NCBI RefSeq assembly: GCF_004323635.1
Contig: NZ_CP036515.1
Coordinates: 1,123,501-1,187,500 of the forward strand
Source: Lichenihabitans psoromatis
Lineage (GTDB): Bacteria > Pseudomonadota > Alphaproteobacteria > Rhizobiales > Beijerinckiaceae
DNA: 64,000 nt
Direction: 5' to 3'
This document shows positions 1 through 64,000 of the stretch, one piece after another. Made by a program: the position numbers and the translations under genes. Below the pieces are notes generated by a model, which saw nothing but the letters and a program-made list of their open reading frames with translations, did not search any database and was not told the DNA's origin. How positions within the stretch are numbered: the first letter of the stretch is position 1; each line of letters starts with the position of its first letter.

Positions 1-2
1 CT

Positions 3-950
3 GCCGATTACCTCGTCGACCGCCGCCGGATGAGGCGCAAATTGTTCTTCTGGCGCGCCATCGCCTGCGTGATCGTCGCTCTGGCGCTGGTCGGCATCGG
101 GTTGCAGATCGTTGGTCCGCGCGGCGCCGGCACGCTGGTGCCGCATATTGCACGCCTCAAGATCCAAGGTGTCATCACGGGCGATGACGCGACCATCAAG
201 CTCCTCGACGAGATCGCGACCTCGAATGCGACAGCCCTCATCCTGTCGCTGGAAAGTCCGGGCGGCACTACTGTCGGCTCTGAGCGGCTGTATGATGCGA
301 TCCGCAAAGTCGCGGCCAAGAAGCCAGTCGTCGCGACCGTCGGCACCATGGCGGCGTCGGGTGCCTATATCGCGGCCCTTGGGGCCGACCACATCGTGGC
401 GCGTGGGAATTCCCTCGTCGGCTCGATCGGTGTGCTGTTCGAATTTCCCAACGTCTCCGGACTACTCGACAAGGTGGGCGTAAAAGTCGAGACCGTGAAG
501 TCGGCGCCGCTCAAGGCGTCGCCGAACGGTTTCGAGCCGACCAGCGATGCGGCCCGCGCGGCACTCGCCTCCCTGGTGAGCGACAGTTTCGATTGGTTCA
601 AGGCGTTGGTGAAGGACCGCCGCCACATGAGCGACACCGACCTCGCCGCCGTCGACGATGGTCGCGTCTTCACCGGCCGGCAAAGCATGCCGCTCAAGCT
701 GATCGACCAGATCGGCAGCGAAGAGGATGCCGTGGCCTGGCTCGAAACCCAGAAAGGCGTCGCAAAAGGATTACCGATTCGCGATTGGAAAACCGACCGA
801 AGCCTTGAGCGGCTTGGCCTTTTTGGCGCCGCCGCAACGCTGGCCGATGGGCTCGGCTGGTCAATGGTCGGGCATCTGCTGCATCAGACCGCTGCCCTCG
901 AAGAGGCCCCGAAGCTTGACGGTCTGGTCTCCATTTGGCAGGGTAGCTGA
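3..950 (+). CDS. sppA: Signal peptide peptidase SppA (S49 family), 5'-truncated by window edge
   Basis: Inner-membrane serine peptidase of family S49 that degrades cleaved signal peptides in the membrane and periplasm. The first ATG is at 30, but the frame stays open upstream and reads ADYLVDRRRM. The (D)xxVDRRR(L/M)RRKLxFWR block is the usual N-terminus of alphaproteobacterial SppA, so the true start lies before the window. Counting from the ATG at 30: one membrane anchor at about 8-28, the nucleophile Ser110 in TMAASGAYIAA and the general base Lys162 in SAPLKASP. The length of about 306 residues fits the short single-domain type that works as an oligomer. It is followed after 72 nt by ihfB, a common rhizobial order. 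Confidence 0.93.
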   Translation, partial: ADYLVDRRRMRRKLFFWRAIACVIVALALVGIGLQIVGPRGAGTLVPHIARLKIQGVITGDDATIKLLDEIATSNATALILSLESPGGTTVGSERLYDAIRKVAAKKPVVATVGTMAASGAYIAALGADHIVARGNSLVGSIGVLFEFPNVSGLLDKVGVKVETVKSAPLKASPNGFEPTSDAARAALASLVSDSFDWFKALVKDRRHMSDTDLAAVDDGRVFTGRQSMPLKLIDQIGSEEDAVAWLETQKGVAKGLPIRDWKTDRSLERLGLFGAAATLADGLGWSMVGHLLHQTAALEEAPKLDGLVSIWQGS

Positions 951-1022
951 GTGAATTGAAGGGTTACGGGGCACGGAATTTGAGCCTTATCGTGACCCAG
1001 CCGTAGCGGATTTGGGGCCAAG

Positions 1023-1307
1023 GTGATCAAGTCGGAACTCGTCCAGCGGATCGCTGAAAAGAACCCACACCTCTACCAACGCGACGTCGAACGCATCGTC
1101 AACGCCATCCTGGACGAGATCACCAATGCTCTGACGCGGGGCGATCGCGTCGAGTTGCGGGGCTTTGGCGCCTTCTCGATCAAGCGCCGCGACGCTCGCC
1201 TCGGCCGCAATCCGCGCACCGGCGCTCATGTCGATGTCGACCAAAAGGCTGTGCCATTCTTTAAAACCGGCAAGGAAATGCGCGAGCGCCTGAACGTCAG
1301 CGCCTGA
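1023..1307 (+). CDS. ihfB: Integration host factor subunit beta
   Basis: Small nucleoid protein of the HU/IHF family. With IhfA it bends DNA at specific sites for replication, recombination and transcription. The 94 residues show the family pattern: an N-terminal dimerisation helix pair (1-40), the conserved ELRGFGAFS strand (44-52) and the DNA-contacting arm tip GRNPRTG (61-67), where Pro64 is the residue that intercalates into DNA. The start is GTG at 1023, placed by the family N-terminus [11 protein letters not shown]. The RTGAHV and [13 protein letters not shown] segments resemble IhfB more than HU. It sits between sppA and lapA, as in many Hyphomicrobiales. Confidence 0.96.
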
Positions 1308-1445
1308 GTTTATCCCGAGCGTTCCGGCCTCGGACAATTGGGACAGGGTCGTCGACGGCAGGACACAATCCTGGCCCACATCGTTGGCGTCATACTCTGA
1401 ACTGTCCCGCACGATCGCCCCGCGTCCGAAAGGTCTCGATATTCC

Positions 1446-1814
1446 ATGAAGACGTTTCTGAAACTCGTGATTTTGGTGCCGCTGGCGTTGATCGCCGTCG
1501 CCTTCGCGGTCGCCAATCGCCAGGGCGTCACGGTGTCGTTCGATCCGTTCGCGACCGACATCCCAGCTTTCGCGCTGAACGGTCCTCTCTTTGTCGTGAT
1601 CCTGATCGTGATCGGAACCGGCATCATCATCGGCGGCATTGCGACATGGTTCGGCCAGGGCCGTTTCCGCCGCGCGGCCCGCTTGGCCAAGCGCGAAAGC
1701 GATGAGCTTCGCGCCGAAGTTGCGCGTTTGAAGGCCGATCTCGAGCAACAAAGCCGTCGCTCGAACGACAATGCCGGGACCTACCCGTCACTACCGGGGC
1801 AGACCGCCGCCTGA
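1446..1814 (+). CDS. lapA: LapA family (DUF1049) inner-membrane protein
   Basis: A 122-residue protein with two membrane helices (about 5-23 and 47-69) and a cytoplasmic C-terminal coiled coil at about 75-102, rich in Arg, Glu and Leu. This is the LapA/YciS layout. In E. coli LapA, with LapB, helps control LipopolysAccharide synthesis by regulating LpxC turnover. That role is known for the gammaproteobacterial protein and is only inferred here. The start ATG at 1446 gives the expected short N-terminus MKTFLKLVILVPLAL. In related genomes lapA is commonly followed by trpF; here a different membrane-protein gene follows. Confidence 0.85.
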   Translation: MKTFLKLVILVPLALIAVAFAVANRQGVTVSFDPFATDIPAFALNGPLFVVILIVIGTGIIIGGIATWFGQGRFRRAARLAKRESDELRAEVARLKADLEQQSRRSNDNAGTYPSLPGQTAA

Positions 1815-1824
1815 GGCGGCCGAC

Positions 1825-2439
1825 GTGAGCGACGCGTCGCCCGCTCCAATTCCGATCGACGATGTGACTCCGGGAACGGGCCTCCCGGCAGCCCGCGTCT
1901 GGCGGCCGCTTCGGCTGATCGTCGCGGCCTTGCTGGCCCTCGCGGCCTGTGCGGGCGTCGCCGCCTTCCGCATCTCTGGCTTCGTGACAGCTGATCAGCT
2001 CGGCCGGAGCGGATATCTGTGGTCCCATAGCGATGGAACCGTAGCGGCCACCTGGGTCGATGGTCGCGTGGTGCCCCTGCTGATCGTGCTCGGTGGCGGC
2101 GCCATGCTGTTCGCCGTCGCGCTGATCGTGACGGCGTGGTCGATGTCGCTGATGCTGTTACGCCGCTCGGACGGTCGGGCCGATGCTGCCTATATTGCGC
2201 CACGGCCACGCCGCTCCCGCGCCCGTCGCACAAGCCTGATCCTGGCACTCGGGATTGGCAGCCTCGTGGCGGCGCGCTGGTACAGCTATGTCGATAATAC
2301 AGCGACCCCGGATGATCCGCTCGGCATCGTGCTCAACGCTTACGCGCCAACACCCCTGCGTGCCTGGGGCTGCGCCAAACTCCGGGCGACCTTCGGCGCC
2401 GCGACCGTCCTTCGCGGCTGTGCGCCGGATCGGCGCTGA
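1825..2439 (+). CDS. Hypothetical multi-pass membrane protein
   Basis: An unrecognised protein of about 204 residues. I chose the GTG at 1825, which comes 10 nt after the lapA stop and has a GAGG just upstream, over an in-frame ATG at 1771 that would overlap lapA. The protein has three or four hydrophobic stretches: one after a Pro/Ala-rich N-terminus (LRLIVAALLALAACAG), one long central segment (VVPLLIVLGGGAMLFAVAL) and one near the C-terminus (SLILALGIGSLVAARW). The C-terminal tail holds two cysteines (WGCAKLRA and LRGCAP), possibly periplasmic and disulfide-bonded. It is convergent with the ABC transporter operon, 18 nt away. No function is proposed. Confidence 0.6.
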   Translation: MSDASPAPIPIDDVTPGTGLPAARVWRPLRLIVAALLALAACAGVAAFRISGFVTADQLGRSGYLWSHSDGTVAATWVDGRVVPLLIVLGGGAMLFAVALIVTAWSMSLMLLRRSDGRADAAYIAPRPRRSRARRTSLILALGIGSLVAARWYSYVDNTATPDDPLGIVLNAYAPTPLRAWGCAKLRATFGAATVLRGCAPDRR

Positions 2440-2457
2440 ACCTCACCCATCCGGCCG

Positions 2458-3453
2458 TCAGCCGTTGGTGCGCTTCGATCGTCCATACAGCAGCAGCATG
2501 GCCAGGATCACGACCCCATAGATGATCTGGCGGCCGGATTCAGCAATTTGCATGACCGAGAGGATCGACTGCAGCAGCGTGATCAGAATGACGCCCGCCG
2601 TCGTGCCAAGATAGGAGCCCTTGCCGCCGAGGATCGAGGTGCCGCCGAGCACCACAGCCGCGATGGCGGGCAGCAGATAGGCATCTCCCATGCCTTGATA
2701 GGCTTTGGTCGAGTAGCCCGCCAGCAATACGCCTCCGAAGGCGGCCAGCGCGCCCGAAAGGCCGAACGCCAGGAGAACGATCCGCTGATTCGGGATGCCC
2801 GACAGATAGGCGGCCGGTTCCTGATTGCCGATACCGTAAACGGCCCGGCCGAAACTCGTGCGGGTCAGCAGAAACACGGTCGCGAGCCCGACCACGACCC
2901 AGATCCACACCGCGTTCGGGATCGGTCCGACGAGATGCCCGGTCGCGAGTTCGTGCATGGTGGGGGTCGCCATATCCTGCGGCGCCGAGCCACCGGTCCG
3001 CAAGATCATCAGGCCCTGCGCGACCGCGTTGATGCCAAGCGTGAAAATCATCGACGGCACCCGCAGATAGGCGACGCCGACGCCGTTAATCAGCCCGAAC
3101 CCGAGCCCACACAACACGCCGAACGGAATGGCGACGACATCGCCCCAGGGGCCCCAGCCAGCGGCGGCGGTCGACATCATGCCACCCACCGCCATGAGCC
3201 AAGGGATCGACAGGTCGATCTGACCGAGCAGGATGACGATCATCATGCCGCTCGCCACCATGGCCAGGAAGGCGCCGACCTGAAGCTGCTGCAGCAGATA
3301 GTCGGGGGACAGAAAGCTGCTCGAGTAGAGGCTGCCGACCAGCAGCAGCACGACGATGCAGCCGAAGGCGGTCGCGACCGCCGGATCGATCCGTCGGAGG
3401 ATCGCGGGCATACGGGAAATGGGGGGTGTGGCTGAGCCGGGTTGCATGGTCAT
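2458..3453 (-). CDS. Sugar ABC transporter permease (RbsC/XylH type), second permease
   Basis: Inner-membrane permease of the CUT2 (BPD_transp_2) family, 331 residues with about 9-10 hydrophobic helices. It carries the family segment GNQEPAAYLSGIPNQRI and the VLGGTSILGGKGS loop near the C-terminus. The ATG at 3453 overlaps the stop of the upstream permease by 4 nt (ATGA), so translation is probably coupled; an ATG at 3447 is an alternative. A much longer frame reaching 4197 is open, but its N-terminal part is the antisense-frame shadow of the first permease. With the second permease (3450-4433) it should form a heterodimeric pore. Substrate not determinable from the permease. Confidence 0.9.
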   Translation of the reverse strand: MTMQPGSATPPISRMPAILRRIDPAVATAFGCIVVLLLVGSLYSSSFLSPDYLLQQLQVGAFLAMVASGMMIVILLGQIDLSIPWLMAVGGMMSTAAAGWGPWGDVVAIPFGVLCGLGFGLINGVGVAYLRVPSMIFTLGINAVAQGLMILRTGGSAPQDMATPTMHELATGHLVGPIPNAVWIWVVVGLATVFLLTRTSFGRAVYGIGNQEPAAYLSGIPNQRIVLLAFGLSGALAAFGGVLLAGYSTKAYQGMGDAYLLPAIAAVVLGGTSILGGKGSYLGTTAGVILITLLQSILSVMQIAESGRQIIYGVVILAMLLLYGRSKRTNG

Positions 3454-4433
3454 TGCCTGAAAAGGTCGAGCCGATTGCGGATGCTGATCAGGCGGAATGA
3501 GCCGAGACACACGGCGGCCAGCAGCACGAGCCCGAGGAACAGGGGCTGCCAGAGCGGGTCGAGGTCGAACACGAACAACAGGTCGTTGATGGTGCGGAAG
3601 ATCAACGCACCGAAGATCGCCCCGATGGCGCTGCCGGAGCCGCCGAAGAGCGACACACCGCCGATCACCACGGCGGCGATGGAATTCAACGTGTAGGTCG
3701 CTGCATTCGACGACGAGGCCTCCCCCGAGGAGGTGAAGAAGGCCAACATCAGGCCGCCCAGGGACGCGAAAAGCCCAGCCAACATATAGGCCGTGAAGGT
3801 GGCGCGGCGGACCGGCACGCCGGACATATAGGCCGACACCTCGGATGAGCCGACCGCGTAGACGGCGCGCCCCGTGAGCGAGCGGCGGAACGGCACCCAG
3901 ATCAGCAACATCACGACCGCCAGCGCGACGACGCTGGTCGGAATGCCGCCGGGCAATTGACCGGTGATCGCATCGGCGAGGTCGCCGTTGATGTCGCCGC
4001 CGGGCTGCGGGCGCAACTGCAGCGCCACTCCGAAGAAGATCGCGCTCGTCGCGATGGTGGCGACGATCGGCTGCAGACGTCCGACGATCACCAGCGCGCC
4101 GTTGATCGCACCGCAGGCGAGCCCCGTCGCCATCACGCCGAGAATCCCGAGCGCCGTCATGGCGGGCGATCCGATAACGATCCAGGAGGCCAGGCAATTC
4201 GAGAGAATGAAGATTGAGCCAAGCGACAGATCGATGCCGGCCGTCAACACCACGAAGGTCTGCGCGACGGCGATCAAGGCCAGCAGAACGCCCTTGTTGG
4301 CGGCCGTCTGCACCACGTTGGCGCTGAACCCGGCCGGGTGGTTGGCCGTATAGATCGCGAAGATCACGACGAACACGAGCGCGGCGAAGATCGTCGCCTT
4401 ATGCTCGCTCAGGCGATAGCGCCAATCGCTCAC
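3450..4433 (-). CDS. Sugar ABC transporter permease (RbsC/XylH type), first permease
   Basis: CUT2 permease of 327 residues with the family hallmarks TAGIDLSLGSIF in an early helix, AVGSSEVSAYMSGVPV (the cytoplasmic coupling region that contacts the ATPase) and VIGGVSLFGGSGS near the end. The start is GTG at 4433 and overlaps the stop of the ATPase gene by 4 nt (GTGA). The two permeases differ clearly in sequence, which suggests a heterodimer instead of the RbsC homodimer. It lies between the ATPase and the second permease in one minus-strand operon. Confidence 0.9.
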   Translation of the reverse strand: MSDWRYRLSEHKATIFAALVFVVIFAIYTANHPAGFSANVVQTAANKGVLLALIAVAQTFVVLTAGIDLSLGSIFILSNCLASWIVIGSPAMTALGILGVMATGLACGAINGALVIVGRLQPIVATIATSAIFFGVALQLRPQPGGDINGDLADAITGQLPGGIPTSVVALAVVMLLIWVPFRRSLTGRAVYAVGSSEVSAYMSGVPVRRATFTAYMLAGLFASLGGLMLAFFTSSGEASSSNAATYTLNSIAAVVIGGVSLFGGSGSAIGAIFGALIFRTINDLLFVFDLDPLWQPLFLGLVLLAAVCLGSFRLISIRNRLDLFRQ

Positions 4434-6001
4434 GAGACATGCGCCGGCGCAGCGCCGGCCTCCCCGGTTGGAGTATCGATATTAAGAGCGCTGCTGATCA
4501 GCGCATGTTCGGTGATGTCATGGCCGGCCAGCATGCGCCGCACCGATCCGTCATAGAGCACCGCGACCCGGTCGCAGCAGCCGATGAGTTCGGCATAATC
4601 GGTCGAATAGAGCAGGATCGCGGCGCCATCGTCGGCAAGCTTCCGCAGCAGGCGATAAATCTCCTGCTTGGTGCCGACGTCGATGCCGCGCGTCGGGTCG
4701 TTCAGCAGGATGATCTTCGGCGCGATCATCAGCCATTTGGCGATCACCACCTTCTGCTGGTTGCCGCCCGACAGCGCCGAGACGGGAACGTCGATCGAGG
4801 CGGTCTTGATCTCGAGCAGGCGCAACATCGCATCGATCGCCTGCCGCTCGGCCCCGCGATCGATCACGCCGCCGCTGGTAAACCGATCGAGCGCCGCAAA
4901 GGACAGGTTCTGGCCGACCGACATCGGCAGCATCAACCCCTCGGTCTTCCGATCCTCTGGGATTAGCGCAATCCCGTTGGCGGGCGATTTGGCGTCGCCA
5001 GGCCCTTTGATCGAGACGGGGCTGCCGTCGATCAGCACCTCACCCGTCACGCCGCGCAGCACACCGAAGAGCGCCAGCAGCAGCTCGCGCTGCCCCTGCC
5101 CGTCGAGACCGCCAAGCCCGACGATCTCGCCGGGCCGGACGCTCAACGAAATGTCGCTCAGCCGGCCGCCCCAAGACAGCCGGCGTAATTCAAGCGCCGG
5201 CACCTTGCTGTCGGGAATGGGGGCGGGCTTCGGCGGAAAGACGTGGCTGTAGTCGCGGCCGATCATCAACTTGACGACCTCATCGTCCGTCTTGGTGCCG
5301 GCCGGATAGGTCTCGATGTTGCGACCGTTGCGGAACACGCTGCAATCATCCGCGAGTTCGGTGATCTCCTGCATCCGATGCGAGATGTAGACCAGCGCCA
5401 GCCCTTCCGACCGGAGCGTCTTCAACACGCTGAACACCGACGCCACGTCGCTGGCCGTGAGAGCCGACGTCGCTTCATCGAGGATCAGGATGCGCGGGTT
5501 GCGGGCCAGCGCCTTGGCGATCTCGACGAGCTGGCGGCGCGACAGCGGCAAATCCTTGACCCGGGCGGCGGGATGGATGTCGCCGGCCCCTGCCCGTGCC
5601 AACGCCTGCATCGCCATGGTGCGCTGGGCGGCGCGATCGATCATGCCGAAGCGCATGGGCGGATTGCTGATCATGATGTTGTCGGCCACCGAAAGGTCGG
5701 GGATCAGCGACAATTCCTGAAAGATGCAGACGATTCCGGCCCGGTTGGCGGCGGCCGGATCGGGGAAACGAACGGCTGCGCCATCGAGCGTCAGGGTTCC
5801 TTCGTCGGGCTGCACGACCCCCGACATGATCTTGATGAGGCTGGATTTCCCAGCGCCGTTCTCCCCCAGGATCGCATGAATGCGCCCGGCGCGGACATCG
5901 AGGCTGACGCCGTCGAGAGCACGCACGCCACCGTAACGCTTGGAGATTCCCTGCATGCGGAACAAGGGCGGTGACGCATCGGCGATCCTGCCGTCGTTCA
6001 T
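4430..6001 (-). CDS. Sugar ABC transporter ATP-binding protein, two fused nucleotide-binding domains
   Basis: Cytoplasmic ATPase of the RbsA/XylG/MglA type, 523 residues with two NBDs in one chain. NBD1 has a canonical Walker A GENGAGKSS (46-54), a signature-like LSRRQ (153-157) and Walker B ILILDEATS (171-179). NBD2 has the relaxed P-loop usual in this family (GLGGLDGQGQRE, 295-306) and a perfect signature LSGGNQQK (420-427), but its Walker B reads IILLNDPTRGIDVG (440-453): Asn-Asp where Asp-Glu is usual. The start ATG 6001 (MNDGRIADAS) fits the family. A longer frame to 6139 would run into the binding-protein gene. The gap to that gene is 82 nt. Confidence 0.92.
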   Translation of the reverse strand: MNDGRIADASPPLFRMQGISKRYGGVRALDGVSLDVRAGRIHAILGENGAGKSSLIKIMSGVVQPDEGTLTLDGAAVRFPDPAAANRAGIVCIFQELSLIPDLSVADNIMISNPPMRFGMIDRAAQRTMAMQALARAGAGDIHPAARVKDLPLSRRQLVEIAKALARNPRILILDEATSALTASDVASVFSVLKTLRSEGLALVYISHRMQEITELADDCSVFRNGRNIETYPAGTKTDDEVVKLMIGRDYSHVFPPKPAPIPDSKVPALELRRLSWGGRLSDISLSVRPGEIVGLGGLDGQGQRELLLALFGVLRGVTGEVLIDGSPVSIKGPGDAKSPANGIALIPEDRKTEGLMLPMSVGQNLSFAALDRFTSGGVIDRGAERQAIDAMLRLLEIKTASIDVPVSALSGGNQQKVVIAKWLMIAPKIILLNDPTRGIDVGTKQEIYRLLRKLADDGAAILLYSTDYAELIGCCDRVAVLYDGSVRRMLAGHDITEHALISSALNIDTPTGEAGAAPAHVS

Positions 6002-6083
6002 CGAGGGAGACCCGTTGGTTGATGTCTTGAGCCTGGTCGCGACAGCCGGGCAGAGGCCCGGCTGTCGTCGAAGCAGCGTGACG

Positions 6084-7211
6084 TTACTGGTTGGTCTCGG
6101 ACTGACCCATGATTTCCTGCGCCGTGAAATTGATGCCACAGCTCGGGAAGGAGTTACCGACGAAGAAGTTATCGGTCTGCTTCGGATAGAAATTTTCGCC
6201 GGCTTTGAAATCAGGATCTTCGACGCGCGCCAGCGGCAACTTGATGGATTGCGGCACGACGTCGCCCTGGAGCGCCGCGATCGCAGTCTTGACCGCGACG
6301 GCGACCTGAGCCGGACCGGTGCCGCCCGAGGCGCATTTCAGCCCGTCAGCGGAATGTTCGGCGCATAGCTTGCGGAAGCCATTCTCGGTTTCGGCGCCGG
6401 CCGGAACGAAGGGCTGCTTCGCGTCCATGAAGGCGCGGACCATGCCGGTCGAGCCGCCTTGGGCCGTCATCCCGTCGAAATGCTTGTGGATCGAAATCGC
6501 GTCGGCCGACACCTTCTGGGCCGTGCCGTCATCCCATTTGCCGACGACCTCGACGGTCTCGAAGGGTTTTCCGGAGGCCTTCAGCACATCCTGGATGCCC
6601 TTGTGTCGATCCGTGTCGACCTGGGTCCCGGTCACGCCCCGCACTTCGAGGATCTTGCCGCCGTTCGGCACCGTCTTGACCAGCCACTCGCCCCAATATT
6701 TGCCGAGGCCTTCCTGATCGACGTTGACGTTAATACCCTCGTCGGTATCGATCGTGTTGTCGAAAGCGACCAGCACCACGCCGGCCTGCTTGGCGCGGCG
6801 CACGACGGATTTGAACGCCGTCGGGTTCTGCGCGTCGATCACGATCGCATCATAGCCCGAGTCGATGAAATTGTTGACGGCCGCGATCTGGGCCGCGATG
6901 TCCTCGCCGGTCGAAACGACCTTGAATTCCTTGAGCTGCGCCTTGACGGCGGGCTGCTCGGAATAAGCCTTGGCGGTCTTGATCATCTGAATACGCCAGG
7001 TATTGCCGATGAAACCATTGGCCAAAGCAATGCGATAAGGACCGGCCTTCTTGGGATATTTGAAGAATTTCGTCTGTTGCGTCCACGGAACGAAACATTC
7101 CGGCTGAGCGCTCGGGCCAGAGACGATTTCGGGGCCGGCCGCGAATGCCAATGTGGTGCTGGCCAGCAATCCGGCCGCGACGATAGTCGCGATGTGAGAC
7201 ATACGCATCAT
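6084..7211 (-). CDS. Periplasmic sugar-binding protein of the ABC transporter
   Basis: A 375-residue solute-binding protein of the Peripla_BP_4/RbsB class, first gene of the transporter operon. It has a Sec signal peptide at about residues 1-24 (MMRMSHIATIVAAGLLAST then AFA-AG), followed by a mature domain with the family elements IALANGFIGNTWR, DAIVIDAQNPTAF and VVLVAFDNTIDTDEG. The start ATG at 7211 is fixed by a strong Shine-Dalgarno at 7213-7221. An upstream frame to 7310 lacks signal-like sequence. Cysteines in the mature part (PECFVPW, KLCAEHS, LKCASGG, SCGINF) are more numerous than in RbsB and could form disulfides. The substrate is unknown, presumably a monosaccharide or polyol. Confidence 0.92.
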   Translation of the reverse strand: MMRMSHIATIVAAGLLASTTLAFAAGPEIVSGPSAQPECFVPWTQQTKFFKYPKKAGPYRIALANGFIGNTWRIQMIKTAKAYSEQPAVKAQLKEFKVVSTGEDIAAQIAAVNNFIDSGYDAIVIDAQNPTAFKSVVRRAKQAGVVLVAFDNTIDTDEGINVNVDQEGLGKYWGEWLVKTVPNGGKILEVRGVTGTQVDTDRHKGIQDVLKASGKPFETVEVVGKWDDGTAQKVSADAISIHKHFDGMTAQGGSTGMVRAFMDAKQPFVPAGAETENGFRKLCAEHSADGLKCASGGTGPAQVAVAVKTAIAALQGDVVPQSIKLPLARVEDPDFKAGENFYPKQTDNFFVGNSFPSCGINFTAQEIMGQSETNQ

Positions 7212-7212
7212 G

Positions 7213-7221
7213 TTCCCTCCT
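7213..7221 (-). promoter_or_regulatory. Strong ribosome binding site of the sugar-binding protein
   Basis: On the minus strand the sequence reads AGGAGGGAA immediately before the ATG at 7211. It decides the start in favour of the signal-peptide-proximal ATG and fits high expression of the binding protein relative to the rest of the operon. Confidence 0.8.
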
Positions 7222-7286
7222 GTTGTGTCGACCGATATCGTGAGCGGCTTCTGCCACTTCTTGTCGGCGCTATGCCGGATAGCCGC

Positions 7287-7342
7287 GGCCCAACGCAGTG
7301 CTGGGCCCATTAGGCTGACTAACCGAAGCGGGCCGGACCGGC
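7287..7342. promoter_or_regulatory. Two inverted repeats upstream of the sugar ABC operon
   Basis: In the 182-nt gap between the deacetylase-like gene and the binding-protein gene there is GGCCCA, a 9-nt spacer and TGGGCC (7287-7307), then GCCGG-A-CCGGC (7332-7342). They lie 76-131 nt upstream of the binding-protein start. They could be operator half-sites or part of a leader hairpin. No promoter hexamers are convincing, and assignment as operators is inference. Confidence 0.3.
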
Positions 7343-7393
7343 AATATCACGCCACCGCTTTGTACGATTTTTTCGCGTCACGCCTGCCGTCGC

Positions 7394-8290
7394 TCAGGAG
7401 CCCGGCACGATTCCAGGCGGCAACGAAAGGACATGCGCCGCGATCGCACCAGGCCGGGTGATGAAAACGAGGTCGCGCTGGCCGGCGATATGCGCGAGGG
7501 CGCGGCGCAAATGGCGAAGCCGATAGGGTTGGCCGACCAGATAGGCATGCAGCGCGATTCCCATGACCAGCGGCACATCGCGGCTTTGATGCAGCATCTC
7601 GTCGAACTGATCCACGATCATATCCGCGAAGGCGTCCCCGCCAATTTTGCGGCCGACGATCATCGGAATATCGTTGAGTTCCTGCGGATACGGAACCGCG
7701 AGGATGCGCCCCCGCCGAGTCCGCATGACCACGGGCTGATCGTCCATGCACCAATCGAGGAGATAGCGGTAGCCGGCCTCCTGCAGGAGATCGGGCGTCA
7801 CCGCGCTTTCCGAGATCCATGGGCCGAGCCACCCGCCGGGCGCCCGACCCTCGTGCCGTGCCAAGGTGGCGGTCGCCTCGGCAATCAGCGCCGCCTCGTC
7901 ACGCTCCGGAAGAAGGCCTTGCCGCTCGGCATTGCTGCGGCCGTGACCGAGGAACTCGTCGCCGCGCTGTCGGAACGCGACGGGGAGATCCGGGCAGGTG
8001 TCGTAGAGGACGCTGTTCAGCAGCACCGACGCCGGGAGAGCCAGATCGTCGAACAGCTCCAGCAGACGCCATGCGCCGACCCGGTTGCCGTAATCACGCC
8101 AAGCGAAATTGAGGATATCGGGCGAAGGGCCCCCGGGCGCGAGCTCCGCCCCGAGCCCCTCGCCGAACGCGAAATCTTCGAGATTCAGCCCGATATAGAC
8201 GGCAAGACGCTTGCCGTTCGGCCAATCATAGGTGGGTCGCTTCGTGATCGGGATGTAGTCATAGCGCCCATGAGTCCGAAGCACGCTCAC
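7394..8290 (-). CDS. Polysaccharide deacetylase family protein (PuuE/allantoinase-like)
   Basis: NodB-fold carbohydrate esterase superfamily protein, 298 residues. The N-terminal strand reads VYIGLNLEDF and the following loop GDEFLGHGRSNAER places His116. The usual second zinc ligand of the H-x3-H motif is absent: Asn120 stands in its place. The loss resembles metal-independent PuuE-type members, which act as amide hydrolases on small cyclic substrates, so polysaccharide deacetylation should not be assumed. The C-terminal VMGIALHAYLVGQPYRL motif (GIxLH) is conserved in this subgroup. The gene is immediately upstream of the sugar ABC operon on the same strand, which suggests a linked substrate. 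Confidence 0.8.
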   Translation of the reverse strand: MSVLRTHGRYDYIPITKRPTYDWPNGKRLAVYIGLNLEDFAFGEGLGAELAPGGPSPDILNFAWRDYGNRVGAWRLLELFDDLALPASVLLNSVLYDTCPDLPVAFRQRGDEFLGHGRSNAERQGLLPERDEAALIAEATATLARHEGRAPGGWLGPWISESAVTPDLLQEAGYRYLLDWCMDDQPVVMRTRRGRILAVPYPQELNDIPMIVGRKIGGDAFADMIVDQFDEMLHQSRDVPLVMGIALHAYLVGQPYRLRHLRRALAHIAGQRDLVFITRPGAIAAHVLSLPPGIVPGS

Positions 8291-8300
8291 GCTGCGAGGA

Positions 8301-8663
8301 TCAGGGAATGGACTGCAGAACCAGCGGATCGGCGATGTTCCATTGCACCGAGCCGCTCACCTCGTCGACGTAAAGACCGAAACGAGCCTGAACGCGGCGC
8401 GGGTCGCCCGGGCATGCACCGCCATGCTTTTCGAGAACCACCACTTCGGTGGCCTCCTTGATGGCCTTGTCGCCGCGCACGAGCGTCGAGCAAGCCAGCT
8501 GGTCAGGCGTCAGCAGATGATGACTGATGATGATCCGCTCGGCAAACCGAAGCGATGAATCCGACAGCCCATAGGACCTATAGGGCGCCGCCAGATCCGC
8601 AGACCAGGCCGGTGCCGAAACCAAGGCCCCAAAGGCCACGACGAATAGGATCATCTTGCGCAT
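8301..8663 (-). CDS. Secreted hypothetical protein, two cysteines
   Basis: A 120-residue protein of unknown function. It has a clear Sec signal peptide (MRKMILFVVAFGALVSAPAW, cleavage probably after AWSA), so it should be periplasmic. The mature chain has exactly two cysteines (Cys58 and Cys84), likely one disulfide, and a C-terminal beta-rich stretch (VQARFGLYVDEVSGSVQWNI). The start ATG at 8663 is the only one that preserves the signal peptide. No strong ribosome binding site is visible, but a 14-nt inverted repeat lies 12 nt upstream. Confidence 0.7.
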   Translation of the reverse strand: MRKMILFVVAFGALVSAPAWSADLAAPYRSYGLSDSSLRFAERIIISHHLLTPDQLACSTLVRGDKAIKEATEVVVLEKHGGACPGDPRRVQARFGLYVDEVSGSVQWNIADPLVLQSIP

Positions 8664-8674
8664 GGTTCAATAAT

Positions 8675-8688
8675 AGAGCCACGGCTCT
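8675..8688. repeat. 14-nt inverted repeat AGAGCC-ac-GGCTCT before the secreted protein gene
   Basis: A near-perfect palindrome 12 nt upstream of the start at 8663 and downstream of any promoter. It could be an operator or a leader hairpin. The rest of 8664-8916 (about 250 nt between divergent genes) shows nothing else I can name. Confidence 0.25.
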
Positions 8689-8916
8689 TATCCGTCCAGA
8701 TCGGATCTTAGCCAGGATCACGCCGAGCCGCGATCGCGCGCACTTTCGGTCAGGACCGCGCTCTATTTGCCATAGCGCGCGCAAAACAGGGATCGAGCAG
8801 GCGATTCCGCCCCGCTAGCTCTTTCGTGCTCGAGCCGCACGCTTCACGTTGGATGCGTCGAGTCTCGCGGCGAGGAGCCATAGCGCGAGTCGGCAAGACG
8901 CGATCGTGAGTGGGAG

Positions 8917-9264
8917 ATGTCGACGGTGAACGGATGGATTGCGGGCGTGGGGTTGGGGCTGGCCTTGACGGTGTCGGGATGCGTCGCCGACCGGATGACA
9001 CCCGAACGGGCTGCCGCGATGCGGACCAACAACGAGGCCAATCTGGCACTCGCGCGAGCCCACAAGATCACCTATGCGGAAGCGGCGGCCCGCACCAATG
9101 CCGATATGGAAAGCGTCGCGCCGGGACCCTTGGCCAAGCAGCAGAAGGCGCTGGACGACTACCGCCTCATGCTGGCCGGGGAGGTCGATGCGGGCCGGAT
9201 GAAGCCGCAAACCGCGGAAGCCAAGCAGCAGCAGAAGGCCGTGGAGCTGCTGGCGCAGCGCTGA
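8917..9264 (+). CDS. Putative small lipoprotein, hypothetical
   Basis: A 115-residue protein with a lipoprotein signal: a hydrophobic helix (about 6-18) ending in the lipobox LTVSGC with the acylated Cys22. The mature part is charged and Ala/Gln-rich (KQQKALDDYRLM, AEAKQQQKAVELLAQ) and predicted mostly helical, with no family I recognise. Asp at +4 (C-V-A-D) gives no clear Lol-avoidance signal. It stands alone between a divergent gene and the next unknown. Confidence 0.65.
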   Translation: MSTVNGWIAGVGLGLALTVSGCVADRMTPERAAAMRTNNEANLALARAHKITYAEAAARTNADMESVAPGPLAKQQKALDDYRLMLAGEVDAGRMKPQTAEAKQQQKAVELLAQR

Positions 9265-9370
9265 CAAACGGGACCGATGGCGGTATCGTCAGGCGCGTTA
9301 TACGACAGCCGGCGATGACGCACGCGGCGCGCTCTGACGCGGCACGATCCAGGACCAAGGGCCCAACACG

Positions 9371-9775
9371 TTGCTGCATTACGCGATCGGCAAAGTGAGA
9401 CGAGACGACGGCGCGATCTACATCCTCACGCAAGAGGGCGAAGCCGGCTGTGTCGTTTTTGGCCCTTATTGCGTGCTGTCGCCCGGGAGCTACGAAGTCG
9501 AGTTCCGCATCCATCCGACCGAAATGACCAATGACATCTGCTGCGTCGTCGATGTTCTCCGTCGCGGCAGGACCATCGCGGCCGAGAAGGATTTCACCTG
9601 TAGCGAGTTGATCCACCGCAACGGTCGGGTCTCGATCCGATTCGAGGTGATCGAGCGCGACACCTACGAGTTTCGAGTTTTATCGACCGGGCGCTCGGCC
9701 TTGAAGGTCCGCTATCAGAGACCGGTCCGGACCTTGCCACCCCCCGACCAGCCGAACGCGAACGACGGCGCATAG
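9371..9775 (+). CDS. Hypothetical beta-rich protein
   Basis: A 134-residue protein with a TTG start at 9371; no ATG precedes the conserved-looking part. It alternates short hydrophobic and polar stretches typical of a beta-sandwich: GAIYILTQEGEAGCVVFGPY, LSPGSYEVEFRI, RVSIRFEVIERDTYEFRV. The GPYCVLSPGSYEVEFRI pattern resembles small sandwich modules that accompany glycosyltransferases and methyltransferases in alphaproteobacteria. That is a similarity by eye, not a family assignment. It is convergent with the YhaN-like gene, with a gap of about 20 nt. Confidence 0.5.
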   Translation: MLHYAIGKVRRDDGAIYILTQEGEAGCVVFGPYCVLSPGSYEVEFRIHPTEMTNDICCVVDVLRRGRTIAAEKDFTCSELIHRNGRVSIRFEVIERDTYEFRVLSTGRSALKVRYQRPVRTLPPPDQPNANDGA

Positions 9776-9798
9776 TTTTGCGCCCGAACCAGCGCCGT

Positions 9799-12700
9799 CT
9801 AGGCGATCGTCACGATGGAGGCGCGGCCGTCCACCGCCAGCCGCTCGCCGGCCGCGAGCACGGACTGATGGTGAGTAAACAGCAGCACCTGTGTCGTGGT
9901 CGCGAATTCGGCCAGAAGATCGAGCGTCGCTGCACCCCGGCGATCGTCGAAATGCACCAGAATGTCGTCGGCAACAAAGGGCAGCGGCTCGGTGGCGGCG
10001 CAGTAATTGGCGAGGCTCGCGAGCCGAAAGGCGAGGAAGAGTTGGTCGCGCGTGCCATCGCTCATGGTCGCCACAGCTTCCGAACCGCGACCACCTGACC
10101 GGATGCCGCGCACCACCGGCGCACCCTTCTGATCGACGTCGGCCTCGACCCCGTCGAATTGGCCTTGGGTCATACGAGCGAACATCGCACCCGCCGCGCG
10201 GATCAGCGGATCCTGCTGCTCGCTTCTGACACGCTGGATCGCCTGGGTCACGAGATCGCGAGCGAGCCGCAACTCGACGTAGCGCTCGACAGCAGCATGC
10301 ATGTCGGCGGTGGCGCGTTCGCGATCCACCACGGCGCGCTGAACCGCCGAGGGCGCCTCATGGGCCTCCATGGCCTTGCCGGCCGATTGCTCGTCGCGGA
10401 TCGCGGCTTCCATCGTTTGATCGAGCGCATCGAGGCGCCCCTTGAGGTCGGCGACCTCGGCCCGCACGGCGTCGAGATCTTGCCCTAAAGCCTCGCGCCG
10501 CAACACGTCGAGATCGAGACCCTCGCCGGCGCGCCGAGCCGTCGAGGCTAATTGCGTCTGCCTCGACCGCAGCCCGGAAAGATCGAGCCGCCGTTCCGCG
10601 ATCCTCTTCAGCGCCGCATCGTCGCCGGCCGGGACAGCGGCCTGTTCGGCCAGTTCTTTTAAGACGCTTTCCGCCTCGTCGAAGGCCTGTTGGCGGGTCT
10701 GCAGCGCCGCCGTGACAGCGTCGCGTTCCGGCACCAGCGCGTCGCGGCCAAGCCGCAGCGTGTTGTTGTAACGCCAGCGGTCGACCAGCATCGCACCGGA
10801 CGCCAGCGTATCGTCCGCCAAGGCGATCCCGAGCGGCGCCGCCAAAGCCGAGATCTGGCCCGTCAGCGCCGCCTCGTCCTCATCCATGCGAAGCAGCCGC
10901 CGCCGCGTCTGCGCCAACGAGCGGAGCTCGCCGCGCGCGCGATTCCACTGCGCCGCGAGTGTCGCGCCCAGGTCGGTCGGCGCATCGGCCGGAAGGCCGA
11001 GTTGCATCGCCGCCACGCCCCATGCCGCGATCCACGCCTGCTCCTCCTGCTCGAGGCCGGCGAGCAGGCGGCGGGCTGTCGCGTGTTGGGATTGCTGCGC
11101 GACGAGATCGCGTTCATCTCGAAGATAGGCCGCATGCGCCTGGTCGTGGGTCGCGATGGCTTGAGCCAAGGCCTGCACGCGCTCGGCGAGATCAGCACCC
11201 GGTTCGGGCCGCAACAGCGCTTTGCGTTCCGCCCCTTCGAACTGACGGAGCCGAGGCGCGAGGGATCGGTTCGCCTGTTCGGCATCGAGACGCGCTGTTT
11301 CGATCGCATCGGCCCGCGCCAGCATATCGGCCCGCGCCTCCACCAAGGCAAGAAGCGCCGGCGCTTCGGGCCGACGCTCGCACGCCTCAGGAAAGGCACG
11401 GCAAAGGTCAGCAAGACGGCGCTCGAGCGATCGGGCGAGTTGCGCTCGCGCGGTTTCGGCGGCCGTGACCGCGGCCGACGCTTCCGCCAGCCGACGTTCG
11501 GTCTCGACGAGCGTTGCGACCCGTTGCGCCTCGGACGTGCGGCTGTCAGCCAGTTGGTCCGCATGGGCCAGACCGACGTCGAGCGCCGCGATCTCGGCCG
11601 AGCGCTCGATAGCCGATCGGTCCGACCGCCCCGCGAGATGAGCGGCACGGATCGGCTGCCACGCCTCGTGGCGCTGCGCCCGCGCAGCCGCCAACGCCGC
11701 ATCGGTCGCGATCTCGCCCCCCTGCCGCAGCCGGTCGATATCGGCCCGCGCGATCTCGCGTTGTTGGATTGCGGCCGCATGGGCGCTCACCTGCCGGGTC
11801 ACTTCGGCCGCGATCAGGGTGCGGGCTTCGATCTCGAGCCGGAGTTGATCGGCGGCCGGGCAGACGAGCGCCCGCAAAGCGTCGATATCGACGAAACCGA
11901 GCGCCGCCGCACGCGCGTGAAGGATGTCAGCGTCACGCAGGATCTGCTGCGATTTATGCGCCAAACCGTCGGCTTCGACCGGGAGCGCCGCGAAGGTCGT
12001 CACGCTCGCGCCGAAGGGCTCGTGCCGCCCGCGCGCCACCAGGGCCTCGATCCGCCGTGCTGTTCCCCTGACGATTTCATCGGCCAGCGCGCTCGCCTCG
12101 CGCGCATTGTCGAGCCGAAGCCGCCGTGCCACGGCATCGGCCGCAAGCGCGAGCACCCGGTCCAGCACCGGCTGCGGCGGCATCAAGGGTTCGAGATCGG
12201 CATCCGGCCCAACGCCGAGCCGCTGGCGCAATCCGGCCAGTTCGGCCTCGGCATCGCCAAGCTCCTTCAAGCGATTTGCGCGGTCGTTGCGGGCGCGGGA
12301 CACCATCACCATGCCCTGCTCGATATCCCGCACCGCCGCTTCGGCCTCCGCCAGATTGGTGTCGACCGCCATCACGTCGAGCCGATCCGAGAGATCGGCA
12401 ACGTGCCGTCGGATGCTGGCGAGATCGGCCGCGACGGTGTCGCGTGTCGACAGGGCCGCCGTGCATCGATCGGCAAAATCCTCCGCAAGCCCCGTCACGT
12501 CGGCATAAAGCGCGAGCTTGTCCTCGACGGCGTCGAGCTCGCGCAGAGTCGGAATGACGCGTTCCACCCGTTGCAAGCGCGACAGGCTTTGCGCCAGATC
12601 CCGCTTGGCGGCTCGCGCCTCGGACAGGCGCGTGAGGGCCGTCTCATGGGTCTTGCGGTCCCGCTCATACGCGTCCCGCGTCAGGGCGGCGGCTTTGGCG

Positions 12701-13287
12701 ACCTTCTCGGCATCCTCGAACGCATCGAGGGCCTTATAGAAAGCGCGGCTTTCCTTGCGTCGCGGGGCGAACAGCGTGTCGATCTCCGCATCGATCGCAT
12801 CGAGCCGCCGCATCAGGCTTCGCAGGCCGCCACCCGCCTCCACAATCAAGCGACCGATCTCGCCATCGGCCAGCAGCAACTGGTCGCCACCCTGGCGCAA
12901 GCTCTCGTGATCGAGGCCGAACAAATGCTCGAACCGCTCGCGCGTCGTCGATCCCAGCAGCGTCGCCAGCACCGCGTCGTCGCAGGGCGCTCCGGCTTGA
13001 TCGATGAGCGTCTTGCCACGACCAGCGCGCCGCTTCAGCGTGACGCGGCGCCCGTCGGCCATGCTGAGCGTTGCGCCAATCCGCATCACATCCGTGCCGA
13101 ATACGCCGCCCCGCAGGGTGCGTTCCGGAATGCGGAACAGAAAGTCCGTAAGAGCCGCCAAACAGGTGCTTTTGCCGGCTTCGTTCGGACCATAAACGAC
13201 CGTCAGACCCGGTCCGTTCAGCGTGAGGCGGCGATGCTCGACAGCGCCGTAGCGCTCGAGGACGAGTTCATCCAGCCGCACGCGCAT
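9799..13287 (-). CDS. YhaN-like SMC/SbcC-type AAA ATPase
   Basis: A 1162-residue RecF/SMC/Rad50-superfamily ATPase. The N-terminal half-ATPase carries Walker A GPNEAGKST (33-41). A long central part (about 180-1000) is heptad-rich, with many Ala, Arg, Glu and Leu runs, consistent with antiparallel coiled coils. The C-terminus has a signature-like MSDGTRDQLFLAF (from 1075) and Walker B VADDILVHFDD (1105-1115), followed by the H-loop region LLFTHHQ. No CxxC zinc hook is visible in the middle, so it is YhaN-like and not a true Rad50/SbcC. It overlaps the upstream nuclease gene by 20 nt, so the two probably form an SbcCD-like DNA-end-processing complex. Confidence 0.88.
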   Translation of the reverse strand: MRVRLDELVLERYGAVEHRRLTLNGPGLTVVYGPNEAGKSTCLAALTDFLFRIPERTLRGGVFGTDVMRIGATLSMADGRRVTLKRRAGRGKTLIDQAGAPCDDAVLATLLGSTTRERFEHLFGLDHESLRQGGDQLLLADGEIGRLIVEAGGGLRSLMRRLDAIDAEIDTLFAPRRKESRAFYKALDAFEDAEKVAKAAALTRDAYERDRKTHETALTRLSEARAAKRDLAQSLSRLQRVERVIPTLRELDAVEDKLALYADVTGLAEDFADRCTAALSTRDTVAADLASIRRHVADLSDRLDVMAVDTNLAEAEAAVRDIEQGMVMVSRARNDRANRLKELGDAEAELAGLRQRLGVGPDADLEPLMPPQPVLDRVLALAADAVARRLRLDNAREASALADEIVRGTARRIEALVARGRHEPFGASVTTFAALPVEADGLAHKSQQILRDADILHARAAALGFVDIDALRALVCPAADQLRLEIEARTLIAAEVTRQVSAHAAAIQQREIARADIDRLRQGGEIATDAALAAARAQRHEAWQPIRAAHLAGRSDRSAIERSAEIAALDVGLAHADQLADSRTSEAQRVATLVETERRLAEASAAVTAAETARAQLARSLERRLADLCRAFPEACERRPEAPALLALVEARADMLARADAIETARLDAEQANRSLAPRLRQFEGAERKALLRPEPGADLAERVQALAQAIATHDQAHAAYLRDERDLVAQQSQHATARRLLAGLEQEEQAWIAAWGVAAMQLGLPADAPTDLGATLAAQWNRARGELRSLAQTRRRLLRMDEDEAALTGQISALAAPLGIALADDTLASGAMLVDRWRYNNTLRLGRDALVPERDAVTAALQTRQQAFDEAESVLKELAEQAAVPAGDDAALKRIAERRLDLSGLRSRQTQLASTARRAGEGLDLDVLRREALGQDLDAVRAEVADLKGRLDALDQTMEAAIRDEQSAGKAMEAHEAPSAVQRAVVDRERATADMHAAVERYVELRLARDLVTQAIQRVRSEQQDPLIRAAGAMFARMTQGQFDGVEADVDQKGAPVVRGIRSGGRGSEAVATMSDGTRDQLFLAFRLASLANYCAATEPLPFVADDILVHFDDRRGAATLDLLAEFATTTQVLLFTHHQSVLAAGERLAVDGRASIVTIA

Positions 13288-14539
13288 CCTCCGCTTCGCT
13301 GACGAGCGACACGGCGATCTCGACCGCGCGACCGCCCGCCTCGGCTCGCACCAGATCGAACAACTCGTCGGTGCGCGAGCCGGCCGGCATTTTGACCCGG
13401 ATTTCGGCGAGATAATCGTCGATCAGTTTGGCGGCTTCCGGTGCCGCGCCCAGACGGCGGATTTCGCCTTCGAGTTGACCCGCGACGGTTGGATCGATCC
13501 CCTCACCGCGCGTCGCCAGAGGCTGCGTACCGAGGTCGAGCTTTTCGAGCCAGACCGGGCTCGATAAGGTCGCCAGCAGAGCCTCGACATCGTCGCGCAA
13601 CCCGAAGCGATCGACCAGCAATCCGCCATGCAGCACCGACCGGCCAGAGAGGCGCAACCGCAACGCGACCGACCGGTCACCGGCCTCGACCCCGATGACA
13701 TCCAACCGCGCGCGCAGCCGTTCGAGGATCTCGCGACGGTCGGCCGCGCCCAACACATCGATCGTCTCCGATACCCATCGCACCTCGTCGAGGTCGCGGT
13801 GCACGCAGGACACGATCGTGCCGTCCACCACCTCGACCAGGGTCGCGCCCTTCGGCCCGGTCTCGCGCGGGTTCCGGCCCTGCAGGTTGCCGGGATAGAT
13901 CACATGCGGGTGCAGGTTCAGTTCGGCCCGCGTATGCACGTGGCCGAGCGCCCAATAATGGTAGCCATGATTGATAAGCTGCTCCAACGAGCACGGCGCA
14001 TAGAGCGCGTGATGGCCCTCGCTCCCGGCGCAGGCCGTGTGCAAAATGCCGATGTTGAAGACGTTGCCGACCGGCGCCGGATAGCCGAGCGCGAGATTCT
14101 CCGACACGTCGCGCTGTCCGAAGCTACGGCCGTGGATCACGGTCTCGATGTCGTCGAGCACGACCGTCTCGGCCTTGCGGTGGGCGAATCGATGCACGTT
14201 ATCGGAATAGCCGAGCTTGTCGGCGAAGCGATTTTCCGCGTCGTGGTTGCCGGCGATGAGGAACACTTTGATGTCCGCGTCGCGCAGCCGCCGCATGCCG
14301 CTGAGGAAATAGAGGCCGGTCTTGAAGTCGCGAAGATCGCCGTCGAAGACGTCGCCGGCCAGGATGACGAAACGGCATTGCTCCGCGATCGCCAGCGCCA
14401 CGAGATTGTCAAAGGCCCGCCGCGAGGCATGTTCGACCGCCGCCGCAAAATCAACCGACTTGCCGGAGAGACCCAGTAACGGGCTATCGAGGTGCAGATC
14501 CGCCGCGTGCAGAAACTTAAAGGCGCTGATGACGGTCAA
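13268..14539 (-). CDS. Metallophosphoesterase, YhaO/SbcD-like DNA repair nuclease
   Basis: A calcineurin-like phosphoesterase of 423 residues with the full set of metal motifs: DLHLDS (14-19), GD at 62-63 (AGDVFDG), GNHD (97-100), ILHT (165-168) and GHVH (199-202). This is the Mre11/SbcD fold, and the length and C-terminal helical extension match YhaO. It is the first gene of a two-gene operon with the YhaN-like ATPase. By analogy with Mre11-Rad50 the pair would cleave or resect DNA ends. The start ATG 14539 (MTVISAFKFLHAADLHLDS) leaves the usual 10 residues before the first motif. Confidence 0.9.
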   Translation of the reverse strand: MTVISAFKFLHAADLHLDSPLLGLSGKSVDFAAAVEHASRRAFDNLVALAIAEQCRFVILAGDVFDGDLRDFKTGLYFLSGMRRLRDADIKVFLIAGNHDAENRFADKLGYSDNVHRFAHRKAETVVLDDIETVIHGRSFGQRDVSENLALGYPAPVGNVFNIGILHTACAGSEGHHALYAPCSLEQLINHGYHYWALGHVHTRAELNLHPHVIYPGNLQGRNPRETGPKGATLVEVVDGTIVSCVHRDLDEVRWVSETIDVLGAADRREILERLRARLDVIGVEAGDRSVALRLRLSGRSVLHGGLLVDRFGLRDDVEALLATLSSPVWLEKLDLGTQPLATRGEGIDPTVAGQLEGEIRRLGAAPEAAKLIDDYLAEIRVKMPAGSRTDELFDLVRAEAGGRAVEIAVSLVSEAEDARAAG

Positions 14540-14768
14540 TCCCAGCCGGAGAGCTCACGAGAGGCGACGACGCCGGTGCGGCCGCCCGGATACCCGAGTG
14601 ACACTGAACGAATAGGGAACAAAGTTCAAGCCACATCGGCCAAAAACCGCGGTCGCTCGATGTCAGGGCGTTCGACCTCGAACGAGCGACACCACAACAA
14701 TCCGCAGCTACATCAATGAATTGAAGCAGCCAAGGCGCCAGAACATCTCATGAGTCGAAGGCGATGAG

Positions 14769-14843
14769 TGGTGGGCACGACAGGGATTGAACCTGTGACC
14801 CCTCCCATGTCAAGGGAGTGCTCTCCCGCTGAGCTACGCGCCC
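14769..14843 (-). tRNA. tRNA-Val (anticodon GAC)
   Basis: The minus strand folds into a complete cloverleaf of 75 nt. The acceptor is GGGCGCG with CGTGCCC (one G-T pair), the D-stem GCTC/GAGC, the anticodon stem CTCCC/GGGAG around the loop TTGACAT (anticodon GAC) and the T-arm ACAGG-TTCAATC-CCTGT. Discriminator A and CCA are encoded. It decodes GUC/GUU valine codons. It is flanked by about 229 nt and 132 nt of sequence with no gene; the larger gap (14540-14768) holds only an imperfect hairpin near 14651-14690. Confidence 0.97.
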
Positions 14844-14975
14844 ACTCATCTTCGACACGGCTCGGGACAACCGCGAAGCAGCCGTATATCCGCACCATTG
14901 GCCGGACGCAACCGCCAATTGCCGCCAAGCCCTGTTTTTGCTGGCCACTCTCGGCCGGATCCCCGATCCGATGCG

Positions 14976-17900
14976 CTATTGCGCGGCCGTCCGCACCGGG
15001 TCATCGCCTTCGCGCAGCGGTGCGCGATGGTATTTTCCCTTGATGCAGAGGGTCTTGATCGACAATCCGCCGCGTGCTGCGAAGAGATCGTCCGGAACGA
15101 CGACCTGGCCATTGCGGACCTCGAGCCCGATCACCGCATAGGCGGCCGACAGCATGCGGGCCGCCGACCCGGTGTACCAGCTCCACCCGCCGCGTCCCTC
15201 ATAGCCCGGCCCGTCGTAAATGTCGGCCGGCTGCTGATGCGGCGCGAGGCCGTAGATCGCGAGCTCCTTGCCCTCGGTCTTGCCAAGCGGCGAGATCGCG
15301 CACCAGGTTTCGAAGGCGCGCCCGACGAGATGCGCCGCGAGATCGGTATCGCCGCGCCGCTTGGCGTCTTCGGCCAGCCGCATGTATGCGTCCACGGTCC
15401 ACGACACGCCATGCGAATATTGGCCGCCGTTCTCCCGCACGCCGGGCGGATAATCCGCGATGCGGCCGGGATAGGGTTTGGACTGTTCGTCGAATGGGGG
15501 AGCCAGCAACAGAATGCGGTGCGGTTTTTCAAGCGCCGACAGGCCATGCTCCAACGCCGTGAGCGCGCGCGCCGGATCGACCGCGCCGGACGACAATGCC
15601 GGCCATGCCGCCGTCATCATGCTGAACGGATCCAGCACCTCGCCGGCATCGTCATAGTCGAACACGAAATGATCGCTCGTCCAGGCGCCCGCGATCGCTA
15701 GTTTGAGGGCGGCCGCGGCATCCAGCAGACGCTGCGCGGCAGCATCGCCCTGGCGCGCCTGAGCGATCGGGGCGAAGCGGACGAGGATGTCGTGCAGGAA
15801 GAACGACAGCCACAGGCTCTCGCCCTTGCCGGCCGGCCCGACCGCATCGACGCCATCGTTCCAATCCCCGGTGCCGACCAGCGGCAGGCCGTGCGGACCC
15901 ATGCGGGCCAGCGTATAGTCGATGGCGCGGATGCAGTGGTCGTAAACATCGCCGGTTTCGAGCGAGAGGCGCGGCGCGATCAGGAGATCGACGGTGCCGT
16001 CCGGTACGGCCGGCCCTTCGAGATAGGCGGCGGTCTCGTCCAGAACCGTCGTGTCCGAGGTCGCCTCGATATAGCGCACCAGCACATAGGGCAGCCAGAG
16101 ATGCGGATCGGAGGCGCGGGTGCGCTGACCGAGGCCCGTGCGGCCATCGGGCGCGACATGCCACCATTTGAAGACATCGCCCTCGGGGAATTGCGCGCCG
16201 GCGTGGAACACGATTTGCCGCCGCGTGAGATGCGGGTCGAAGAACAGGAAGGGCAGCACATCCTGCAACTGGTCGCGGAACCCGTAGGCGCCGCCGCGCT
16301 GGTTCGGGCCATTGCGCCCCCACAGACGAGACGCCAGAACCTGATAGGGCAGCCAATGGTTGACCAGCCGATCAAAGGCCGGATTATTGGTTTCGATCGA
16401 GATGTCGTTCAAGCGCTCGGCCCACCAGGCGCGGGTCGCCTGCATAGCGGAGCGGGCCGACGCCAGATCACAGAGCGCCGCCGCCAGCGTCAGCGCCTCG
16501 GTGCGGCTTTCGCCTTGCCCGAGCACGACCACCACCTCGGTTTCTCCGCCGGCCGGCACCTCGATCAGGCCCGAGAAGGTCGCGGCGCAACGGCCGTCGT
16601 CGTCGATCGAGCTGTCCGGCACGCCATTTTCGACCATGAACGGATTGGTGAGGTCGCGCCCGGCTCCGCCCAGAAAGCGGGCTCGAACCGTCTCGCTCAC
16701 CGGCGCCGTCAGGCTGGTGGCCGCGAACGCCCAGCCCTTGAAGAAGTCGTTGCGCGGATTGGTGAAGAGCAGCGCCTCGGTCTGTTCGTCGCGCGAGGCT
16801 TCGAGTTTGCCGAGACTATCCTCCGGGCTCTCGTCGAGCGCGATGTCGAAATAGGGGACGATGCGGAAGCGCCGGTTGCGCGTCGCATTATTCTTGACCG
16901 TGAGAATGCGGATATCGGCCGGAGCGTCGGGCAGCACGAAGACGGTCAGAAGAAGTTCGGTCTCGCCGCGTTGCTGCGCGAAGGTGACGGAGCCGAGCCC
17001 ATAGGTGACGCGATGGGTCGCATCGGCACGCCGGAACGGCACGAAGCCAGCCGTATCGGCCTCGCCGGTTTCGAGATCGACCACATAGATGGCTTGGCCC
17101 TGGTTGGACACCGGCACCGATTCGAAGCGAAACGGCGTCAGCGCGTTCTGCCGCGCATTGGCGTTGAACGAGTGGATCTCGCCCTCGTTCGACACCACCG
17201 TGCCGAAGCCGGTCGTATTGGCCAGAACATGCGCCCAGGGGCGCGGCGTGGCCTCGGTCAGATGCAGTTCCGTCCCATTCTTCCTGAAGCTGAACGGCCA
17301 AGCGGTGGCCGGTTTCGGCGGCAGCGGATCGATGTGGCGTGTCCGCATCCAAACGGCCGCGAGCGCGGCAGGGGTCGGGCGGGCGACCTTGAGGTGATGC
17401 GCCACGATCTCGGCCGCATGCTGCTCGTCGTTGGCGCGCCCCGTCACGAAGAGGAGCTCGCATTGACCGCCCGGCGGCAGATCGATCGCGACCGTCAGGC
17501 TCGCCGCAGGGTCGAACGTATAGAGCGAGCCTTCATCGTCGATTTGGCGCGGCGCGGTCTCGGCCAAGCCCTGCGGATCGCGGATGCCGGTCTGTCCGAG
17601 AAAGCGCGTGCGGCTATCCTCATAGCCCGTGAGCCTCGCCCCGTCGCCTGTCCGCACGGCGTGGAAATAGATCTCGGGCGACATGCGTCCGGCAGCGCGC
17701 AGCAGCCGGTTGCGGATGAACAAGCCATTGAGGCTGCTCATGAACCACGTCTCGACATGCAACGCGTTGAAGTCCGGGTCGCGCGCATAGGCCCCGAGTT
17801 CGTGCACCGCGATCTCGCGGAAGCTGGCCAGCGACAGGCGACGCGGCCGCGCCTCGGTGTTGGTCAGCCGGATGGTCCAGAATTCGATCGTCTCTTCTTC

Positions 17901-20474
17901 GGCAAGGCGCAATTCGGCATCGGCCTGAATGCCCGCGACGGTGTTACGAAGGCTGGCGCAACTCGGCGTCGGCTGATGCGCGGCATAATCGGGGCCGACA
18001 CGCTGGAGCGGCTCGTAGCCGATGCTCCACCTCTGTTCCTCGTCTCGGTCGCGCAGGAAGAAGAAGGGGCCGCGCATCTGCAGCGGGTCGGTCAGCTTCT
18101 TGGAGATGTCGACGCCATGGCTGCCGCGCGCCGAGCCGTCGATCGCCGAATGGCCGCGCCCGTCGGGCAGCAGATCGGCCGTCATGAACCCGTTGGACAG
18201 GCTGAACTTGGCTGGCGCGGTCAGGAAGAAGTCCGGCCGCGCCATTGTCTCGGTCACGGCCGAGGGTCTGCGCCGATCCCACCGTCGCCCAACCAGATAG
18301 GCGATGGCCAGCGCCGCGATCCCGGCCACCCCATAGGCCATGACAAGGCTGTCGACCGGTCCCGACAGGGCGGGTGTCTTGGCGCGAATCTGCTCCGCCC
18401 CGGTCCAGGCCGTGTCCCACTCGGGACCATGCGGAATGTAGAACGGGATCAACAAGGGTGCCCAGGTGGCGAACCGGCGGATGCCGGTCGGGATGATCCG
18501 GGTGCGCGCCGCATGGCCGGCGAACCGCGCGGCTGCCTCATCGGCCCGGTCGCCGCCGATGAAGGTGAGATTGACGAGGGTCGCGACCCGCAGGCCCATA
18601 TGATCGAACCAGATCAGCACGCGCAGCCAGTCATAGGCCAAAAGGCCGGTGAACAGCGCGAGGCTCCACAAGCGGAAATCATGTTGCGGCAAGGTCACGT
18701 TGGCGGCGGTCGCCGCGATGGTGCGGACGAGCCCATCCTGATTGTACCAAGCGGGATCCGGTGACTGGCGCAGGAACGAATTGATGATCGGGGCCATCCA
18801 GAGCCCCCAACGGAGCACCCGCACGGCTTGCTCGACGAGGCTCTCGAAGCCTTTGGGGCTGATCAATTGTTTCAGCGGCGTCAGACTGCGACCGATCAGG
18901 GCCGCGAGCACGAAATAGTTGATGCTGAACAGCGGGGCCGCGATCGACCAGTTGATGACGCCCGACAGTGACTCGTCGTAGAAGAGTTTGACGCCGCCGG
19001 CCGCATGGCCGAGGTCGATCGTGCCCCATTTGTTGAACAGGGGATAGACCGCGAAGGTGCCGTCCGGGTGGCCCGTGAGGCTGACATAGGACCAGAACTT
19101 GGTCGCCACCACGACGAGTTGCGGCGCATCGAAATACCAGCCGAGCGATCCGCCGACGAGGCCGCCGAGCAACAGCCCAAGACCATAGATGCGCCAGGTT
19201 TCCATCACGGCACGCTGCCGACTGGCCCGGCCGATCAGGTCGGCCGCAAGATCGACGCCGCCATAGGCGAGCGCCCCGATCAGGAACGTGACCAGAAACC
19301 GATTGAGGCCGTCCTGGCTGCTCAAGCCGGCCGAGAGCGCAAGCGCCGCCCCCAGCCCGACGACGGCGCCGCGCCAATAGGCACGCGGGGCGCCATAGGC
19401 GTCGCGCAGGCGGCCGAAGAACGGCGGCGTTCCGTCGGCGCTCGCCACGATGGTGCCGGCCAGCGGGAACAGCAGCGCGCCGCCAATGAGGCCGGCGAGC
19501 CAAGGCATGGCTTGCATGAACGTCACGATGCCGGGTGTTTGCAGAATAGCACCCGCGGCCAGCAGCAACGCCATGAACGTGCCGCCATAAATGCCGCCCT
19601 TGGTCAACCCGCCCCGCCAATGGCGCGACAAGGTCGCGAAGGTCGGAGGCATGCGGCCGAGCGCGTCGATCGCGAGGCCGGTCACAATGAAGACGAGCGC
19701 CCAGAGGCCCGCTTGCGAGAGCGTGGCGGCGACGACCGCCAGCAGGTCCTGCACCATAGGGCCGCCACCCGGGACAACTTGGTTGAGATCTGCCAGCAGC
19801 GGCGTCAAGGCCGCATGGATCGCACTGCCGATCAGCAAGACATGCACACGCGGGTCGCGGGGCAGCGTCCCCGTGACGAGCAGGCGCAGGATGCCTGTCA
19901 GCATTTCGACGAAGACGACAAGCACGACGGCGCGCCCGATCACGGCCCGGACCGCATCGTCGACCGCACCCTTGAGCGTCAGCCAGAACCCCAGCCGCCG
20001 CATCAGCACCTCGCTGCCGACCAGCAGCATCAGATTAAAGAGGAGCGGCAGCAGGACCGCGGCAGTCGCCTCGCGCAACGCGATGTGGCGGCGCGTGCGG
20101 ACGAGGGTCGCGGCGGCCGCGAGCCCGTAGAGCAAAACCATGACGCCGGAGCCGACATTGGTGAGCCCGAGTACGTCGGTCCACGTGTCCGGCACCTGCC
20201 AAACCCGATAGGCGTCGTTCCGTGCATGCGCCAGAAGGCCAAGCGCGACGATATCGATGGCGGCTTCGATCAGTGTCGGCAGGCGACCCGAGACGCGCCG
20301 CTGCAGAAGTGCCAGTCCGGCGGCGCCGAGCGCAACGGCGGCGACGAGCGCGAGTGGGGGTGGAAGCAGCAAAGCACCGAGCGCCGAGAAGACCAGCATC
20401 GCGGCCGCGAGCGGCGCTAAGCCGTCGCTGTTCGGCGTGGTCGCGCTCTGTGCCTCTGCCATTCTCTGATCCAT
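14976..20474 (-). CDS. Giant membrane-anchored GH94-type protein, cyclic beta-1,2-glucan synthase C-terminal-like
   Basis: About 1832 residues. The N-terminal ~760 residues are polytopic membrane helices. Two glycosyltransferase-36-type beta-sandwich repeats follow, and then an (alpha/alpha)6 barrel with the GH94 signature GTGDWNDG at 1534-1541 (general acid by family analogy Asp1540) and GQYSHGVSW (151-159 into that barrel tail). GH94 enzymes are phosphorylases; in NdvB/Cgs this domain trims the chain to set ring size. NdvB is about 2800 residues and starts with a GT84 transferase, and I see no GT84 motif here. I chose ATG 20474 (MDQRMAEAQ). GTG 20477, TTG 20558 and ATG 20462 are alternatives. 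Confidence 0.82.
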   Translation of the reverse strand: MDQRMAEAQSATTPNSDGLAPLAAAMLVFSALGALLLPPPLALVAAVALGAAGLALLQRRVSGRLPTLIEAAIDIVALGLLAHARNDAYRVWQVPDTWTDVLGLTNVGSGVMVLLYGLAAAATLVRTRRHIALREATAAVLLPLLFNLMLLVGSEVLMRRLGFWLTLKGAVDDAVRAVIGRAVVLVVFVEMLTGILRLLVTGTLPRDPRVHVLLIGSAIHAALTPLLADLNQVVPGGGPMVQDLLAVVAATLSQAGLWALVFIVTGLAIDALGRMPPTFATLSRHWRGGLTKGGIYGGTFMALLLAAGAILQTPGIVTFMQAMPWLAGLIGGALLFPLAGTIVASADGTPPFFGRLRDAYGAPRAYWRGAVVGLGAALALSAGLSSQDGLNRFLVTFLIGALAYGGVDLAADLIGRASRQRAVMETWRIYGLGLLLGGLVGGSLGWYFDAPQLVVVATKFWSYVSLTGHPDGTFAVYPLFNKWGTIDLGHAAGGVKLFYDESLSGVINWSIAAPLFSINYFVLAALIGRSLTPLKQLISPKGFESLVEQAVRVLRWGLWMAPIINSFLRQSPDPAWYNQDGLVRTIAATAANVTLPQHDFRLWSLALFTGLLAYDWLRVLIWFDHMGLRVATLVNLTFIGGDRADEAAARFAGHAARTRIIPTGIRRFATWAPLLIPFYIPHGPEWDTAWTGAEQIRAKTPALSGPVDSLVMAYGVAGIAALAIAYLVGRRWDRRRPSAVTETMARPDFFLTAPAKFSLSNGFMTADLLPDGRGHSAIDGSARGSHGVDISKKLTDPLQMRGPFFFLRDRDEEQRWSIGYEPLQRVGPDYAAHQPTPSCASLRNTVAGIQADAELRLAEEETIEFWTIRLTNTEARPRRLSLASFREIAVHELGAYARDPDFNALHVETWFMSSLNGLFIRNRLLRAAGRMSPEIYFHAVRTGDGARLTGYEDSRTRFLGQTGIRDPQGLAETAPRQIDDEGSLYTFDPAASLTVAIDLPPGGQCELLFVTGRANDEQHAAEIVAHHLKVARPTPAALAAVWMRTRHIDPLPPKPATAWPFSFRKNGTELHLTEATPRPWAHVLANTTGFGTVVSNEGEIHSFNANARQNALTPFRFESVPVSNQGQAIYVVDLETGEADTAGFVPFRRADATHRVTYGLGSVTFAQQRGETELLLTVFVLPDAPADIRILTVKNNATRNRRFRIVPYFDIALDESPEDSLGKLEASRDEQTEALLFTNPRNDFFKGWAFAATSLTAPVSETVRARFLGGAGRDLTNPFMVENGVPDSSIDDDGRCAATFSGLIEVPAGGETEVVVVLGQGESRTEALTLAAALCDLASARSAMQATRAWWAERLNDISIETNNPAFDRLVNHWLPYQVLASRLWGRNGPNQRGGAYGFRDQLQDVLPFLFFDPHLTRRQIVFHAGAQFPEGDVFKWWHVAPDGRTGLGQRTRASDPHLWLPYVLVRYIEATSDTTVLDETAAYLEGPAVPDGTVDLLIAPRLSLETGDVYDHCIRAIDYTLARMGPHGLPLVGTGDWNDGVDAVGPAGKGESLWLSFFLHDILVRFAPIAQARQGDAAAQRLLDAAAALKLAIAGAWTSDHFVFDYDDAGEVLDPFSMMTAAWPALSSGAVDPARALTALEHGLSALEKPHRILLLAPPFDEQSKPYPGRIADYPPGVRENGGQYSHGVSWTVDAYMRLAEDAKRRGDTDLAAHLVGRAFETWCAISPLGKTEGKELAIYGLAPHQQPADIYDGPGYEGRGGWSWYTGSAARMLSAAYAVIGLEVRNGQVVVPDDLFAARGGLSIKTLCIKGKYHRAPLREGDDPVRTAAQ

Positions 20475-20661
20475 CACGCCGCCTTTGACCCATGCCTCCG
20501 AGTTGCTGGTCGCGACTCGGAACAGCCCGTTGTCAGCAACGTAAAGCCTCGACGCCAAAGCGAAACAATCAATCGATGGCGATACCCATGCTGCGGACGA
20601 CGGAACCAGAGCCCGACGACCGTGACGCTATCGTGAAGTCCGGCCGCCAACCAACCATAAG

Positions 20662-21969
20662 CTAGACAAGAACCGCCTGGACCTTGCGGCCGGAGTCGCC
20701 AAAGACGCGGAGATAGCGGTCGATCTCGCGCTTGTCGCCGCTCGCCTTCATGGGATTGTCCGACAGTTTCACGGCCGGATGCCCGTCGGCGTCGACGACT
20801 TTGCAGACGAGCGAGATCGCCTTGAGCCGGTCGTTCGGCGTCGGGGCACAATCGCGGAAGTCGTTGGTCAGGTTGGTGCCCCACCCGAAACTCATATTGA
20901 CCCGGCCGCGAAAGTAACGGTGCGTCTCCTCGATCGTGTCGACGTCGAGCGCGTCCGAGAAGACGAGGCGCTTGTCGCGCGGATCCCGCCCCATCGCGTT
21001 CCACCAGGCGATGATGCGCTCGCCGCCTTCGATCGGGGGCGCCGAATCGGGTCGAAATCCGGTCCAATCGGCCACCCATTCGGGCGCATCGCGCAAGAAA
21101 GAGGCCGTGCCGAACGTGTCGGGCAGCACGATCAGCAGGTTGCTGCCGTAGTAGGTTTGCCAATCCGCCAGCACCCGATAGGGCGACAGGCGCAAGGCTT
21201 CGTCGTCGGGCGCAAGAGCCGCCAGCACCATCGGCAGTTCATGGGCATTGGTGCCAATCGCCACGAGATCGTTGTTCATCGCCAGCAGCACGTTGCTCGA
21301 GCCCGTGAAGGCGGTTCCGAGCCCCTCTTTCAGCGCCTCGACGCACCAGCTCTGCCACAAAAATCCGTGCCGCCGCCGTGAGCCGAAATCCGAGATGCTG
21401 AGGTCGGGCAATTGGCGCAGCCGCTCGACCTTGGACCAGAGCTTGGTCTTGGCACGCGCATAAAGCACGTCGAGCTCGAAACGGCCGAGCCCCTTGAGGG
21501 CGGCGCGGGACCGTAGTTCGTTGATGATCGCGAGGGCGGGGATCTCCCACATGGTGGTTTCGGTCCATGGCCCCTCGAAGGTCAGGACGAATTGCCCATC
21601 CTCCTTGCGAAGATCATAGGCCGGCAACGCGAAATCGTTGAACCAGGCGAGGAAGTCGGGATGGAAAATCTGCCGCTGGCCGTAAAAGCTGTTCCCGGCG
21701 AGCCAGATCTGTTCCTTTTTGGTGACGCGGAGGCTGCGGGCATGATCGAGCTGCTCGCGGAGCTCGGTCTCGTCGATCTCATCCGCGATCCGCACCGACG
21801 ACGTTCGGTTCCGGACCGAAAACGTGACGCGGCGATCTCGGTAGAGACCCCAGATCATTTGCAGCATCAGCAATTTGTAAAAGTCGGTGTCGAGCAGGCT
21901 CCGGATGATCGGATCGAGCTTCCAGGTGTGATCATACACCCGCTTGGCGATGTCGGTGGTGGTGGCCAT
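20662..21969 (-). CDS. pncB: Nicotinate phosphoribosyltransferase
   Basis: Cytoplasmic NAD-salvage enzyme that joins nicotinate and PRPP, with ATP hydrolysis, to nicotinate mononucleotide. The 435 residues match the PncB family: [10 protein letters not shown] near the N-terminus (28-37), [10 protein letters not shown] (194-203) in the active-site region that contains the phosphorylatable histidine in homologues, [11 protein letters not shown], and a C-terminal [13 protein letters not shown] segment. The start ATG 21969 gives the typical N-terminus. It is preceded by 187 nt and followed by 257 nt without other genes. It is a single-gene transcription unit next to the cold shock gene. Confidence 0.95.
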
Positions 21970-22226
21970 GATGGTTCCGCTGCATCGGTCGCATCAGCGA
22001 ACCGAGCCCTCGCCTTACCGCCTCGGCGCACCGTCGACGACGCGCGGCCTGCCGTCCAGGCCGACGACGAAGCTGCTTGTCGCGTATCGGACAGGCCACG
22101 GCTCCGTCAAGCCACAAGGCTCCGTATGGAAAACACCCGACCGATGACGCCATCGACGCCGCCGCAAAACAGCCGCGCCGATCGTTGATAGGTTGCTGAC
22201 CCGAAAGGGCGGCGCTGCAGCCGAGC

Positions 22227-22430
22227 TTAAGCGACCTGCAGGTTGACCGCGGAGGTCTTGCCGCGATCGGCCTTCAATTCGAAGGAGACTTCCTGACCCT
22301 CATTGAGCGTTTTCAGGCCGGCGGCTTCGACAGCGGAGACGTGGACGAACACGTCTTTGCCCCCGTCCGAGGGCTGGATGAACCCATAGCCGCGGATGCT
22401 ATCAAACCACTTCACGATACCTTTTTGCAT
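22227..22430 (-). CDS. Cold shock protein CspA family
   Basis: A 67-residue single cold-shock domain (OB-fold) that binds single-stranded RNA/DNA. It has the RNP1-like GYGFIQ (14-19) and RNP2 DVFVHVS motifs and the conserved N-terminus [11 protein letters not shown]. An AAGGA six nt before the ATG at 22430 serves as ribosome binding site. The ~206-nt gap to mnmA (22431-22636) is shared by the two divergent genes and could hold a structured csp leader; no defined element is visible. Confidence 0.95.
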
Positions 22431-22636
22431 AGTCTGTCCTTATCGAAGGGCGTCCCGACGCAGCGACCAAGCAGCCGGGAACTCGAGTCGCCCACCCTGA
22501 AGCACGGCATGTGGGCCAGTTCGGATCGATTTCAACCCGGACCAAACGGCGCGACAGACGCATCGGGGCGTACCCCTGGAAGTTCCGACTGAAACCCGTT
22601 ACATCACCGTCTTCATTCCACCTGCCGAAACCCACT

Positions 22637-23875
22637 ATGATGATCGACCATCCCCTCAATTCCCTCGGCTTGCCGAAGGCCCCCGCCGAAACGCGGGTCG
22701 TCGTCGCCATGTCGGGCGGCGTCGACTCATCGGTCGTCGCGGCCCTGCTGGCGCAGCAGGGCTATGAGGTCATCGGGGTGACGCTGCAGCTCTACGATCA
22801 CGGCGCGGCCGTCGAGCGCAAAGGATCCTGCTGCGCGGGACGCGACATCCACGATGCGCGCGCCGTGGCGGAGCGGCTCGGCATTCCGCATTACGTGCTC
22901 GACTATGAAAGCCGCTTCAAGGCCAAGGTAATAGACAGCTTCGCCGACAGCTATCTCCGAGGCGAGACGCCGATCCCTTGCGTCAGCTGCAACCAGCACA
23001 TCAAATTCGCCGATCTGTTCGAGACCGCCCGCGATCTCAATGCGGACGTGCTGGCGACGGGGCATTACGTCTCCTCCCGCAGCGTCGACGGCAAGCAGGC
23101 CTTGTTTCGGGCGCGCGACGCGGATCGCGACCAGAGCTACTTTCTGTTCGCGACGACGGACGCGCAGCTCGAGCTGTTGCGCTTTCCGCTTGGTGACATG
23201 ATGAAGCCGGAGGTGCGCGGACACGCCCGCGCCTTCGGGCTTGCGATCGCCGAGAAGCAGGACAGCCAGGACATCTGCTTCGTGCCCACCGGGCGCTACG
23301 CCGATTTGATCGAGCGGTTGCGCCCGGGCGCCGCGACGGCTGGCGACATCGTCCATCTTGATGGACGCGTGCTCGGCCGACATGCCGGCATTCTTCACTA
23401 CACCATCGGACAGAGACGCGGCCTGGGGCTCTCCACCGCGAGCGGCCCATCGGCCGAACCGCTGTTCGTCGTGCAACTCGACGCAGCCCAGGCGCGCGTC
23501 GTCGTCGGCCCGCGCGAGGCGCTCGCGACCCGAGCCGTGCGGTTGCGCGACATCAACTGGATTGGACCGGACAGCTTTGCCGCCCTGGCGGACGCCGATA
23601 CCGAGATCGCTGTGCGGCTCCGTTCCACACGGGCGCCGGTGCCGGCGACCTTGGGGGTTGTCGACGGACAGCCGATCGTGACCTTGCTGGCGCATGAGGA
23701 TGGCGTCTCGCCCGGGCAAGCCTGTGTTTTCTACGCCTCCACGGCGGGCGATGCCCGTGTCTGGGGCGGCGGCACCATCATGTCGACGGTCGCGGCCGTC
23801 ACCGCACCCTCGCGCGCATCCGCCCCATCCCGCCTCGAAACGGCGGATGGCGCTGGCCGTCTCGCCGCCGGATGA
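22637..23875 (+). CDS. mnmA: tRNA-specific 2-thiouridylase MnmA
   Basis: Thiolates U34 of tRNA-Lys/Glu/Gln wobble positions using sulfur relayed from cysteine desulfurase. It has 412 residues from ATG 22637 (a second ATG at 22640). The PP-loop ATP motif SGGVDSS is at 26-32, the nucleophilic cysteine Cys118 in SCNQHIKF, and the persulfide cysteine Cys214 in DICFVP. An additional Cys65-Cys66 pair ([12 protein letters not shown]) is typical of alphaproteobacterial members. An upstream in-frame extension to 22511 is open but precedes the family N-terminus. Its stop overlaps the next start (ATGA). Confidence 0.96.
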
Positions 23876-24543
23876 ACGCACCGGACGGCCATAAGCCCGA
23901 CCACAGCACCATCCGCGACAGCCAACAGGTCGTCTCGGCCTATGCGCGCTGGGCTCCGATCTATGATCTTGCCTTCACGGCCGTGATGCGGGCCGGTCGA
24001 AAGGCCGCGGTCGCGGCGGTGGCCGAACCGGGGCAGCTGATTCTCGATGTTGGGGTCGGCACCGGGCTCGAATTGCCGATGTTTCCACTCGGCTGCCGGG
24101 TCGTCGGCATCGATCTCGCCGAACCCATGCTGCGCCGGGCCGGCGAGCGGGTGCGGCGCGACAATCTTGCCGGGGTCGAGGGGCTTGCGGTCATGGACGC
24201 GACCCGGATGGCCTTCGCGGACGCGAGCTTCGATGCCGCGATCGTGCCTTATGTGCTGACCGTGGTCCCGGACCCGACCGCCATGATGGATGAGATCAGC
24301 CGCGTCATCCGGCCCGGCGGCAGCATCGTGCTGGTCAATCATTTCGGGGCCGAGGCCGGGCTGCTGAAACCGATCGAAGCTTGGCTTGGCCAGCGCAGCG
24401 CCTCACTCGGTTGGCATCCGCAATTCCCCTTCAGCGTTCTCGGAAACTGGGTGGTGGCGCAGCGCAACATCGAGATGCTCGACCGCCGTCAAATCGGGCC
24501 GCTTGGGCTGTTCACCGTCGTGCGTCTTCGCAAGACGCGTTAA
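23872..24543 (+). CDS. Class I SAM methyltransferase, PmtA-like (phosphatidylethanolamine N-methyltransferase)
   Basis: A 223-residue SAM-dependent methyltransferase with the binding loop [12 protein letters not shown] (58-69), the acidic strand end [11 protein letters not shown] and a post-motif [12 protein letters not shown]. The N-terminal [12 protein letters not shown] and the GTGLELP loop resemble the Rhodobacter/rhizobial PmtA group, which makes phosphatidylcholine by successive methylation of phosphatidylethanolamine at the inner membrane. A UbiE-like or other small-molecule methyltransferase is the main alternative. The start ATG 23872 overlaps the mnmA stop by 4 nt, so it is co-transcribed and coupled. 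Confidence 0.75.
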
Positions 24544-24663
24544 TCCGAAAAGCTCGTCTCGGCGTTTAAACGACGCGTTTGCAATGCCGCCGCAAAAGCG
24601 TCCGATCGGCATGGAAACTTGCTATAAGGCCGGCAGCCGCCCCCAAACCAAATCGACGGACAC

Positions 24664-27600
24664 TTGCGCGACAGCCTCACTGTTCTTGCCATTCTGCTGA
24701 TCGCGGTCCTGACGACCGCGCTCGTCGGTCCTTATTTCGTCGATTGGAACGGGCATCGGGGCGAGATCGAAGCACGGTTGTCGAGCCTGCTCGGGGCGAA
24801 GGTCGAGATCACTGGCCCGATCGACGTCAAACTGCTGCCACGACCGATCTTTCGGCTCCAAGGCCTGACCGTATCGGGCGGATCGGCCCGCGCGGCGCGG
24901 GTCTCGGCCGAGCGGGTCGATGTCGAACTCGCCCTGACGGCGTTGCTGCGCGGCGACATCCAACTGATCGACGCCGACCTCACCCGACCCCACGTGACGC
25001 TTGCGATCGCGCCGGATCGCTCCATCGCGGTACCGGACTTCAACGGCGCCGACGCCAGTCGGGTCATCCTCAGCCACCTTGCTGTCCACGATGGCATAAT
25101 CGACTTCGTGGGCCAGGACGGGTTTGCGATCGGCGGCATCGAGGGCGAGGGGGGTGCCGAAACCTTGGCCGGGCCGTTCAAATTCGCCGGGCGGGTCGAT
25201 ACGGCGCGCGGGGCGCTCGGCTTCCGGGTCGCGACCAGCGCGGTCGAAGGGCACGCGCTCCGACTGAAGGCGACGATCGATCCTTTGAACGGCTCTCCGA
25301 AGACGGAGCTCGAAGGCACGGTCGTGAGCACAGCGGCGCCGGACCGTGCGGCCGCGCTATCGTTCGACGGGATGGTGACCGCTACGGGCGAAGTTCCGCT
25401 GCGCGACACGCAATCCGTCATCCCGTGGCGGCTCGGCGCCAAATTGCAGGCGGATGGCCAGCAGATCGCCATCAGCGACATCGACCTGAGGGCGGGGACC
25501 GACGGCCGCGCGCTGGCCGCGACGGGCACCGGACGGGTGGATCTTGCCACGGCGCGTGCGGCGCAGCTGACCTTGAAGGCGCGGCAAGTCGATCTTGGTA
25601 AACTGGCCGTCACGGGTGCCGACCAGGACACCAGCACGGACCCGATCGCGGATCGCTTGGCGGCTCTGGCGCGATTCGTGAACAGCGACGATCCGTTCGC
25701 CGGCCTCCCGTTTCCGGTGACGGTCGATTATGCGGTCGACACGCTGGTATTCGGCAATCAGACCTACGCCAATCTCAACGGCACAACGACGCTCGCGGCG
25801 GGACAGCCGATTACGGGTTGGACGGCGATCGAGTCGGGTGATGGATCGCGGGTCCGGTTCGAGGGGAGTTTCGAGCCAGGCGCGGCGGCCGTGTTCAAAG
25901 GACGGCTCGACGCCGCCAGTCGCGATCTCGAGCGATTCGCCGATGGCCTCGCGCCCGACCTGCCGGATGTCGCGGACTGGTTGAAACTGTCGCTGCCGGT
26001 CAAGACCTTTGCGTTTACGGGCGCGGTCGAGCTGTCGAAGATCGGGGTCGCGGCCCATGATGCTGCGATCACGATCGATCGATCGATATTCGGCGGCACC
26101 ATCACGCTGACCCGCGCGGTGGGCGATGATCGGGCGCGGCTTTTCGCCGATCTCACCTCCGATGCGCTCGATCTCGATGCCCTGCCCGATTGGCGCAATA
26201 CGGCGCAAGCCGCATCGGCGCTCGATCTCTCGCTCAGCCTCTCGGCCCGGGCGCTCCGCCTCGCCCGCACCGATGTCGGCGCCGTGGATGCGGGCCGAAT
26301 CGCCCTGCAGTTGCACAAGACCGGCTCTGCCGTGACGCTCGATCGGCTGTCGCTCGCCGATCTTGGGAGCGCCACCGCGGACCTGACGGGCCACAGCGAC
26401 GGCCGGACCGCCCACCTCGAAGGTCGCTTCGATGCGCGAAAGCTCGGCGACCTCGCCAAGCTGATCGACCGGATCGCGCCCGGTGCCGCCACCGACGCCC
26501 TCGCGGCCCGCTCGGACGTGCTGTCGCCTGCGCTGCTACAGGTCTCGGTGGACGCCGCCATCGATCCGGACGGAACCCTGGTGCCCGTCGCCTTGTCGCT
26601 CGATGGCACAGCCGCCGGCACGAAGCTCGGGCTTCACCTCAAGCCCGATGCCACATCCTCGTTCACGCCTGACAAGGGCGCCCGACCGCCCTTCACGGCG
26701 ACGCTGCTGCTCGACGCGCCGGAATCGGGCGCCCTGCTTCGGCAACTCGGCATCCAGACATTGCCCGCAACCGCCATCGGGCACGGCAAGGTGGATGCGT
26801 CCGCGCATGTCGGCGCCTCCGGCACGTTGGACGGCGCGGTCGCGGTGACGCTTGGGGATACGAAGCTGAGTTTCGCGGGTCGCGGCAACCTTGGCGGAGA
26901 GATGACCGGTCATTTGACCATGAAAGCTCCGAACGTCGCGCCAGCCCTGCGGGCCGTGATGCTGGCTTCACCCGAACCCGGCGCGATCTGGCCGGCCGAT
27001 GCGGACGCGATCGTGATCTGGCGTGACGGCAAGGTGGTGACCAAGGGGCTGACGGCTCGCCTCCTCGGTCAGCGTGTCAGCGGCGATCTGTCGTTCGTGC
27101 CGTCAGGCGACCATGCGGCCGCGCCGTCGCCAAAGCTTGAAGCCGCAACGCAACCGGCCGCGCTGACCGGCGCCTTGACGATCGACCGGGTGCCGCTCGA
27201 CAGTCTGGTCGGATTGGTGCTCGGCCCGCTGCCGCAGCCAAAAGCCGGAGCCTTTTGGCTCGATACGCCATTCGGGCCGAGTTCCCTGACGCTGCCGAGG
27301 ACCAACCTCGCCGTCACGATCGACACATTGTCGCTCACCGCCACCCTCGCGGCACAAAACGCCAAGATGGGGTTGCGGCTGACGCCGGGCGTGCTGACGT
27401 TGAGCGACCTGACCGCGACCCTCGGCGACGGGCAAATCGGTGCCAACGTCACCGTGCGACGAGATGGACCAGCCGCATCCGTCGCGGGTCGGGTGGAGTG
27501 GTCCGGTCAACCTCTCGGCACGCCGAGCCTCGGCGGACGCAGCGATGCGACGCTCGATCTCGCCGGGACGGGCGCGACGGAGGCGGCCCTCGTGGCCAGC

Positions 27601-28374
27601 CTCGCGGGGACCGGCACGGTGCGGATCCAGGATGCACGCCTGCCGCGCCTCGACCCCGACGCGATCACCCGCGTGGTTGCGAGCACCGATGCGACCACCA
27701 CGATCGACGAAGCCGAGATCACACAGGATCTGGCCCGAGAACTCGACCATGGCGCGCTATCGCTCGGCACCATCACGACACCGGTGACGATCGCGGCGGG
27801 TGTCATGCGCGCCGATCCTGTCAAGGTGAAGGGCGCAGGCGCGTCGTCCGAAACGATTGCGCTGCTGGACCTTCGGACCCTGCTCTGGTCGATGAAGACC
27901 ACGGCCACCATGACCACATCGCCCAAGGATTGGACCGGCGAACCGCCACAGGTCGGCATTATCTGGAAAGGCCCGTTCGCGGCGCCGGCGCGTGAGATCG
28001 ATGCCGCCGCGCTGGTCAACGGGATCGCCGGCCGCGCGATTGGGCGCGATCAGGCCAAGATCGAAGCGTTTCAGGCGGATGTCCGGGAACGTGCGCTATT
28101 CTCGAACAAACTGAAGGCGATCGAGGCGGAACAGCAGGCGAAGCGCGACAAAGATCATGCGGATTCGGAGGCAGCCCTCCAGAAGCTTCTGCAGACGCCG
28201 GACGCGACCAAACCGCCGGTCGTGCCCTCCCCCGCAGTCACTCCTGTCCCCATGCCGGTGCCGCGCTTGCGACAGGTCCCCGCTAAGCCGCTCGGCTTGC
28301 TTCCAACGCAACCGCGCAAGCCCGGATTGCCGCCGGCAGCCCTGGCCGATCCGGGAAGCGCTGGACGATACTGA
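24664..28374 (+). CDS. AsmA family protein (bridge-like envelope protein)
   Basis: A 1236-residue AsmA/YhjG-type protein with a TTG start at 24664. It has an N-terminal signal anchor (LTVLAILLIAVLTTALVGPYFVDW), the AsmA N-terminal motif GAKVEITGPIDVKLLPRP, then long repeating beta-strand modules across most of the chain. The AsmA C-terminal domain (ARAAQLT and DRGALSL-type segments) lies before a low-complexity Lys/Pro-rich tail. AsmA-like proteins span the periplasm and are implicated in phospholipid transport to the outer membrane. The anchor, length and beta-helical pattern fit that. It is downstream of the PmtA-like gene. Confidence 0.85.
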   Translation: MRDSLTVLAILLIAVLTTALVGPYFVDWNGHRGEIEARLSSLLGAKVEITGPIDVKLLPRPIFRLQGLTVSGGSARAARVSAERVDVELALTALLRGDIQLIDADLTRPHVTLAIAPDRSIAVPDFNGADASRVILSHLAVHDGIIDFVGQDGFAIGGIEGEGGAETLAGPFKFAGRVDTARGALGFRVATSAVEGHALRLKATIDPLNGSPKTELEGTVVSTAAPDRAAALSFDGMVTATGEVPLRDTQSVIPWRLGAKLQADGQQIAISDIDLRAGTDGRALAATGTGRVDLATARAAQLTLKARQVDLGKLAVTGADQDTSTDPIADRLAALARFVNSDDPFAGLPFPVTVDYAVDTLVFGNQTYANLNGTTTLAAGQPITGWTAIESGDGSRVRFEGSFEPGAAAVFKGRLDAASRDLERFADGLAPDLPDVADWLKLSLPVKTFAFTGAVELSKIGVAAHDAAITIDRSIFGGTITLTRAVGDDRARLFADLTSDALDLDALPDWRNTAQAASALDLSLSLSARALRLARTDVGAVDAGRIALQLHKTGSAVTLDRLSLADLGSATADLTGHSDGRTAHLEGRFDARKLGDLAKLIDRIAPGAATDALAARSDVLSPALLQVSVDAAIDPDGTLVPVALSLDGTAAGTKLGLHLKPDATSSFTPDKGARPPFTATLLLDAPESGALLRQLGIQTLPATAIGHGKVDASAHVGASGTLDGAVAVTLGDTKLSFAGRGNLGGEMTGHLTMKAPNVAPALRAVMLASPEPGAIWPADADAIVIWRDGKVVTKGLTARLLGQRVSGDLSFVPSGDHAAAPSPKLEAATQPAALTGALTIDRVPLDSLVGLVLGPLPQPKAGAFWLDTPFGPSSLTLPRTNLAVTIDTLSLTATLAAQNAKMGLRLTPGVLTLSDLTATLGDGQIGANVTVRRDGPAASVAGRVEWSGQPLGTPSLGGRSDATLDLAGTGATEAALVASLAGTGTVRIQDARLPRLDPDAITRVVASTDATTTIDEAEITQDLARELDHGALSLGTITTPVTIAAGVMRADPVKVKGAGASSETIALLDLRTLLWSMKTTATMTTSPKDWTGEPPQVGIIWKGPFAAPAREIDAAALVNGIAGRAIGRDQAKIEAFQADVRERALFSNKLKAIEAEQQAKRDKDHADSEAALQKLLQTPDATKPPVVPSPAVTPVPMPVPRLRQVPAKPLGLLPTQPRKPGLPPAALADPGSAGRY

Positions 28375-28404
28375 CGTCGACCCACCAAGCCGCGAGTCGC
28401 AAGC

Positions 28405-28638
28405 CTAGCGGCTCCGATAATGGTCGAGTACGAAGACCCGCAAGGCCGAAGACAAGTTGGCATCACCGCGCGTTTGATCGATCTCGGCCACGAGGGCCGC
28501 GATCGCCATATCGCGTCCGGCCGCAATGGCCTTCAACCCGCTCCAGAACGCGTCCTCCAGCGAGACGCTCGTTGAGTGGCCGGCGATCACCAGCGAATGT
28601 TTCGCGACCGACGTCGGCGACCGACGGCGCTCAGCCAC
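28405..28638 (-). CDS. Ribbon-helix-helix domain protein
   Basis: A small protein of about 77 residues with the pattern of the alphaproteobacterial RHH_4-type family: HSLVIAGHSTSVSLEDAFWSGLKAIAA, a strand followed by helices, with SVSLE as the DNA-contacting strand. I start it at GTG 28638 because that GTG overlaps the stop of the preceding gene by 8 nt and leaves only a short tail before the conserved part. A frame open to 28812 exists, but its first ~58 residues lie inside the DUF4169 gene in another frame. Third gene of the sspB operon. Confidence 0.75.
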   Translation of the reverse strand: MAERRRSPTSVAKHSLVIAGHSTSVSLEDAFWSGLKAIAAGRDMAIAALVAEIDQTRGDANLSSALRVFVLDHYRSR

Positions 28639-28837
28639 GATCTGGATCGTCGAGGGCGTCGTCAGGCGATCGCCGATGCGCCGCATGCGATCGATCGGCC
28701 AATGCCTTCTCGGCCTCGGAAAGACGGCGCTCGGCTTTCCCGCGTCCAAAACTGATTCGATTTTGTTCAGCGCCCGCGGCTGCCGCCTCGCGATCACGCC
28801 GTTTACGGGCAAGCCTCAGATTGACGAGGTCGCCCAA
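28631..28837 (-). CDS. DUF4169 family protein
   Basis: A 68-residue, highly charged protein of unknown function. The start is TTG at 28837, 8 nt after the sspB stop. The N-terminal VNLRLARKRRDREAAA and the middle NRISFGRGKAERRLSEAE match the DUF4169 pattern (VNLRxxRK... NRxxxGRxKAER) found beside sspB in Hyphomicrobiales. It is predicted helical and probably cytoplasmic. Its end overlaps the ribbon-helix-helix gene. Confidence 0.75.
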   Translation of the reverse strand: MGDLVNLRLARKRRDREAAAAGAEQNRISFGRGKAERRLSEAEKALADRSHAAHRRSPDDALDDPDRG

Positions 28838-28845
28838 AGCCAGGC

Positions 28846-29520
28846 TCAGGGCTTTTTACGGAACGAGTCGATCGATACGACTTTGGCAGCCTGTTGCTGG
28901 TCGTCCTGCTTAGGCGGCGCCTCGTCATCGGACTCGGCCGTCACCTTGGAGAGTGAAAGCTTCGCCGTCTTGTTTTCCGGCTTACCGTCCGGCTTGATCG
29001 AGGTCGCGCTCGGTACGGCTGCGAGAGGTTTCGTCGTGGCCGGCAGACCCGCCGGCTCGACAGTTGCCAGCATCCGCTTGTTCAGCGCGGTCTTCAACGT
29101 TTCGACGGTCGAGCTCGGCTTATCGATCGCCTCTGAACCGGACGACACCGATGCCTGAGCGGGATCCTGGATGTCGAACTTGAGTCCGAACTGGACGGAG
29201 GGATCGACGAAGCTCGTGATCGCCGCAAACGGGATCAGCAGCCGCTCGGGGACGTTGCTGAACGATAGTCCGACCTCGAAGGCGTGTTCCGTCACGCCGA
29301 GATCCCAGAACTGATGTTGCAAGATGATGGTCATCTCATCCGGATAGCGCTCCCGCATCCGATTCGAGAGCCGCAGGCCCGGCGCGCTGGTCTTGAACGT
29401 GATGAAGAAGTGATGCTCGCCCTGCAGCCCGTTGCGCGCAGCCTCGGTCAGCACATTGCGGACGACGCCACGCAAGGCTTCCTGCACGAGGAGATCGTAA
29501 CGAATAAGATCGGCTGCCAT
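28846..29520 (-). CDS. sspB: ClpXP adaptor SspB (alpha type)
   Basis: A 224-residue adaptor that binds ssrA-tagged proteins and delivers them to the ClpXP protease. The folded part is at about 1-120 (QGEHHFFITFKTSAPGLRLS, MTIILQHQFWDL, LSFSNVPERLLIPFAAITSFVDPS). It is followed by a long low-complexity linker and a short basic C-terminal ClpX-tethering peptide (KVVSIDSFRKKP). The start ATG 29520 gives the usual N-terminus. Its neighbour upstream on the same strand is the tmRNA gene that encodes the tag it recognises. Confidence 0.93.
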   Translation of the reverse strand: MAADLIRYDLLVQEALRGVVRNVLTEAARNGLQGEHHFFITFKTSAPGLRLSNRMRERYPDEMTIILQHQFWDLGVTEHAFEVGLSFSNVPERLLIPFAAITSFVDPSVQFGLKFDIQDPAQASVSSGSEAIDKPSSTVETLKTALNKRMLATVEPAGLPATTKPLAAVPSATSIKPDGKPENKTAKLSLSKVTAESDDEAPPKQDDQQQAAKVVSIDSFRKKP

Positions 29521-29567
29521 TCAAAACGATCCAAACAGGACATGCGAGACTAATATTAACTGATGGT

Positions 29568-29886
29568 CGAGTGGAGGCTTCTGTTGCCAGGTGCCTCCGA
29601 ACCCCGCCTAGAAGTGCAACCCCCTAGGACTTGATTCCCAGTACCATCACCGCATTACGCAGCGAGGGCCACCGGAGCATAGTTGTCATTGGCAACTATA
29701 AGAAAAGCCCGATAACGGTGGTACAATGCCGAGCAAAAGAACACCCTTTACACCCTCGTCGATCCTATTTCGCCCCCACCAAAACCCGTCGTGAACGGGC
29801 TTGGGTGGAGGCGCCGGGTACCGCCCCCGGGTCCGAATGGCTTATTCCGATGACCATTTATCGCCATAGCCACCCTTACGGGTGGC
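29568..29886 (-). ncRNA. ssrA: Circularly permuted two-piece tmRNA (ssrA)
   Basis: Transfer-messenger RNA that rescues stalled ribosomes, in the alphaproteobacterial split form. The acceptor piece comes first: hairpin GCCACCC-ttac-GGGTGGC (29869-29886), T-arm CCGGG/CCCGG, then the acceptor strand CGCCTCC. The coding piece starts at 29777 with GGGGGCG, which pairs over all seven bases with that acceptor strand (one G-T). Within it the resume codon GCC at 29693 opens the tag ANDNYAPVALAA and stop TAA (29655). It ends with the hairpin GGAGGC/GCCTCC near 29570-29605. The 3' end is ACC followed by C, so the final A of CCA is not encoded. Piece boundaries are approximate. Confidence 0.93.
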
Positions 29887-29892
29887 ACGAGG

Positions 29893-29898
29893 AATATA
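29893..29898 (-). promoter_or_regulatory. Likely -10 element of ssrA
   Basis: Minus-strand TATATT lies 6 nt upstream of the first base of the acceptor-piece hairpin (29886), the right spacing for a -10 box. The -35 region, about 17 nt further up, is a weak match (TTCCTA). It sits inside the interval separating ssrA from the divergent protease-like gene. Confidence 0.5.
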
Positions 29899-29902
29899 GG
29901 CG

Positions 29903-30904
29903 ATGATGCGAGCATTAGGAAGAGCATGTGACACGCATGGCTCGATTGCGGTGGTCAATACGCGATGGGTGGGTGCGATCTCGCGTGCCGTGCTGGTGAT
30001 GATGACGCTGGCGGGCGTGGTCGGCTCCTGGCGCTCGAGCGCGCAAGCCGCGTGTCGCACAACCGAGATTGCGACGCTGCCGCTCAGCCTGAAGGGTGGT
30101 CATTTTCGGGTGACGGCGGCCATCAACGGGCATGGCGTCGATCTCGTGGTCGATACGGGCGCCGCCGTGTCGGCGCTCGATCGCAAGGCCGCTGATCGGC
30201 TGCAAATCGCGGTCGATGCCGACCGCAGCAGCACGATCGTCGGCGTCGGCGGAACCGGCCGTCCCGTCGCGACACGGCTGGCCCGAACCTTGACGCTCGG
30301 CGCGCTCCGCCTCGAAAATATCCGCTTCGTGTCGGGATCATTCGGCTCGAGCCCGGCCCGGCCGGAACCGATCGCCGGCATCCTCGGTGCCGATATCCTG
30401 TTCCGCTACGATGTCGAGTTCGATCCCGCGCGGCACGCGATGATCCTGCATCGACCGGAGGGTTGTTCCGGTCGTTTTCTCGATTGGGGCGCCTATGACG
30501 CGGTGCCGCTTCAGCGCTTCTATGATGGCAGCTTGAAGCGGGTCCCCGTCGCGATCGACGGCGTTTCCATGTTGGCGCTGCTCGATACCGGGGCCACTGG
30601 GACGGTTCTGTTCCGCCCTGCCGTGCGCCGCTTGGGGCCAGCGGCGGCTCCGGCAAAAACCGATCGGCGTGGGCTCGGCGTGGGCTCGGTCGCCGGCAAG
30701 ACAATTCCGATGTTCACCCATCGCTTCGCCTCCCTGATGGTCGGTCGCGACATCTTGCGATCCCCCGATCTGACCGTCGCGAACGACGCGACCATGGAGC
30801 TCGAGATGCTGCTCGGGCTCGACTATCTCGGCACCCGGCGGATTTGGATCTCCTACGCGACCGATCAATTGTTCATCGCATCGGGCACGACTGCCGCGCC
30901 ATGA
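29903..30904 (+). CDS. Retropepsin-like aspartyl protease family protein, secreted
   Basis: About 333 residues with a signal peptide or anchor (VLVMMTLAGVVGSW then SSAQA-AC). It has two Asp-Thr-Gly motifs in a duplicated beta-barrel fold: VDTGAAVSAL in the first half and LDTGATGTVL in the second, each with the following hydrophobic-Gly elements (GILGADILFRYDVEF, LLGLDYLGTRRIWI). Periplasmic clan AA proteases fit; the substrate is unknown. The ATG at 29903 is 16 nt from the end of the divergent tmRNA gene. Internal GTG starts at 29951 or 29969 would leave room for a promoter and still keep the signal. Confidence 0.75.
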   Translation: MMRALGRACDTHGSIAVVNTRWVGAISRAVLVMMTLAGVVGSWRSSAQAACRTTEIATLPLSLKGGHFRVTAAINGHGVDLVVDTGAAVSALDRKAADRLQIAVDADRSSTIVGVGGTGRPVATRLARTLTLGALRLENIRFVSGSFGSSPARPEPIAGILGADILFRYDVEFDPARHAMILHRPEGCSGRFLDWGAYDAVPLQRFYDGSLKRVPVAIDGVSMLALLDTGATGTVLFRPAVRRLGPAAAPAKTDRRGLGVGSVAGKTIPMFTHRFASLMVGRDILRSPDLTVANDATMELEMLLGLDYLGTRRIWISYATDQLFIASGTTAAP

Positions 30905-30976
30905 CGGCACGGGCTGTAACCACCGCCCCGTCGTCGGCGTATCTTCGCCAGAGACGACGAGCAGCGGAGCACGGCG

Positions 30977-31498
30977 ATGATGGATCTCACCCGACGATTG
31001 ATGGTACTGGCGGGCGGGGGCTCGCTTCTGGCTCTTGTGACGGGCTGGTGGAAGCTACCCGGCGGCGAGACGGCCCAAGCCGCGGAGGGCAAATTCGCGG
31101 TGCGTCATACCGATGCCGAGTGGCGTAAGCTGCTCAATGGCAATCAATATGCGGTGTTGCGTCACCAGGGGACGGAGACGCCCTTTACGAGCCCGCTCAA
31201 CCACGAAAAGCGCGCCGGCGTTTTTGCCTGCGCCGGCTGCGATCAGGCCGCTTTTTCGTCGCGCACGAAATTCGATAGCGGCACCGGATGGCCGAGCTTC
31301 TGGCAACCGCTCGAGGGGGCGGTGGGCGAGACGCAGGATCGGTCGATGCTGATGACCAGGACGGAAGTCCATTGCGGACGCTGCGGCGGCCATCTCGGCC
31401 ATGTGTTCAACGACGGCCCGCAACCGACCGGCCTGCGCTACTGCATGAACGGGGTCGCGATGACGTTCCGGCCGGGAGACGGGACGGACGGGGCTTGA
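30977..31498 (+). CDS. msrB: Peptide-methionine (R)-S-oxide reductase MsrB, exported
   Basis: Reduces R-methionine sulfoxide in proteins with thioredoxin-type electron supply. It has 173 residues. The structural zinc is held by Cys85/Cys88 (CAGC) and Cys133/Cys136 (CGRC), and the catalytic Cys156 is in RYCMNGVAM. It starts with a twin-arginine-like signal (LTRRLMVLAGGG, hydrophobic core to about 24), so the enzyme probably acts in the periplasm, an arrangement seen in several proteobacteria. No msrA lies beside it. It follows the aspartyl-protease-like gene by 72 nt. Confidence 0.93.
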   Translation: MMDLTRRLMVLAGGGSLLALVTGWWKLPGGETAQAAEGKFAVRHTDAEWRKLLNGNQYAVLRHQGTETPFTSPLNHEKRAGVFACAGCDQAAFSSRTKFDSGTGWPSFWQPLEGAVGETQDRSMLMTRTEVHCGRCGGHLGHVFNDGPQPTGLRYCMNGVAMTFRPGDGTDGA

Positions 31499-31571
31499 TC
31501 GCCAGCAGGACTTGATAATCCGGAGCCGAACCGAAATGGTGGGTCGGCATCTTGGATAGACTTGATCGATC

Positions 31572-32468
31572 ATGTCGCAGGCCCTCAACGACCAACCCTA
31601 TCTCGATCTCCTGCGGGACGTGATCGATCGTGGCGACGAACGCATCGATCGCACTGGCATCGGCACGCGATCGATCTTCGGCGCCATGATCCGTTTCGAC
31701 GTCGCCCGTGCCGCGCCGATCCTCACGACCAAGCGAGTCTATTGGAAAACCGCCATCAAGGAGATGCTGTGGTTTCTGACGGGCCAAACCAACATTCAGG
31801 CGCTGCTGCGGGACAACGTTCGGATCTGGACCGATTGGCCGCTCGCGACCTATCGGCGAGAGACGGGCGAGGCGATCTCGCAGGAGGCGTTCGAGGCCCG
31901 CATTCTTGGCGACGACGCTTTTGCCGAGCGATGGGGTGACCTCGGCCCCGTCTATGGCAAGCAGTGGCGGCGCTGGCTCGGGCCGGACGGTCGCGAGCAT
32001 GACCAGATCGCCTCGCTGATCGAGACGTTGCGGACCAATCCCTCCAGCCGTCGCATGCTGTTCCACGCCTGGAACGTCGGTGAGTTGGGCGACATGGCGC
32101 TGCCGCCCTGTCATCTGCTCTACCAATTCCATGTCAGCAGCGGCCGCCTCTCGCTGATGATGACCCAACGGAGCGTCGATCTGGTGCTCGGCTGCCCTTT
32201 CAACTGGGTCGGCGCGGTGGCGCTGCAGGCGATGATCGCCCAGCAGGCCGATCTCGAACTCGGCGATTTTGTCTGGGTCGGCGGCGACGTGCATGTCTAC
32301 CGGAACCAGATCGAGGCCGTCGAAACGCAATTGGCGCGCACGCCGCGGCCGTTTCCGCGTCTCCGCCTGATCCGTAAGCCGGACAGTATCGACCACTATC
32401 GCATCGAGGATTTTGCCGTCGACGGCTACGATCCCTATCCGGCCATCGCGGTCGATGTCGCCGTCTAG
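31572..32468 (+). CDS. thyA: Thymidylate synthase
   Basis: Converts dUMP to dTMP with methylene-tetrahydrofolate, which is oxidised to dihydrofolate. The 298 residues are longer than the E. coli enzyme (264) because of an insertion around 95-125 (RRETGEAISQEAFEARI). The catalytic cysteine is Cys180 in LPPCHLLYQF. The N-terminal RTGIGTRSIFG binds phosphate and folate, and the QRSVDLVLGCPFNW motif is intact. It is grouped with folA two genes downstream, which regenerates tetrahydrofolate from its product. Confidence 0.97.
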   Translation: MSQALNDQPYLDLLRDVIDRGDERIDRTGIGTRSIFGAMIRFDVARAAPILTTKRVYWKTAIKEMLWFLTGQTNIQALLRDNVRIWTDWPLATYRRETGEAISQEAFEARILGDDAFAERWGDLGPVYGKQWRRWLGPDGREHDQIASLIETLRTNPSSRRMLFHAWNVGELGDMALPPCHLLYQFHVSSGRLSLMMTQRSVDLVLGCPFNWVGAVALQAMIAQQADLELGDFVWVGGDVHVYRNQIEAVETQLARTPRPFPRLRLIRKPDSIDHYRIEDFAVDGYDPYPAIAVDVAV

Positions 32469-32482
32469 CAAAACGAGGGTCG

Positions 32483-32989
32483 ATGCCTGATCTGGTCCTG
32501 CGGCCCGCCCTCCCCGGCGATGCCGACCTCATCTTCGCCTTCGTGAGCGAGCTTGCGGCCTATGAGAAGCTCTCTCACGCGGTCGTCTCGACGCCTGCGG
32601 TTCTGGCCGACGCCCTGTTTGGGCCAAGCCCGCGCGTGTTCTGCGACATCGCCGCATGGGGCGGCGCTCCGGCCGGTTTCGCGCTGTGGTTTTATGATTT
32701 CTCCACCTTCGAGGGCCGTCACGGCATCTATCTCGAAGACCTGTTCGTGCGGCCGTCTTTTCGGGGCCATAAGATCGGCAAACGGCTGATGGCGGGCCTT
32801 GCGGCGCGCTGCCGCGCCGAGCGTTTGGGGCGACTGACATGGTCGGTGCTCGACTGGAACGCTCCCTCGATCGCCTTCTACAAGGCGCAAGGCGCTGTGA
32901 TGCTCGACGATTGGACGACCTGCAGATTGACCGGCGACGCGCTGCTGGCGCTGGGGGACGGCGCGCAACGACGTGATGGCGCGGCATGA
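32483..32989 (+). CDS. GNAT family N-acetyltransferase
   Basis: A 168-residue acyltransferase of the GCN5 fold, closest by pattern to the spermidine/diamine (SSAT-like) branch: LRPALPGDADLI at the N-terminus, IYLEDLFVRPSFRGHKIGKRLM (acetyl-CoA loop RGHKIGK at about 96-102) and WNAPSIAFYKAQGA at the C-terminus. The acceptor is unknown. It is inserted between thyA and folA, 14 nt after thyA, and its stop overlaps the folA start by 4 nt, so it is co-transcribed with both. Confidence 0.85.
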   Translation: MPDLVLRPALPGDADLIFAFVSELAAYEKLSHAVVSTPAVLADALFGPSPRVFCDIAAWGGAPAGFALWFYDFSTFEGRHGIYLEDLFVRPSFRGHKIGKRLMAGLAARCRAERLGRLTWSVLDWNAPSIAFYKAQGAVMLDDWTTCRLTGDALLALGDGAQRRDGAA

Positions 32990-33498
32990 CCCCTCTGCGA
33001 CTCGCCCTCATCGTCGCGGTAGCGCGTAACGGCGTCATCGGAACCGACAACACCCTACCCTGGCGTTTATCGAGCGATCTCAAACATTTTCGCTCTCTGA
33101 CAATGGGCAAGCCCGTCCTGATGGGGCGTAAGACGTGGGACTCGATCGGCCGGCCTCTCCCGGGGCGAACCGTCGTTGTGGTCTCCCGGAACCCCGATTT
33201 TGCGGCCGACGGCGTCGAGGTCGCATCGACGCTCCCGGACGCGATCGCAATCGGTAACCGCGTCGGTCATGCGATGGGCGCGCAGGAAATCATGGTGGCG
33301 GGCGGCGGCACGCTCTATGCCGCGCTGATCGGGCGGGCCGATCGTCTTTACGTCACCGAGGTGGATCTGGCACCCGCAGGCGACACGATCTTTCCGACGA
33401 TCGATCCGACCCAGTGGCGTGAATCGAGCCGGGCGTCCCATCCGGTGTCCGAGCGCGACGATACAACATTCACTTTCGTCACCTATGACCGACGGTAA
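32986..33498 (+). CDS. folA: Dihydrofolate reductase
   Basis: NADPH-dependent reduction of dihydrofolate to tetrahydrofolate. It has 170 residues. The substrate-binding Asp31 is in LPWRLSSDLKHF, followed by the NADP motifs GKPVLMGRKTWDSIG and the central Gly-rich MVAGGGTLYAAL. The start ATG 32986 (MTPLRLALIVAVARNGVIG) overlaps the GNAT stop. It completes the thymidylate cycle with thyA. A terminator-like hairpin follows before hflK. Confidence 0.96.
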   Translation: MTPLRLALIVAVARNGVIGTDNTLPWRLSSDLKHFRSLTMGKPVLMGRKTWDSIGRPLPGRTVVVVSRNPDFAADGVEVASTLPDAIAIGNRVGHAMGAQEIMVAGGGTLYAALIGRADRLYVTEVDLAPAGDTIFPTIDPTQWRESSRASHPVSERDDTTFTFVTYDRR

Positions 33499-33554
33499 GG
33501 CAGGCTTGGCCGTTGCGGTTTGCGAGGCGGCCTCCCAAATCTACAACGCGCAAG

Positions 33555-33586
33555 AGCGGCTCTGCCTCGCAGAAGCCGCTTTCTTT
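33555..33586 (+). terminator. Terminator-like hairpin between folA and hflK
   Basis: AGCGGCT (33555-33561), a 12-nt loop, AGCCGCT (33574-33580), then TTCTTT. A seven-base perfect stem followed by a T-rich tail fits a rho-independent terminator for the thyA-folA unit, 57 nt after the folA stop and 40 nt before the hflK start. Confidence 0.6.
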
Positions 33587-33626
33587 GCGGAATGAGAGCG
33601 ACGTCGGCTCATACAAGAGGACTTCT

Positions 33627-34778
33627 ATGCCCTGGACCAATCAAGGCGGGAACGGCGGCGGGCCGTGGAAACCCAGCAATCCAGGGCCTTGGGGCCAGGG
33701 GCCGAGCAACAACAACAACAATAACAACACGCCGGATCTCGAAGAGTTTCTGCGCCGGAGCCAGGAGCGGATGCGCCGGATGATCCCCGGCGGGGACTTC
33801 GGAGCTTTGGGGCTTGCTGCCGTCGCCATGCTGATCGTTGTCGTGTGGCTGCTGAGCGGCTTTTATACGATCGCGCCGAACGAGGTTGGTCTCAATCTCG
33901 TGTTCGGCAAATATACCGGCAAGACGCAAGCCGGTCTGAACTACAACTGGCCCTACCCGATCGGCGACGTCGACAAGCTGCAGGTCACCGACCGCAACTC
34001 GATCGATATCGGCTCGATCTCTCGTGAGGATAGCCGCCGTCCGGGCGTTCAACTCGGCATGGATATTCCCGAGGAAAGCCTGATGCTGACCGGCGACGAG
34101 AACATCGCCGACGTGAAATTCCGCGTCATCTGGCAGATCGATCCGGCCCATCCCGAAGATTATGCCTTCAACCTCCGCAACCCGAACGAAACCGTCAAAG
34201 CCGTGGCCGAAAGTGCCATGCGCGAGGTGATCGGACGCTTCAACCTCCAAGGCATTCTGACATCGGATCGGACCAAGGTCGAACAGACCACGCAGGATCT
34301 GACACAGGGCGTGCTCACATCCTACAAGGCCGGCGTTCTGGTTTTGCAGACCCAGTTGCTCTCCGTCGGCCCGCCGGCGCAGGTCATCTCGTCGTATCGC
34401 GACGTGACGGCCGCCCAGCAAGATCTCCAGCGCCAGCGGAACGAGTCGGAAGCTTATGCCAACCGCATCGTGCCGGAAGCGCGCGGTGCCGCCGCCGCCA
34501 TCATTCAAGAGGCGCAAGGCTATCGCGAGCAGACCGTGCAGCAGGCTCAGGGTCAGGCGTCTCGCTTTACCCAGGTTTATGACCAGTACAAGAACGCGCC
34601 CGACGTGACGCGCGAGCGGATCTACATCGAAACCATGGAGCAGGTCCTGAGCGGCACCGACAAGATCATCCTCGACGACAAGCAGGGCGTGGTTCCTTAC
34701 CTGCCGCTCGGCGCGCTTGGATCGACGACAGGGCAAGCCACGGCACCGAAAGCCGGACAGACGGGAGTGGCCCAATGA
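33627..34778 (+). CDS. hflK: FtsH protease activity modulator HflK
   Basis: SPFH/band-7 membrane protein that with HflC forms a cage around the FtsH protease in the inner membrane. It has 383 residues: a Gly/Pro/Asn-rich cytoplasmic N-terminus with a run of seven Asn (28-34), one membrane helix (LGLAAVAMLIVVVWLLSGFY), then the periplasmic band-7 domain and a helical part rich in Gln, Arg and Ala (ARGAAAAIIQEAQGYREQ). The start ATG 33627 follows an AGAGGA site. An in-frame extension to 33513 is not supported. Coupled to hflC by a 4-nt overlap. Confidence 0.95.
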   Translation: MPWTNQGGNGGGPWKPSNPGPWGQGPSNNNNNNNTPDLEEFLRRSQERMRRMIPGGDFGALGLAAVAMLIVVVWLLSGFYTIAPNEVGLNLVFGKYTGKTQAGLNYNWPYPIGDVDKLQVTDRNSIDIGSISREDSRRPGVQLGMDIPEESLMLTGDENIADVKFRVIWQIDPAHPEDYAFNLRNPNETVKAVAESAMREVIGRFNLQGILTSDRTKVEQTTQDLTQGVLTSYKAGVLVLQTQLLSVGPPAQVISSYRDVTAAQQDLQRQRNESEAYANRIVPEARGAAAAIIQEAQGYREQTVQQAQGQASRFTQVYDQYKNAPDVTRERIYIETMEQVLSGTDKIILDDKQGVVPYLPLGALGSTTGQATAPKAGQTGVAQ

Positions 34779-35722
34779 AATTCGGCCTCTTCGCGGCACT
34801 TGCCGCCATTTTGCTGATCATCATCGTCGGCAACAGCGCGATCTTCACGGTCAGCCAAACCGAGCAGGCCCTCGTCCTACGCTTCGGCGAGCCGCAAAGC
34901 CTCGTGACGCAGCCGGGGTTGCACTTCAAGCAGCCGTTCGTCGAGTCGGTCGTCTATCTCGACAACCGCATCCTCGACCTCGAGGGCGCGCAGGAGGAAG
35001 TTCTGGCATCCGACAGCCAGCGCATCCTGGTCGACGCTTTCGTGCGCTATCACATCGCCGACCCGTTGAAATTCTATCAGACGGTCGGCACGATCGCACG
35101 TGCCAACAACCAGTTGGCGTCGGTGTTGAACTCGGCGGTGCGCCGCGTTCTTGGCGATGCAACCCTGCCGCAGATCATCAAAGACGACCGCGCCGGTCTG
35201 ATGGTGAAGATCCGCGATCAGGTGAATAGCGAAGCGGCGCGCCTCGGCGCAGCCGTCAACGACGTTCGAATTCGGCGGGCTGACCTTCCCAAGGAAATCT
35301 CCGAGAAGGTCTATAGCCGCATGCAGTCAGAGCGGGCGCGCGAGGCGGCCGAGTATCGGGCTCAGGGCTCCGAGCAGGCGCAGACCATCACGGCCAAAGC
35401 GGATCGTGACGTCGTCGTCATCAAGGCTGAAGCGCAACGACAAGCCGACCAGACGCGTGGTGAAGGCGATGCCGCTCGAAACAAGATCTTCGCCGAGGCT
35501 TACGGCAAAGACCCAGGATTTTTCGCGTTTTATCGCTCCATGCAGGCTTATGCGACTGGCTTGAAAGCGGGTGACACGCGGCTGGTTCTCTCGCCGTCGT
35601 CGAATTTCTTTAGGTTCTTCAACGATCCGTCCGGGACGGCGCCATCGGCCGCAGCGCCGCAGGCCAAAGCGTCTGGACCGCAAGCCGATGCGGGCATGCC
35701 GGCCGCGCCCGCCCAGCCCTGA
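34775..35722 (+). CDS. hflC: FtsH protease activity modulator HflC
   Basis: A 315-residue partner of HflK with one N-terminal membrane helix (LFAALAAILLIIIVGNSAIF) and a band-7 domain (TEQALVLRFGEPQS, ADPLKFYQTV, LPKEISEKVYSRMQSERAREAAEYRAQG). The C-terminal tail is Ala/Pro-rich. ATG 34775 overlaps the hflK stop. No degP-like protease gene follows, unlike in many relatives; a DNA glycosylase gene comes next. Confidence 0.95.
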   Translation: MKFGLFAALAAILLIIIVGNSAIFTVSQTEQALVLRFGEPQSLVTQPGLHFKQPFVESVVYLDNRILDLEGAQEEVLASDSQRILVDAFVRYHIADPLKFYQTVGTIARANNQLASVLNSAVRRVLGDATLPQIIKDDRAGLMVKIRDQVNSEAARLGAAVNDVRIRRADLPKEISEKVYSRMQSERAREAAEYRAQGSEQAQTITAKADRDVVVIKAEAQRQADQTRGEGDAARNKIFAEAYGKDPGFFAFYRSMQAYATGLKAGDTRLVLSPSSNFFRFFNDPSGTAPSAAAPQAKASGPQADAGMPAAPAQP

Positions 35723-35739
35723 GGCTGGATCATCCAGCG

Positions 35740-36330
35740 ATGGCGTCGCTCCCGGCCAACGCCGCGCGCGACGTCGTCAAGATGTTTGATCGGGCCGCCG
35801 AAGAGGTGGGCCGATCCGTCATCGGGGCCACTTTTCTGGTCGACGGCGTCGGCGGGCTGATCGTCGAGGCTGAAGCCTATGACCGGGACGATCCCGCCTC
35901 ACATAGTTTTCGCGGCGAGACCGGACGCAACGCCGCCATGTTTGGGCCGCCCGGTCACGCTTACGTGTACCGCTCCTACGGCATCCACTGGTGCGTCAAT
36001 CTTGTCTGCCGCCCAGGGAGCGCCGTGTTGTTGCGCGCCATCGAACCCACGATGGGCTTGGACGAGATGCGGGTGCGCCGTGGCAACGAGGCCGTGACGC
36101 TCCTCTGCAGCGGGCCGGGACGGCTCAGTCAGGCCCTCGGCATCACGGCCGCGCTCAATGGCCGATCGCTCGACCAGCCCCCCTTCACCCTGATCCCCAA
36201 CGACAACGCGCTCGACATCGTCTCTGGGCCGCGCATCGGCATCACGCGCGGAGCCGACACGCCGTGGCGGTTCGGTCTACGCGGGTCACGGTTTCTGTCG
36301 AAGCGGTTTCGCCCGGATCAGGTCGGCTGA
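35740..36330 (+). CDS. DNA-3-methyladenine glycosylase (AAG/MPG family)
   Basis: Base-excision-repair enzyme that removes alkylated purines. The 196 residues match the AAG family: GGLIVEAEAYDRDDPASHSFRG with the catalytic-position Glu in VEAEAY, GPPGHAYVYRSYGIHWCVN, LLRAIEP and the C-terminal ITRGADTPWRFG. It starts at ATG 35740, 17 nt after hflC and on the same strand, so read-through is likely. Its last 13 nt overlap the convergent peroxiredoxin gene. Confidence 0.93.
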   Translation: MASLPANAARDVVKMFDRAAEEVGRSVIGATFLVDGVGGLIVEAEAYDRDDPASHSFRGETGRNAAMFGPPGHAYVYRSYGIHWCVNLVCRPGSAVLLRAIEPTMGLDEMRVRRGNEAVTLLCSGPGRLSQALGITAALNGRSLDQPPFTLIPNDNALDIVSGPRIGITRGADTPWRFGLRGSRFLSKRFRPDQVG

Positions 36331-36974
36331 GGTACGATGCGGAGGTAGGGTGCGGGCGCGTCCCAACCGCCCGGATAAGCCTTTTTGGCGTCTTCGTCGG
36401 ACACTGAACCGGCGATGATGACGTCCTCGCCCGGCTGCCAATCGACCGGCGTTGCCACCTTGTGGGCGGCCGTCAGCTGGATCGAATCGAGCGCCCGCAT
36501 GATCTCGGCGAAGTTGCGCCCGGTCGACATCGGATAAGCCAAGGACAGCTTCACACGCTTGTCGGGCCCGATGATGAACACGGTGCGGACTGTGGCATTG
36601 GTGGCGGCGGTGCGACCCTCGGACGTGCCGTCCGTATCGGCCGGTAGCATGCCGTAGAGCTTCGAGACGGCAAGATCGGCGTCTCCGATCAAGGGGTAGG
36701 TCACGGCCGCGCCCTGCGTCCGTTCGATGTCGGCCGCCCAGCGATCATGCGACTCGACGGGATCGACCGACAGGCCGATCACCTTGGTGTTGCGCTTAGC
36801 GAAGTCGGGCGTCAGCTTCGCGACCATGCCGAGTTCGGTCGTGCAGACCGGCGTGAATGTCTTCGGATGCGAAAAAAGGATCGCGTATCCGTCGCCGATC
36901 CAGTCATGAAAGCTGATCCGGCCCTGGGTCGTGTCGGCCGTGAAGTCGGGGGCAATCTGTCCGATTTGTATCAT
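36318..36974 (-). CDS. 1-Cys peroxiredoxin (Prx6/AhpC-TSA type)
   Basis: Thiol peroxidase that reduces hydrogen peroxide and organic hydroperoxides. It has 218 residues from ATG 36974, chosen over ATG 36986 because GGAAG stands 5 nt before it and homologues start MIxIG. The peroxidatic cysteine is Cys44 in PKTFTPVCTTELG. No resolving cysteine is visible, which fits the 1-Cys Prx6 group. The C-terminal LRIVPQP end and the length beyond 200 residues also fit Prx6. It is a monocistronic gene convergent with the glycosylase. Confidence 0.93.
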   Translation of the reverse strand: MIQIGQIAPDFTADTTQGRISFHDWIGDGYAILFSHPKTFTPVCTTELGMVAKLTPDFAKRNTKVIGLSVDPVESHDRWAADIERTQGAAVTYPLIGDADLAVSKLYGMLPADTDGTSEGRTAATNATVRTVFIIGPDKRVKLSLAYPMSTGRNFAEIMRALDSIQLTAAHKVATPVDWQPGEDVIIAGSVSDEDAKKAYPGGWDAPAPYLRIVPQPT

Positions 36975-37117
36975 GCGGGCTTCCATTGGCTCTGATGCGG
37001 CTGCAAAGCCTAGTCAGTGAATAGACTTGACCAGAGCATGCCGGCTGGGTTTTGCCAACCGGGCTTCAGCCGAGGACCTTGTCGATTGGGCGACGCCGAT
37101 GATGGCGGCCCGATTGC

Positions 37118-38542
37118 TCACCGGGTCGCCGCAGCCCGATGCTGGCTGACGGCCTGCCCCGCATCGCGCCGCAAGCGCGCGAAAGCCGGAAGCGCCGTGA
37201 GAGCCACCAGACCAATAATCGCAAAGCAGAGCCGGAACGGGCCGCTCGGGTCGGCACCCTGCCCTGCCGGAAGCGCCTCAGCGATCCGCAGAACGATCGC
37301 GCCGAAGGCGACGCCCATCCCCAGCGCCAACTGAAACGCCATGTTGAATAACGTGTTGGCGGGGCCGGTCTGGCCGGGCTCGAGCTCAGCGAATGCCAGC
37401 GTGTTCAAGGCGGTGAATTGCATCGAGCGGCTGGCGCCGGCGACCATCAAGACCAGCACGATGACGGCGATCGGTATCGAGCGGTCGATCATGGCGCAGG
37501 CCGCGATCGAACTCGCGCTGATGACCGTGTTGGCCAGCAGCACGGTACGAAAGCCGAAGCGCCGCAGGATCGGCGTCGTAAGGGGTTTGATGGCGAGATT
37601 GGCGGCGCCATACCACAACACCAACAGGCCCGACGTGAACGCATCCCGCCCGAGCCCGACCTGGAACAGCAGGGGCAGAAGAAACGGCATGGTGCTGATG
37701 GTGATCCGCGCGATCAGGCCTCCATCCATGGTGACGCGGAAGCTCGGCACCCGGAACGCCTCGAGCGACACCAGGGGATGCGGGTGAGTGCGGGCACGCC
37801 GCAAGGCCAGCGTGCCAAGCGTGAGGCTGGCGATGAGAAACAGCGAGGCGATCCGCCAATCGCCTCCCGTCTGCCCGAAGCGCTCCAAGGCATAGAGCAG
37901 CGACGCAAGGCAAGACCCGTTGAGCACGAAGCCGAGCGCGTCGAAGGGGCGACGAGCTTCGTCCCGCCCAGCCTCGATCAATCGGAGCGCGAGCCCCAGC
38001 CCCATGATCCCGATCGGCACGTTGATGAAGAAGATCCAGCGCCAGGACGCTACCGTGGTGATGAACCCGCCGAGCGGCGGCCCGAGCACCGGCGCCGTCA
38101 GGGCCGGCCAGGTGAGCGTCGCGATGGCGCGCATCAGGTCCTGCTTGGCTGTGCCGCGCAGCACGACAAGCCGACCTACAGGCGTCATCAGTGCCCCGGC
38201 GGCCCCTTGGAGGATCCGCGCCAGGGTGAAGGTCAGCGTGTCGATGCTGAGGCCGCACAGGATCGAGGCGATGGTGAACAGCGCGACCGCGCTCGCGAAG
38301 ACAGGACGGGCGCCGTAGCGGTCCGCCACCCAGCCGCTGGCGGGAATGAAGACCGCGACGGTGAGCAGATAAGCCGTCATGCCGATCGCGAGCGACCCCG
38401 GCGTCGTGCCAAAGCTTTTCGCCATCTGCGGCAGCGCCGTCGCGATCACGGTGCCGTCGAGATTTTCCATGAAAAACGCGCCGGCCACCAGCAGCGCCAC
38501 CAAGGTGGACCGTTGCGGCACGAAGGAAGGGCTTGTCTGCAT
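37118..38542 (-). CDS. MFS transporter, DHA2 (EmrB/QacA) family
   Basis: A 474-residue inner-membrane drug/proton antiporter with about 14 helices. It has the DHA2 motif LDGTVIATALP (28-38) in helix 1 and the loop motif WVADRYGARP (71-80). Helix 5 has LGPPLGGFITTVASWRWIFFINVP, typical of the family. A partner membrane-fusion gene (emrA) is not adjacent. The exported substrate is unknown. The ATG at 38542 is the only good start. Confidence 0.9.
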   Translation of the reverse strand: MQTSPSFVPQRSTLVALLVAGAFFMENLDGTVIATALPQMAKSFGTTPGSLAIGMTAYLLTVAVFIPASGWVADRYGARPVFASAVALFTIASILCGLSIDTLTFTLARILQGAAGALMTPVGRLVVLRGTAKQDLMRAIATLTWPALTAPVLGPPLGGFITTVASWRWIFFINVPIGIMGLGLALRLIEAGRDEARRPFDALGFVLNGSCLASLLYALERFGQTGGDWRIASLFLIASLTLGTLALRRARTHPHPLVSLEAFRVPSFRVTMDGGLIARITISTMPFLLPLLFQVGLGRDAFTSGLLVLWYGAANLAIKPLTTPILRRFGFRTVLLANTVISASSIAACAMIDRSIPIAVIVLVLMVAGASRSMQFTALNTLAFAELEPGQTGPANTLFNMAFQLALGMGVAFGAIVLRIAEALPAGQGADPSGPFRLCFAIIGLVALTALPAFARLRRDAGQAVSQHRAAATR

Positions 38543-38632
38543 CCGTCACGCCGGGCCAGAGTCTGAAGGCCCCTTCTATAACACGGCCGACCCGCCCGCG
38601 AGCAACGACACGGCCGGGGTCATGGGGTTTGG

Positions 38633-41600
38633 TCAGCGAACCGAGCGCTTGGCTTGAACCACGACCTCCTCCGGCGTGGGCGGATTGGCGGGATGGTAGC
38701 TGAGGCAGATCGGTGTCCTGATCTTGGCCGGCTTGCCTGACTTTTCCGAGGCGAAGTAGAATTCGCCCATGGCCAGTCTGGCCACATCGTCGGCTGCGCC
38801 GCCCTTGCCGGCGATCAGATCCTTCACGCTGCCGATGTCGGTCGGGGAATTCTGCTTGCCGAAAAATTGTGTCGTGCAATTCGACACGATTTTATTGTCG
38901 ATCCCCTTCGGGGCCTGGGTCGCCACCACCATGCCGAGCCCATATTTACGCGCCTGCGCGAAGAGCCGGACGGCACTGCCGCGGCTGATCGCGGCATGGG
39001 CCGATGGCATGAAGTTCTGCGCCTCGTCGATCGCATAGAGACGCCCGGTCGGCGACGGGTTCTTCTTGATCCAGCTGAACAGCGTCATCTGCAGCCGGTT
39101 CACGAAATCCTCGCGCGCGGCATCGGACGCCAATCCAGATAGATTGATGACGGAGATCCGCGTGCGGCCGGCATCGGGCCCGTTGAACAGAAGTTTCGGA
39201 TCGAGCACCGGACCATCGACCCGCAGCAGCGGATTGGTCGCAACGGCCGCATGAAGCTGGTCGGCCATGCCGGCCGCCAATTTTGCGGCATTGCCGATCT
39301 CGCTGATGCCGTCCGGGAGATCGGTGAGCAGCGTTGTCATGGCCTTCAGATCGCCGCCGCCCTGCCCGGCGAAATAGCGCATGGCATCGGCCAGGACGCC
39401 TCTTTGCAACCCGTTCTTCGCGCCCGCCAACGGGGCGACAGTCTCGGTTGCCATCTCGCAGGCCTGATCGCGTTCGTCCAAATTATCGCCGAGACCGGAA
39501 AAATCCGGCAGCACCGACAGGAACAGCGGGTTGCCGGCCCGGACCCCGGGCGTCCAGACCACGACCTCGACCGTCTCGCGATAGCGAGCCGCCTTCTCGT
39601 CGTCATCGGGCGTGAAGCTGCCCGGCCGCTCCGGCCACGGGTCACCGAGCCGCGACAGATCATTGTTCGGATCGATCACGATAGCCGGGATTCCAGCGAG
39701 AGCGGCCTCCTCGATCAACCGACGCAGCAACACCGTCTTGCCCGACCCCGTCCCCGCGATGATCGCAGTGTGGCGCGGCAGCAGCGCGAGCGGCAGGCTG
39801 ACGGCCTCGCCACCCACCGCCATGCGATGACCGATCACGATGGCGGTCGGCGGAACCGCGACCAAGGGCGGCGCAACCGCGCGTTTTGTCGGACGTTTCG
39901 GCTCGGTCAACGGTGCGGCGACGGGCGAAACCGCTTCTGCGACATGCTCGAGCTCTAAGGCCTCGACCGGAGGAGCCGGCATCGCATCCATCACGTCCGA
40001 GACCGATGTCCCCGGCGGCGGGCAAAGACCCGCTTGTTTGAAGAACGCCGTGTCGCAGAGCGGCTTGGTGGCACGCAGCCAGGTATCGAATTCGTTGCGT
40101 TTGCGATGGTTGGCTGCCTCGTCGCGCAATTGGCGAAGCGCCACGAAAGTCAGCAGATCATCCTCGCTCGGATCGATGATGCAGCCCCCTGCTTTCGTGA
40201 AGACCTCGACCATCTGCCGGGTCTTCACGCCACCCGGTACCGGAGCTTTTCGAATGATGAGCAGACGGCGGTCGGCCATGTCGGCCGTAATCCCCGATGC
40301 GGTCAAAGCAGCCCTCAACCGCGACTGGAACGCATTGGCATTGGTATGTTCGAGAGCGCGGTAGCAATAGTGCCGCTCCCGGTCGCTTTCGGCATGGAAC
40401 GTGAAAGTCAGCCTGCCGTGCAGGGGCGGCGTCCGCTGCGCGGAATCACCTTTGGCTTCCACGTCGATCGCCTCGTCCGGATCGATCTGCACGGCGTAGA
40501 GACCAAAGACGCCGCGCAGCAGGCGACCGAACTCGCCATCGTCGTCATTCTGGATCAGGCCGGCGATATCGACCTGCCGGCGCATCGCCTCGAGATCGAA
40601 GAGCGGCGTCTGCGGCCCGGTGTCTTCTATCAACTGATCGGCTTTCGGCACGACCGGGAGAAGAATGTCGCAGAGCTCGATGCGCGCCTCGTCGATACAG
40701 TGGCGGCGGAAAGCGTCGCAGCGCATCAGGATGGCGCGAGGCGTCATTCCGCGCCCCGTCGCATTGTCGATCGCGGCCTTGCTGAACGGCCAGGACGGAA
40801 AGGCGGGCGTGAACGCCACGGCCGCATAGGCCGGCGTCAACCGGCTGACGATCAGGTTTTCGATGTGGGCGCGGTCGCCCATGCCGAGCAAAGCCGTCTG
40901 CGGTTGAAAGCGATGCACGGCAGAGTCAAGCGCGTGAGCCTTGATGCGCTCCCAGGAATCGTAGAGGCACGTGACGACCGTCATGCTGCGGTGGAGGACG
41001 TCGTAGAGCTCCAGCAGCCCCGCCGCCAGCACCTCGCCGATCGGTTGCGCCGGACGACCGTCCTCGCTGAGGCGGTGCTGAAACATATTGCTCGGAATGA
41101 CGATACTGTCGATCTGATCGACAGCGACCAGCGTCGGGCCGGCAAGACTCATGATCCAGGACATGCCGCGCACCAGTTCGACATGGGTCGGAGGCGCGCC
41201 TTTGAAGCCGAGCTTCCGCCCGGTGTCTTCCTCGGCCTCGTAACCTTGCAGCCAGCTATGCGCGAAGCTCATGGTGCCGGCATGGTTGGACCGGAGCAGC
41301 GCCAAGGCTCGGAACACGTCCTGATGCCGCAGCGCATTGACGCGATCGCCTCGCATCAAGCCACCCACCAGAAGATCGACGATCTTGCTTGGATCGATAT
41401 TCGGGGTTTCGAAGGCCTCATGGACCTGTCGCTCGATCTGAAATCGGCGCGCGACCCCGGCCAGCACCGCCTCATGCTGGCGGCGCCCATCCGGCATCTC
41501 CTGCAACAGGGATGTCAGGAAACTCAGCGCGGCGCTCTTCCAGAAATCCGTGACGCCGAGAATGTCGAGCAGCACGAACCAGCCGCCCCCGTCCCAGGTG

Positions 41601-41836
41601 CGTCGGCGCAAGGTGCCGACCAGATGCGTCTTGCCAATCCCGGCTGCTCCAACCAATACGTGACCGGGCGGCTTGGTCGAGGTCTCTTTCGTCTTTCGGA
41701 AGAAATCCGCGACGAGGCTGTCGAGCAGAGCTTCGTTGGGTCCGCCAACCGTCGTATCGGCATCGCTCCAGACGCTTTCGAGTGATCGGAGCCAACCGAA
41801 ATCGGCATCGCGCAGGGCGTCGAGAGCGAGGCTCAT
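38633..41836 (-). CDS. Double P-loop ATPase with HerA/FtsK-type C-terminal motor (DUF87-like)
   Basis: A 1067-residue protein of unrecognised function. The N-terminal AAA/STAND-like module has Walker A GAAGIGKTH (63-71) and Walker B LVAVDQID (236-243). A middle part (about 410-630) has no motif I can assign. The C-terminal HerA-like motor has Walker A GTGSGKT (695-701), Walker B LYAIDEAQNF (933-942), and ATQAPKGID (972-980), the arginine/sensor region typical of HerA. HerA motors are hexameric DNA translocases, and the first P-loop may act as a switch. The start overlaps the stop of the partner gene by 4 nt. BREX-like or other defence functions are possible, not shown. Confidence 0.7.
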   Translation of the reverse strand: MSLALDALRDADFGWLRSLESVWSDADTTVGGPNEALLDSLVADFFRKTKETSTKPPGHVLVGAAGIGKTHLVGTLRRRTWDGGGWFVLLDILGVTDFWKSAALSFLTSLLQEMPDGRRQHEAVLAGVARRFQIERQVHEAFETPNIDPSKIVDLLVGGLMRGDRVNALRHQDVFRALALLRSNHAGTMSFAHSWLQGYEAEEDTGRKLGFKGAPPTHVELVRGMSWIMSLAGPTLVAVDQIDSIVIPSNMFQHRLSEDGRPAQPIGEVLAAGLLELYDVLHRSMTVVTCLYDSWERIKAHALDSAVHRFQPQTALLGMGDRAHIENLIVSRLTPAYAAVAFTPAFPSWPFSKAAIDNATGRGMTPRAILMRCDAFRRHCIDEARIELCDILLPVVPKADQLIEDTGPQTPLFDLEAMRRQVDIAGLIQNDDDGEFGRLLRGVFGLYAVQIDPDEAIDVEAKGDSAQRTPPLHGRLTFTFHAESDRERHYCYRALEHTNANAFQSRLRAALTASGITADMADRRLLIIRKAPVPGGVKTRQMVEVFTKAGGCIIDPSEDDLLTFVALRQLRDEAANHRKRNEFDTWLRATKPLCDTAFFKQAGLCPPPGTSVSDVMDAMPAPPVEALELEHVAEAVSPVAAPLTEPKRPTKRAVAPPLVAVPPTAIVIGHRMAVGGEAVSLPLALLPRHTAIIAGTGSGKTVLLRRLIEEAALAGIPAIVIDPNNDLSRLGDPWPERPGSFTPDDDEKAARYRETVEVVVWTPGVRAGNPLFLSVLPDFSGLGDNLDERDQACEMATETVAPLAGAKNGLQRGVLADAMRYFAGQGGGDLKAMTTLLTDLPDGISEIGNAAKLAAGMADQLHAAVATNPLLRVDGPVLDPKLLFNGPDAGRTRISVINLSGLASDAAREDFVNRLQMTLFSWIKKNPSPTGRLYAIDEAQNFMPSAHAAISRGSAVRLFAQARKYGLGMVVATQAPKGIDNKIVSNCTTQFFGKQNSPTDIGSVKDLIAGKGGAADDVARLAMGEFYFASEKSGKPAKIRTPICLSYHPANPPTPEEVVVQAKRSVR

Positions 41837-42501
41837 GGCATGATCCAGAGAACGTGAAAGGGTTCGCCGGCGGGATCGTAAGCGGCCTCGCGATCGGCGG
41901 CCGTCAGCGCATTCGGATTGTTGATCCGCATCAGCCGCGCCTTTTTGTCCCCCGCCAGGATGCGCCCAAAGGCGTCGTCCACGGTCGCGCGATCGAAGGC
42001 CGAGAGATGGGCGCGAATATCACGAAGCGGCGCACTTTCGCCGGTCTTGCCGCCCGTGATCGCCAGATAGGCTTGACCGATCTTGCGCCGCATCCCGACG
42101 GGCGTCAGCGCTCGCGCCGACCCCGATCGACCCGCCGCGCGCGGGGATTTCGGCAGTGGCTCGGCCGCCTCGGGCAAGGGGCCGACGAATTCGGCCAGGG
42201 TTTCGCCATGCTGCTCGAGGTGGGCCGACAGCAGGCCGAGCCAAGCCCGCAGCACCTGATAGGCCGGCGGCACGGCGTCGGTCAGATGCGCGGCCGCCCA
42301 TGCCCACCCCTTGTCGTCGAGCTGCAGCAGCAGCGCGCCACGGGCCTGCCTGCTGACTTTGATCAGGCGCCGCGCTTCAAGCTGCTCACGATCGGCTTTC
42401 GCGACCTCGGGCAGGATCGCGCCTTGAAGGGCCTGACCTTTTTGGCCAAGCAGCGACCAGACCAGAAGCGTCTGGCGCGGCGTCAGTCCGTCATCACTCA
42501 T
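41833..42501 (-). CDS. Partner protein of the HerA-type ATPase, winged-helix-like
   Basis: A 222-residue protein of unknown function. I start it at ATG 42501 (MSDDGLTPRQTLLVWSLLGQ); the open frame to 42591 adds 30 residues of unlikely sequence. The N-terminal part (LTPRQTLLVWSLL, REQLEARRLIKVSRQ, ALLLQLDDKGWAWAA) looks like a winged helix. A second such unit may be at the C-terminus (GMRRKIGQAYLAI, LSAFDRATVDDAFGRIL, EPFHVLWI), separated by a Pro/Ala linker. It is translationally coupled to the ATPase gene and likely binds it or DNA. Confidence 0.6.
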   Translation of the reverse strand: MSDDGLTPRQTLLVWSLLGQKGQALQGAILPEVAKADREQLEARRLIKVSRQARGALLLQLDDKGWAWAAAHLTDAVPPAYQVLRAWLGLLSAHLEQHGETLAEFVGPLPEAAEPLPKSPRAAGRSGSARALTPVGMRRKIGQAYLAITGGKTGESAPLRDIRAHLSAFDRATVDDAFGRILAGDKKARLMRINNPNALTAADREAAYDPAGEPFHVLWIMP

Positions 42502-42526
42502 GGGCTTGGCCTTCCACCGCGACGAT

Positions 42527-42570
42527 CCGATCGATCGATCGGTCGGTCCGGGCCGACCTCTAAGGTCGGC
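42527..42570. promoter_or_regulatory. 16-bp palindrome and adjacent hairpin upstream of the HerA cassette
   Basis: 42527-42542 is a perfect palindrome CCGATCGATCGATCGG, 25 nt upstream of the partner-gene start. Beside it 42552-42570 forms GCCGACC-tctaa-GGTCGGC. Position suggests an operator or leader structure for the two-gene cassette. The hairpin has no T tail in either direction, so it is not a convincing terminator of rsmB. Confidence 0.4.
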
Positions 42571-42664
42571 GCGGTGACGCAAGGGAAGCATTCAGCACGA
42601 CAGGGTTATGACAGGCCAGGATCGCGCGGTGCGACACCGACGCCGAGGCTTGGCCCGACGAGCC

Positions 42665-44077
42665 TCAGGCTTTGCGGACGAGGCGAGCCGCGAAGAACCC
42701 GTCGAGCCCCACGAGCGGCGGCTCGTCGAGCACCGAAAAAAACGGCAGCGTGCGAAGGTCGCCGGCCGGCGTCACGCAATCGGACCAACCGCCGACCTCA
42801 TCGGCCGTGATGGGCACGCGCGCCACATCCGGGTTGCGCCGCAACAGGCTGGCGATCTGCGCTTCGCCCTCCTCAGGCTCCAGCGAGCAGACGCAATAGA
42901 CGAGCGTGCCGCCGGGCTTCAGCAACCCGAGCGCCCGATCAATCATGCGGGTCTGCAAGGCCGCCAGCGACACGATATCCGAGGCGCGCTTGGTCCAGGC
43001 CACATCGGGGTGACGGCGGATCGTTCCGGTCGCCGAACACGGCGCATCGAGCAGGATCGCGTCGAAGGGCTCGGCGGAAAAACCCGCGACATCGGCCACC
43101 TCCGTCTCGGCACTCATGCCCAGCCGTTCGAGGTTGACGGCGAGGCGCTTGAGCCGCTCGGCCGAGCGATCGACCGCCACAACATGGCCGCCTGCCGCGA
43201 TCAATTGCGCGGTCTTGCCACCCGGCGCGGCACAGAGATCGGCGACCCGCTGCCCCGCCTCGACGCGCAGCAGCCGCGCCGGCAGCGAGGCGGCCGCATC
43301 CTGCACCCACCATTCCCCATCGGCGTAGCCGGCGAGGTCCGGGACCGGCACATGGCTGGTGAGGCGAAGGGAGCCGTTCGGCAGGCGCGTCGCCTCGAGC
43401 GCTTCGGTCCAGCGCGCGACATCGGCCTTGACGGTGATGTCGAGCGAGGGCTCGATGCGATGCGCCAGCGCGATCGCGGTGGCTTTCGCATCCCCATAGG
43501 TCTGCCTCCAACGCGCGGCCAGCCAAGCGGGCGTATCGGCAAACGGGTCGAGGTCGGCGGGGCCTTCGGGCGCCCGGGCGAGATTACGCGCCACCGCATT
43601 GGCGAGCGCCGCGAAGGGCTGACTTTTCGGGTCGGTCCGCACCGCGAGGACGCAGAGATTGACGGCCGCGTGATCCGGCACGTCGAGGAACATGATCTGC
43701 GCCGCCGTCACGACGAGAAACCACTCGAGGTTGCCGCTCCGCTTGGGCAGCCCGCGCTCGAGAAACGCCGCAAGCGCCTTACGGATGGTGCCGAGGCGAC
43801 GCAGCGACACGACCACGATCGAGCGCACCAGGGCGCGGTCGCGCGGTTCCAACGCGTTGAGCTTGGACTGCGTGGTCTCGCTGCCAAAGGCCTCGTCGAA
43901 CCCATGTCCGGCGCCGATCACGTCGGCCAGGATCGCGGCGGCGATCAGGCGGGCCGGCAAACCGGGTGGGTGCTCGACAGGCGCGGCGGCCGGCTTCGCC
44001 CAGGACCCGGCTCGAGATCCAGACCGCGGCTTGGCCCGGTCGCCGGTGATGTTCTGCGGACCCGTCGGTTTATTCAT
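42665..44077 (-). CDS. rsmB: 16S rRNA m5C methyltransferase, RsmB/NOP2-Sun family
   Basis: Methylates a cytosine of 16S rRNA (C967 in E. coli) with SAM. It has 470 residues from ATG 44077, chosen because AAGGA lies 4 nt upstream; the frame is open to 44239. An N-terminal NusB-like helical domain covers about 40-180. The SAM loop is LCAAPGGKT (281-289), motif IV is DAPCSATGTIRRHPD with Cys347, and the nucleophile Cys397 is in VCSLEPEEGE. The short basic N-terminus (KPTGPQNITGDRAKPRSGSR) is not conserved. It stands divergent to sdhAF4. Confidence 0.93.
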   Translation of the reverse strand: MNKPTGPQNITGDRAKPRSGSRAGSWAKPAAAPVEHPPGLPARLIAAAILADVIGAGHGFDEAFGSETTQSKLNALEPRDRALVRSIVVVSLRRLGTIRKALAAFLERGLPKRSGNLEWFLVVTAAQIMFLDVPDHAAVNLCVLAVRTDPKSQPFAALANAVARNLARAPEGPADLDPFADTPAWLAARWRQTYGDAKATAIALAHRIEPSLDITVKADVARWTEALEATRLPNGSLRLTSHVPVPDLAGYADGEWWVQDAAASLPARLLRVEAGQRVADLCAAPGGKTAQLIAAGGHVVAVDRSAERLKRLAVNLERLGMSAETEVADVAGFSAEPFDAILLDAPCSATGTIRRHPDVAWTKRASDIVSLAALQTRMIDRALGLLKPGGTLVYCVCSLEPEEGEAQIASLLRRNPDVARVPITADEVGGWSDCVTPAGDLRTLPFFSVLDEPPLVGLDGFFAARLVRKA

Positions 44078-44322
44078 TGCATCCTTCATCCCACGGTCGG
44101 CGACCGTGGATTCGTCATTCATCCGACCCAACCAGACGACGACCAAACGACGTTCCCCGCCTTCGATCGATGCGCCTCGACCGCAGAACGACGCGCCAGA
44201 ACCGCCCATGCGAGGGTCGCGCCAGTGACAGAACGGCACGCGACGCCCTATGTGAGCGACAGTGGTCGTGACTGCAAAGTCTCGAATGAATCAGTTTGAT
44301 CCCAAAAGTGGGTGGAAGCGTG

Positions 44323-44547
44323 ATGAACAGCCCCAAAAACGGCACGGAGCCGACATCCGACGTCGAGCCGGCGGAGCCGGTAATCCAAAAGATCCTGTCG
44401 CCTGCGGCACGTCGGGCTTTGGCCGAGGCGGAAGCCCGCCGCGCCACGCCGCCGATCGATCTCCCGCCTGAGGAGGCAGGTCGCGGCGGCCTCGAACCGG
44501 TGCGTTATGGCGACTGGGAAATCAAAGGTCTAACGAGCGATTTCTGA
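44323..44547 (+). CDS. Succinate dehydrogenase assembly factor 4 family (DUF1674)
   Basis: A 74-residue protein with the signature C-terminus GRGGLEPVRYGDWEIKGLTSDF of the SdhAF4/DUF1674 family. In mitochondria Sdh8/SDHAF4 binds flavinated SdhA and protects it; the alphaproteobacterial role is inferred from that. The start is ATG 44323 (MNSPKNGTEP). A TTG at 44296 would add nine residues. Its last 18 nt overlap the convergent glycosyltransferase gene. No sdh genes lie in this window. Confidence 0.88.
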   Translation: MNSPKNGTEPTSDVEPAEPVIQKILSPAARRALAEAEARRATPPIDLPPEEAGRGGLEPVRYGDWEIKGLTSDF

Positions 44548-45738
44548 TCGGTTCGATCGCGCTCGACCGAGCATCGCCCGCAGTTGCGAGGCATAATCGG
44601 CCCAGGACGTTGGCTCGGTTCCGTCGGCGGGTGGTCGCGACACCGTCATTGCCGCAAGAATCGCGTTGCGCCAGGCGGGCCCGTCGATCGGATCGAGAAG
44701 CACCGCGCGCGTCCCAAGACCCGCGCAAAATGTCGGCGCATCCGCCGCGAGCACCGGTACTCCCATGCCGAGCGCATCGCGCTCAAAGGCCGCGCTGCCC
44801 GGCGCGAAGCTCGGCGACAGGATCGCGCGAGCCCCCAAGGTCAAGGTCCGCAGGCCGTCCGCCGTCAAGCCCGGCGCCTCACGCACAAACGGCCGGTTGG
44901 TCTCGTTCCAATCCAGCATCGGCTTAAGTTCCTGGATTTGGGCGCCGCGTCTGCCCGCCAGCACCAGCTTCGGCACAGCGGCGCCAGACCGCACAAGATC
45001 GCGCCAGATCCCGAGCAGCATCAGGATGTTGCCCCGCGCTTCGAGCCGATCGACCGCGAGCAGGTAGGGCGTCCCCGCCAAGGCCGGATCGACGCCGGTT
45101 GTCGCAGACCCGGCCAATCGCGATGGGGTCGGCAGAACAGTCAACGGCGGTGACGCGGCGCCGAGAGCGGACGACAATCGGGCGCCCGCGATGTCGGTCG
45201 GCACCACGAGGCGTCGCGCGAGCCGCGTCATGGCCTGCACCGAGGCAGGGAGCGTCGCGATGGTCTCGGCCGCCTCATATTCGGGGAAATCGAGCTGCCA
45301 GATGCGGGTCGCGAGGCAGACAGGCCAAATGCCAGGGTGGCCCGCCAACCACGACGCCAGCGCCGGATCGTCCCATCCCGAAAGACCGATCTTGAGCAGG
45401 ATTCCCTCTTCCGGCACGTCGACCGGCGCAAGACGCCGCGTCGCGAGAGCGGCGAGACGCAACCGACCACGCGCGGCCCACCCCGGGCGGGGCGACGATC
45501 GTGTAGAGGCGACATTGGAGCCGAGCGGTCCCGAGGCGAGCAGCCACGCGCGAATCGCCATGAAGGCTGCGTCGCCCTCCTGAACCGGCGCGTCCGACGC
45601 GACATCCGGCGGCACGGCTTCGAGCCCTCGGCGTGTCCGGATCAGAATCGCGTGAGGCCGCAGCGCCGAGGCGAGCGCCGCAAACCGCGCCGACGATGGC
45701 GGCACGCCCGTGGCGTCGAGGATGATCGGAAGGCTCAT
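44530..45738 (-). CDS. Glycosyltransferase-like protein, degenerate GT4 catalytic motif
   Basis: A 402-residue GT-B-fold protein related to its upstream neighbour: SSxPY/TPYLLAVDRLEARGN parallels the second-domain opening, PKLVLAGRRGAQIQ the donor-domain strand, and the end has TSWADYASQL in place of TWTSYFDDVL. The usual EGFGLPIVEA (Glu-x7-Glu) box reads SPSFAPGSAAFERDA: aligned with the neighbour, the first Glu is Pro and the second is Asp. It may be a non-catalytic partner or have altered activity. The start ATG 45738 is 12 nt after the upstream stop. Confidence 0.75.
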   Translation of the reverse strand: MSLPIILDATGVPPSSARFAALASALRPHAILIRTRRGLEAVPPDVASDAPVQEGDAAFMAIRAWLLASGPLGSNVASTRSSPRPGWAARGRLRLAALATRRLAPVDVPEEGILLKIGLSGWDDPALASWLAGHPGIWPVCLATRIWQLDFPEYEAAETIATLPASVQAMTRLARRLVVPTDIAGARLSSALGAASPPLTVLPTPSRLAGSATTGVDPALAGTPYLLAVDRLEARGNILMLLGIWRDLVRSGAAVPKLVLAGRRGAQIQELKPMLDWNETNRPFVREAPGLTADGLRTLTLGARAILSPSFAPGSAAFERDALGMGVPVLAADAPTFCAGLGTRAVLLDPIDGPAWRNAILAAMTVSRPPADGTEPTSWADYASQLRAMLGRARSNRSEIAR

Positions 45739-45750
45739 CGGGCGATCGCC

Positions 45751-47124
45751 TCAGAGATCATGCAAGAAGGGCAGGACGTCGTCGAAGTAGGAGGTCCAGG
45801 TCTGCGTGGCCGGGCCGCTCAGCCGCGCACGCCGCGCCATCAGGTCGGCGGCGCTCTCGGCAGCGCGCCGCAGGATCTCGTCCCGCCAGCCCGGACCATC
45901 GAGCGGCTCGAGATAGACGCTGGTCGCGCCGCCGACTTCGCGATGCGCCGCAATATCCGACGCGATCACCGGCGTGCCGAGCGCCAAGGCTTCGACGATC
46001 GGCAGGCCGAACCCTTCCGTGAACGAGGGCATCAGCAAGGCCCGGGCGCCGCGCACGACCTCCCGCATCGCCTGCGATGTCAGTCCATTGACCTCGATCA
46101 CATGCGCGCCGAGGCCGGGGCAGCGTTCGAGGAGATCGATCACGCCTTGAGTCCGCAAACCGCGCGACCCGACGATGACGAGCTTCGGCAGCGGCGCCCC
46201 ACGCTGCAGCATGTCGCGCCACACCTGGAGCAACAGGATATGGTTTTTGCGCTGGTCGATATTGCCGACCGTCACGAAATAAGGTGTCGAGGAGACAGGC
46301 TCGGACGTCGCATCGCCGCCGAGCAGGCTCTCGCTCACCGGAAGCGGCACGACATGGATCGGCATGTCGTGCCGACCGAGCGCCACGAGGCCGTCGCGGA
46401 TCTCGTCCGCTGCGGCATGACTGGTCGCGATGAGGGCCGTGGCGCGTTTCGCGGCCATCCGTAGCCCCCGCGCATGATGGCGCGAAAGGATCGGTCCGGA
46501 ATATTCCGGATAAAGCATCGGGATGAGGTCATGCAGCATCAGCACGGGCTTCACGTCGGGGCGATGGTCGAGCCATGTGAAAAACCAGTCCCACCCGAGT
46601 AGGATCTGGCCGGTGTTGACATAGACCGCGCCCTGCGGAACCGCGGCGCTGGCAAAGCGAAGCGGCGACATGCGGGCATTCAGCAACAGGCGAGTGTAGC
46701 GCAAGACGGCGCTGCTGCTGGGGGCCGCTCCCGAGCCGTCGCGTGTGAGTAATCGATTCGTCGGTCCAAGGTCGCCGGCAAGCCGCGCCTTGAGCCAAGC
46801 CAGCTTGCGATCGTCACCGGGCGGCCGCGTCTCGCGCCAATAGCGCTCGACCGTCCCGGCGAGGCGGCCAGCCTCTTTGGCCGTCAGCACCCCCATTCGG
46901 CTGAGCGCCGGCACCAGCCCGACGTTCCGGCCGCCCGGTTCGCCGAAGATGCGGGTCGCGTAGCCCATATCGACACGGTCGATGCCGCGCGGCGTGCTCC
47001 CCGCAGCGCCGACGAACATGCGGGTCAGATCAAAGGCGAGGGGATGATGCAAATGGGTATCGAGGACCGCCGGAGTGTCGCTGATCAGGTGAGGCGCTCT
47101 AGCCCAGATCAGAGTGCGCCACAA
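45751..47124 (-). CDS. Glycosyltransferase family 4
   Basis: A 457-residue GT-B transferase with an intact donor site: YFVTVGNIDQRKNH opens the C-terminal domain, PKLVIVGSRG follows, and TEGFGLPIVEALALG provides the Glu-x7-Glu pair. An N-terminal acceptor domain contains VLMLHDLIPMLYPEYSG. Such enzymes usually add sugars to exopolysaccharide, LPS or capsule. The start is uncertain: the TTG at 47124 has no clear ribosome binding site. Tandem with the degenerate paralogue, so a polysaccharide-assembly pair is likely. Confidence 0.85.
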   Translation of the reverse strand: MWRTLIWARAPHLISDTPAVLDTHLHHPLAFDLTRMFVGAAGSTPRGIDRVDMGYATRIFGEPGGRNVGLVPALSRMGVLTAKEAGRLAGTVERYWRETRPPGDDRKLAWLKARLAGDLGPTNRLLTRDGSGAAPSSSAVLRYTRLLLNARMSPLRFASAAVPQGAVYVNTGQILLGWDWFFTWLDHRPDVKPVLMLHDLIPMLYPEYSGPILSRHHARGLRMAAKRATALIATSHAAADEIRDGLVALGRHDMPIHVVPLPVSESLLGGDATSEPVSSTPYFVTVGNIDQRKNHILLLQVWRDMLQRGAPLPKLVIVGSRGLRTQGVIDLLERCPGLGAHVIEVNGLTSQAMREVVRGARALLMPSFTEGFGLPIVEALALGTPVIASDIAAHREVGGATSVYLEPLDGPGWRDEILRRAAESAADLMARRARLSGPATQTWTSYFDDVLPFLHDL

Positions 47125-47195
47125 GCGACGCGGGACGCCGCAACCTCCTCCGCAAGGCTTGCGCGGCGGCAGCCAAGCCGGTAGGTCGTGCGGCC

Positions 47196-47786
47196 ATGAG
47201 CGACCCTCGAATCCTTTGCATTCGCCATGGCGAATCCACCTTCAATGCGGCCTATGCGAATGATGGCGTCGATCCGATGCTGTTCGACGCGCCTTTGACC
47301 GAACGCGGACACGCACAGGTCGAAGCCGCACGCCTGCAGCTCCGCGACACGCCCGTAGACGTCGTGCTGACGACACCGCTGACGCGCGCGATGCAGACCT
47401 CGCTCGGTATTTTCGGTCAACATCCCTCGCGCCCCGCCATCATCGTCGAAACGTTGCATCGCGAGCGGCTGGAAAGCTCCTGCGATCAGGGGCGCTCGCC
47501 TGATTTGCTGATGGCTGAATTCCCGACCCTCACGCTCGATCACCTTCCTACGACCTGGTGGCATGCCGAGGGAGAGCCCGATGGACGCGGCATCACGGTC
47601 GAGCCGCTCGAGGTCATGATGGCCCGCATGGAGCAGTTCGTCACCGCCCTCAAGACCCGCCGGGAAGCCACGATCGCGCTCGTCGGGCATGGCACGTTTT
47701 TCCACCACCTCACCGGGCGATGGCTCGCCAATTGTGAAGTGATGGAGTGGCATTGGGATCACCCGCGCGTGCCGGCGGGCGACTGA
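47196..47786 (+). CDS. Histidine phosphatase (phosphoglycerate mutase-like) family protein
   Basis: A 196-residue histidine phosphatase. The nucleophile His11 is in the RHGE motif (IRHGESTFN), and the second His is at 165 in ALVGHGTFFHH. The region LESSCDQGRSP between them carries the proton-donor Glu. The substrate is unknown; the family includes phosphoglycerate mutases, alpha-ribazole phosphatases and sugar-phosphate phosphatases. Divergent from the glycosyltransferase operon with a 71-nt gap. Confidence 0.88.
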   Translation: MSDPRILCIRHGESTFNAAYANDGVDPMLFDAPLTERGHAQVEAARLQLRDTPVDVVLTTPLTRAMQTSLGIFGQHPSRPAIIVETLHRERLESSCDQGRSPDLLMAEFPTLTLDHLPTTWWHAEGEPDGRGITVEPLEVMMARMEQFVTALKTRREATIALVGHGTFFHHLTGRWLANCEVMEWHWDHPRVPAGD

Positions 47787-47798
47787 CCGGGCGGCGGT

Positions 47799-48047
47799 TC
47801 AGAACTCCTTGGTGCGCTTAGCCGGATCCGGCTCGATCAGCAGCTGGCATTTGAAGCTGAGCTTCGCCAGATTCTTGTTGAGACACTCGACGATCTGCTT
47901 TTCGTCCGGCACCGCATCGTTACACACCTTGAACACATCGGCTTGACAGGCGTCCTGCTGGCTCTTGGTGCCGCGCGCGTCCGCGAAGGCGACGGTGGTC
48001 GAGGCGATAGCCAGAGCGGCAGCGAGACAGGTCATGCGACCAAACAT
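47799..48047 (-). CDS. Small secreted cysteine-rich protein
   Basis: An 82-residue protein with a signal peptide (MFGRMTCLAAALAIASTTVAFA) and four cysteines in the mature chain: DACQADVFKVC, IVECLNK and FKCQ. The spacing C-x7-C-x(13)-C-x(10)-C resembles the small periplasmic Cys-rich alphaproteobacterial proteins with DACxxDxxxxC. Two disulfides are likely. The gap to the convergent phosphatase gene is only 12 nt. Function unknown. Confidence 0.7.
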   Translation of the reverse strand: MFGRMTCLAAALAIASTTVAFADARGTKSQQDACQADVFKVCNDAVPDEKQIVECLNKNLAKLSFKCQLLIEPDPAKRTKEF

Positions 48048-48179
48048 CGTTTCTTCCTTATGCGTGACGAACTCCGACCGCCGGTCGCGTCCGAGAGACT
48101 GGCGAAGGCGATCGAAAGCGTTCCCGCTGATTGATCGCCGTCAACGCCGACCCCGACAGCGGATGACGAGGTGGCATCG

Positions 48180-49127
48180 ATGAAAGTCCTGCTTGATCTG
48201 ACGCGATTGCGCCACGAGGGCAAGATCACGGCTGACGAATACGATAAATTGATGCGCCTGTCCGAGCGAGAGACCGGGTCGATGGCGCTCAATCTGCTTG
48301 TCGCTTTCGGGGTGGTGGCGGTCGGCGGCGCAACGCTCGCGCTGGCGCCAAGCATTGCCACCGCCGTGGCGCTGGGCATCGTCATCACCGGATTAGGCTT
48401 GGCACTCCGGCCACGCGCGCCTTTGGCAATGCTGGCCACCATCTGCATTCTGGTCGGCGCTCTTTTGTTGTCCGGCAGTCTCCTGGTCGAAGCCGGCGGT
48501 TCACCCCCCGCCTTCGTGCTGGTCGCGCTTCTCCTGGCGGTCGCGGCGGGTTTCACCGAAAGCGGTCTGCTGATCGCTGCCAGCGTCCTAGCGCTGGCTG
48601 GCGCGCTGGGCGGGGCCGGAAGCTATTCGCATGCCAGCTACGGTCTCGTCGTGCAGCAACCAAGTTTGACGATCGTCGTCTTCGCGGCGCTCGCGCTTGT
48701 CGCCGACCGGCTGGCGACGCATCTCCCGCCCGCCTTCGAGCGGCTGGCCCTTCTGGCGGCCCGCACGTCCTTGCTTCTCGTCAATTTCGGCTTCTGGGTC
48801 GGATCGCTGTGGGGCGACAATCTCGATTGGCTGCATCGGAGCGCCGCCTCCGACGAGCAATCGACGGTCCTTCCCGCCGTGTTATTCTCGGTCGGCTGGG
48901 CGCTCGCCCTCATCGGTGTCGCGATCTGGGCGGCGCGGCGCAATCGCCGCTGGGTCCTGACCGTGGCGGCGGTATTCGGCGCAATCCACTTCTACACGCA
49001 ATGGTTCGAGCGGCTCGACGCGACACCCGAATCGGTGCTTCTCGCGGGCTTGATCACGCTCGGGATCGCAGCGGGGCTGTGGGCCTGGAGCCGCCGAAGC
49101 AAGCGAAAGCCGACCCCCTCCGTCTAA
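48180..49127 (+). CDS. SHOCT-like/DUF2157-like multi-pass membrane protein
   Basis: About 315 residues. The N-terminal LTRLRHEGKITADEYDKLMRLSE is a short SHOCT-like helix-turn motif, followed by eight to ten membrane helices. The overall layout is similar to DUF2157/DUF4401 membrane proteins of unknown function. I start at ATG 48180, with GAGGTGG upstream; GTG 48171 is also possible. It is alone on the plus strand between unrelated genes. Confidence 0.65.
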   Translation: MKVLLDLTRLRHEGKITADEYDKLMRLSERETGSMALNLLVAFGVVAVGGATLALAPSIATAVALGIVITGLGLALRPRAPLAMLATICILVGALLLSGSLLVEAGGSPPAFVLVALLLAVAAGFTESGLLIAASVLALAGALGGAGSYSHASYGLVVQQPSLTIVVFAALALVADRLATHLPPAFERLALLAARTSLLLVNFGFWVGSLWGDNLDWLHRSAASDEQSTVLPAVLFSVGWALALIGVAIWAARRNRRWVLTVAAVFGAIHFYTQWFERLDATPESVLLAGLITLGIAAGLWAWSRRSKRKPTPSV

Positions 49128-49334
49128 GAAAAGACCCTGAAAAGCGGGTGTCGCAACGGCCCGAATCATGGTTGAACACGGTCTCTCGAACATCCTGGAA
49201 AGCCTGTCGGGCGCTCGACACATCACGCTCGAGCCGCGGTGACCGGCCAACCAGCATGATTCGAGACCATCCGCACGCGACCGCAACGTTCAGGCGTTCA
49301 CGCTTCGCGTCGGCACATCGAAAGACACTCCCGC

Positions 49335-50600
49335 ATGACGGTGATGGCTGCACCTTCGACGCCTTCCGACCCTGGTATGGGCTCGCGCCAATTCATTGGC
49401 CTTGTGGCCGCGCTCATGGCCATCAACGCTCTCGCGATCGACTCCATGCTTCCGGCGCTTCCGACCATCGCCCACTCGCTGGGCCTGTCGCACCCCAACC
49501 AGCAGCAATGGATCGTCACGGCCTATTTGATCGGGTTCGGTAGCGCGCAGATTTTTTACGGCACCTTGGCGGACCGCTTCGGACGCAAGCCCGTCCTCCT
49601 GACCGGCATCTCGATCTACGTCGTGTGTAGCATCGCGGCGGCGCTCGCCACCTCGCTGGAGACCATGCTGATCGCGCGAGCCTTACAGGGCGTTGGCTCG
49701 GCCGCGACGCGCGTGCTCGCCGTCTCGATTGTCCGCGATTGCTACTCGGGCAGCCAGATGGCGCGCGTGATGTCCTTCTCGTTCATCGTATTCCTGGCCG
49801 TGCCGATCATCGCCCCCTCGCTTGGGCAATTGATCATGCTGGTCGGGCCATGGCGGTGGATCTTCGGCGCCCTCGCCTTGTTCGGACTGACCGTGATGCT
49901 CTGGTCGACGCTGCGGTTGCGCGAAACGCTGCATCCAAACGACCGGATCCCAATCGAAATCCACCGGGTCTGGGCCGCCTACCGCGCCGCCCTCACCAAC
50001 CGGACTGCGGTCGGCTACATGTTGGCCATGACCATGATGCTGGGCGGGCTGTTCGGCTTCATCAACTCGGCCCAACAGGTGTTCGGCGAGGTGTTCCAGG
50101 CTCCTCGCCTGTTTACCGCCATCTTCGCCCTGATCGCGCTGTTCATGGCGCTGTCGTCGCTGCTCAACGCACGGATCGTCGGGCGGCTCGGGACACGTCG
50201 CGTCTCCCACGTCGCACTGCTGGGTTACATCTTTTTCGCGGTCGTCCATGCGCTGGTCGCGATCTGCGGTCTCGAGACGATCTGGAGTTTCACCATCCTG
50301 CAGGCCGCGATGATGTTCGGCTTCGGGCTCGTGGTCTCCAACTTCGGCTCGCTCGCCATGGGGCCACTCGGCCATCTCGCCGGCACCGGCTCCTCAGTCC
50401 AGGGCTTCGTCACGACGCTCGGGGGTGCGCTGCTCGGCTTCTACATCGGACAGCAATTCGATGGCACGGTGGTGCCGATCACGGTCGGTTTCGCGGCGCT
50501 TGGTCTTGCGGCACTTGCCTGTGTCGCCTTTGCCGAGAAGGGGCGGTTGTTCGCACGCCACAGCATCGTTCAGGAGAATGAGGCCGTCGCGGGTCATTGA
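49335..50600 (+). CDS. MFS multidrug transporter, Bcr/CflA family
   Basis: A 421-residue major facilitator with 12 helices. Motif A GTLADRFGRKP is at 76-86, motif AFxxxD-like MLPALPTIA sits at the first loop (38-46), and VGSAATRVLAVSIVRD in helix 4 is typical of Bcr/CflA drug-proton antiporters. The substrate could be bicyclomycin, chloramphenicol or others. It starts at ATG 49335. A 207-nt gap upstream holds no gene. It is convergent with the diguanylate cyclase gene, 39 nt away. Confidence 0.9.
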   Translation: MTVMAAPSTPSDPGMGSRQFIGLVAALMAINALAIDSMLPALPTIAHSLGLSHPNQQQWIVTAYLIGFGSAQIFYGTLADRFGRKPVLLTGISIYVVCSIAAALATSLETMLIARALQGVGSAATRVLAVSIVRDCYSGSQMARVMSFSFIVFLAVPIIAPSLGQLIMLVGPWRWIFGALALFGLTVMLWSTLRLRETLHPNDRIPIEIHRVWAAYRAALTNRTAVGYMLAMTMMLGGLFGFINSAQQVFGEVFQAPRLFTAIFALIALFMALSSLLNARIVGRLGTRRVSHVALLGYIFFAVVHALVAICGLETIWSFTILQAAMMFGFGLVVSNFGSLAMGPLGHLAGTGSSVQGFVTTLGGALLGFYIGQQFDGTVVPITVGFAALGLAALACVAFAEKGRLFARHSIVQENEAVAGH

Positions 50601-50639
50601 GGCGCGGCCTGTCGCCGAGGCGCGACCGACATCACCGGC

Positions 50640-52910
50640 TCAAGCCGCGGCCTCGATCCGCATCAGGGCCTCCCAGCGCCTAGGCCATGCGGCCAGAAAG
50701 GCCGGCACCTCGCTGGCCGGCATCGCGGGTTGGAACAGGAAGCCCTGCCCGCGCGGGCAGCCGAGCGTCCGAAGGAAGCGCAATTGCTCGGCGGTCTCGA
50801 TGCCTTCGGCCACGACGTCGAGCCCGAGACTTTCAGCAAGACCGATGACGGCCGAGACGATCGCGACGTTATCGTGCCGTGCCGGGATATCGCGCATGAA
50901 GGAATGGTCGACCTTGAGCAGGTCGACCGGGATTTGCTGAAGATGGCTCAGAGAGGCGTGACCCGTTCCAAAATCATCGAGCGCGATGGTGATGCCGGCG
51001 TCGCGTAGGCCTTGCAGGACGGCCTCGGCCACCGCGATATCCTTGCTGAGCAGCACCGTCTCGGTCACCTCGATCACGAGATGCGACGTCTTGAGGCCGT
51101 GCGCCTCGACGGCTTGTCGCAGCCGCGTCACAAGGCCCGTGCGGCGAAACTCGAATTCGGAAACGTTCAATCCAACGCGGCCAAACGGCAATCCGGCCGC
51201 GTGCCACCGGCCCATGTCGGCTGTCGCACGCTCCACCATGCAGTCACCCAGCATGAGAGAGAGATCGGGATCGTCGAAGACCGACATGATCGAGCCCGGC
51301 GGCTGAAAGCCCGACGTCGGGTCTCGCCAGCGGAGCAGAGCCTCGAAACCGTGGATCACCCCGGTTTTGAGCGAGATGATCGGTTGATAGAAGGGCTCGA
51401 CGCGCCCGTCGGCGACGGCAGATCGAACGGTCGCAAGGATCGTCATTTGATGATCGCGCTCGAGCCGGATCGCGGGCGAAAACATGGCGGCGCGCGCTCG
51501 GCCGCCGGTCTTCGCTCGATAGAGTGCCAGATCCGCCGCTTTCAGCAAGGCGGCGGCGTCCCGCTCATGGTCGGGGAACACGGCCGCCCCGATGCTGGCG
51601 TGACAAATCAGCAGGTGGCCGCCGACCTCGACCGGCGCGTTCAAGGCGGCGAGAAGCCGACCGAGCGGTTGATCGACATCGTGCGGCTGCTGGAACCCCG
51701 TCAAAATGACCGCGAACTCGTCCCCGCCGAGCCGCGCGACGGTGTCGGACGCGCGCAAGCCCTCGTTCAACCGCAGCGCCTGAGCGCGCAGCACCGCGTC
51801 GCCGGCGTCATGGCCAAAGCTGTCGTTGATGTCCTTCAGCCGATCGAGATTGACGAGAAACAACGCCACGATACAGCCATGGCGTTCCGCATATTGAAGC
51901 GCTTTGGCGAGACGATCGTGAAATAAGGCACGGTTGGGCAGGTTGGTCAGCGTGTCATGATTGGCGACATGCCAAAGTTGGGCCTCGCTTGCCTTGTGGC
52001 TCGTGATGTCCTGGAGCACGCCGATCAGTCGCGTCGCGACGCCGCCGACGACCTCCGCCTCCCCCCTGATGTGAACCCAGCGCCTGGTATTGTTGGCGGT
52101 CACGAGCGGCGTCTGGATATCGAAAGAGCCAAGCGACGCGACAGCCCGATCGATCGCGGCCGCGATCTTGCCCCGCTCTTCGCCGGGATAGAACGACAAG
52201 GCGAAATCGGTCGTAATCGCCCGACCGATCGGCACCTCGCTGATGCGGTAGATCTCATCCGACCAGAAGAGGCTGCCGGTCTGCAGGTCGAGATCCCACC
52301 CGCCCACATGCGCCATACGCTCGGTCAGGTCGATCATCACGTGCTGCCGCCGAAGCTGGCGCCGCTGTCGCCACAGATCCACCCGCCCCAGACGTCTACG
52401 CCGAATCTCCACCTCGAGCCGCGCGGACGCGCGTTGCGATCGCAGAGCATCCACCGCCATCGCGGCGAGCCGTTGCAATTGCACGGCCTCTCTCTCGCCA
52501 AACCCGCGCGGTTCTGGTCCGGCAAGGCTTAGATTGCCCATCGGAAACCCCGGCTTCAATTCGAGCGGAACTCCGGCATAAAATCGAAGACGCGGCCCGC
52601 CGGTCACCAGGGGATGATCGGCGAACCGGCTTTGCCGCAGATCCTCGATGGTTTGAACCTGTTGGGTGGCGGCCGCCGGATCGAAGAAGGTCGAGAGCGG
52701 GGGAGACGGATCGACGTCCACGCCCCACCGGGAAGATAGCCAGATCCGTTGGTAATCGAGAAAGCCCGCGACGGCGAGCGGCACGTCGAAGACGTCGCGC
52801 GCAAACGCGCCGATCCGGTCGAGAGCGTCCTTCAACGTCGCCTCGATCGCCCGAGGCGATCGCGGTGGTCGGACATCGCCCTCCTCGGTCAGTACGCTCG
52901 AATCCTGCAC
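50640..52910 (-). CDS. GAF-PAS-GGDEF-EAL bifunctional c-di-GMP signalling protein
   Basis: A 756-residue cytoplasmic c-di-GMP regulator. GAF domain at about 20-160 (LSLAGPEPRGFGERE), PAS at about 195-305 (AHVGGWDLDLQTGSLFWSDE), GGDEF at about 312-470 with an intact GGDEF (395-399) and an inhibitory-site RASD (386-389), and EAL at about 490-745 with EAL at 523-525, DDFGTG and EGIET present. All signature residues for both activities look intact, so it may be bifunctional or switch by GAF/PAS input. No membrane helix. It is monocistronic. Confidence 0.93.
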   Translation of the reverse strand: MQDSSVLTEEGDVRPPRSPRAIEATLKDALDRIGAFARDVFDVPLAVAGFLDYQRIWLSSRWGVDVDPSPPLSTFFDPAAATQQVQTIEDLRQSRFADHPLVTGGPRLRFYAGVPLELKPGFPMGNLSLAGPEPRGFGEREAVQLQRLAAMAVDALRSQRASARLEVEIRRRRLGRVDLWRQRRQLRRQHVMIDLTERMAHVGGWDLDLQTGSLFWSDEIYRISEVPIGRAITTDFALSFYPGEERGKIAAAIDRAVASLGSFDIQTPLVTANNTRRWVHIRGEAEVVGGVATRLIGVLQDITSHKASEAQLWHVANHDTLTNLPNRALFHDRLAKALQYAERHGCIVALFLVNLDRLKDINDSFGHDAGDAVLRAQALRLNEGLRASDTVARLGGDEFAVILTGFQQPHDVDQPLGRLLAALNAPVEVGGHLLICHASIGAAVFPDHERDAAALLKAADLALYRAKTGGRARAAMFSPAIRLERDHQMTILATVRSAVADGRVEPFYQPIISLKTGVIHGFEALLRWRDPTSGFQPPGSIMSVFDDPDLSLMLGDCMVERATADMGRWHAAGLPFGRVGLNVSEFEFRRTGLVTRLRQAVEAHGLKTSHLVIEVTETVLLSKDIAVAEAVLQGLRDAGITIALDDFGTGHASLSHLQQIPVDLLKVDHSFMRDIPARHDNVAIVSAVIGLAESLGLDVVAEGIETAEQLRFLRTLGCPRGQGFLFQPAMPASEVPAFLAAWPRRWEALMRIEAAA

Positions 52911-53031
52911 GTCCTGACCTCAGCCTCGTTCAGACCGGCGAACGTCGTCATGACGCTGCGTAAGTTCAGGCTATTCTTACAAGATGAACGTCGCTTTTCT
53001 ATCGCTTTCGATAATTATGGTTCAAACCTTT

Positions 53032-55170
53032 TCATGGTTCTTGATGCAACGAGCCAATTCCGGTGGCCTCCTCCACCGGATCGGCGCGACGCGCGAGAAT
53101 CCGAACTGTCGCACGATCACTATGTCCGGCGGCATCCACCACCGTCACGGTCGTGAATCCTTCCCCCTCCGGCCGCCAAAGCGCCTCGCGTGCGAAGCTG
53201 CGGCTCTCGATCGGCTGACCGTCCACCAGCCAACGATACGGACGCTGACCACCAAGCGCCGAGAGTTTTACCGGACTTTGTGGCGCCGCGCCCGCATCGC
53301 CATCGACGAGCAGACGGGAACCCTCGATCGGGAAGCTGATGCGTGGGCGATCGCCGTTCGGATCGCTCGTCGCGTCAAGCCGCACCAACGCGGGCGGGGG
53401 CGGCCCGGCAAAGACCGGCTCGAGCCTGCGGCGCGCGATCGGATCGGGCGGCAGCAGATCGAACAGGCGGAACAGAATTTGTGCCGCCGCGACCCCGACG
53501 CAGGCCGCGCAGGTGCCCCCATCCGCCCGCCCCATCCAGACGCCGATCGCGTGGTGTTGATCGAACCCGATCGCCCAGCCATCGCGAAAGCGGTAGGAGG
53601 TGCCTGTCTTGAAGGCGATGCGCCCGGCGCGTGCGCCGAAGCCACCGGGCGGCGGCATGTCGGATAGAATATCGACGACCGCATCGGCAGCCGCCCGACC
53701 CATGAGGATGCCACTGGACGCGCGGGGAGCGCCCGGGGTTGTCGTGAGGGGATTGACCTCTCCCCCACGGGCCAGTGCGGCGTAGGCGGTCACGAGAGTC
53801 TGAAGCGTCGTTCCCGCGCCGCCGAGAGCGACCGGCAGGCCCGGCGCCGCATCCGTGTCGCCGAAGGCAAGCGACAGACCGGCCTGCTTGAACCGCTCGG
53901 TAAAGACGAGCGGCCCGAGGCGTTGCAACGTCACCACGGCCGGAAGGTTGAGCGACATCTGAAGGGCCTGCCGGACCGTGACGTCGCCGTTGAAGCCGCC
54001 ATCGAAATTATGCGGCGCATAGTCGTCGAACCGGGTGGCGGCATCGCGGACCAGACTGGCGGGATGCGCCAATAGTCCATCAAAGGCCATGCCGTAGATG
54101 AAGGGTTTCAGTGTCGACCCCGGCGAACGCACCGCCTGCGTGAGGTCGATCGCGCCACTGCGACGTCGATCGAAATAATCGCCGCTCCCGACGCGAGCCA
54201 CCACCTCGCCGCTCTGCCAATCGGCCATGATGGCCGCGACATTGACGGGACGCGGCAACGAGCCGAGCGCCTGAGCCAGAATGCGTTCGGCCCCATCCTG
54301 CAGGTCATGATCGATCGTGGTTCGCACCGCGGCGCCGGCCGGAGCTGTGCCGGCGAGTTGCTCGGCGAGATGCGGCGCCAAGGCCGGCATGGCGTGACGT
54401 ATTGTCGGCACCGGCGTCAGCATCGCGGTGCGAAGCGAGCCCCTCGCCACGATTCCATCGGCAGCGCCCCGCCGCAACACCTTGGCGCGCGCGGCTTCAG
54501 CGGCCCCGACGCGCCGGTCGGGCCGCAAGCCGGTCGGGTTCTGCGGCAGCGCAACCAGCAAAGCCGCTTCAGCATCCGACAGCGCGGAGGGCTCCTTGCC
54601 GAACCAGGCCAGGCTTCCGGCCCTGACGCCTTCGACATTGCCGCCCATCGGCGCGAGCGTCAGATAAATCTGGAGAATGTCGCGCTTGGATAGCCGCGTC
54701 TCGAGCTGTATCGCCCGGACGATCTCGATCAGCTTGGACCGGAGCGTGCGCGGCCGCGGCTCGAGGAGGCGCACGACCTGCATCGTCAGGGTGGATCCGC
54801 CCGACACCACCCGGCCATTGGTCAGCACTTGCAGACTGGCGCGGACGAGCGCCAGCGGATCGACACCCGGGTGGAACCAGAATCGCTTGTCTTCGATATC
54901 GACGAGAAGGTCTCGATAGGTCGACGAGAGCATGTCGGGGTCGGGCCGCAAGCGCCAGAGTCCGCCCTTGGTTGTGAAGACCCGCAAGGGCACGTCGGAC
55001 CGATCGAGCACCGCAGTCGAGGTCTCGGCGAGACGCGTGAAATCCGGTGGAAACAGACGATCGAGCGCCAGGACACCGAGCGACACGCAAGCGACGACCA
55101 CCAGAGCGCCGATCGTCAATCGACCGGCCCAGACTTTTGGGCCGGTCAGATCCGCGTCTGCGCCGCTCAC
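53032..55170 (-). CDS. pbpC: Penicillin-binding protein 1C
   Basis: Bifunctional peptidoglycan glycosyltransferase-transpeptidase, 712 residues. It has a membrane anchor at about 18-38, a GT51 domain with catalytic Glu93 (EDKRFWFHPGVDP), a transpeptidase domain with STLK (Ser352, Lys355), SLN (406-408) and KTGTS (521-525), and a C-terminal PbpC-specific domain (LSALGGQRPYRWLVDGQ). It is coupled to the alpha-2-macroglobulin gene by a GTGA overlap, the classic yfhM-pbpC pair in which the inhibitor protects the wall-repair enzyme's surroundings from proteases. Confidence 0.95.
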   Translation of the reverse strand: MSGADADLTGPKVWAGRLTIGALVVVACVSLGVLALDRLFPPDFTRLAETSTAVLDRSDVPLRVFTTKGGLWRLRPDPDMLSSTYRDLLVDIEDKRFWFHPGVDPLALVRASLQVLTNGRVVSGGSTLTMQVVRLLEPRPRTLRSKLIEIVRAIQLETRLSKRDILQIYLTLAPMGGNVEGVRAGSLAWFGKEPSALSDAEAALLVALPQNPTGLRPDRRVGAAEAARAKVLRRGAADGIVARGSLRTAMLTPVPTIRHAMPALAPHLAEQLAGTAPAGAAVRTTIDHDLQDGAERILAQALGSLPRPVNVAAIMADWQSGEVVARVGSGDYFDRRRSGAIDLTQAVRSPGSTLKPFIYGMAFDGLLAHPASLVRDAATRFDDYAPHNFDGGFNGDVTVRQALQMSLNLPAVVTLQRLGPLVFTERFKQAGLSLAFGDTDAAPGLPVALGGAGTTLQTLVTAYAALARGGEVNPLTTTPGAPRASSGILMGRAAADAVVDILSDMPPPGGFGARAGRIAFKTGTSYRFRDGWAIGFDQHHAIGVWMGRADGGTCAACVGVAAAQILFRLFDLLPPDPIARRRLEPVFAGPPPPALVRLDATSDPNGDRPRISFPIEGSRLLVDGDAGAAPQSPVKLSALGGQRPYRWLVDGQPIESRSFAREALWRPEGEGFTTVTVVDAAGHSDRATVRILARRADPVEEATGIGSLHQEP

Positions 55171-58100
55171 TGCGGCTTGCGCGGCGCCTGAACGTCGAGC
55201 ACCCCGGCATCGCTCCGCGCATGATACGAGGGCGCGTACATATCCTCGACCTGAACGCCGGGACGCGCGTAATGGCCGGGCGTCACGGCGCGAACCACAT
55301 AGGCGAGCTTGAAGCCGCGCGAACCCTCGCTGAGATCCAGGCCGGCAAGATAGCGGTCGTCGCGCACGGCCGTGAAGGTTGGCTCCGTCACATCCTTCAG
55401 CCAGGCGAATTGCGTCGCGTCGCGATCGCCGGACAAGCCCACGTTACCGGGCTCCAACCCAGCCGGAAGCATGTCGACGATCAGCACCTTGCGTTGCAAC
55501 CCCTCGCTCATGCCCCCCTCGACCACGATCACGAGTTCGTCGTTCTGATGCGTGTCGGCAAGATCGGCCGGCTTCCCGTCGAGGTGGAAATAGCTTCTCT
55601 GGATCGTGAAGCCATTGGCTTCGGCGGGCTGCGGGCCCGCCGGAACCCCGGTCGTGGCGAGAGACAGATAGACGATGTCTGACGCTTTGTTGACCACGTC
55701 CACGGTGCGGCCTTGGCCGAGCGGGATCGTCAGGAGAGCGCTCGATCGGCCGCTGATAGCCTTGCCGTCGAGATCGACGTTCAGCGGCGTCTTGCTTTTG
55801 AGGTCAAAGGCGCTCCGCAGCATCCAAGCGTCTTCCTGCGTGCTGCTGTACCCTTTCCCATCCGTCCGGCGCGCGAGGTCCGCCGCTTGGCTGATCAGGG
55901 CGGCTTGCGGCAGCAGTTTTTCCTCGTTGGCCAACGACAGGGCCATCGCCTTGTCGCGCAGGTCGCTGCCATAGTCGTTCAGGTAGATGTGCGGGTCGCG
56001 CGTGATCGGCGCGGCCTTCATCAAACCAGCGGCGAGGTCGCGCTCCCCCGCATGAGCCATCGCGGCCGCGAGTTGCACACGCGCGATGTCGCTCGGCAGG
56101 TGATCGGCGGTGCGGGACGCCATGTAGCGCAATTGCGAGAGGTCGAGCTTGCCGGCCCGGCTGAGCACGACGGATGCGTAGCTGTTACCCGCAACCTCGA
56201 TCGGATCGACACTGCCGGTCGCGAAGCGCCCCGCCAGCCATGTCAACGCCCGTGTCTTCATGCTCTCAGGGACGTTCAAGCCCTGCTTTTCAGCATGTTG
56301 CAGGAAATCGACCACATAGGCGGTAAGCCAGGCATTGCCGCTGTCGAAAGCCGACCAATAGCCGAAGCTGCCATCGGCCGCCTGCAGGGAGAATAGCCGG
56401 GCGATGGCGCCCTGCCCCGTCACGTTGTCGCCGGTCGCGGCTTTCACCGCGCCGCCGAGGCTCGCGACATAAAGTTCGGGAAAGGCGCGGCTGACGGTTT
56501 GTTCGGCGCAGCCGTAGGGGTAGCGGCGCAATTGAGCCAGGAGGCCGGGGACATCGAAGGCCGGGACGGTCGAGACCGTCAGATCGAGGGTCGCCGTGCC
56601 GGGGAGGAGATCCTGTCCCAGCGCGTCGCCGGCCGTGAGCTTCTGACCCGGATCGAGCGTGCGGATCTGGCGCTGCGTCACATAAGGATTTGGCGAGCGG
56701 ACGCCGATTTCGAAATCGCGTTCCGTGGTCGTGCCATCATCACCCGTGACGACCATGTGGATACGGCCCGCACCGAGTGCACCGGTCGCCGTCAAGGTCC
56801 GGTCGACGAAGCGGCGCTTGTCGCGCTTCACATCCTTGAAAAGCGCATCGTCACGGTCGAGCGCAAGCGCGCCCGAGGTCGTGAACGCCACCTTATAGGT
56901 CTGCTCCGGCGCTTCGAGATCCGTCAGCATGACGCGGGCCTGCGCCTTGTCGCCAGGGCTGAGGAAGCGCGGTAAGGTGAGTTCTGCCAGAAGGGGAGGC
57001 CGCACCGTGACGGGCCGTTCGGCCCGCCCAAAGCGATCCGCCGTCCAGGCCACCACCATCAGCCGCAGTCTGCCGCTGAAGTCCGGAATATCGAGCGTGA
57101 CGGTGCCGTGCCCGTCGGCGTCCAGCCGAACGGGCCCTTGGAACAGCGCGACCGTCTTGAAGGTCTTCACATCGAGACCGCCCATCTGCAGTTTGGCGCG
57201 GGCATCGCCGCCCTGCACCAGTCGCCCCGCCTGCCCGGCTGGATCGATCAGCACCCCGTAGATGTCGCGCAGCTCGAACCCTGGCTCCCGACGGCCGACG
57301 AAATGGTCGGCTGCATCAGGCGTCTCGAAACTCGTCATGCGGAGCACCGCCTCGTCGACCGCCGCGAGTGTCACATAGACGGGCTGATCACGCGGAGCGC
57401 CCTTGACCGACACGTCGACGACCAGTTTCGACTTCGGCTGAATCTTGTCCGGCGCGCCAAGACTGACGTCGAGCCGATGCGACGCGGCCGCCCCCGGCAC
57501 CCAGCCGATGCCGACCGCGCGAACCGGTAGACGCGGCACCACCCCGCCGGCTGGGGAGATCGCAACGGCCAGCACGTAGGCGCCACTGGCCGGAACATCG
57601 GCCGCGTCGAACGACACCGTATCGCCGCCCTTCGCCATCGTCAGTTCCTGCACCTGATGCAGGCCATTGCCCTCCAGCATCACGAGCACGCGGCCCGCAA
57701 AGGCCGGCTCGACCCTGGCCCGTATGGTCCCGGCGGGGGCAGACGCATCGATCGTCACCGGCAGCACATCCGGCTTGCGATTGTCGGCCTCCGCACCGCC
57801 CCACCAGCCCGCGCCGAAGCGGACGCTGGTCGCGGTTTTCCCGTCGGCATCATAGACTTCGAGCCGGAATCGACCGCTCGTGACAGGGGCGGTGATGTGG
57901 CCACGCCCATCGGCGCCGAGCGTCACTTCGCCACCATTCTGCCGCGCGTCGTTGACGATCTCCTCGGATTGCCAGCGGCCGTCGCGATAGAAGTAGGTGT
58001 AGTCGTAATCCTCCTTGATGAGGTCCCACTTGAGACTGCTCGATCCGATCGGCGTTCCGACCGGATCAAGCAACGCGACGTCGAAGTCCGCGTCGGCTCC

Positions 58101-59915
58101 CTCCGCCACGCCATAGCCAAAGGTGGTCCGAACCCCGATGAACCGATTTGCGGTGTGGAGCGGCCTCGTCGCCTGGGCCGTCACGGCGCGTCCATCAATG
58201 TCGTTGACGGTCGCCAGAACAGCGACCTCGAGTGGCGAGGTCGAGTCGGGCGCTGCATCGTCCTGCAGCGTGACGGTCGCATGGCCTTTGTCGTCCGTCG
58301 TAAAGGTTTGGGCCGTGAGTGATTTGGCCAGGAACTGTTCCTGCACCAACCCGAAGCGATAATCCTCAAACCCCTTGAACGGGGCGCTGGCGGCCTGGAT
58401 CGTGCCTTCGACCTGTCCGGTCAGCGCGGCACCGGGGCTGCCATAAAAATAATCGGCCTGCACATTCGCTTGGATCGGCCCTGCGGCATCGAGCGGACCT
58501 GCGGCGGCATCCAGTTTCGCCTCGAGACGCGGCGGCACGAAATCCTGGACCGAGACTGTGACGCTGCCGACATGCTCTTTCCCGCCGGCACCGGCCCAAA
58601 TGGTCCATTCGCCGCTATAGGCATTATCCGGCACGTGGATGTCGATCGAGCCGCCACCTGCTGTGGCAAGGTCCGGCTTCAGGGTTTCAACCTCGATCCC
58701 GTCGGGCCGCACGACATGCAGCAGCAGCGGCGTGGTCGGCACGAGGGCCGCCTTTGCGTCACGCAGCAGCGTTCCGAGATGGATGGTCTCACCCGGACGA
58801 TAGATGCCCCGATCGGTCCATAAGAAGGCATCGAGCGCGCCGGGCGGGGTCCGCCCCTTCGTATCGAGATCCGTGAGGTCGAGCGCCGGCGCATCGATCT
58901 GCAGCCACGTGAAATCACCACGGGCCAGCGATGCGGCCAGAACGCGCGGGCTGTCGCCATTCTCGCCCCGCAACAGGCCGCCGGGAATCATGACCCGGCC
59001 GTCCTGGTCGGTCTTATAGGAGGCCAGCACCTCGTTGCTGCGGGCGATCAGGCGAACGTCGACATCCTTGATCGGCACGGCCGTTTGCAACGAGCGCGCA
59101 CTGACCAGCATGCCAGCGTCGGTCTTGACCGTGAACAGCCCGATATCCGAAATGCTGAACCATTGCGTGGCGCGCTCACCATCGTCCTCGGGCGTCGAGC
59201 CGTCGCGGATGGCGGTCACAACATAGACGCCGGGCGTCAGGGTCTTGATGAGCTGGTCGATCGGGATCGTGGTCGCGACCTGCTGGTTGGGTTTGGAGGC
59301 GATATCAAGCCGCCCTTCGAACAGCTTGGTGCTGCGATCGGCGATCTGCGCGAGACTGTAGCCGCTGAGCACCTGGCCGAACCACTCGTTGCCGACCTGA
59401 TCGGCCAGCGCCCGTTCGCCGAAGCGATAAACCACGATATGGGCCTTGCTGACGTTGACGCTCTTGAGCGGCAGACCGACGCCCTTCGTATAGGGAAGCA
59501 GCGACTTGCCGGTGTCGAACGTCACGCGGGCTTCGCGGTCGGGCACATCGACCGCGACTGTGACGTCCTTCGGCAACGTCGATCCGTCGGCGGCGGGCAG
59601 ACCCGCCTTCAGCCGCACCGTGTAATGGCCACCATGCGCGAGGCCTGTCAGGCAGAGATCCTTGCCACGCGGTTGAAGGCTGTGGTCGGTCTTTGGATCG
59701 AGCGAGAGGAACGGCTCGAATGCACTGCCCTCGTGACGCGGCAGCGGCGACGTGAAGCTGAAACAGGCGGCTGGCACCGCACGATCGGGTTGGACCGTCA
59801 CATTGAGATAGTCGGCGGCGTGAGCGCCCCCGATGGCGCCGAGCAGCAAAGAGGTCGGAACGAAAAGCCCCAGCAAGACCCGTGATAGTGTGCTCAACGA
59901 TCCCTCACGACGCAT
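55167..59915 (-). CDS. Bacterial alpha-2-macroglobulin (YfhM-type)
   Basis: A 1582-residue periplasmic broad protease trap. It has an N-terminal signal peptide ending GGAHA-AD, then many MG-type beta domains (for example GKYTDRGIYRPGETIHLG-like DRGIYRPGETI). The intact thioester motif CAEQ is at 1136-1139, with Cys1136 and Gln1139 cross-linking. The C-terminal domain has EVLLDMLPAGLEPGN-like LIVDMLPAGLE. Unlike E. coli YfhM there is no lipobox, so it is probably soluble and not lipid-anchored. It is the first gene of the pair with pbpC. Confidence 0.93.
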   Translation of the reverse strand: MRREGSLSTLSRVLLGLFVPTSLLLGAIGGAHAADYLNVTVQPDRAVPAACFSFTSPLPRHEGSAFEPFLSLDPKTDHSLQPRGKDLCLTGLAHGGHYTVRLKAGLPAADGSTLPKDVTVAVDVPDREARVTFDTGKSLLPYTKGVGLPLKSVNVSKAHIVVYRFGERALADQVGNEWFGQVLSGYSLAQIADRSTKLFEGRLDIASKPNQQVATTIPIDQLIKTLTPGVYVVTAIRDGSTPEDDGERATQWFSISDIGLFTVKTDAGMLVSARSLQTAVPIKDVDVRLIARSNEVLASYKTDQDGRVMIPGGLLRGENGDSPRVLAASLARGDFTWLQIDAPALDLTDLDTKGRTPPGALDAFLWTDRGIYRPGETIHLGTLLRDAKAALVPTTPLLLHVVRPDGIEVETLKPDLATAGGGSIDIHVPDNAYSGEWTIWAGAGGKEHVGSVTVSVQDFVPPRLEAKLDAAAGPLDAAGPIQANVQADYFYGSPGAALTGQVEGTIQAASAPFKGFEDYRFGLVQEQFLAKSLTAQTFTTDDKGHATVTLQDDAAPDSTSPLEVAVLATVNDIDGRAVTAQATRPLHTANRFIGVRTTFGYGVAEGADADFDVALLDPVGTPIGSSSLKWDLIKEDYDYTYFYRDGRWQSEEIVNDARQNGGEVTLGADGRGHITAPVTSGRFRLEVYDADGKTATSVRFGAGWWGGAEADNRKPDVLPVTIDASAPAGTIRARVEPAFAGRVLVMLEGNGLHQVQELTMAKGGDTVSFDAADVPASGAYVLAVAISPAGGVVPRLPVRAVGIGWVPGAAASHRLDVSLGAPDKIQPKSKLVVDVSVKGAPRDQPVYVTLAAVDEAVLRMTSFETPDAADHFVGRREPGFELRDIYGVLIDPAGQAGRLVQGGDARAKLQMGGLDVKTFKTVALFQGPVRLDADGHGTVTLDIPDFSGRLRLMVVAWTADRFGRAERPVTVRPPLLAELTLPRFLSPGDKAQARVMLTDLEAPEQTYKVAFTTSGALALDRDDALFKDVKRDKRRFVDRTLTATGALGAGRIHMVVTGDDGTTTERDFEIGVRSPNPYVTQRQIRTLDPGQKLTAGDALGQDLLPGTATLDLTVSTVPAFDVPGLLAQLRRYPYGCAEQTVSRAFPELYVASLGGAVKAATGDNVTGQGAIARLFSLQAADGSFGYWSAFDSGNAWLTAYVVDFLQHAEKQGLNVPESMKTRALTWLAGRFATGSVDPIEVAGNSYASVVLSRAGKLDLSQLRYMASRTADHLPSDIARVQLAAAMAHAGERDLAAGLMKAAPITRDPHIYLNDYGSDLRDKAMALSLANEEKLLPQAALISQAADLARRTDGKGYSSTQEDAWMLRSAFDLKSKTPLNVDLDGKAISGRSSALLTIPLGQGRTVDVVNKASDIVYLSLATTGVPAGPQPAEANGFTIQRSYFHLDGKPADLADTHQNDELVIVVEGGMSEGLQRKVLIVDMLPAGLEPGNVGLSGDRDATQFAWLKDVTEPTFTAVRDDRYLAGLDLSEGSRGFKLAYVVRAVTPGHYARPGVQVEDMYAPSYHARSDAGVLDVQAPRKPQ

Positions 59916-60080
59916 GTCGACCGGCTCCCATCGGCTGTGGGTTCAGTGACAGGCCTCGACGTCGATTGCGTGACGTCGGGGCCCCTCCCACGTTTTCTGA
60001 GTTCTATCTGAACTGCGGCAGCCCGCCACAGCAAAACGAGATCCGGCCTTCGCGCGCGCCACGACCGGTCCGTCGTTCGT

Positions 60081-60773
60081 TCAATCCTTCGCGCGCGCGA
60101 CGTCGTTGACGCCTTCAAGATCGGGCGCGTGGCCGTAGCTCATCTGCTTCATCTGAGTCAGGACGCGGTGCATCTCTTCGTCCGAGAGGATCGGCGGTTC
60201 GCCGAGCGTCAGGGCCTGGACATATAGCCGCGAGATCGTCTCAACTTCGATGCCGAGCGCCAGAGCCGAAGCGAGCGTCTTGCCGAGCGAAATCTGACCA
60301 TGCTGTCCAAGCAGGCAGGCCAACCGATCCTGCAGGGCCTCCAGAGCGTAATCCGAGAGCGCCTGCGTCCCGAATGTCGCATATTTGGCGCAACGGATCG
60401 TGGTGCCGCCGGCGACGCCGGTCATGTAATGGAAGCTCGGGATGGTCTTGTGGTGGACCGCGAGGGTCGTCGCATAGATCGAATGACAATGCAGGACGAC
60501 GTCGATGTCGTGCCGAGCCTGCAGGATATCGCGATGGAACCGCCATTCCGAAGACGGGCGGCGGCGCCCCTCATAGGTCCCGTCGAAGGCCATTTGGACC
60601 AGATCCTCCGGCTCCATCTGATCGTAGGGCAAGGAGGTCGGCGTGATCAGGAATCCAGCGGGGTTCCGGATCGAGATATTGCCGGCCGTCCCCTGATTGA
60701 TGCCGCTGGCATTCATGCGGCGGCATGTCGCCACCATGTCGCGGCGCATCGCGAGATCGTCGGTCGTGGTCAT
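60081..60773 (-). CDS. Class II aldolase family protein (fuculose-1-phosphate aldolase-like)
   Basis: A 230-residue zinc-dependent aldolase/epimerase of the AraD/FucA superfamily. The metal and catalytic set is intact: Glu76 in SSEWRFH, His95 and His97 in LHCHSIY, His158 in GQHGQIS. It most likely cleaves a ketose-1-phosphate to dihydroxyacetone phosphate and an aldehyde. The start ATG 60773 has AGGAG upstream and overlaps the kinase stop by 4 nt. It is the last gene of the LacI-kinase-aldolase operon, followed by 165 nt without a gene. Confidence 0.88.
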   Translation of the reverse strand: MTTTDDLAMRRDMVATCRRMNASGINQGTAGNISIRNPAGFLITPTSLPYDQMEPEDLVQMAFDGTYEGRRRPSSEWRFHRDILQARHDIDVVLHCHSIYATTLAVHHKTIPSFHYMTGVAGGTTIRCAKYATFGTQALSDYALEALQDRLACLLGQHGQISLGKTLASALALGIEVETISRLYVQALTLGEPPILSDEEMHRVLTQMKQMSYGHAPDLEGVNDVARAKD

Positions 60774-62158
60774 GGGTTTCTCCTGTTGCTGGCGCGGGCG
60801 CGCCATTGGGTTCGGTATTGGTCGAGGCCGGAGACGCGCAGCGGGTCCGGCCGGTCGAGCGCAAGCGGGGCTGCGTGATCCCGCGTCTCGTGCCAGGCCA
60901 GCAGCGCTGCCCCGGACCCGGTTCCATATTGCTCGTGATTGACGAGCACGCGGGCCTGTGGACGCAAGGCGGCCAGCAACCCGGCATAGGCAGGGTCGCG
61001 CACGTAACTGCCGTCGAGCACGAGATTATCCCCGATCGCGAGTCCCTCGAGACACATGTCGGTGAGCAAGGCAACATAGAGCACCGCGAGGCTATGGCGC
61101 AGCGTGAGATCGCTCGCGAGCGCGCCCTCCACCACGCCCCGCCCGGCCGTGCCCGGAAACAAGGCATCGTCCTGACCAAAGGTCGGCAGCGCCATCGTGC
61201 CGCTTGCGATGAGCCGCTCGAGGTCATCGCGCGACGCGGGGCCGCGCGTGCCGGCTTCCGAAACAGCGCTGAACTCGCGGCCCGCCATGGTGAGTACGCC
61301 GGCCAGAGGCTTGCCCTCGACGTCGGCATTGCAGCACACGCCCGGCCGCTCGGTGACGCCGTCGCTGTCGGGGCTGTCGCTGATCGCCACCATCCAAGTC
61401 CCGGTCGACACAACGGTCATGTCGGAGAGGCCGGCCGCCTGATAGCGGTACAGATTGGCGGAACTGTCGTGGATGCCGTTGACGACCCGCACATCGGGCC
61501 GCAAGCCGGTTCGCGACACCCAGTCGGGCCGCAACGGTCCAAGTGTCTCCCAGGCCGGACGCAGCGGCGGCATCAATCTCTGCCAGCCGCGCTCCGCGAT
61601 CAGGTGCGCCGGGCGGCCATCGGCCGGGCTCCAGAGATGCGACTGTGCCGCGAGGCTCGTGACCTCCCCGGCCGCGACACCGCTGAGCCGCCATGCCCAA
61701 TATTGCGGCGTCGCAAGGTAATAACGCGCGTCGAGGAAGGCCGCCGGCCAATCCGTTTCCAGCCATAGCATCTGGCGCGCCAGATGAGCGGCCCCGAGCA
61801 TGAATTGACTGCCGCGCTCGCGGAATGACCCACCGATGCGGCGATATTCGGCTTCGATCGCGGCCGGCGGCGTCTGCTCATAGTCGATCATCGGCATGGC
61901 TGGCTCATGCTCGCCCACCAGCACCCCGCCCGACCCATGCGCGCAAGGGACGATCGCAGCAATATCATGACGCGAACCGAGGCTTGTCAGCCCATCCAAC
62001 ATCCAGCTCTCGATGGCACCAAGATCATGATGCCGATACGGCGGTCCCGGCAAAACCGCATTGCCGGTCGACATCGTCTCGAGCAACCGTCCAACGCGAT
62101 CGGCGATCGTCAATTTGACGTTGGTTTTGCCGACGTCGAACACCGCCACGACGCTCAT
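60770..62158 (-). CDS. FGGY family carbohydrate kinase
   Basis: A 462-residue sugar kinase of the actin-like ATPase fold. The N-terminal phosphate-1 loop is FDVGKTNVKLTI, and the catalytic Asp231 lies in NGIHDSSANLY. The C-terminal adenosine region includes the NLVLDGSYVRDPAYA motif. The GKTN start and subgroup pattern are close to rhamnulokinase/fuculokinase members. It should phosphorylate a ketose before the aldolase acts. The start ATG 62158 overlaps the lacI stop (ATGA). The frame open to 62221 adds unlikely residues. Confidence 0.88.
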   Translation of the reverse strand: MSVVAVFDVGKTNVKLTIADRVGRLLETMSTGNAVLPGPPYRHHDLGAIESWMLDGLTSLGSRHDIAAIVPCAHGSGGVLVGEHEPAMPMIDYEQTPPAAIEAEYRRIGGSFRERGSQFMLGAAHLARQMLWLETDWPAAFLDARYYLATPQYWAWRLSGVAAGEVTSLAAQSHLWSPADGRPAHLIAERGWQRLMPPLRPAWETLGPLRPDWVSRTGLRPDVRVVNGIHDSSANLYRYQAAGLSDMTVVSTGTWMVAISDSPDSDGVTERPGVCCNADVEGKPLAGVLTMAGREFSAVSEAGTRGPASRDDLERLIASGTMALPTFGQDDALFPGTAGRGVVEGALASDLTLRHSLAVLYVALLTDMCLEGLAIGDNLVLDGSYVRDPAYAGLLAALRPQARVLVNHEQYGTGSGAALLAWHETRDHAAPLALDRPDPLRVSGLDQYRTQWRARASNRRNP

Positions 62159-63219
62159 GATGTCGAGTCCCGACGCTCGCCCTCGTGGCGCGATGTGGAT
62201 CCGCGCATCACAATGCGACACGGCAGTTCCATCACGCGATGAGGGGCGTCATCACCCTTCAGCCGGCCGACCAGTTGCCGCCAGGCCGCCACGGCCATGG
62301 CTTCCACGGGTTGCCGCACCGCCGTGATGCTAGGGGTGACCAGGGCCATCCACTCTTCATCGTCGAAACTTGCCAAAGCGATGCCGCGCGGCTGAGCCCG
62401 AAGCCTGGGTCCGAGGAGCTCGAAGACGACCCTCGTCGTGATGTTGTCGAGCGCGAAGACGGCGTCGGGGAGCGGACTCGTCGCCATGAAAGTCTCGATC
62501 CGACGGCGTACCGTCGCCGGATCGAGCCCCGTTTCCAGCACCGTGACGTCCATAGTCGAGCCGGCGGCCTCGCGGATGCCATCGAGACGCTCGCGGATGT
62601 TGCCGATCCTCAAGCAATTGGCGACGACCACACAACTCGACGCGCCCATCTCGGCAAGGTGCCGGATCATGGACGCCGAGGCCGCCTTGTTGTCGACCGC
62701 CACCATGTCGAAGTGCGCATCGTCCGGTAGACGATCGACCAGGACGATCGGCAGGCCCCACGACGGGAGCCGTTCGGTGAAGGCACCGTCGCAGGGGATG
62801 ACGATCAGCCCGGCCGGTCGCCATGAGCGGATGGCCCTCAATCGCGCGGCTTCCTGCTGCGGGTCATTGGCGGAACTGACCACCAAGAGATCGAACCCGT
62901 CGAGACGGGCCACCTGTTCGAGCGTCGACACGAAGGAGGCGAAGAAGGAATTTTTCAAATCGGGCACCACGATACCGGCCAGGGCCTGCTTGCGCGACCG
63001 CAGCCGCGAGGCTGTGCCATCAGCCACGTAGCCGAGTTCATCGACGGCGGCTCGCACGCGCAAGGACAGTTCCTCACCGACGCGTGTCCGGCTGTTGAGG
63101 ACATTGGAGACGGTGGCGATCGAAACCCCGGCCCGCTCCGCAACCGTGCGGATCGACACGGCACGCGGCGACGCGGCTCGGTCCACGATGCGGGGCTCTC
63201 GTTCGGAGTTGTGTGGCAT
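62155..63219 (-). CDS. LacI family transcriptional regulator
   Basis: A 354-residue repressor. The helix-turn-helix at about 21-68 (VSIRTVAERAGVSIATVSNVLN, then RVRAAVDELGYVADG) includes the LacI hinge helix. The C-terminal part is a periplasmic-binding-like sensor domain (AGIVVPDLKNSFFASF, GVRQPVEAMA-like). It probably controls its own operon and the divergent epimerase gene through the operator at 63253-63269. Its stop overlaps the kinase start. Confidence 0.92.
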   Translation of the reverse strand: MPHNSEREPRIVDRAASPRAVSIRTVAERAGVSIATVSNVLNSRTRVGEELSLRVRAAVDELGYVADGTASRLRSRKQALAGIVVPDLKNSFFASFVSTLEQVARLDGFDLLVVSSANDPQQEAARLRAIRSWRPAGLIVIPCDGAFTERLPSWGLPIVLVDRLPDDAHFDMVAVDNKAASASMIRHLAEMGASSCVVVANCLRIGNIRERLDGIREAAGSTMDVTVLETGLDPATVRRRIETFMATSPLPDAVFALDNITTRVVFELLGPRLRAQPRGIALASFDDEEWMALVTPSITAVRQPVEAMAVAAWRQLVGRLKGDDAPHRVMELPCRIVMRGSTSRHEGERRDSTS

Positions 63220-63252
63220 GGATCGCCTTCCCCGGCAGAGCCGAGCGTCTCC

Positions 63253-63269
63253 CTAAAACGTTTTTTTAG
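63253..63269. promoter_or_regulatory. Putative LacI-family operator CTAAAACGTTTTTTTAG
   Basis: In the 166-nt divergent gap between lacI and the epimerase gene, AAAACGTTTT (63255-63264) is a perfect palindrome with the central CG that is characteristic of LacI/GalR operators, extended imperfectly to 17 nt. It lies 34 nt from the lacI start and about 117 nt from the epimerase start, suitable for control of both transcripts. Confidence 0.55.
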
Positions 63270-63370
63270 AGGCTAGACATCCGGATCGTCTGTGTCAATC
63301 ATGGGCAGGATGGCGTCTGAAGAGGCAAGGTCAACCGGACCAAACCTCTCGTTGCGCCACAGATCACCTA

Positions 63371-63378
63371 AGGGAGGA
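63371..63378 (+). promoter_or_regulatory. Ribosome binding site of the epimerase gene
   Basis: AGGGAGGA about 8 nt before the ATG at 63386. It is a strong Shine-Dalgarno match and decides the start. Confidence 0.8.
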
Positions 63379-63385
63379 AACGACC

Positions 63386-64000
63386 ATGAACAAGCTTGGG
63401 GTACATGCCTTTGTGTGGGCGAAAGGCTGGAGCGAGGAGGAATGCCGCTTCGCCGTCAGCCAGTCGGCCGAACTCGGCTACGATCTGATCGAGCTCGCGG
63501 CTCTCGATCCGAATGCCATTTCGGTCGACTTCACCCGTCGAGAACTCGAAAAGCATAAGCTCGGCGCCACCATGTCGCTCGGCCTCGACGCCGATCGAGA
63601 TATTTCGTCCGGCGATCCGGAAAAGACCAAGCGCGGCGAACAGCGCTTGATGGAAGCCATGTCGCTCGCCCGCGACGTGCAGGCGACGCATGTTTGCGGC
63701 ATCCTCTATTCGGCGTTTCAGAAATATGCGGTTCCGCCGACCGCCGACGGGGTCGCCCGTTCGGTCGAGGTGCTGCAGCGCGTCGCCGAGAAAGCCAAGG
63801 AGAGCAACATCACGCTCGGGCTCGAAGTGGTTAACCGCTATGAGACCAACGTCTGCAACACGGCCTCGCAAGGTGTCGAACTCTGCAAGCGGATCGGCGC
63901 CCCTAACGTTAAGGTGCATCTCGACGTCTACCATATGAACATCGAGGAATCCGACATCGCCTCCGCCATCATCGAGACGGGCGACTACCTCGGCTACTTC
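63386..64000 (+). CDS. D-tagatose 3-epimerase/D-psicose 3-epimerase family protein, 3'-truncated by window edge
   Basis: 205 codons visible, no stop before the window end. It is a TIM-barrel sugar-phosphate isomerase/epimerase-like family (DTE/DPE). The sequence MNKLGVHAFVWAKGWSEEE, IELAALDPNAISVDF, the metal ligand Glu in LEVVNRYETN and Asp in LDVYHMNIEE match; the other ligands (His, Glu) lie beyond the window. It epimerises C3 of a free ketose. Divergent from the lacI-kinase-aldolase operon, so a ketose-to-ketose-1-phosphate route is plausible. Confidence 0.85.
   Translation, partial: MNKLGVHAFVWAKGWSEEECRFAVSQSAELGYDLIELAALDPNAISVDFTRRELEKHKLGATMSLGLDADRDISSGDPEKTKRGEQRLMEAMSLARDVQATHVCGILYSAFQKYAVPPTADGVARSVEVLQRVAEKAKESNITLGLEVVNRYETNVCNTASQGVELCKRIGAPNVKVHLDVYHMNIEESDIASAIIETGDYLGYF

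Follow-up and report, generated by a model that had tools for sequence, protein, structure and literature searches.

A HerA-type ATPase and its partner in Lichenihabitans psoromatis resemble a three-gene translocase-nuclease operon of related bacteria without its nuclease

Background

In a stretch of 64,000 nucleotides from Lichenihabitans psoromatis (contig NZ_CP036515.1, positions 1,123,501 to 1,187,500; hereafter the window), a large ATPase with two P-loops is encoded together with a small protein whose gene overlaps its own. Does this pair constitute a two-gene cassette of an undescribed kind, as an earlier note on the sequence had proposed, or does it belong to a larger system with known counterparts? 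The question was addressed by comparison of the pair with its homologs, with profile and structure collections and with published HerA systems.

Sequence features of the ATPase and its partner

The features of the locus are collected in Table 1. The two open reading frames at 38633..42501 are real: at E≤0.001 the ATPase has 959 protein homologs and the partner 66, both far above chance, and the frames overlap by 4 nt (ATGA), as the earlier note had stated. For the partner, 222 aa were counted from the ATG at 42501; a start at 42591 within the same open frame would give 252 aa.

Table 1. Features of the Lichenihabitans locus (positions in the window)
Feature	Positions	Strand	Description
Downstream flank gene	37118..38542	minus	named MFS transporter in the earlier note
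ATPase gene	38633..41836	minus	1067 aa; AAA+/STAND-like P-loop module at the N-terminus and HerA-type DNA translocase at the C-terminus, joined by the middle domain and a variable linker
HerA-type translocase domain, ATPase residues 655-1067	38636..39874	minus	
HerA Walker B, LYAIDEAQ, residues 933-940	39017..39040	minus	
HerA Walker A, GTGSGKT, residues 695-701	39734..39754	minus	
ATPase middle region, residues 400-640	39917..40639	minus	conserved domain in which several arginines are invariant, followed by variable linker
AAA+/STAND-like module, ATPase residues 1-400	40637..41836	minus	
First Walker B, VDQID, residues 239-243	41108..41122	minus	
First Walker A, GAAGIGKTH, residues 63-71	41624..41650	minus	
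Partner gene	41833..42501	minus	222 aa, upstream of ATPase; possible wHTH at the N-terminus, conserved domain at the C-terminus, variable linker in between
Gap between partner and rsmB	42502..42664	minus	163 nt; place of the DUF559 nuclease gene in relatives
rsmB-type RNA methyltransferase gene	42665..44239	minus	upstream flank

The description of the larger protein as a double P-loop ATPase of the HerA type is well founded. An alignment of 23 sequences, that of the window among them, shows G63-G66-G68-K69 with D240-Q241 of the first P-loop module and G695-G697-G699-K700 with D937-E938 of the second to be invariant. The DUF87/HerA profile of Pfam matches residues 678-731 above its cut-off (E 1.4e-10), and the HerA module matches solved chains in the PDB, namely 9x1l ("DNA helicase", 6.1e-16), 8wiv (1.7e-15) and 4d2i (HERA, 2.5e-15). 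The N-terminal module matches AAA_16 of Pfam at residues 39-116 slightly below the cut-off (E 1.7e-7; 32.3 bits vs 32.6), and its matches in the PDB are weak AAA+ ones (best E 0.0014). The middle part, left without assignment in the earlier note, indeed has no Pfam match and no convincing match in the PDB (best E 0.19); a profile-profile comparison revealed no mutual relation among this domain, the AAA+ module and the nuclease of related loci described below. In the aligned sequences the partner is less strongly conserved than the ATPase. Its presumed winged-helix character finds an echo in a weak match of positions 11-72 to an AspA chain (E 0.75) and in an HTH_27 match (E 0.016) of the partner in one related locus (L051).

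The third gene of related loci

In relatives, the pair is accompanied by a third gene, such that the proposed two-gene cassette gives way to a three-gene operon. The additional gene codes for a protein of about 310-390 aa that carries a DUF559 (Vsr-like) nuclease domain at its C-terminus. Partner and ATPase occur together in 45 of the 47 loci examined; in 44 of these 45, two actinobacterial loci among them, the nuclease gene immediately precedes that of the partner, and the overlap between partner and ATPase is exactly 4 nt in 39. All five relatives' nucleases scanned exceed the Pfam cut-off for DUF559 and match MTES_1575 as well. The residues D255, E266, D268, H272, D281, R284, D285 and R297 of the DUF559 core (numbering of locus L061) are invariant in 20 of 20 aligned sequences, and the nuclease matches 3hrl, an "endonuclease-like protein", in the PDB (1.8e-8). 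Our guess is that the N-terminal half of the nuclease may be a dead P-loop domain.

The joint conservation of the pair across genomes was upheld: the partner is present in 40 loci of a 50-locus set, and among the ten others the ATPase is cut off by a contig edge in eight and the operon is damaged in two (L084 and L091). The operon is recurrent in Alphaproteobacteria (mostly Hyphomicrobiales) and in Actinomycetota, and the triad is present in Nonomuraea and Tsukamurella, whose ATPases match at 35.9% over 91% and at 44.4% over 36% of the query, respectively. It represents a DNA translocase-nuclease unit that is named by none of Pfam, PADLOC and NCBIfam, where no described system was matched as a whole. 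Within a literature scope from which most subscription papers fell outside, no text was found with both DUF559 and DUF87, none combining DUF559, defense, phage and ATPase, and none with "very-short-patch-repair endonuclease" and HerA; two texts name both DUF559 and HerA, and to judge by title and opening of the abstract neither concerns this operon.

Absence of the nuclease and constraint on the Lichenihabitans pair

The nuclease is missing in the genome of the window. Eleven nuclease queries gave no tblastn match at E≤1e-3 in the gap upstream of the partner or elsewhere in the window, and a family profile of 20 rows (E≤0.001) gave none anywhere in the genome. PF04480 matched the genome only once, within a 1655-aa frame elsewhere. 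A single query yielded a 30-aa match with a stop, which was read as the over-extended start of that query and was rejected as a nuclease elsewhere in the genome, the profile having given none. The nuclease was probably lost from this operon, since in a quick tree the window and the copy of Lichenihabitans sp. PAMC28606 are nested among nuclease-bearing rows.

Such a loss might have broken the system and left the pair drifting to extinction, a reading that is compatible with our preferred explanation of the family as a whole. We consider it unlikely for the window, if the most serious of the alternatives. Another nuclease-less copy (L087) is in line with it, the K and T of the HerA Walker A being gone and 20 of 112 HerA columns altered. 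The window, in contrast, departs from the invariant columns of the reference rows at only 1 of 27, 0 of 43 and 1 of 113 positions, the ATPase retaining its conserved residues; both frames are intact, and 14 of the 22 ATPase differences from PAMC28606 are concentrated in two short stretches, residues 391-405 and 616-644, which we read as linkers. The preferred reading of the copy in the window is a putative orphaned, still-constrained translocase-adaptor pair.

Comparison with known systems and proposed mechanism

The closest counterparts are the Orc/CDC6-HerA/FtsK "capture" systems, themselves a prediction, for which an anti-invader role was proposed (PMC10853773). These combine an AAA+ ATPase of the Orc/CDC6 family, a HerA/FtsK translocase, an REase nuclease and a wHTH in one or several polypeptides, and sometimes carry a further fast-evolving small wHTH protein (PMC10853773). 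The operon resembles them in its HerA-type translocase, in its AAA+-like N-terminal module, in the nuclease of relatives and perhaps in its partner, a putative wHTH protein. In capture systems an inactive REase is inserted between the AAA+ core and the wHTH, and two REase families are described (PMC10853773). The conserved middle domain of the ATPase (best PDB match E 0.19) lies at the place where this insert would be expected; the active REase is absent from the window and its genome, its putative counterpart in relatives being the DUF559 protein. The operon differs from capture systems in the fusion of AAA+ and HerA and, in the window, in the lack of the nuclease; DUF559, Vsr and MTES_1575 are absent from the main text on capture systems (PMC10853773). 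The claim of an undescribed system is hence to be narrowed: the operon as a whole matches no described system in Pfam, PADLOC or NCBIfam, but it appears to be a variant that resembles the predicted capture systems in several parts.

Two further systems are similar to the operon in part. DndFGH contains a P-loop protein, a wHTH protein and HerA, and can stand without modification genes (PMC10853773); for the pair, DndH was matched weakly (E 0.015 and 0.055), DndF and DndG not at all. The BREX-related capture systems (BRC) possess an ORC/Cdc6 ATPase, a HerA/FtsK protein and a fast-evolving DNA-binding protein (PMC12839542); none of the three proteins of the operon matches PglZ, DUF4007, TGT or GNAT.

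Each of the HerA-SIR2, HerA-DUF4297 and HerA-NurA complexes joins a HerA translocase to an effector enzyme; unlike in these three, the effector in relatives is DUF559, and the AAA+ module and partner are extra. Neither a DUF4297 or SIR2 effector nor a NurA nuclease was matched in the pair or in the five relatives' nucleases. MADS is an eight-gene mad operon. The mad8 profile of PADLOC matches the HerA part at 9e-27 and also 4 of the 128 control proteins described below, and among ten genes scanned around the pair the only mad match was mad2 on rsmB; membership in MADS was ruled out on account of these unspecific matches.

Taken with the protein families, this architecture makes it fairly probable that the full triad is a restriction-like capture defence complex, of whose genes those for translocase and adaptor, but not that for the nuclease, are present in the window. 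We infer from the families that nuclease, partner and AAA+/HerA ATPase would assemble as one complex, which the AAA+/STAND-like module and the partner, acting as an adaptor, would load onto invader DNA (phage, plasmid or conjugating DNA); the HerA module would pump double-stranded DNA, and the nuclease would cut the DNA fed to it. In the window, cutting would have gone or be provided by an unrelated nuclease; binding and movement of DNA by the pair most likely persist. A more speculative version, which we hold to be improbable, is that the nuclease-less pair represents a second mode, selected after the loss, that clamps or strips invader DNA uncut, and that copies of the adaptor C-terminal domain in mobile elements act as decoys. 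With the three-gene operon, the predicted HerA capture class would gain a compact form that is testable in laboratory Methylobacterium or Rhodopseudomonas, and the natural nuclease-minus copies raise the question of whether motors of this sort could act against DNA in the absence of cleavage.

Distribution and mobility of the operon

The earlier note saw no mobile signs around the pair. This holds locally: nothing convincing was found among the best 20 of at least 60 direct repeat families and 25 of 97 inverted pairs, and among the repeats listed the longest that brackets the pair is an inverted one of 40 nt at 73% complementarity, located in the two flanking genes. It does not hold for the operon, whose occurrence is patchy: it is present in 22 of 397 genomes from the family and in 2 of the 6 from the genus. 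A same-genus copy (G406) groups with Methylobacterium rows and is not sister to that of the window, in a quick tree with a long branch. In a phylum-wide search with the Tsukamurella ATPase (E≤1e-60), the genome of the window and one more, of 398, were recovered.

This distribution bears on an alternative in which the operon serves HerA-NurA-like repair or end-processing, its ATPase pumping DNA of broken chromosomes to the nuclease, which would resect it, and the window species coping without the nuclease. The solved HerA chains matched above and the nuclease encoded alongside the ATPase in relatives are in line with repair; the patchy spread and the placement of G406 argue against it, as do a nuclease of the DUF559 type without a NurA match, the additional AAA+ module and the weaker conservation of the partner relative to the ATPase. 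We judge it distinctly unlikely.

Least probable, in our estimation, is that the operon acts on behalf of a mobile element (in DNA transfer, partition or competition) and not in host defence. Copies occur on 3 of 72,556 plasmid records, and a domain resembling the C-terminus of the partner sits within two large proteins of mobile-element-like look, both of which such a role would explain. Against it, carriage by phages or viruses was rejected: 50,697 phage records yielded nothing at E≤1e-10, viral contigs scanned with peptide patterns gave no confirmed copy, and the domain of locus L088 was confirmed in none of the viral contigs. Furthermore, apart from the triad no neighbour family is comparably widespread: the runner-up cluster, largely an antisense artefact, is seen in 15 of 61 regions, and every lower-ranking one in at most 12.

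Neighbouring genes and defence context

A defence role of the operon, the reading preferred here, is suggested by its protein families; no modification enzyme belongs to the operon, which counts against it, as does the lack of copies in the phage records and viral contigs given above. The surroundings were assessed from the two nearest neighbours on each side (146 of 250 listed, seven loci being left out as redundant), of which 144 were scanned after two very long proteins were dropped. At E≤1e-10, PADLOC gave 19 member-family matches (13 families) over these 144 and 18 (5 families) over 128 control proteins; the control was taken from the window's own genes and from five rsmB regions within a single genus and is not organism-matched. 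Defence matches were not clearly enriched, and support from a defence island was discarded. Single matches to DrmC, PDC-S44, MkoB and SspA/DndA occur among the neighbours and are missing from the control.

Domain architecture of the gene pair

As the earlier note had described, a double P-loop HerA-type ATPase is coupled through a 4-base overlap (ATGA) to a smaller partner protein; their coordinates and those of the other features are collected in the table below. The N-terminal P-loop module of the ATPase matches AAA_16 in Pfam (E 1.7e-7, just below the cut-off), the middle part has no Pfam match, and the C-terminal HerA module matches DUF87 (E 1.4e-10) as well as the PDB entries 9x1l ("DNA helicase", 6.1e-16), 8wiv (1.7e-15) and 4d2i (HERA, 2.5e-15). 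The two Walker A and two Walker B motifs are invariant across 23 aligned sequences, the window's among them. The 4.84-Mb genome contains a single copy of the ATPase, the sole further match being a 53-residue stretch at the second P-loop. The partner, previously listed as an unknown protein, indeed finds no match at E ≤ 0.001 among the models of Pfam, PADLOC and NCBIfam; its positions 11-72 show a weak likeness to an AspA chain (E 0.75).

Location of the features discussed in the text (L, fetched loci; G000, the window's own genome)
Feature	Location	Strand	Description
ATPase	window 38633-41836	minus	1067 aa, second gene of the pair
Partner	window 41833-42501	minus	222 aa, first gene of the pair
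rsmB	window 42665-44239		relative annotated as RsmB/NOP family
Next shared gene	window 35740-36330		presumably glycosylase-like
DUF559 match	G000:C1:1702359-1702571		in a 1655-aa open frame
Nuclease-less pair	L087 9396-13132
Tsukamurella triad	L105 4241-9209
Damaged operon	L084 9579-12109		internal deletion
Methylobacterium sp. UNC378MF ATPase	L086 10001-13212		apparent frameshift
Methylobacterium sp. J-088 large protein	L146 10474-17067 (domain 14335-14592); L088 1-4551	minus	2198 aa
Rhodovastum atsumiense large protein	L130 6001-6240		SNF2-related, plasmid RHOApe

A three-gene operon in related genomes

Fifty loci were fetched from named genomes, and further ones were added. The partner is present in 40 of the 50 (partially, at a contig edge, in L095); among the remaining ten, the ATPase is cut by a contig edge in eight, and two (L084 and L091) bear a damaged operon. 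Clustering of the neighbouring proteins from 61 regions, a count which takes one place (L034/L061) twice, revealed one unexpected family of about 350 residues in 42 regions. Its members end in a C-terminal DUF559 domain, above the Pfam cut-off in all five proteins scanned; DUF559 has a restriction-endonuclease-like fold. All 20 aligned sequences share the core residues of this nuclease, and it matches PDB entry 3hrl at 1.8e-8.

Gene order was counted in 47 loci, omitting L093-L102, which lie at, or derive from, contig edges. Partner and ATPase occur together in 45 of them (L084 and L091 drop out), such that the neighbourhood conservation proposed as a check in the earlier note is borne out. 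The description of a two-gene cassette is incomplete, as the operon of the relatives comprises three genes, the nuclease lying directly upstream of the partner in 44 of the 45 loci, with L087 as the sole exception. In 42 of these 44, nuclease and partner lie -8 to +13 nt apart (exactly -4 in 23). The values for L066 and L074 are larger since the match extends across a stop that precedes the gene; the gene itself ends at the partner. In 39 of the 45 loci, partner and ATPase overlap by exactly 4 nt.

The triad also occurs in Nonomuraea and Tsukamurella, in plasmid-collection records. That of Tsukamurella, annotated as DUF559, hypothetical and DUF87 proteins with 4-nt overlaps, is located between rplN and rpsQ together with other genes, and a VapB/PIN-domain pair adjoins it. 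The operon in L084 carries an internal deletion; a nuclease fragment abuts ATPase residues 344-1064, and no partner was found there. The ATPase of Methylobacterium sp. UNC378MF gives a two-frame match that breaks at residue ~240.

Absence of the nuclease from the window copy

Upstream of the window partner, 163 nt lead to rsmB. Eleven nuclease queries gave no match at E ≤ 1e-3 in the 64-kb window, and a 20-row nuclease profile gave none at E ≤ 0.001 in the whole genome; the same profile recovers the full gene in G406, a genome of the same genus, at 1.2e-123. The one DUF559 match over the cut-off in the window's genome lies away from the operon.

The ATPase tree (FastTree, 60 rows, of which 14 are proteins alone, without a locus) is a quick one with long branches. 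In it, the window's ATPase pairs with that of Lichenihabitans sp. PAMC28606 inside a group whose rows branching off earlier bear the nuclease (L061, L044, L075, L045, L051, L052 and two actinobacterial rows), and the fork uniting the window with its 47 adjoining rows has a support of 92. Since the two are nested after nuclease-bearing branches, loss is the simpler reading of the nuclease's absence. PAMC28606 does not appear among the nuclease matches listed (best 120 of 434). The pair in L087 is a second putative nuclease loss; in its sister L017 no nuclease was seen, on a contig ending ~0.6 kb past the partner.

Constraint on the pair

Departures were counted at columns invariant in the reference rows, from which L087, L017, L104 and L105 were kept out. 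The window departs at 0 of 43 N-terminal, 1 of 27 middle and 1 of 113 HerA columns, as compared to 0 to 9 departures per domain in the nuclease-bearing reference rows; judged by its sequence, the window pair is still constrained. L087 departs at 20 of 112 HerA columns, and its HerA Walker A motif is without its lysine and threonine. Distance alone accounts for part of this, as L017 has 8 HerA departures and the distant, nuclease-bearing L105 has 21. Between the window and PAMC28606, 22 of 1067 ATPase residues differ (14 of them within 391-405 and 616-644) and 10 of 222 partner residues, which speaks for constraint in both genomes but, as regards PAMC28606, does not yet extend to a nuclease-free state.

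Distribution

Of 397 genomes drawn from the order, 4 encode an ATPase relative (E ≤ 1e-60); for the family the count is 22 of 397 (own genome counted), and for the genus 2 of 6. The other genus copy, in G406, comprises all three genes and lies apart from the rsmB of that genome; its ATPase groups with Methylobacterium rows on a long branch. In G513, the nearest genus relative by rsmB (79%), other genes occupy the stretch from rsmB to the next shared gene, with no ATPase match. None of the window's proteins from 36318-42664 was matched in the corresponding region of the nearest genus relative (L116 10415-15284). At E ≤ 1e-20, the ATPase has matches in three of 72,556 plasmid records. The 50,697 phage records yielded no match at E ≤ 1e-10, and no case was confirmed when viral contigs were scanned by pattern. 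The C-terminal domain of the partner occurs in 13 of 298 genomes of the family. Each of these was ATPase-positive in the 397-genome family draw; the other nine ATPase-positive genomes may or may not fall in the 298-genome draw.

Proposed mechanism and possible role in defence

HerA motors are hexamers that pump double-stranded DNA. The best-supported mechanism for the triad, judged from the protein families, would be a single complex of nuclease, partner and ATPase, in which the partner and the AAA+ module would load the complex, HerA would pump DNA and the nuclease would cut the pumped DNA.

The predicted HerA/FtsK capture class combines, in various arrangements, an Orc/CDC6 ATPase, an inactive and an active REase, HerA/FtsK and a wHTH, as outlined in PMC10853773 and PMC12839542, neither of which mentions DUF559 in its main text. 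The HerA translocase is common to these systems, the operon family and the window copy, whereas the active REase is found in the relatives' operons and is absent from the window copy. Candidate counterparts of the Orc-type AAA+, the inactive REase insert and the wHTH are, respectively, the N-terminal P-loop module with its AAA_16 match just below the cut-off, the middle part without a Pfam match, and the AspA-like positions 11-72 of the partner. The operon family thus appears to work in the manner of a capture system and may belong to that class, of which the window copy would be an incomplete representative.

From the patchy spread, the odd placement of the G406 copy and this published class, we infer a defence role for the operon. 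Counting against it, PADLOC member-family matches among the operon neighbours (19 over 144 proteins) show no clear excess over controls (18 over 128). The PADLOC mad2 profile matches the window rsmB at 6.6e-25 and mad8 matches 4 of the 128 control proteins, so false defence calls are possible with these profiles.

Partner-like domains in large proteins

In Methylobacterium sp. J-088, a large protein encoded close to the triad carries a stretch related to the C-terminal domain of the partner (tblastn with the window partner, E 1e-17, 41% over residues 110-219). This stretch has 41% identity to the window domain, true partners spanning 25-57%; its high profile score was discounted, because the stretch was itself a row of that profile. 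The protein also bears an InPase domain (E 1.5e-48), a mark of polyvalent proteins of phages and plasmids. A weaker relative (E 2e-3) occurs in the large protein of Rhodovastum atsumiense. In such proteins the partner-like domain may serve as a decoy, or it may reflect a DNA-binding domain common to both.
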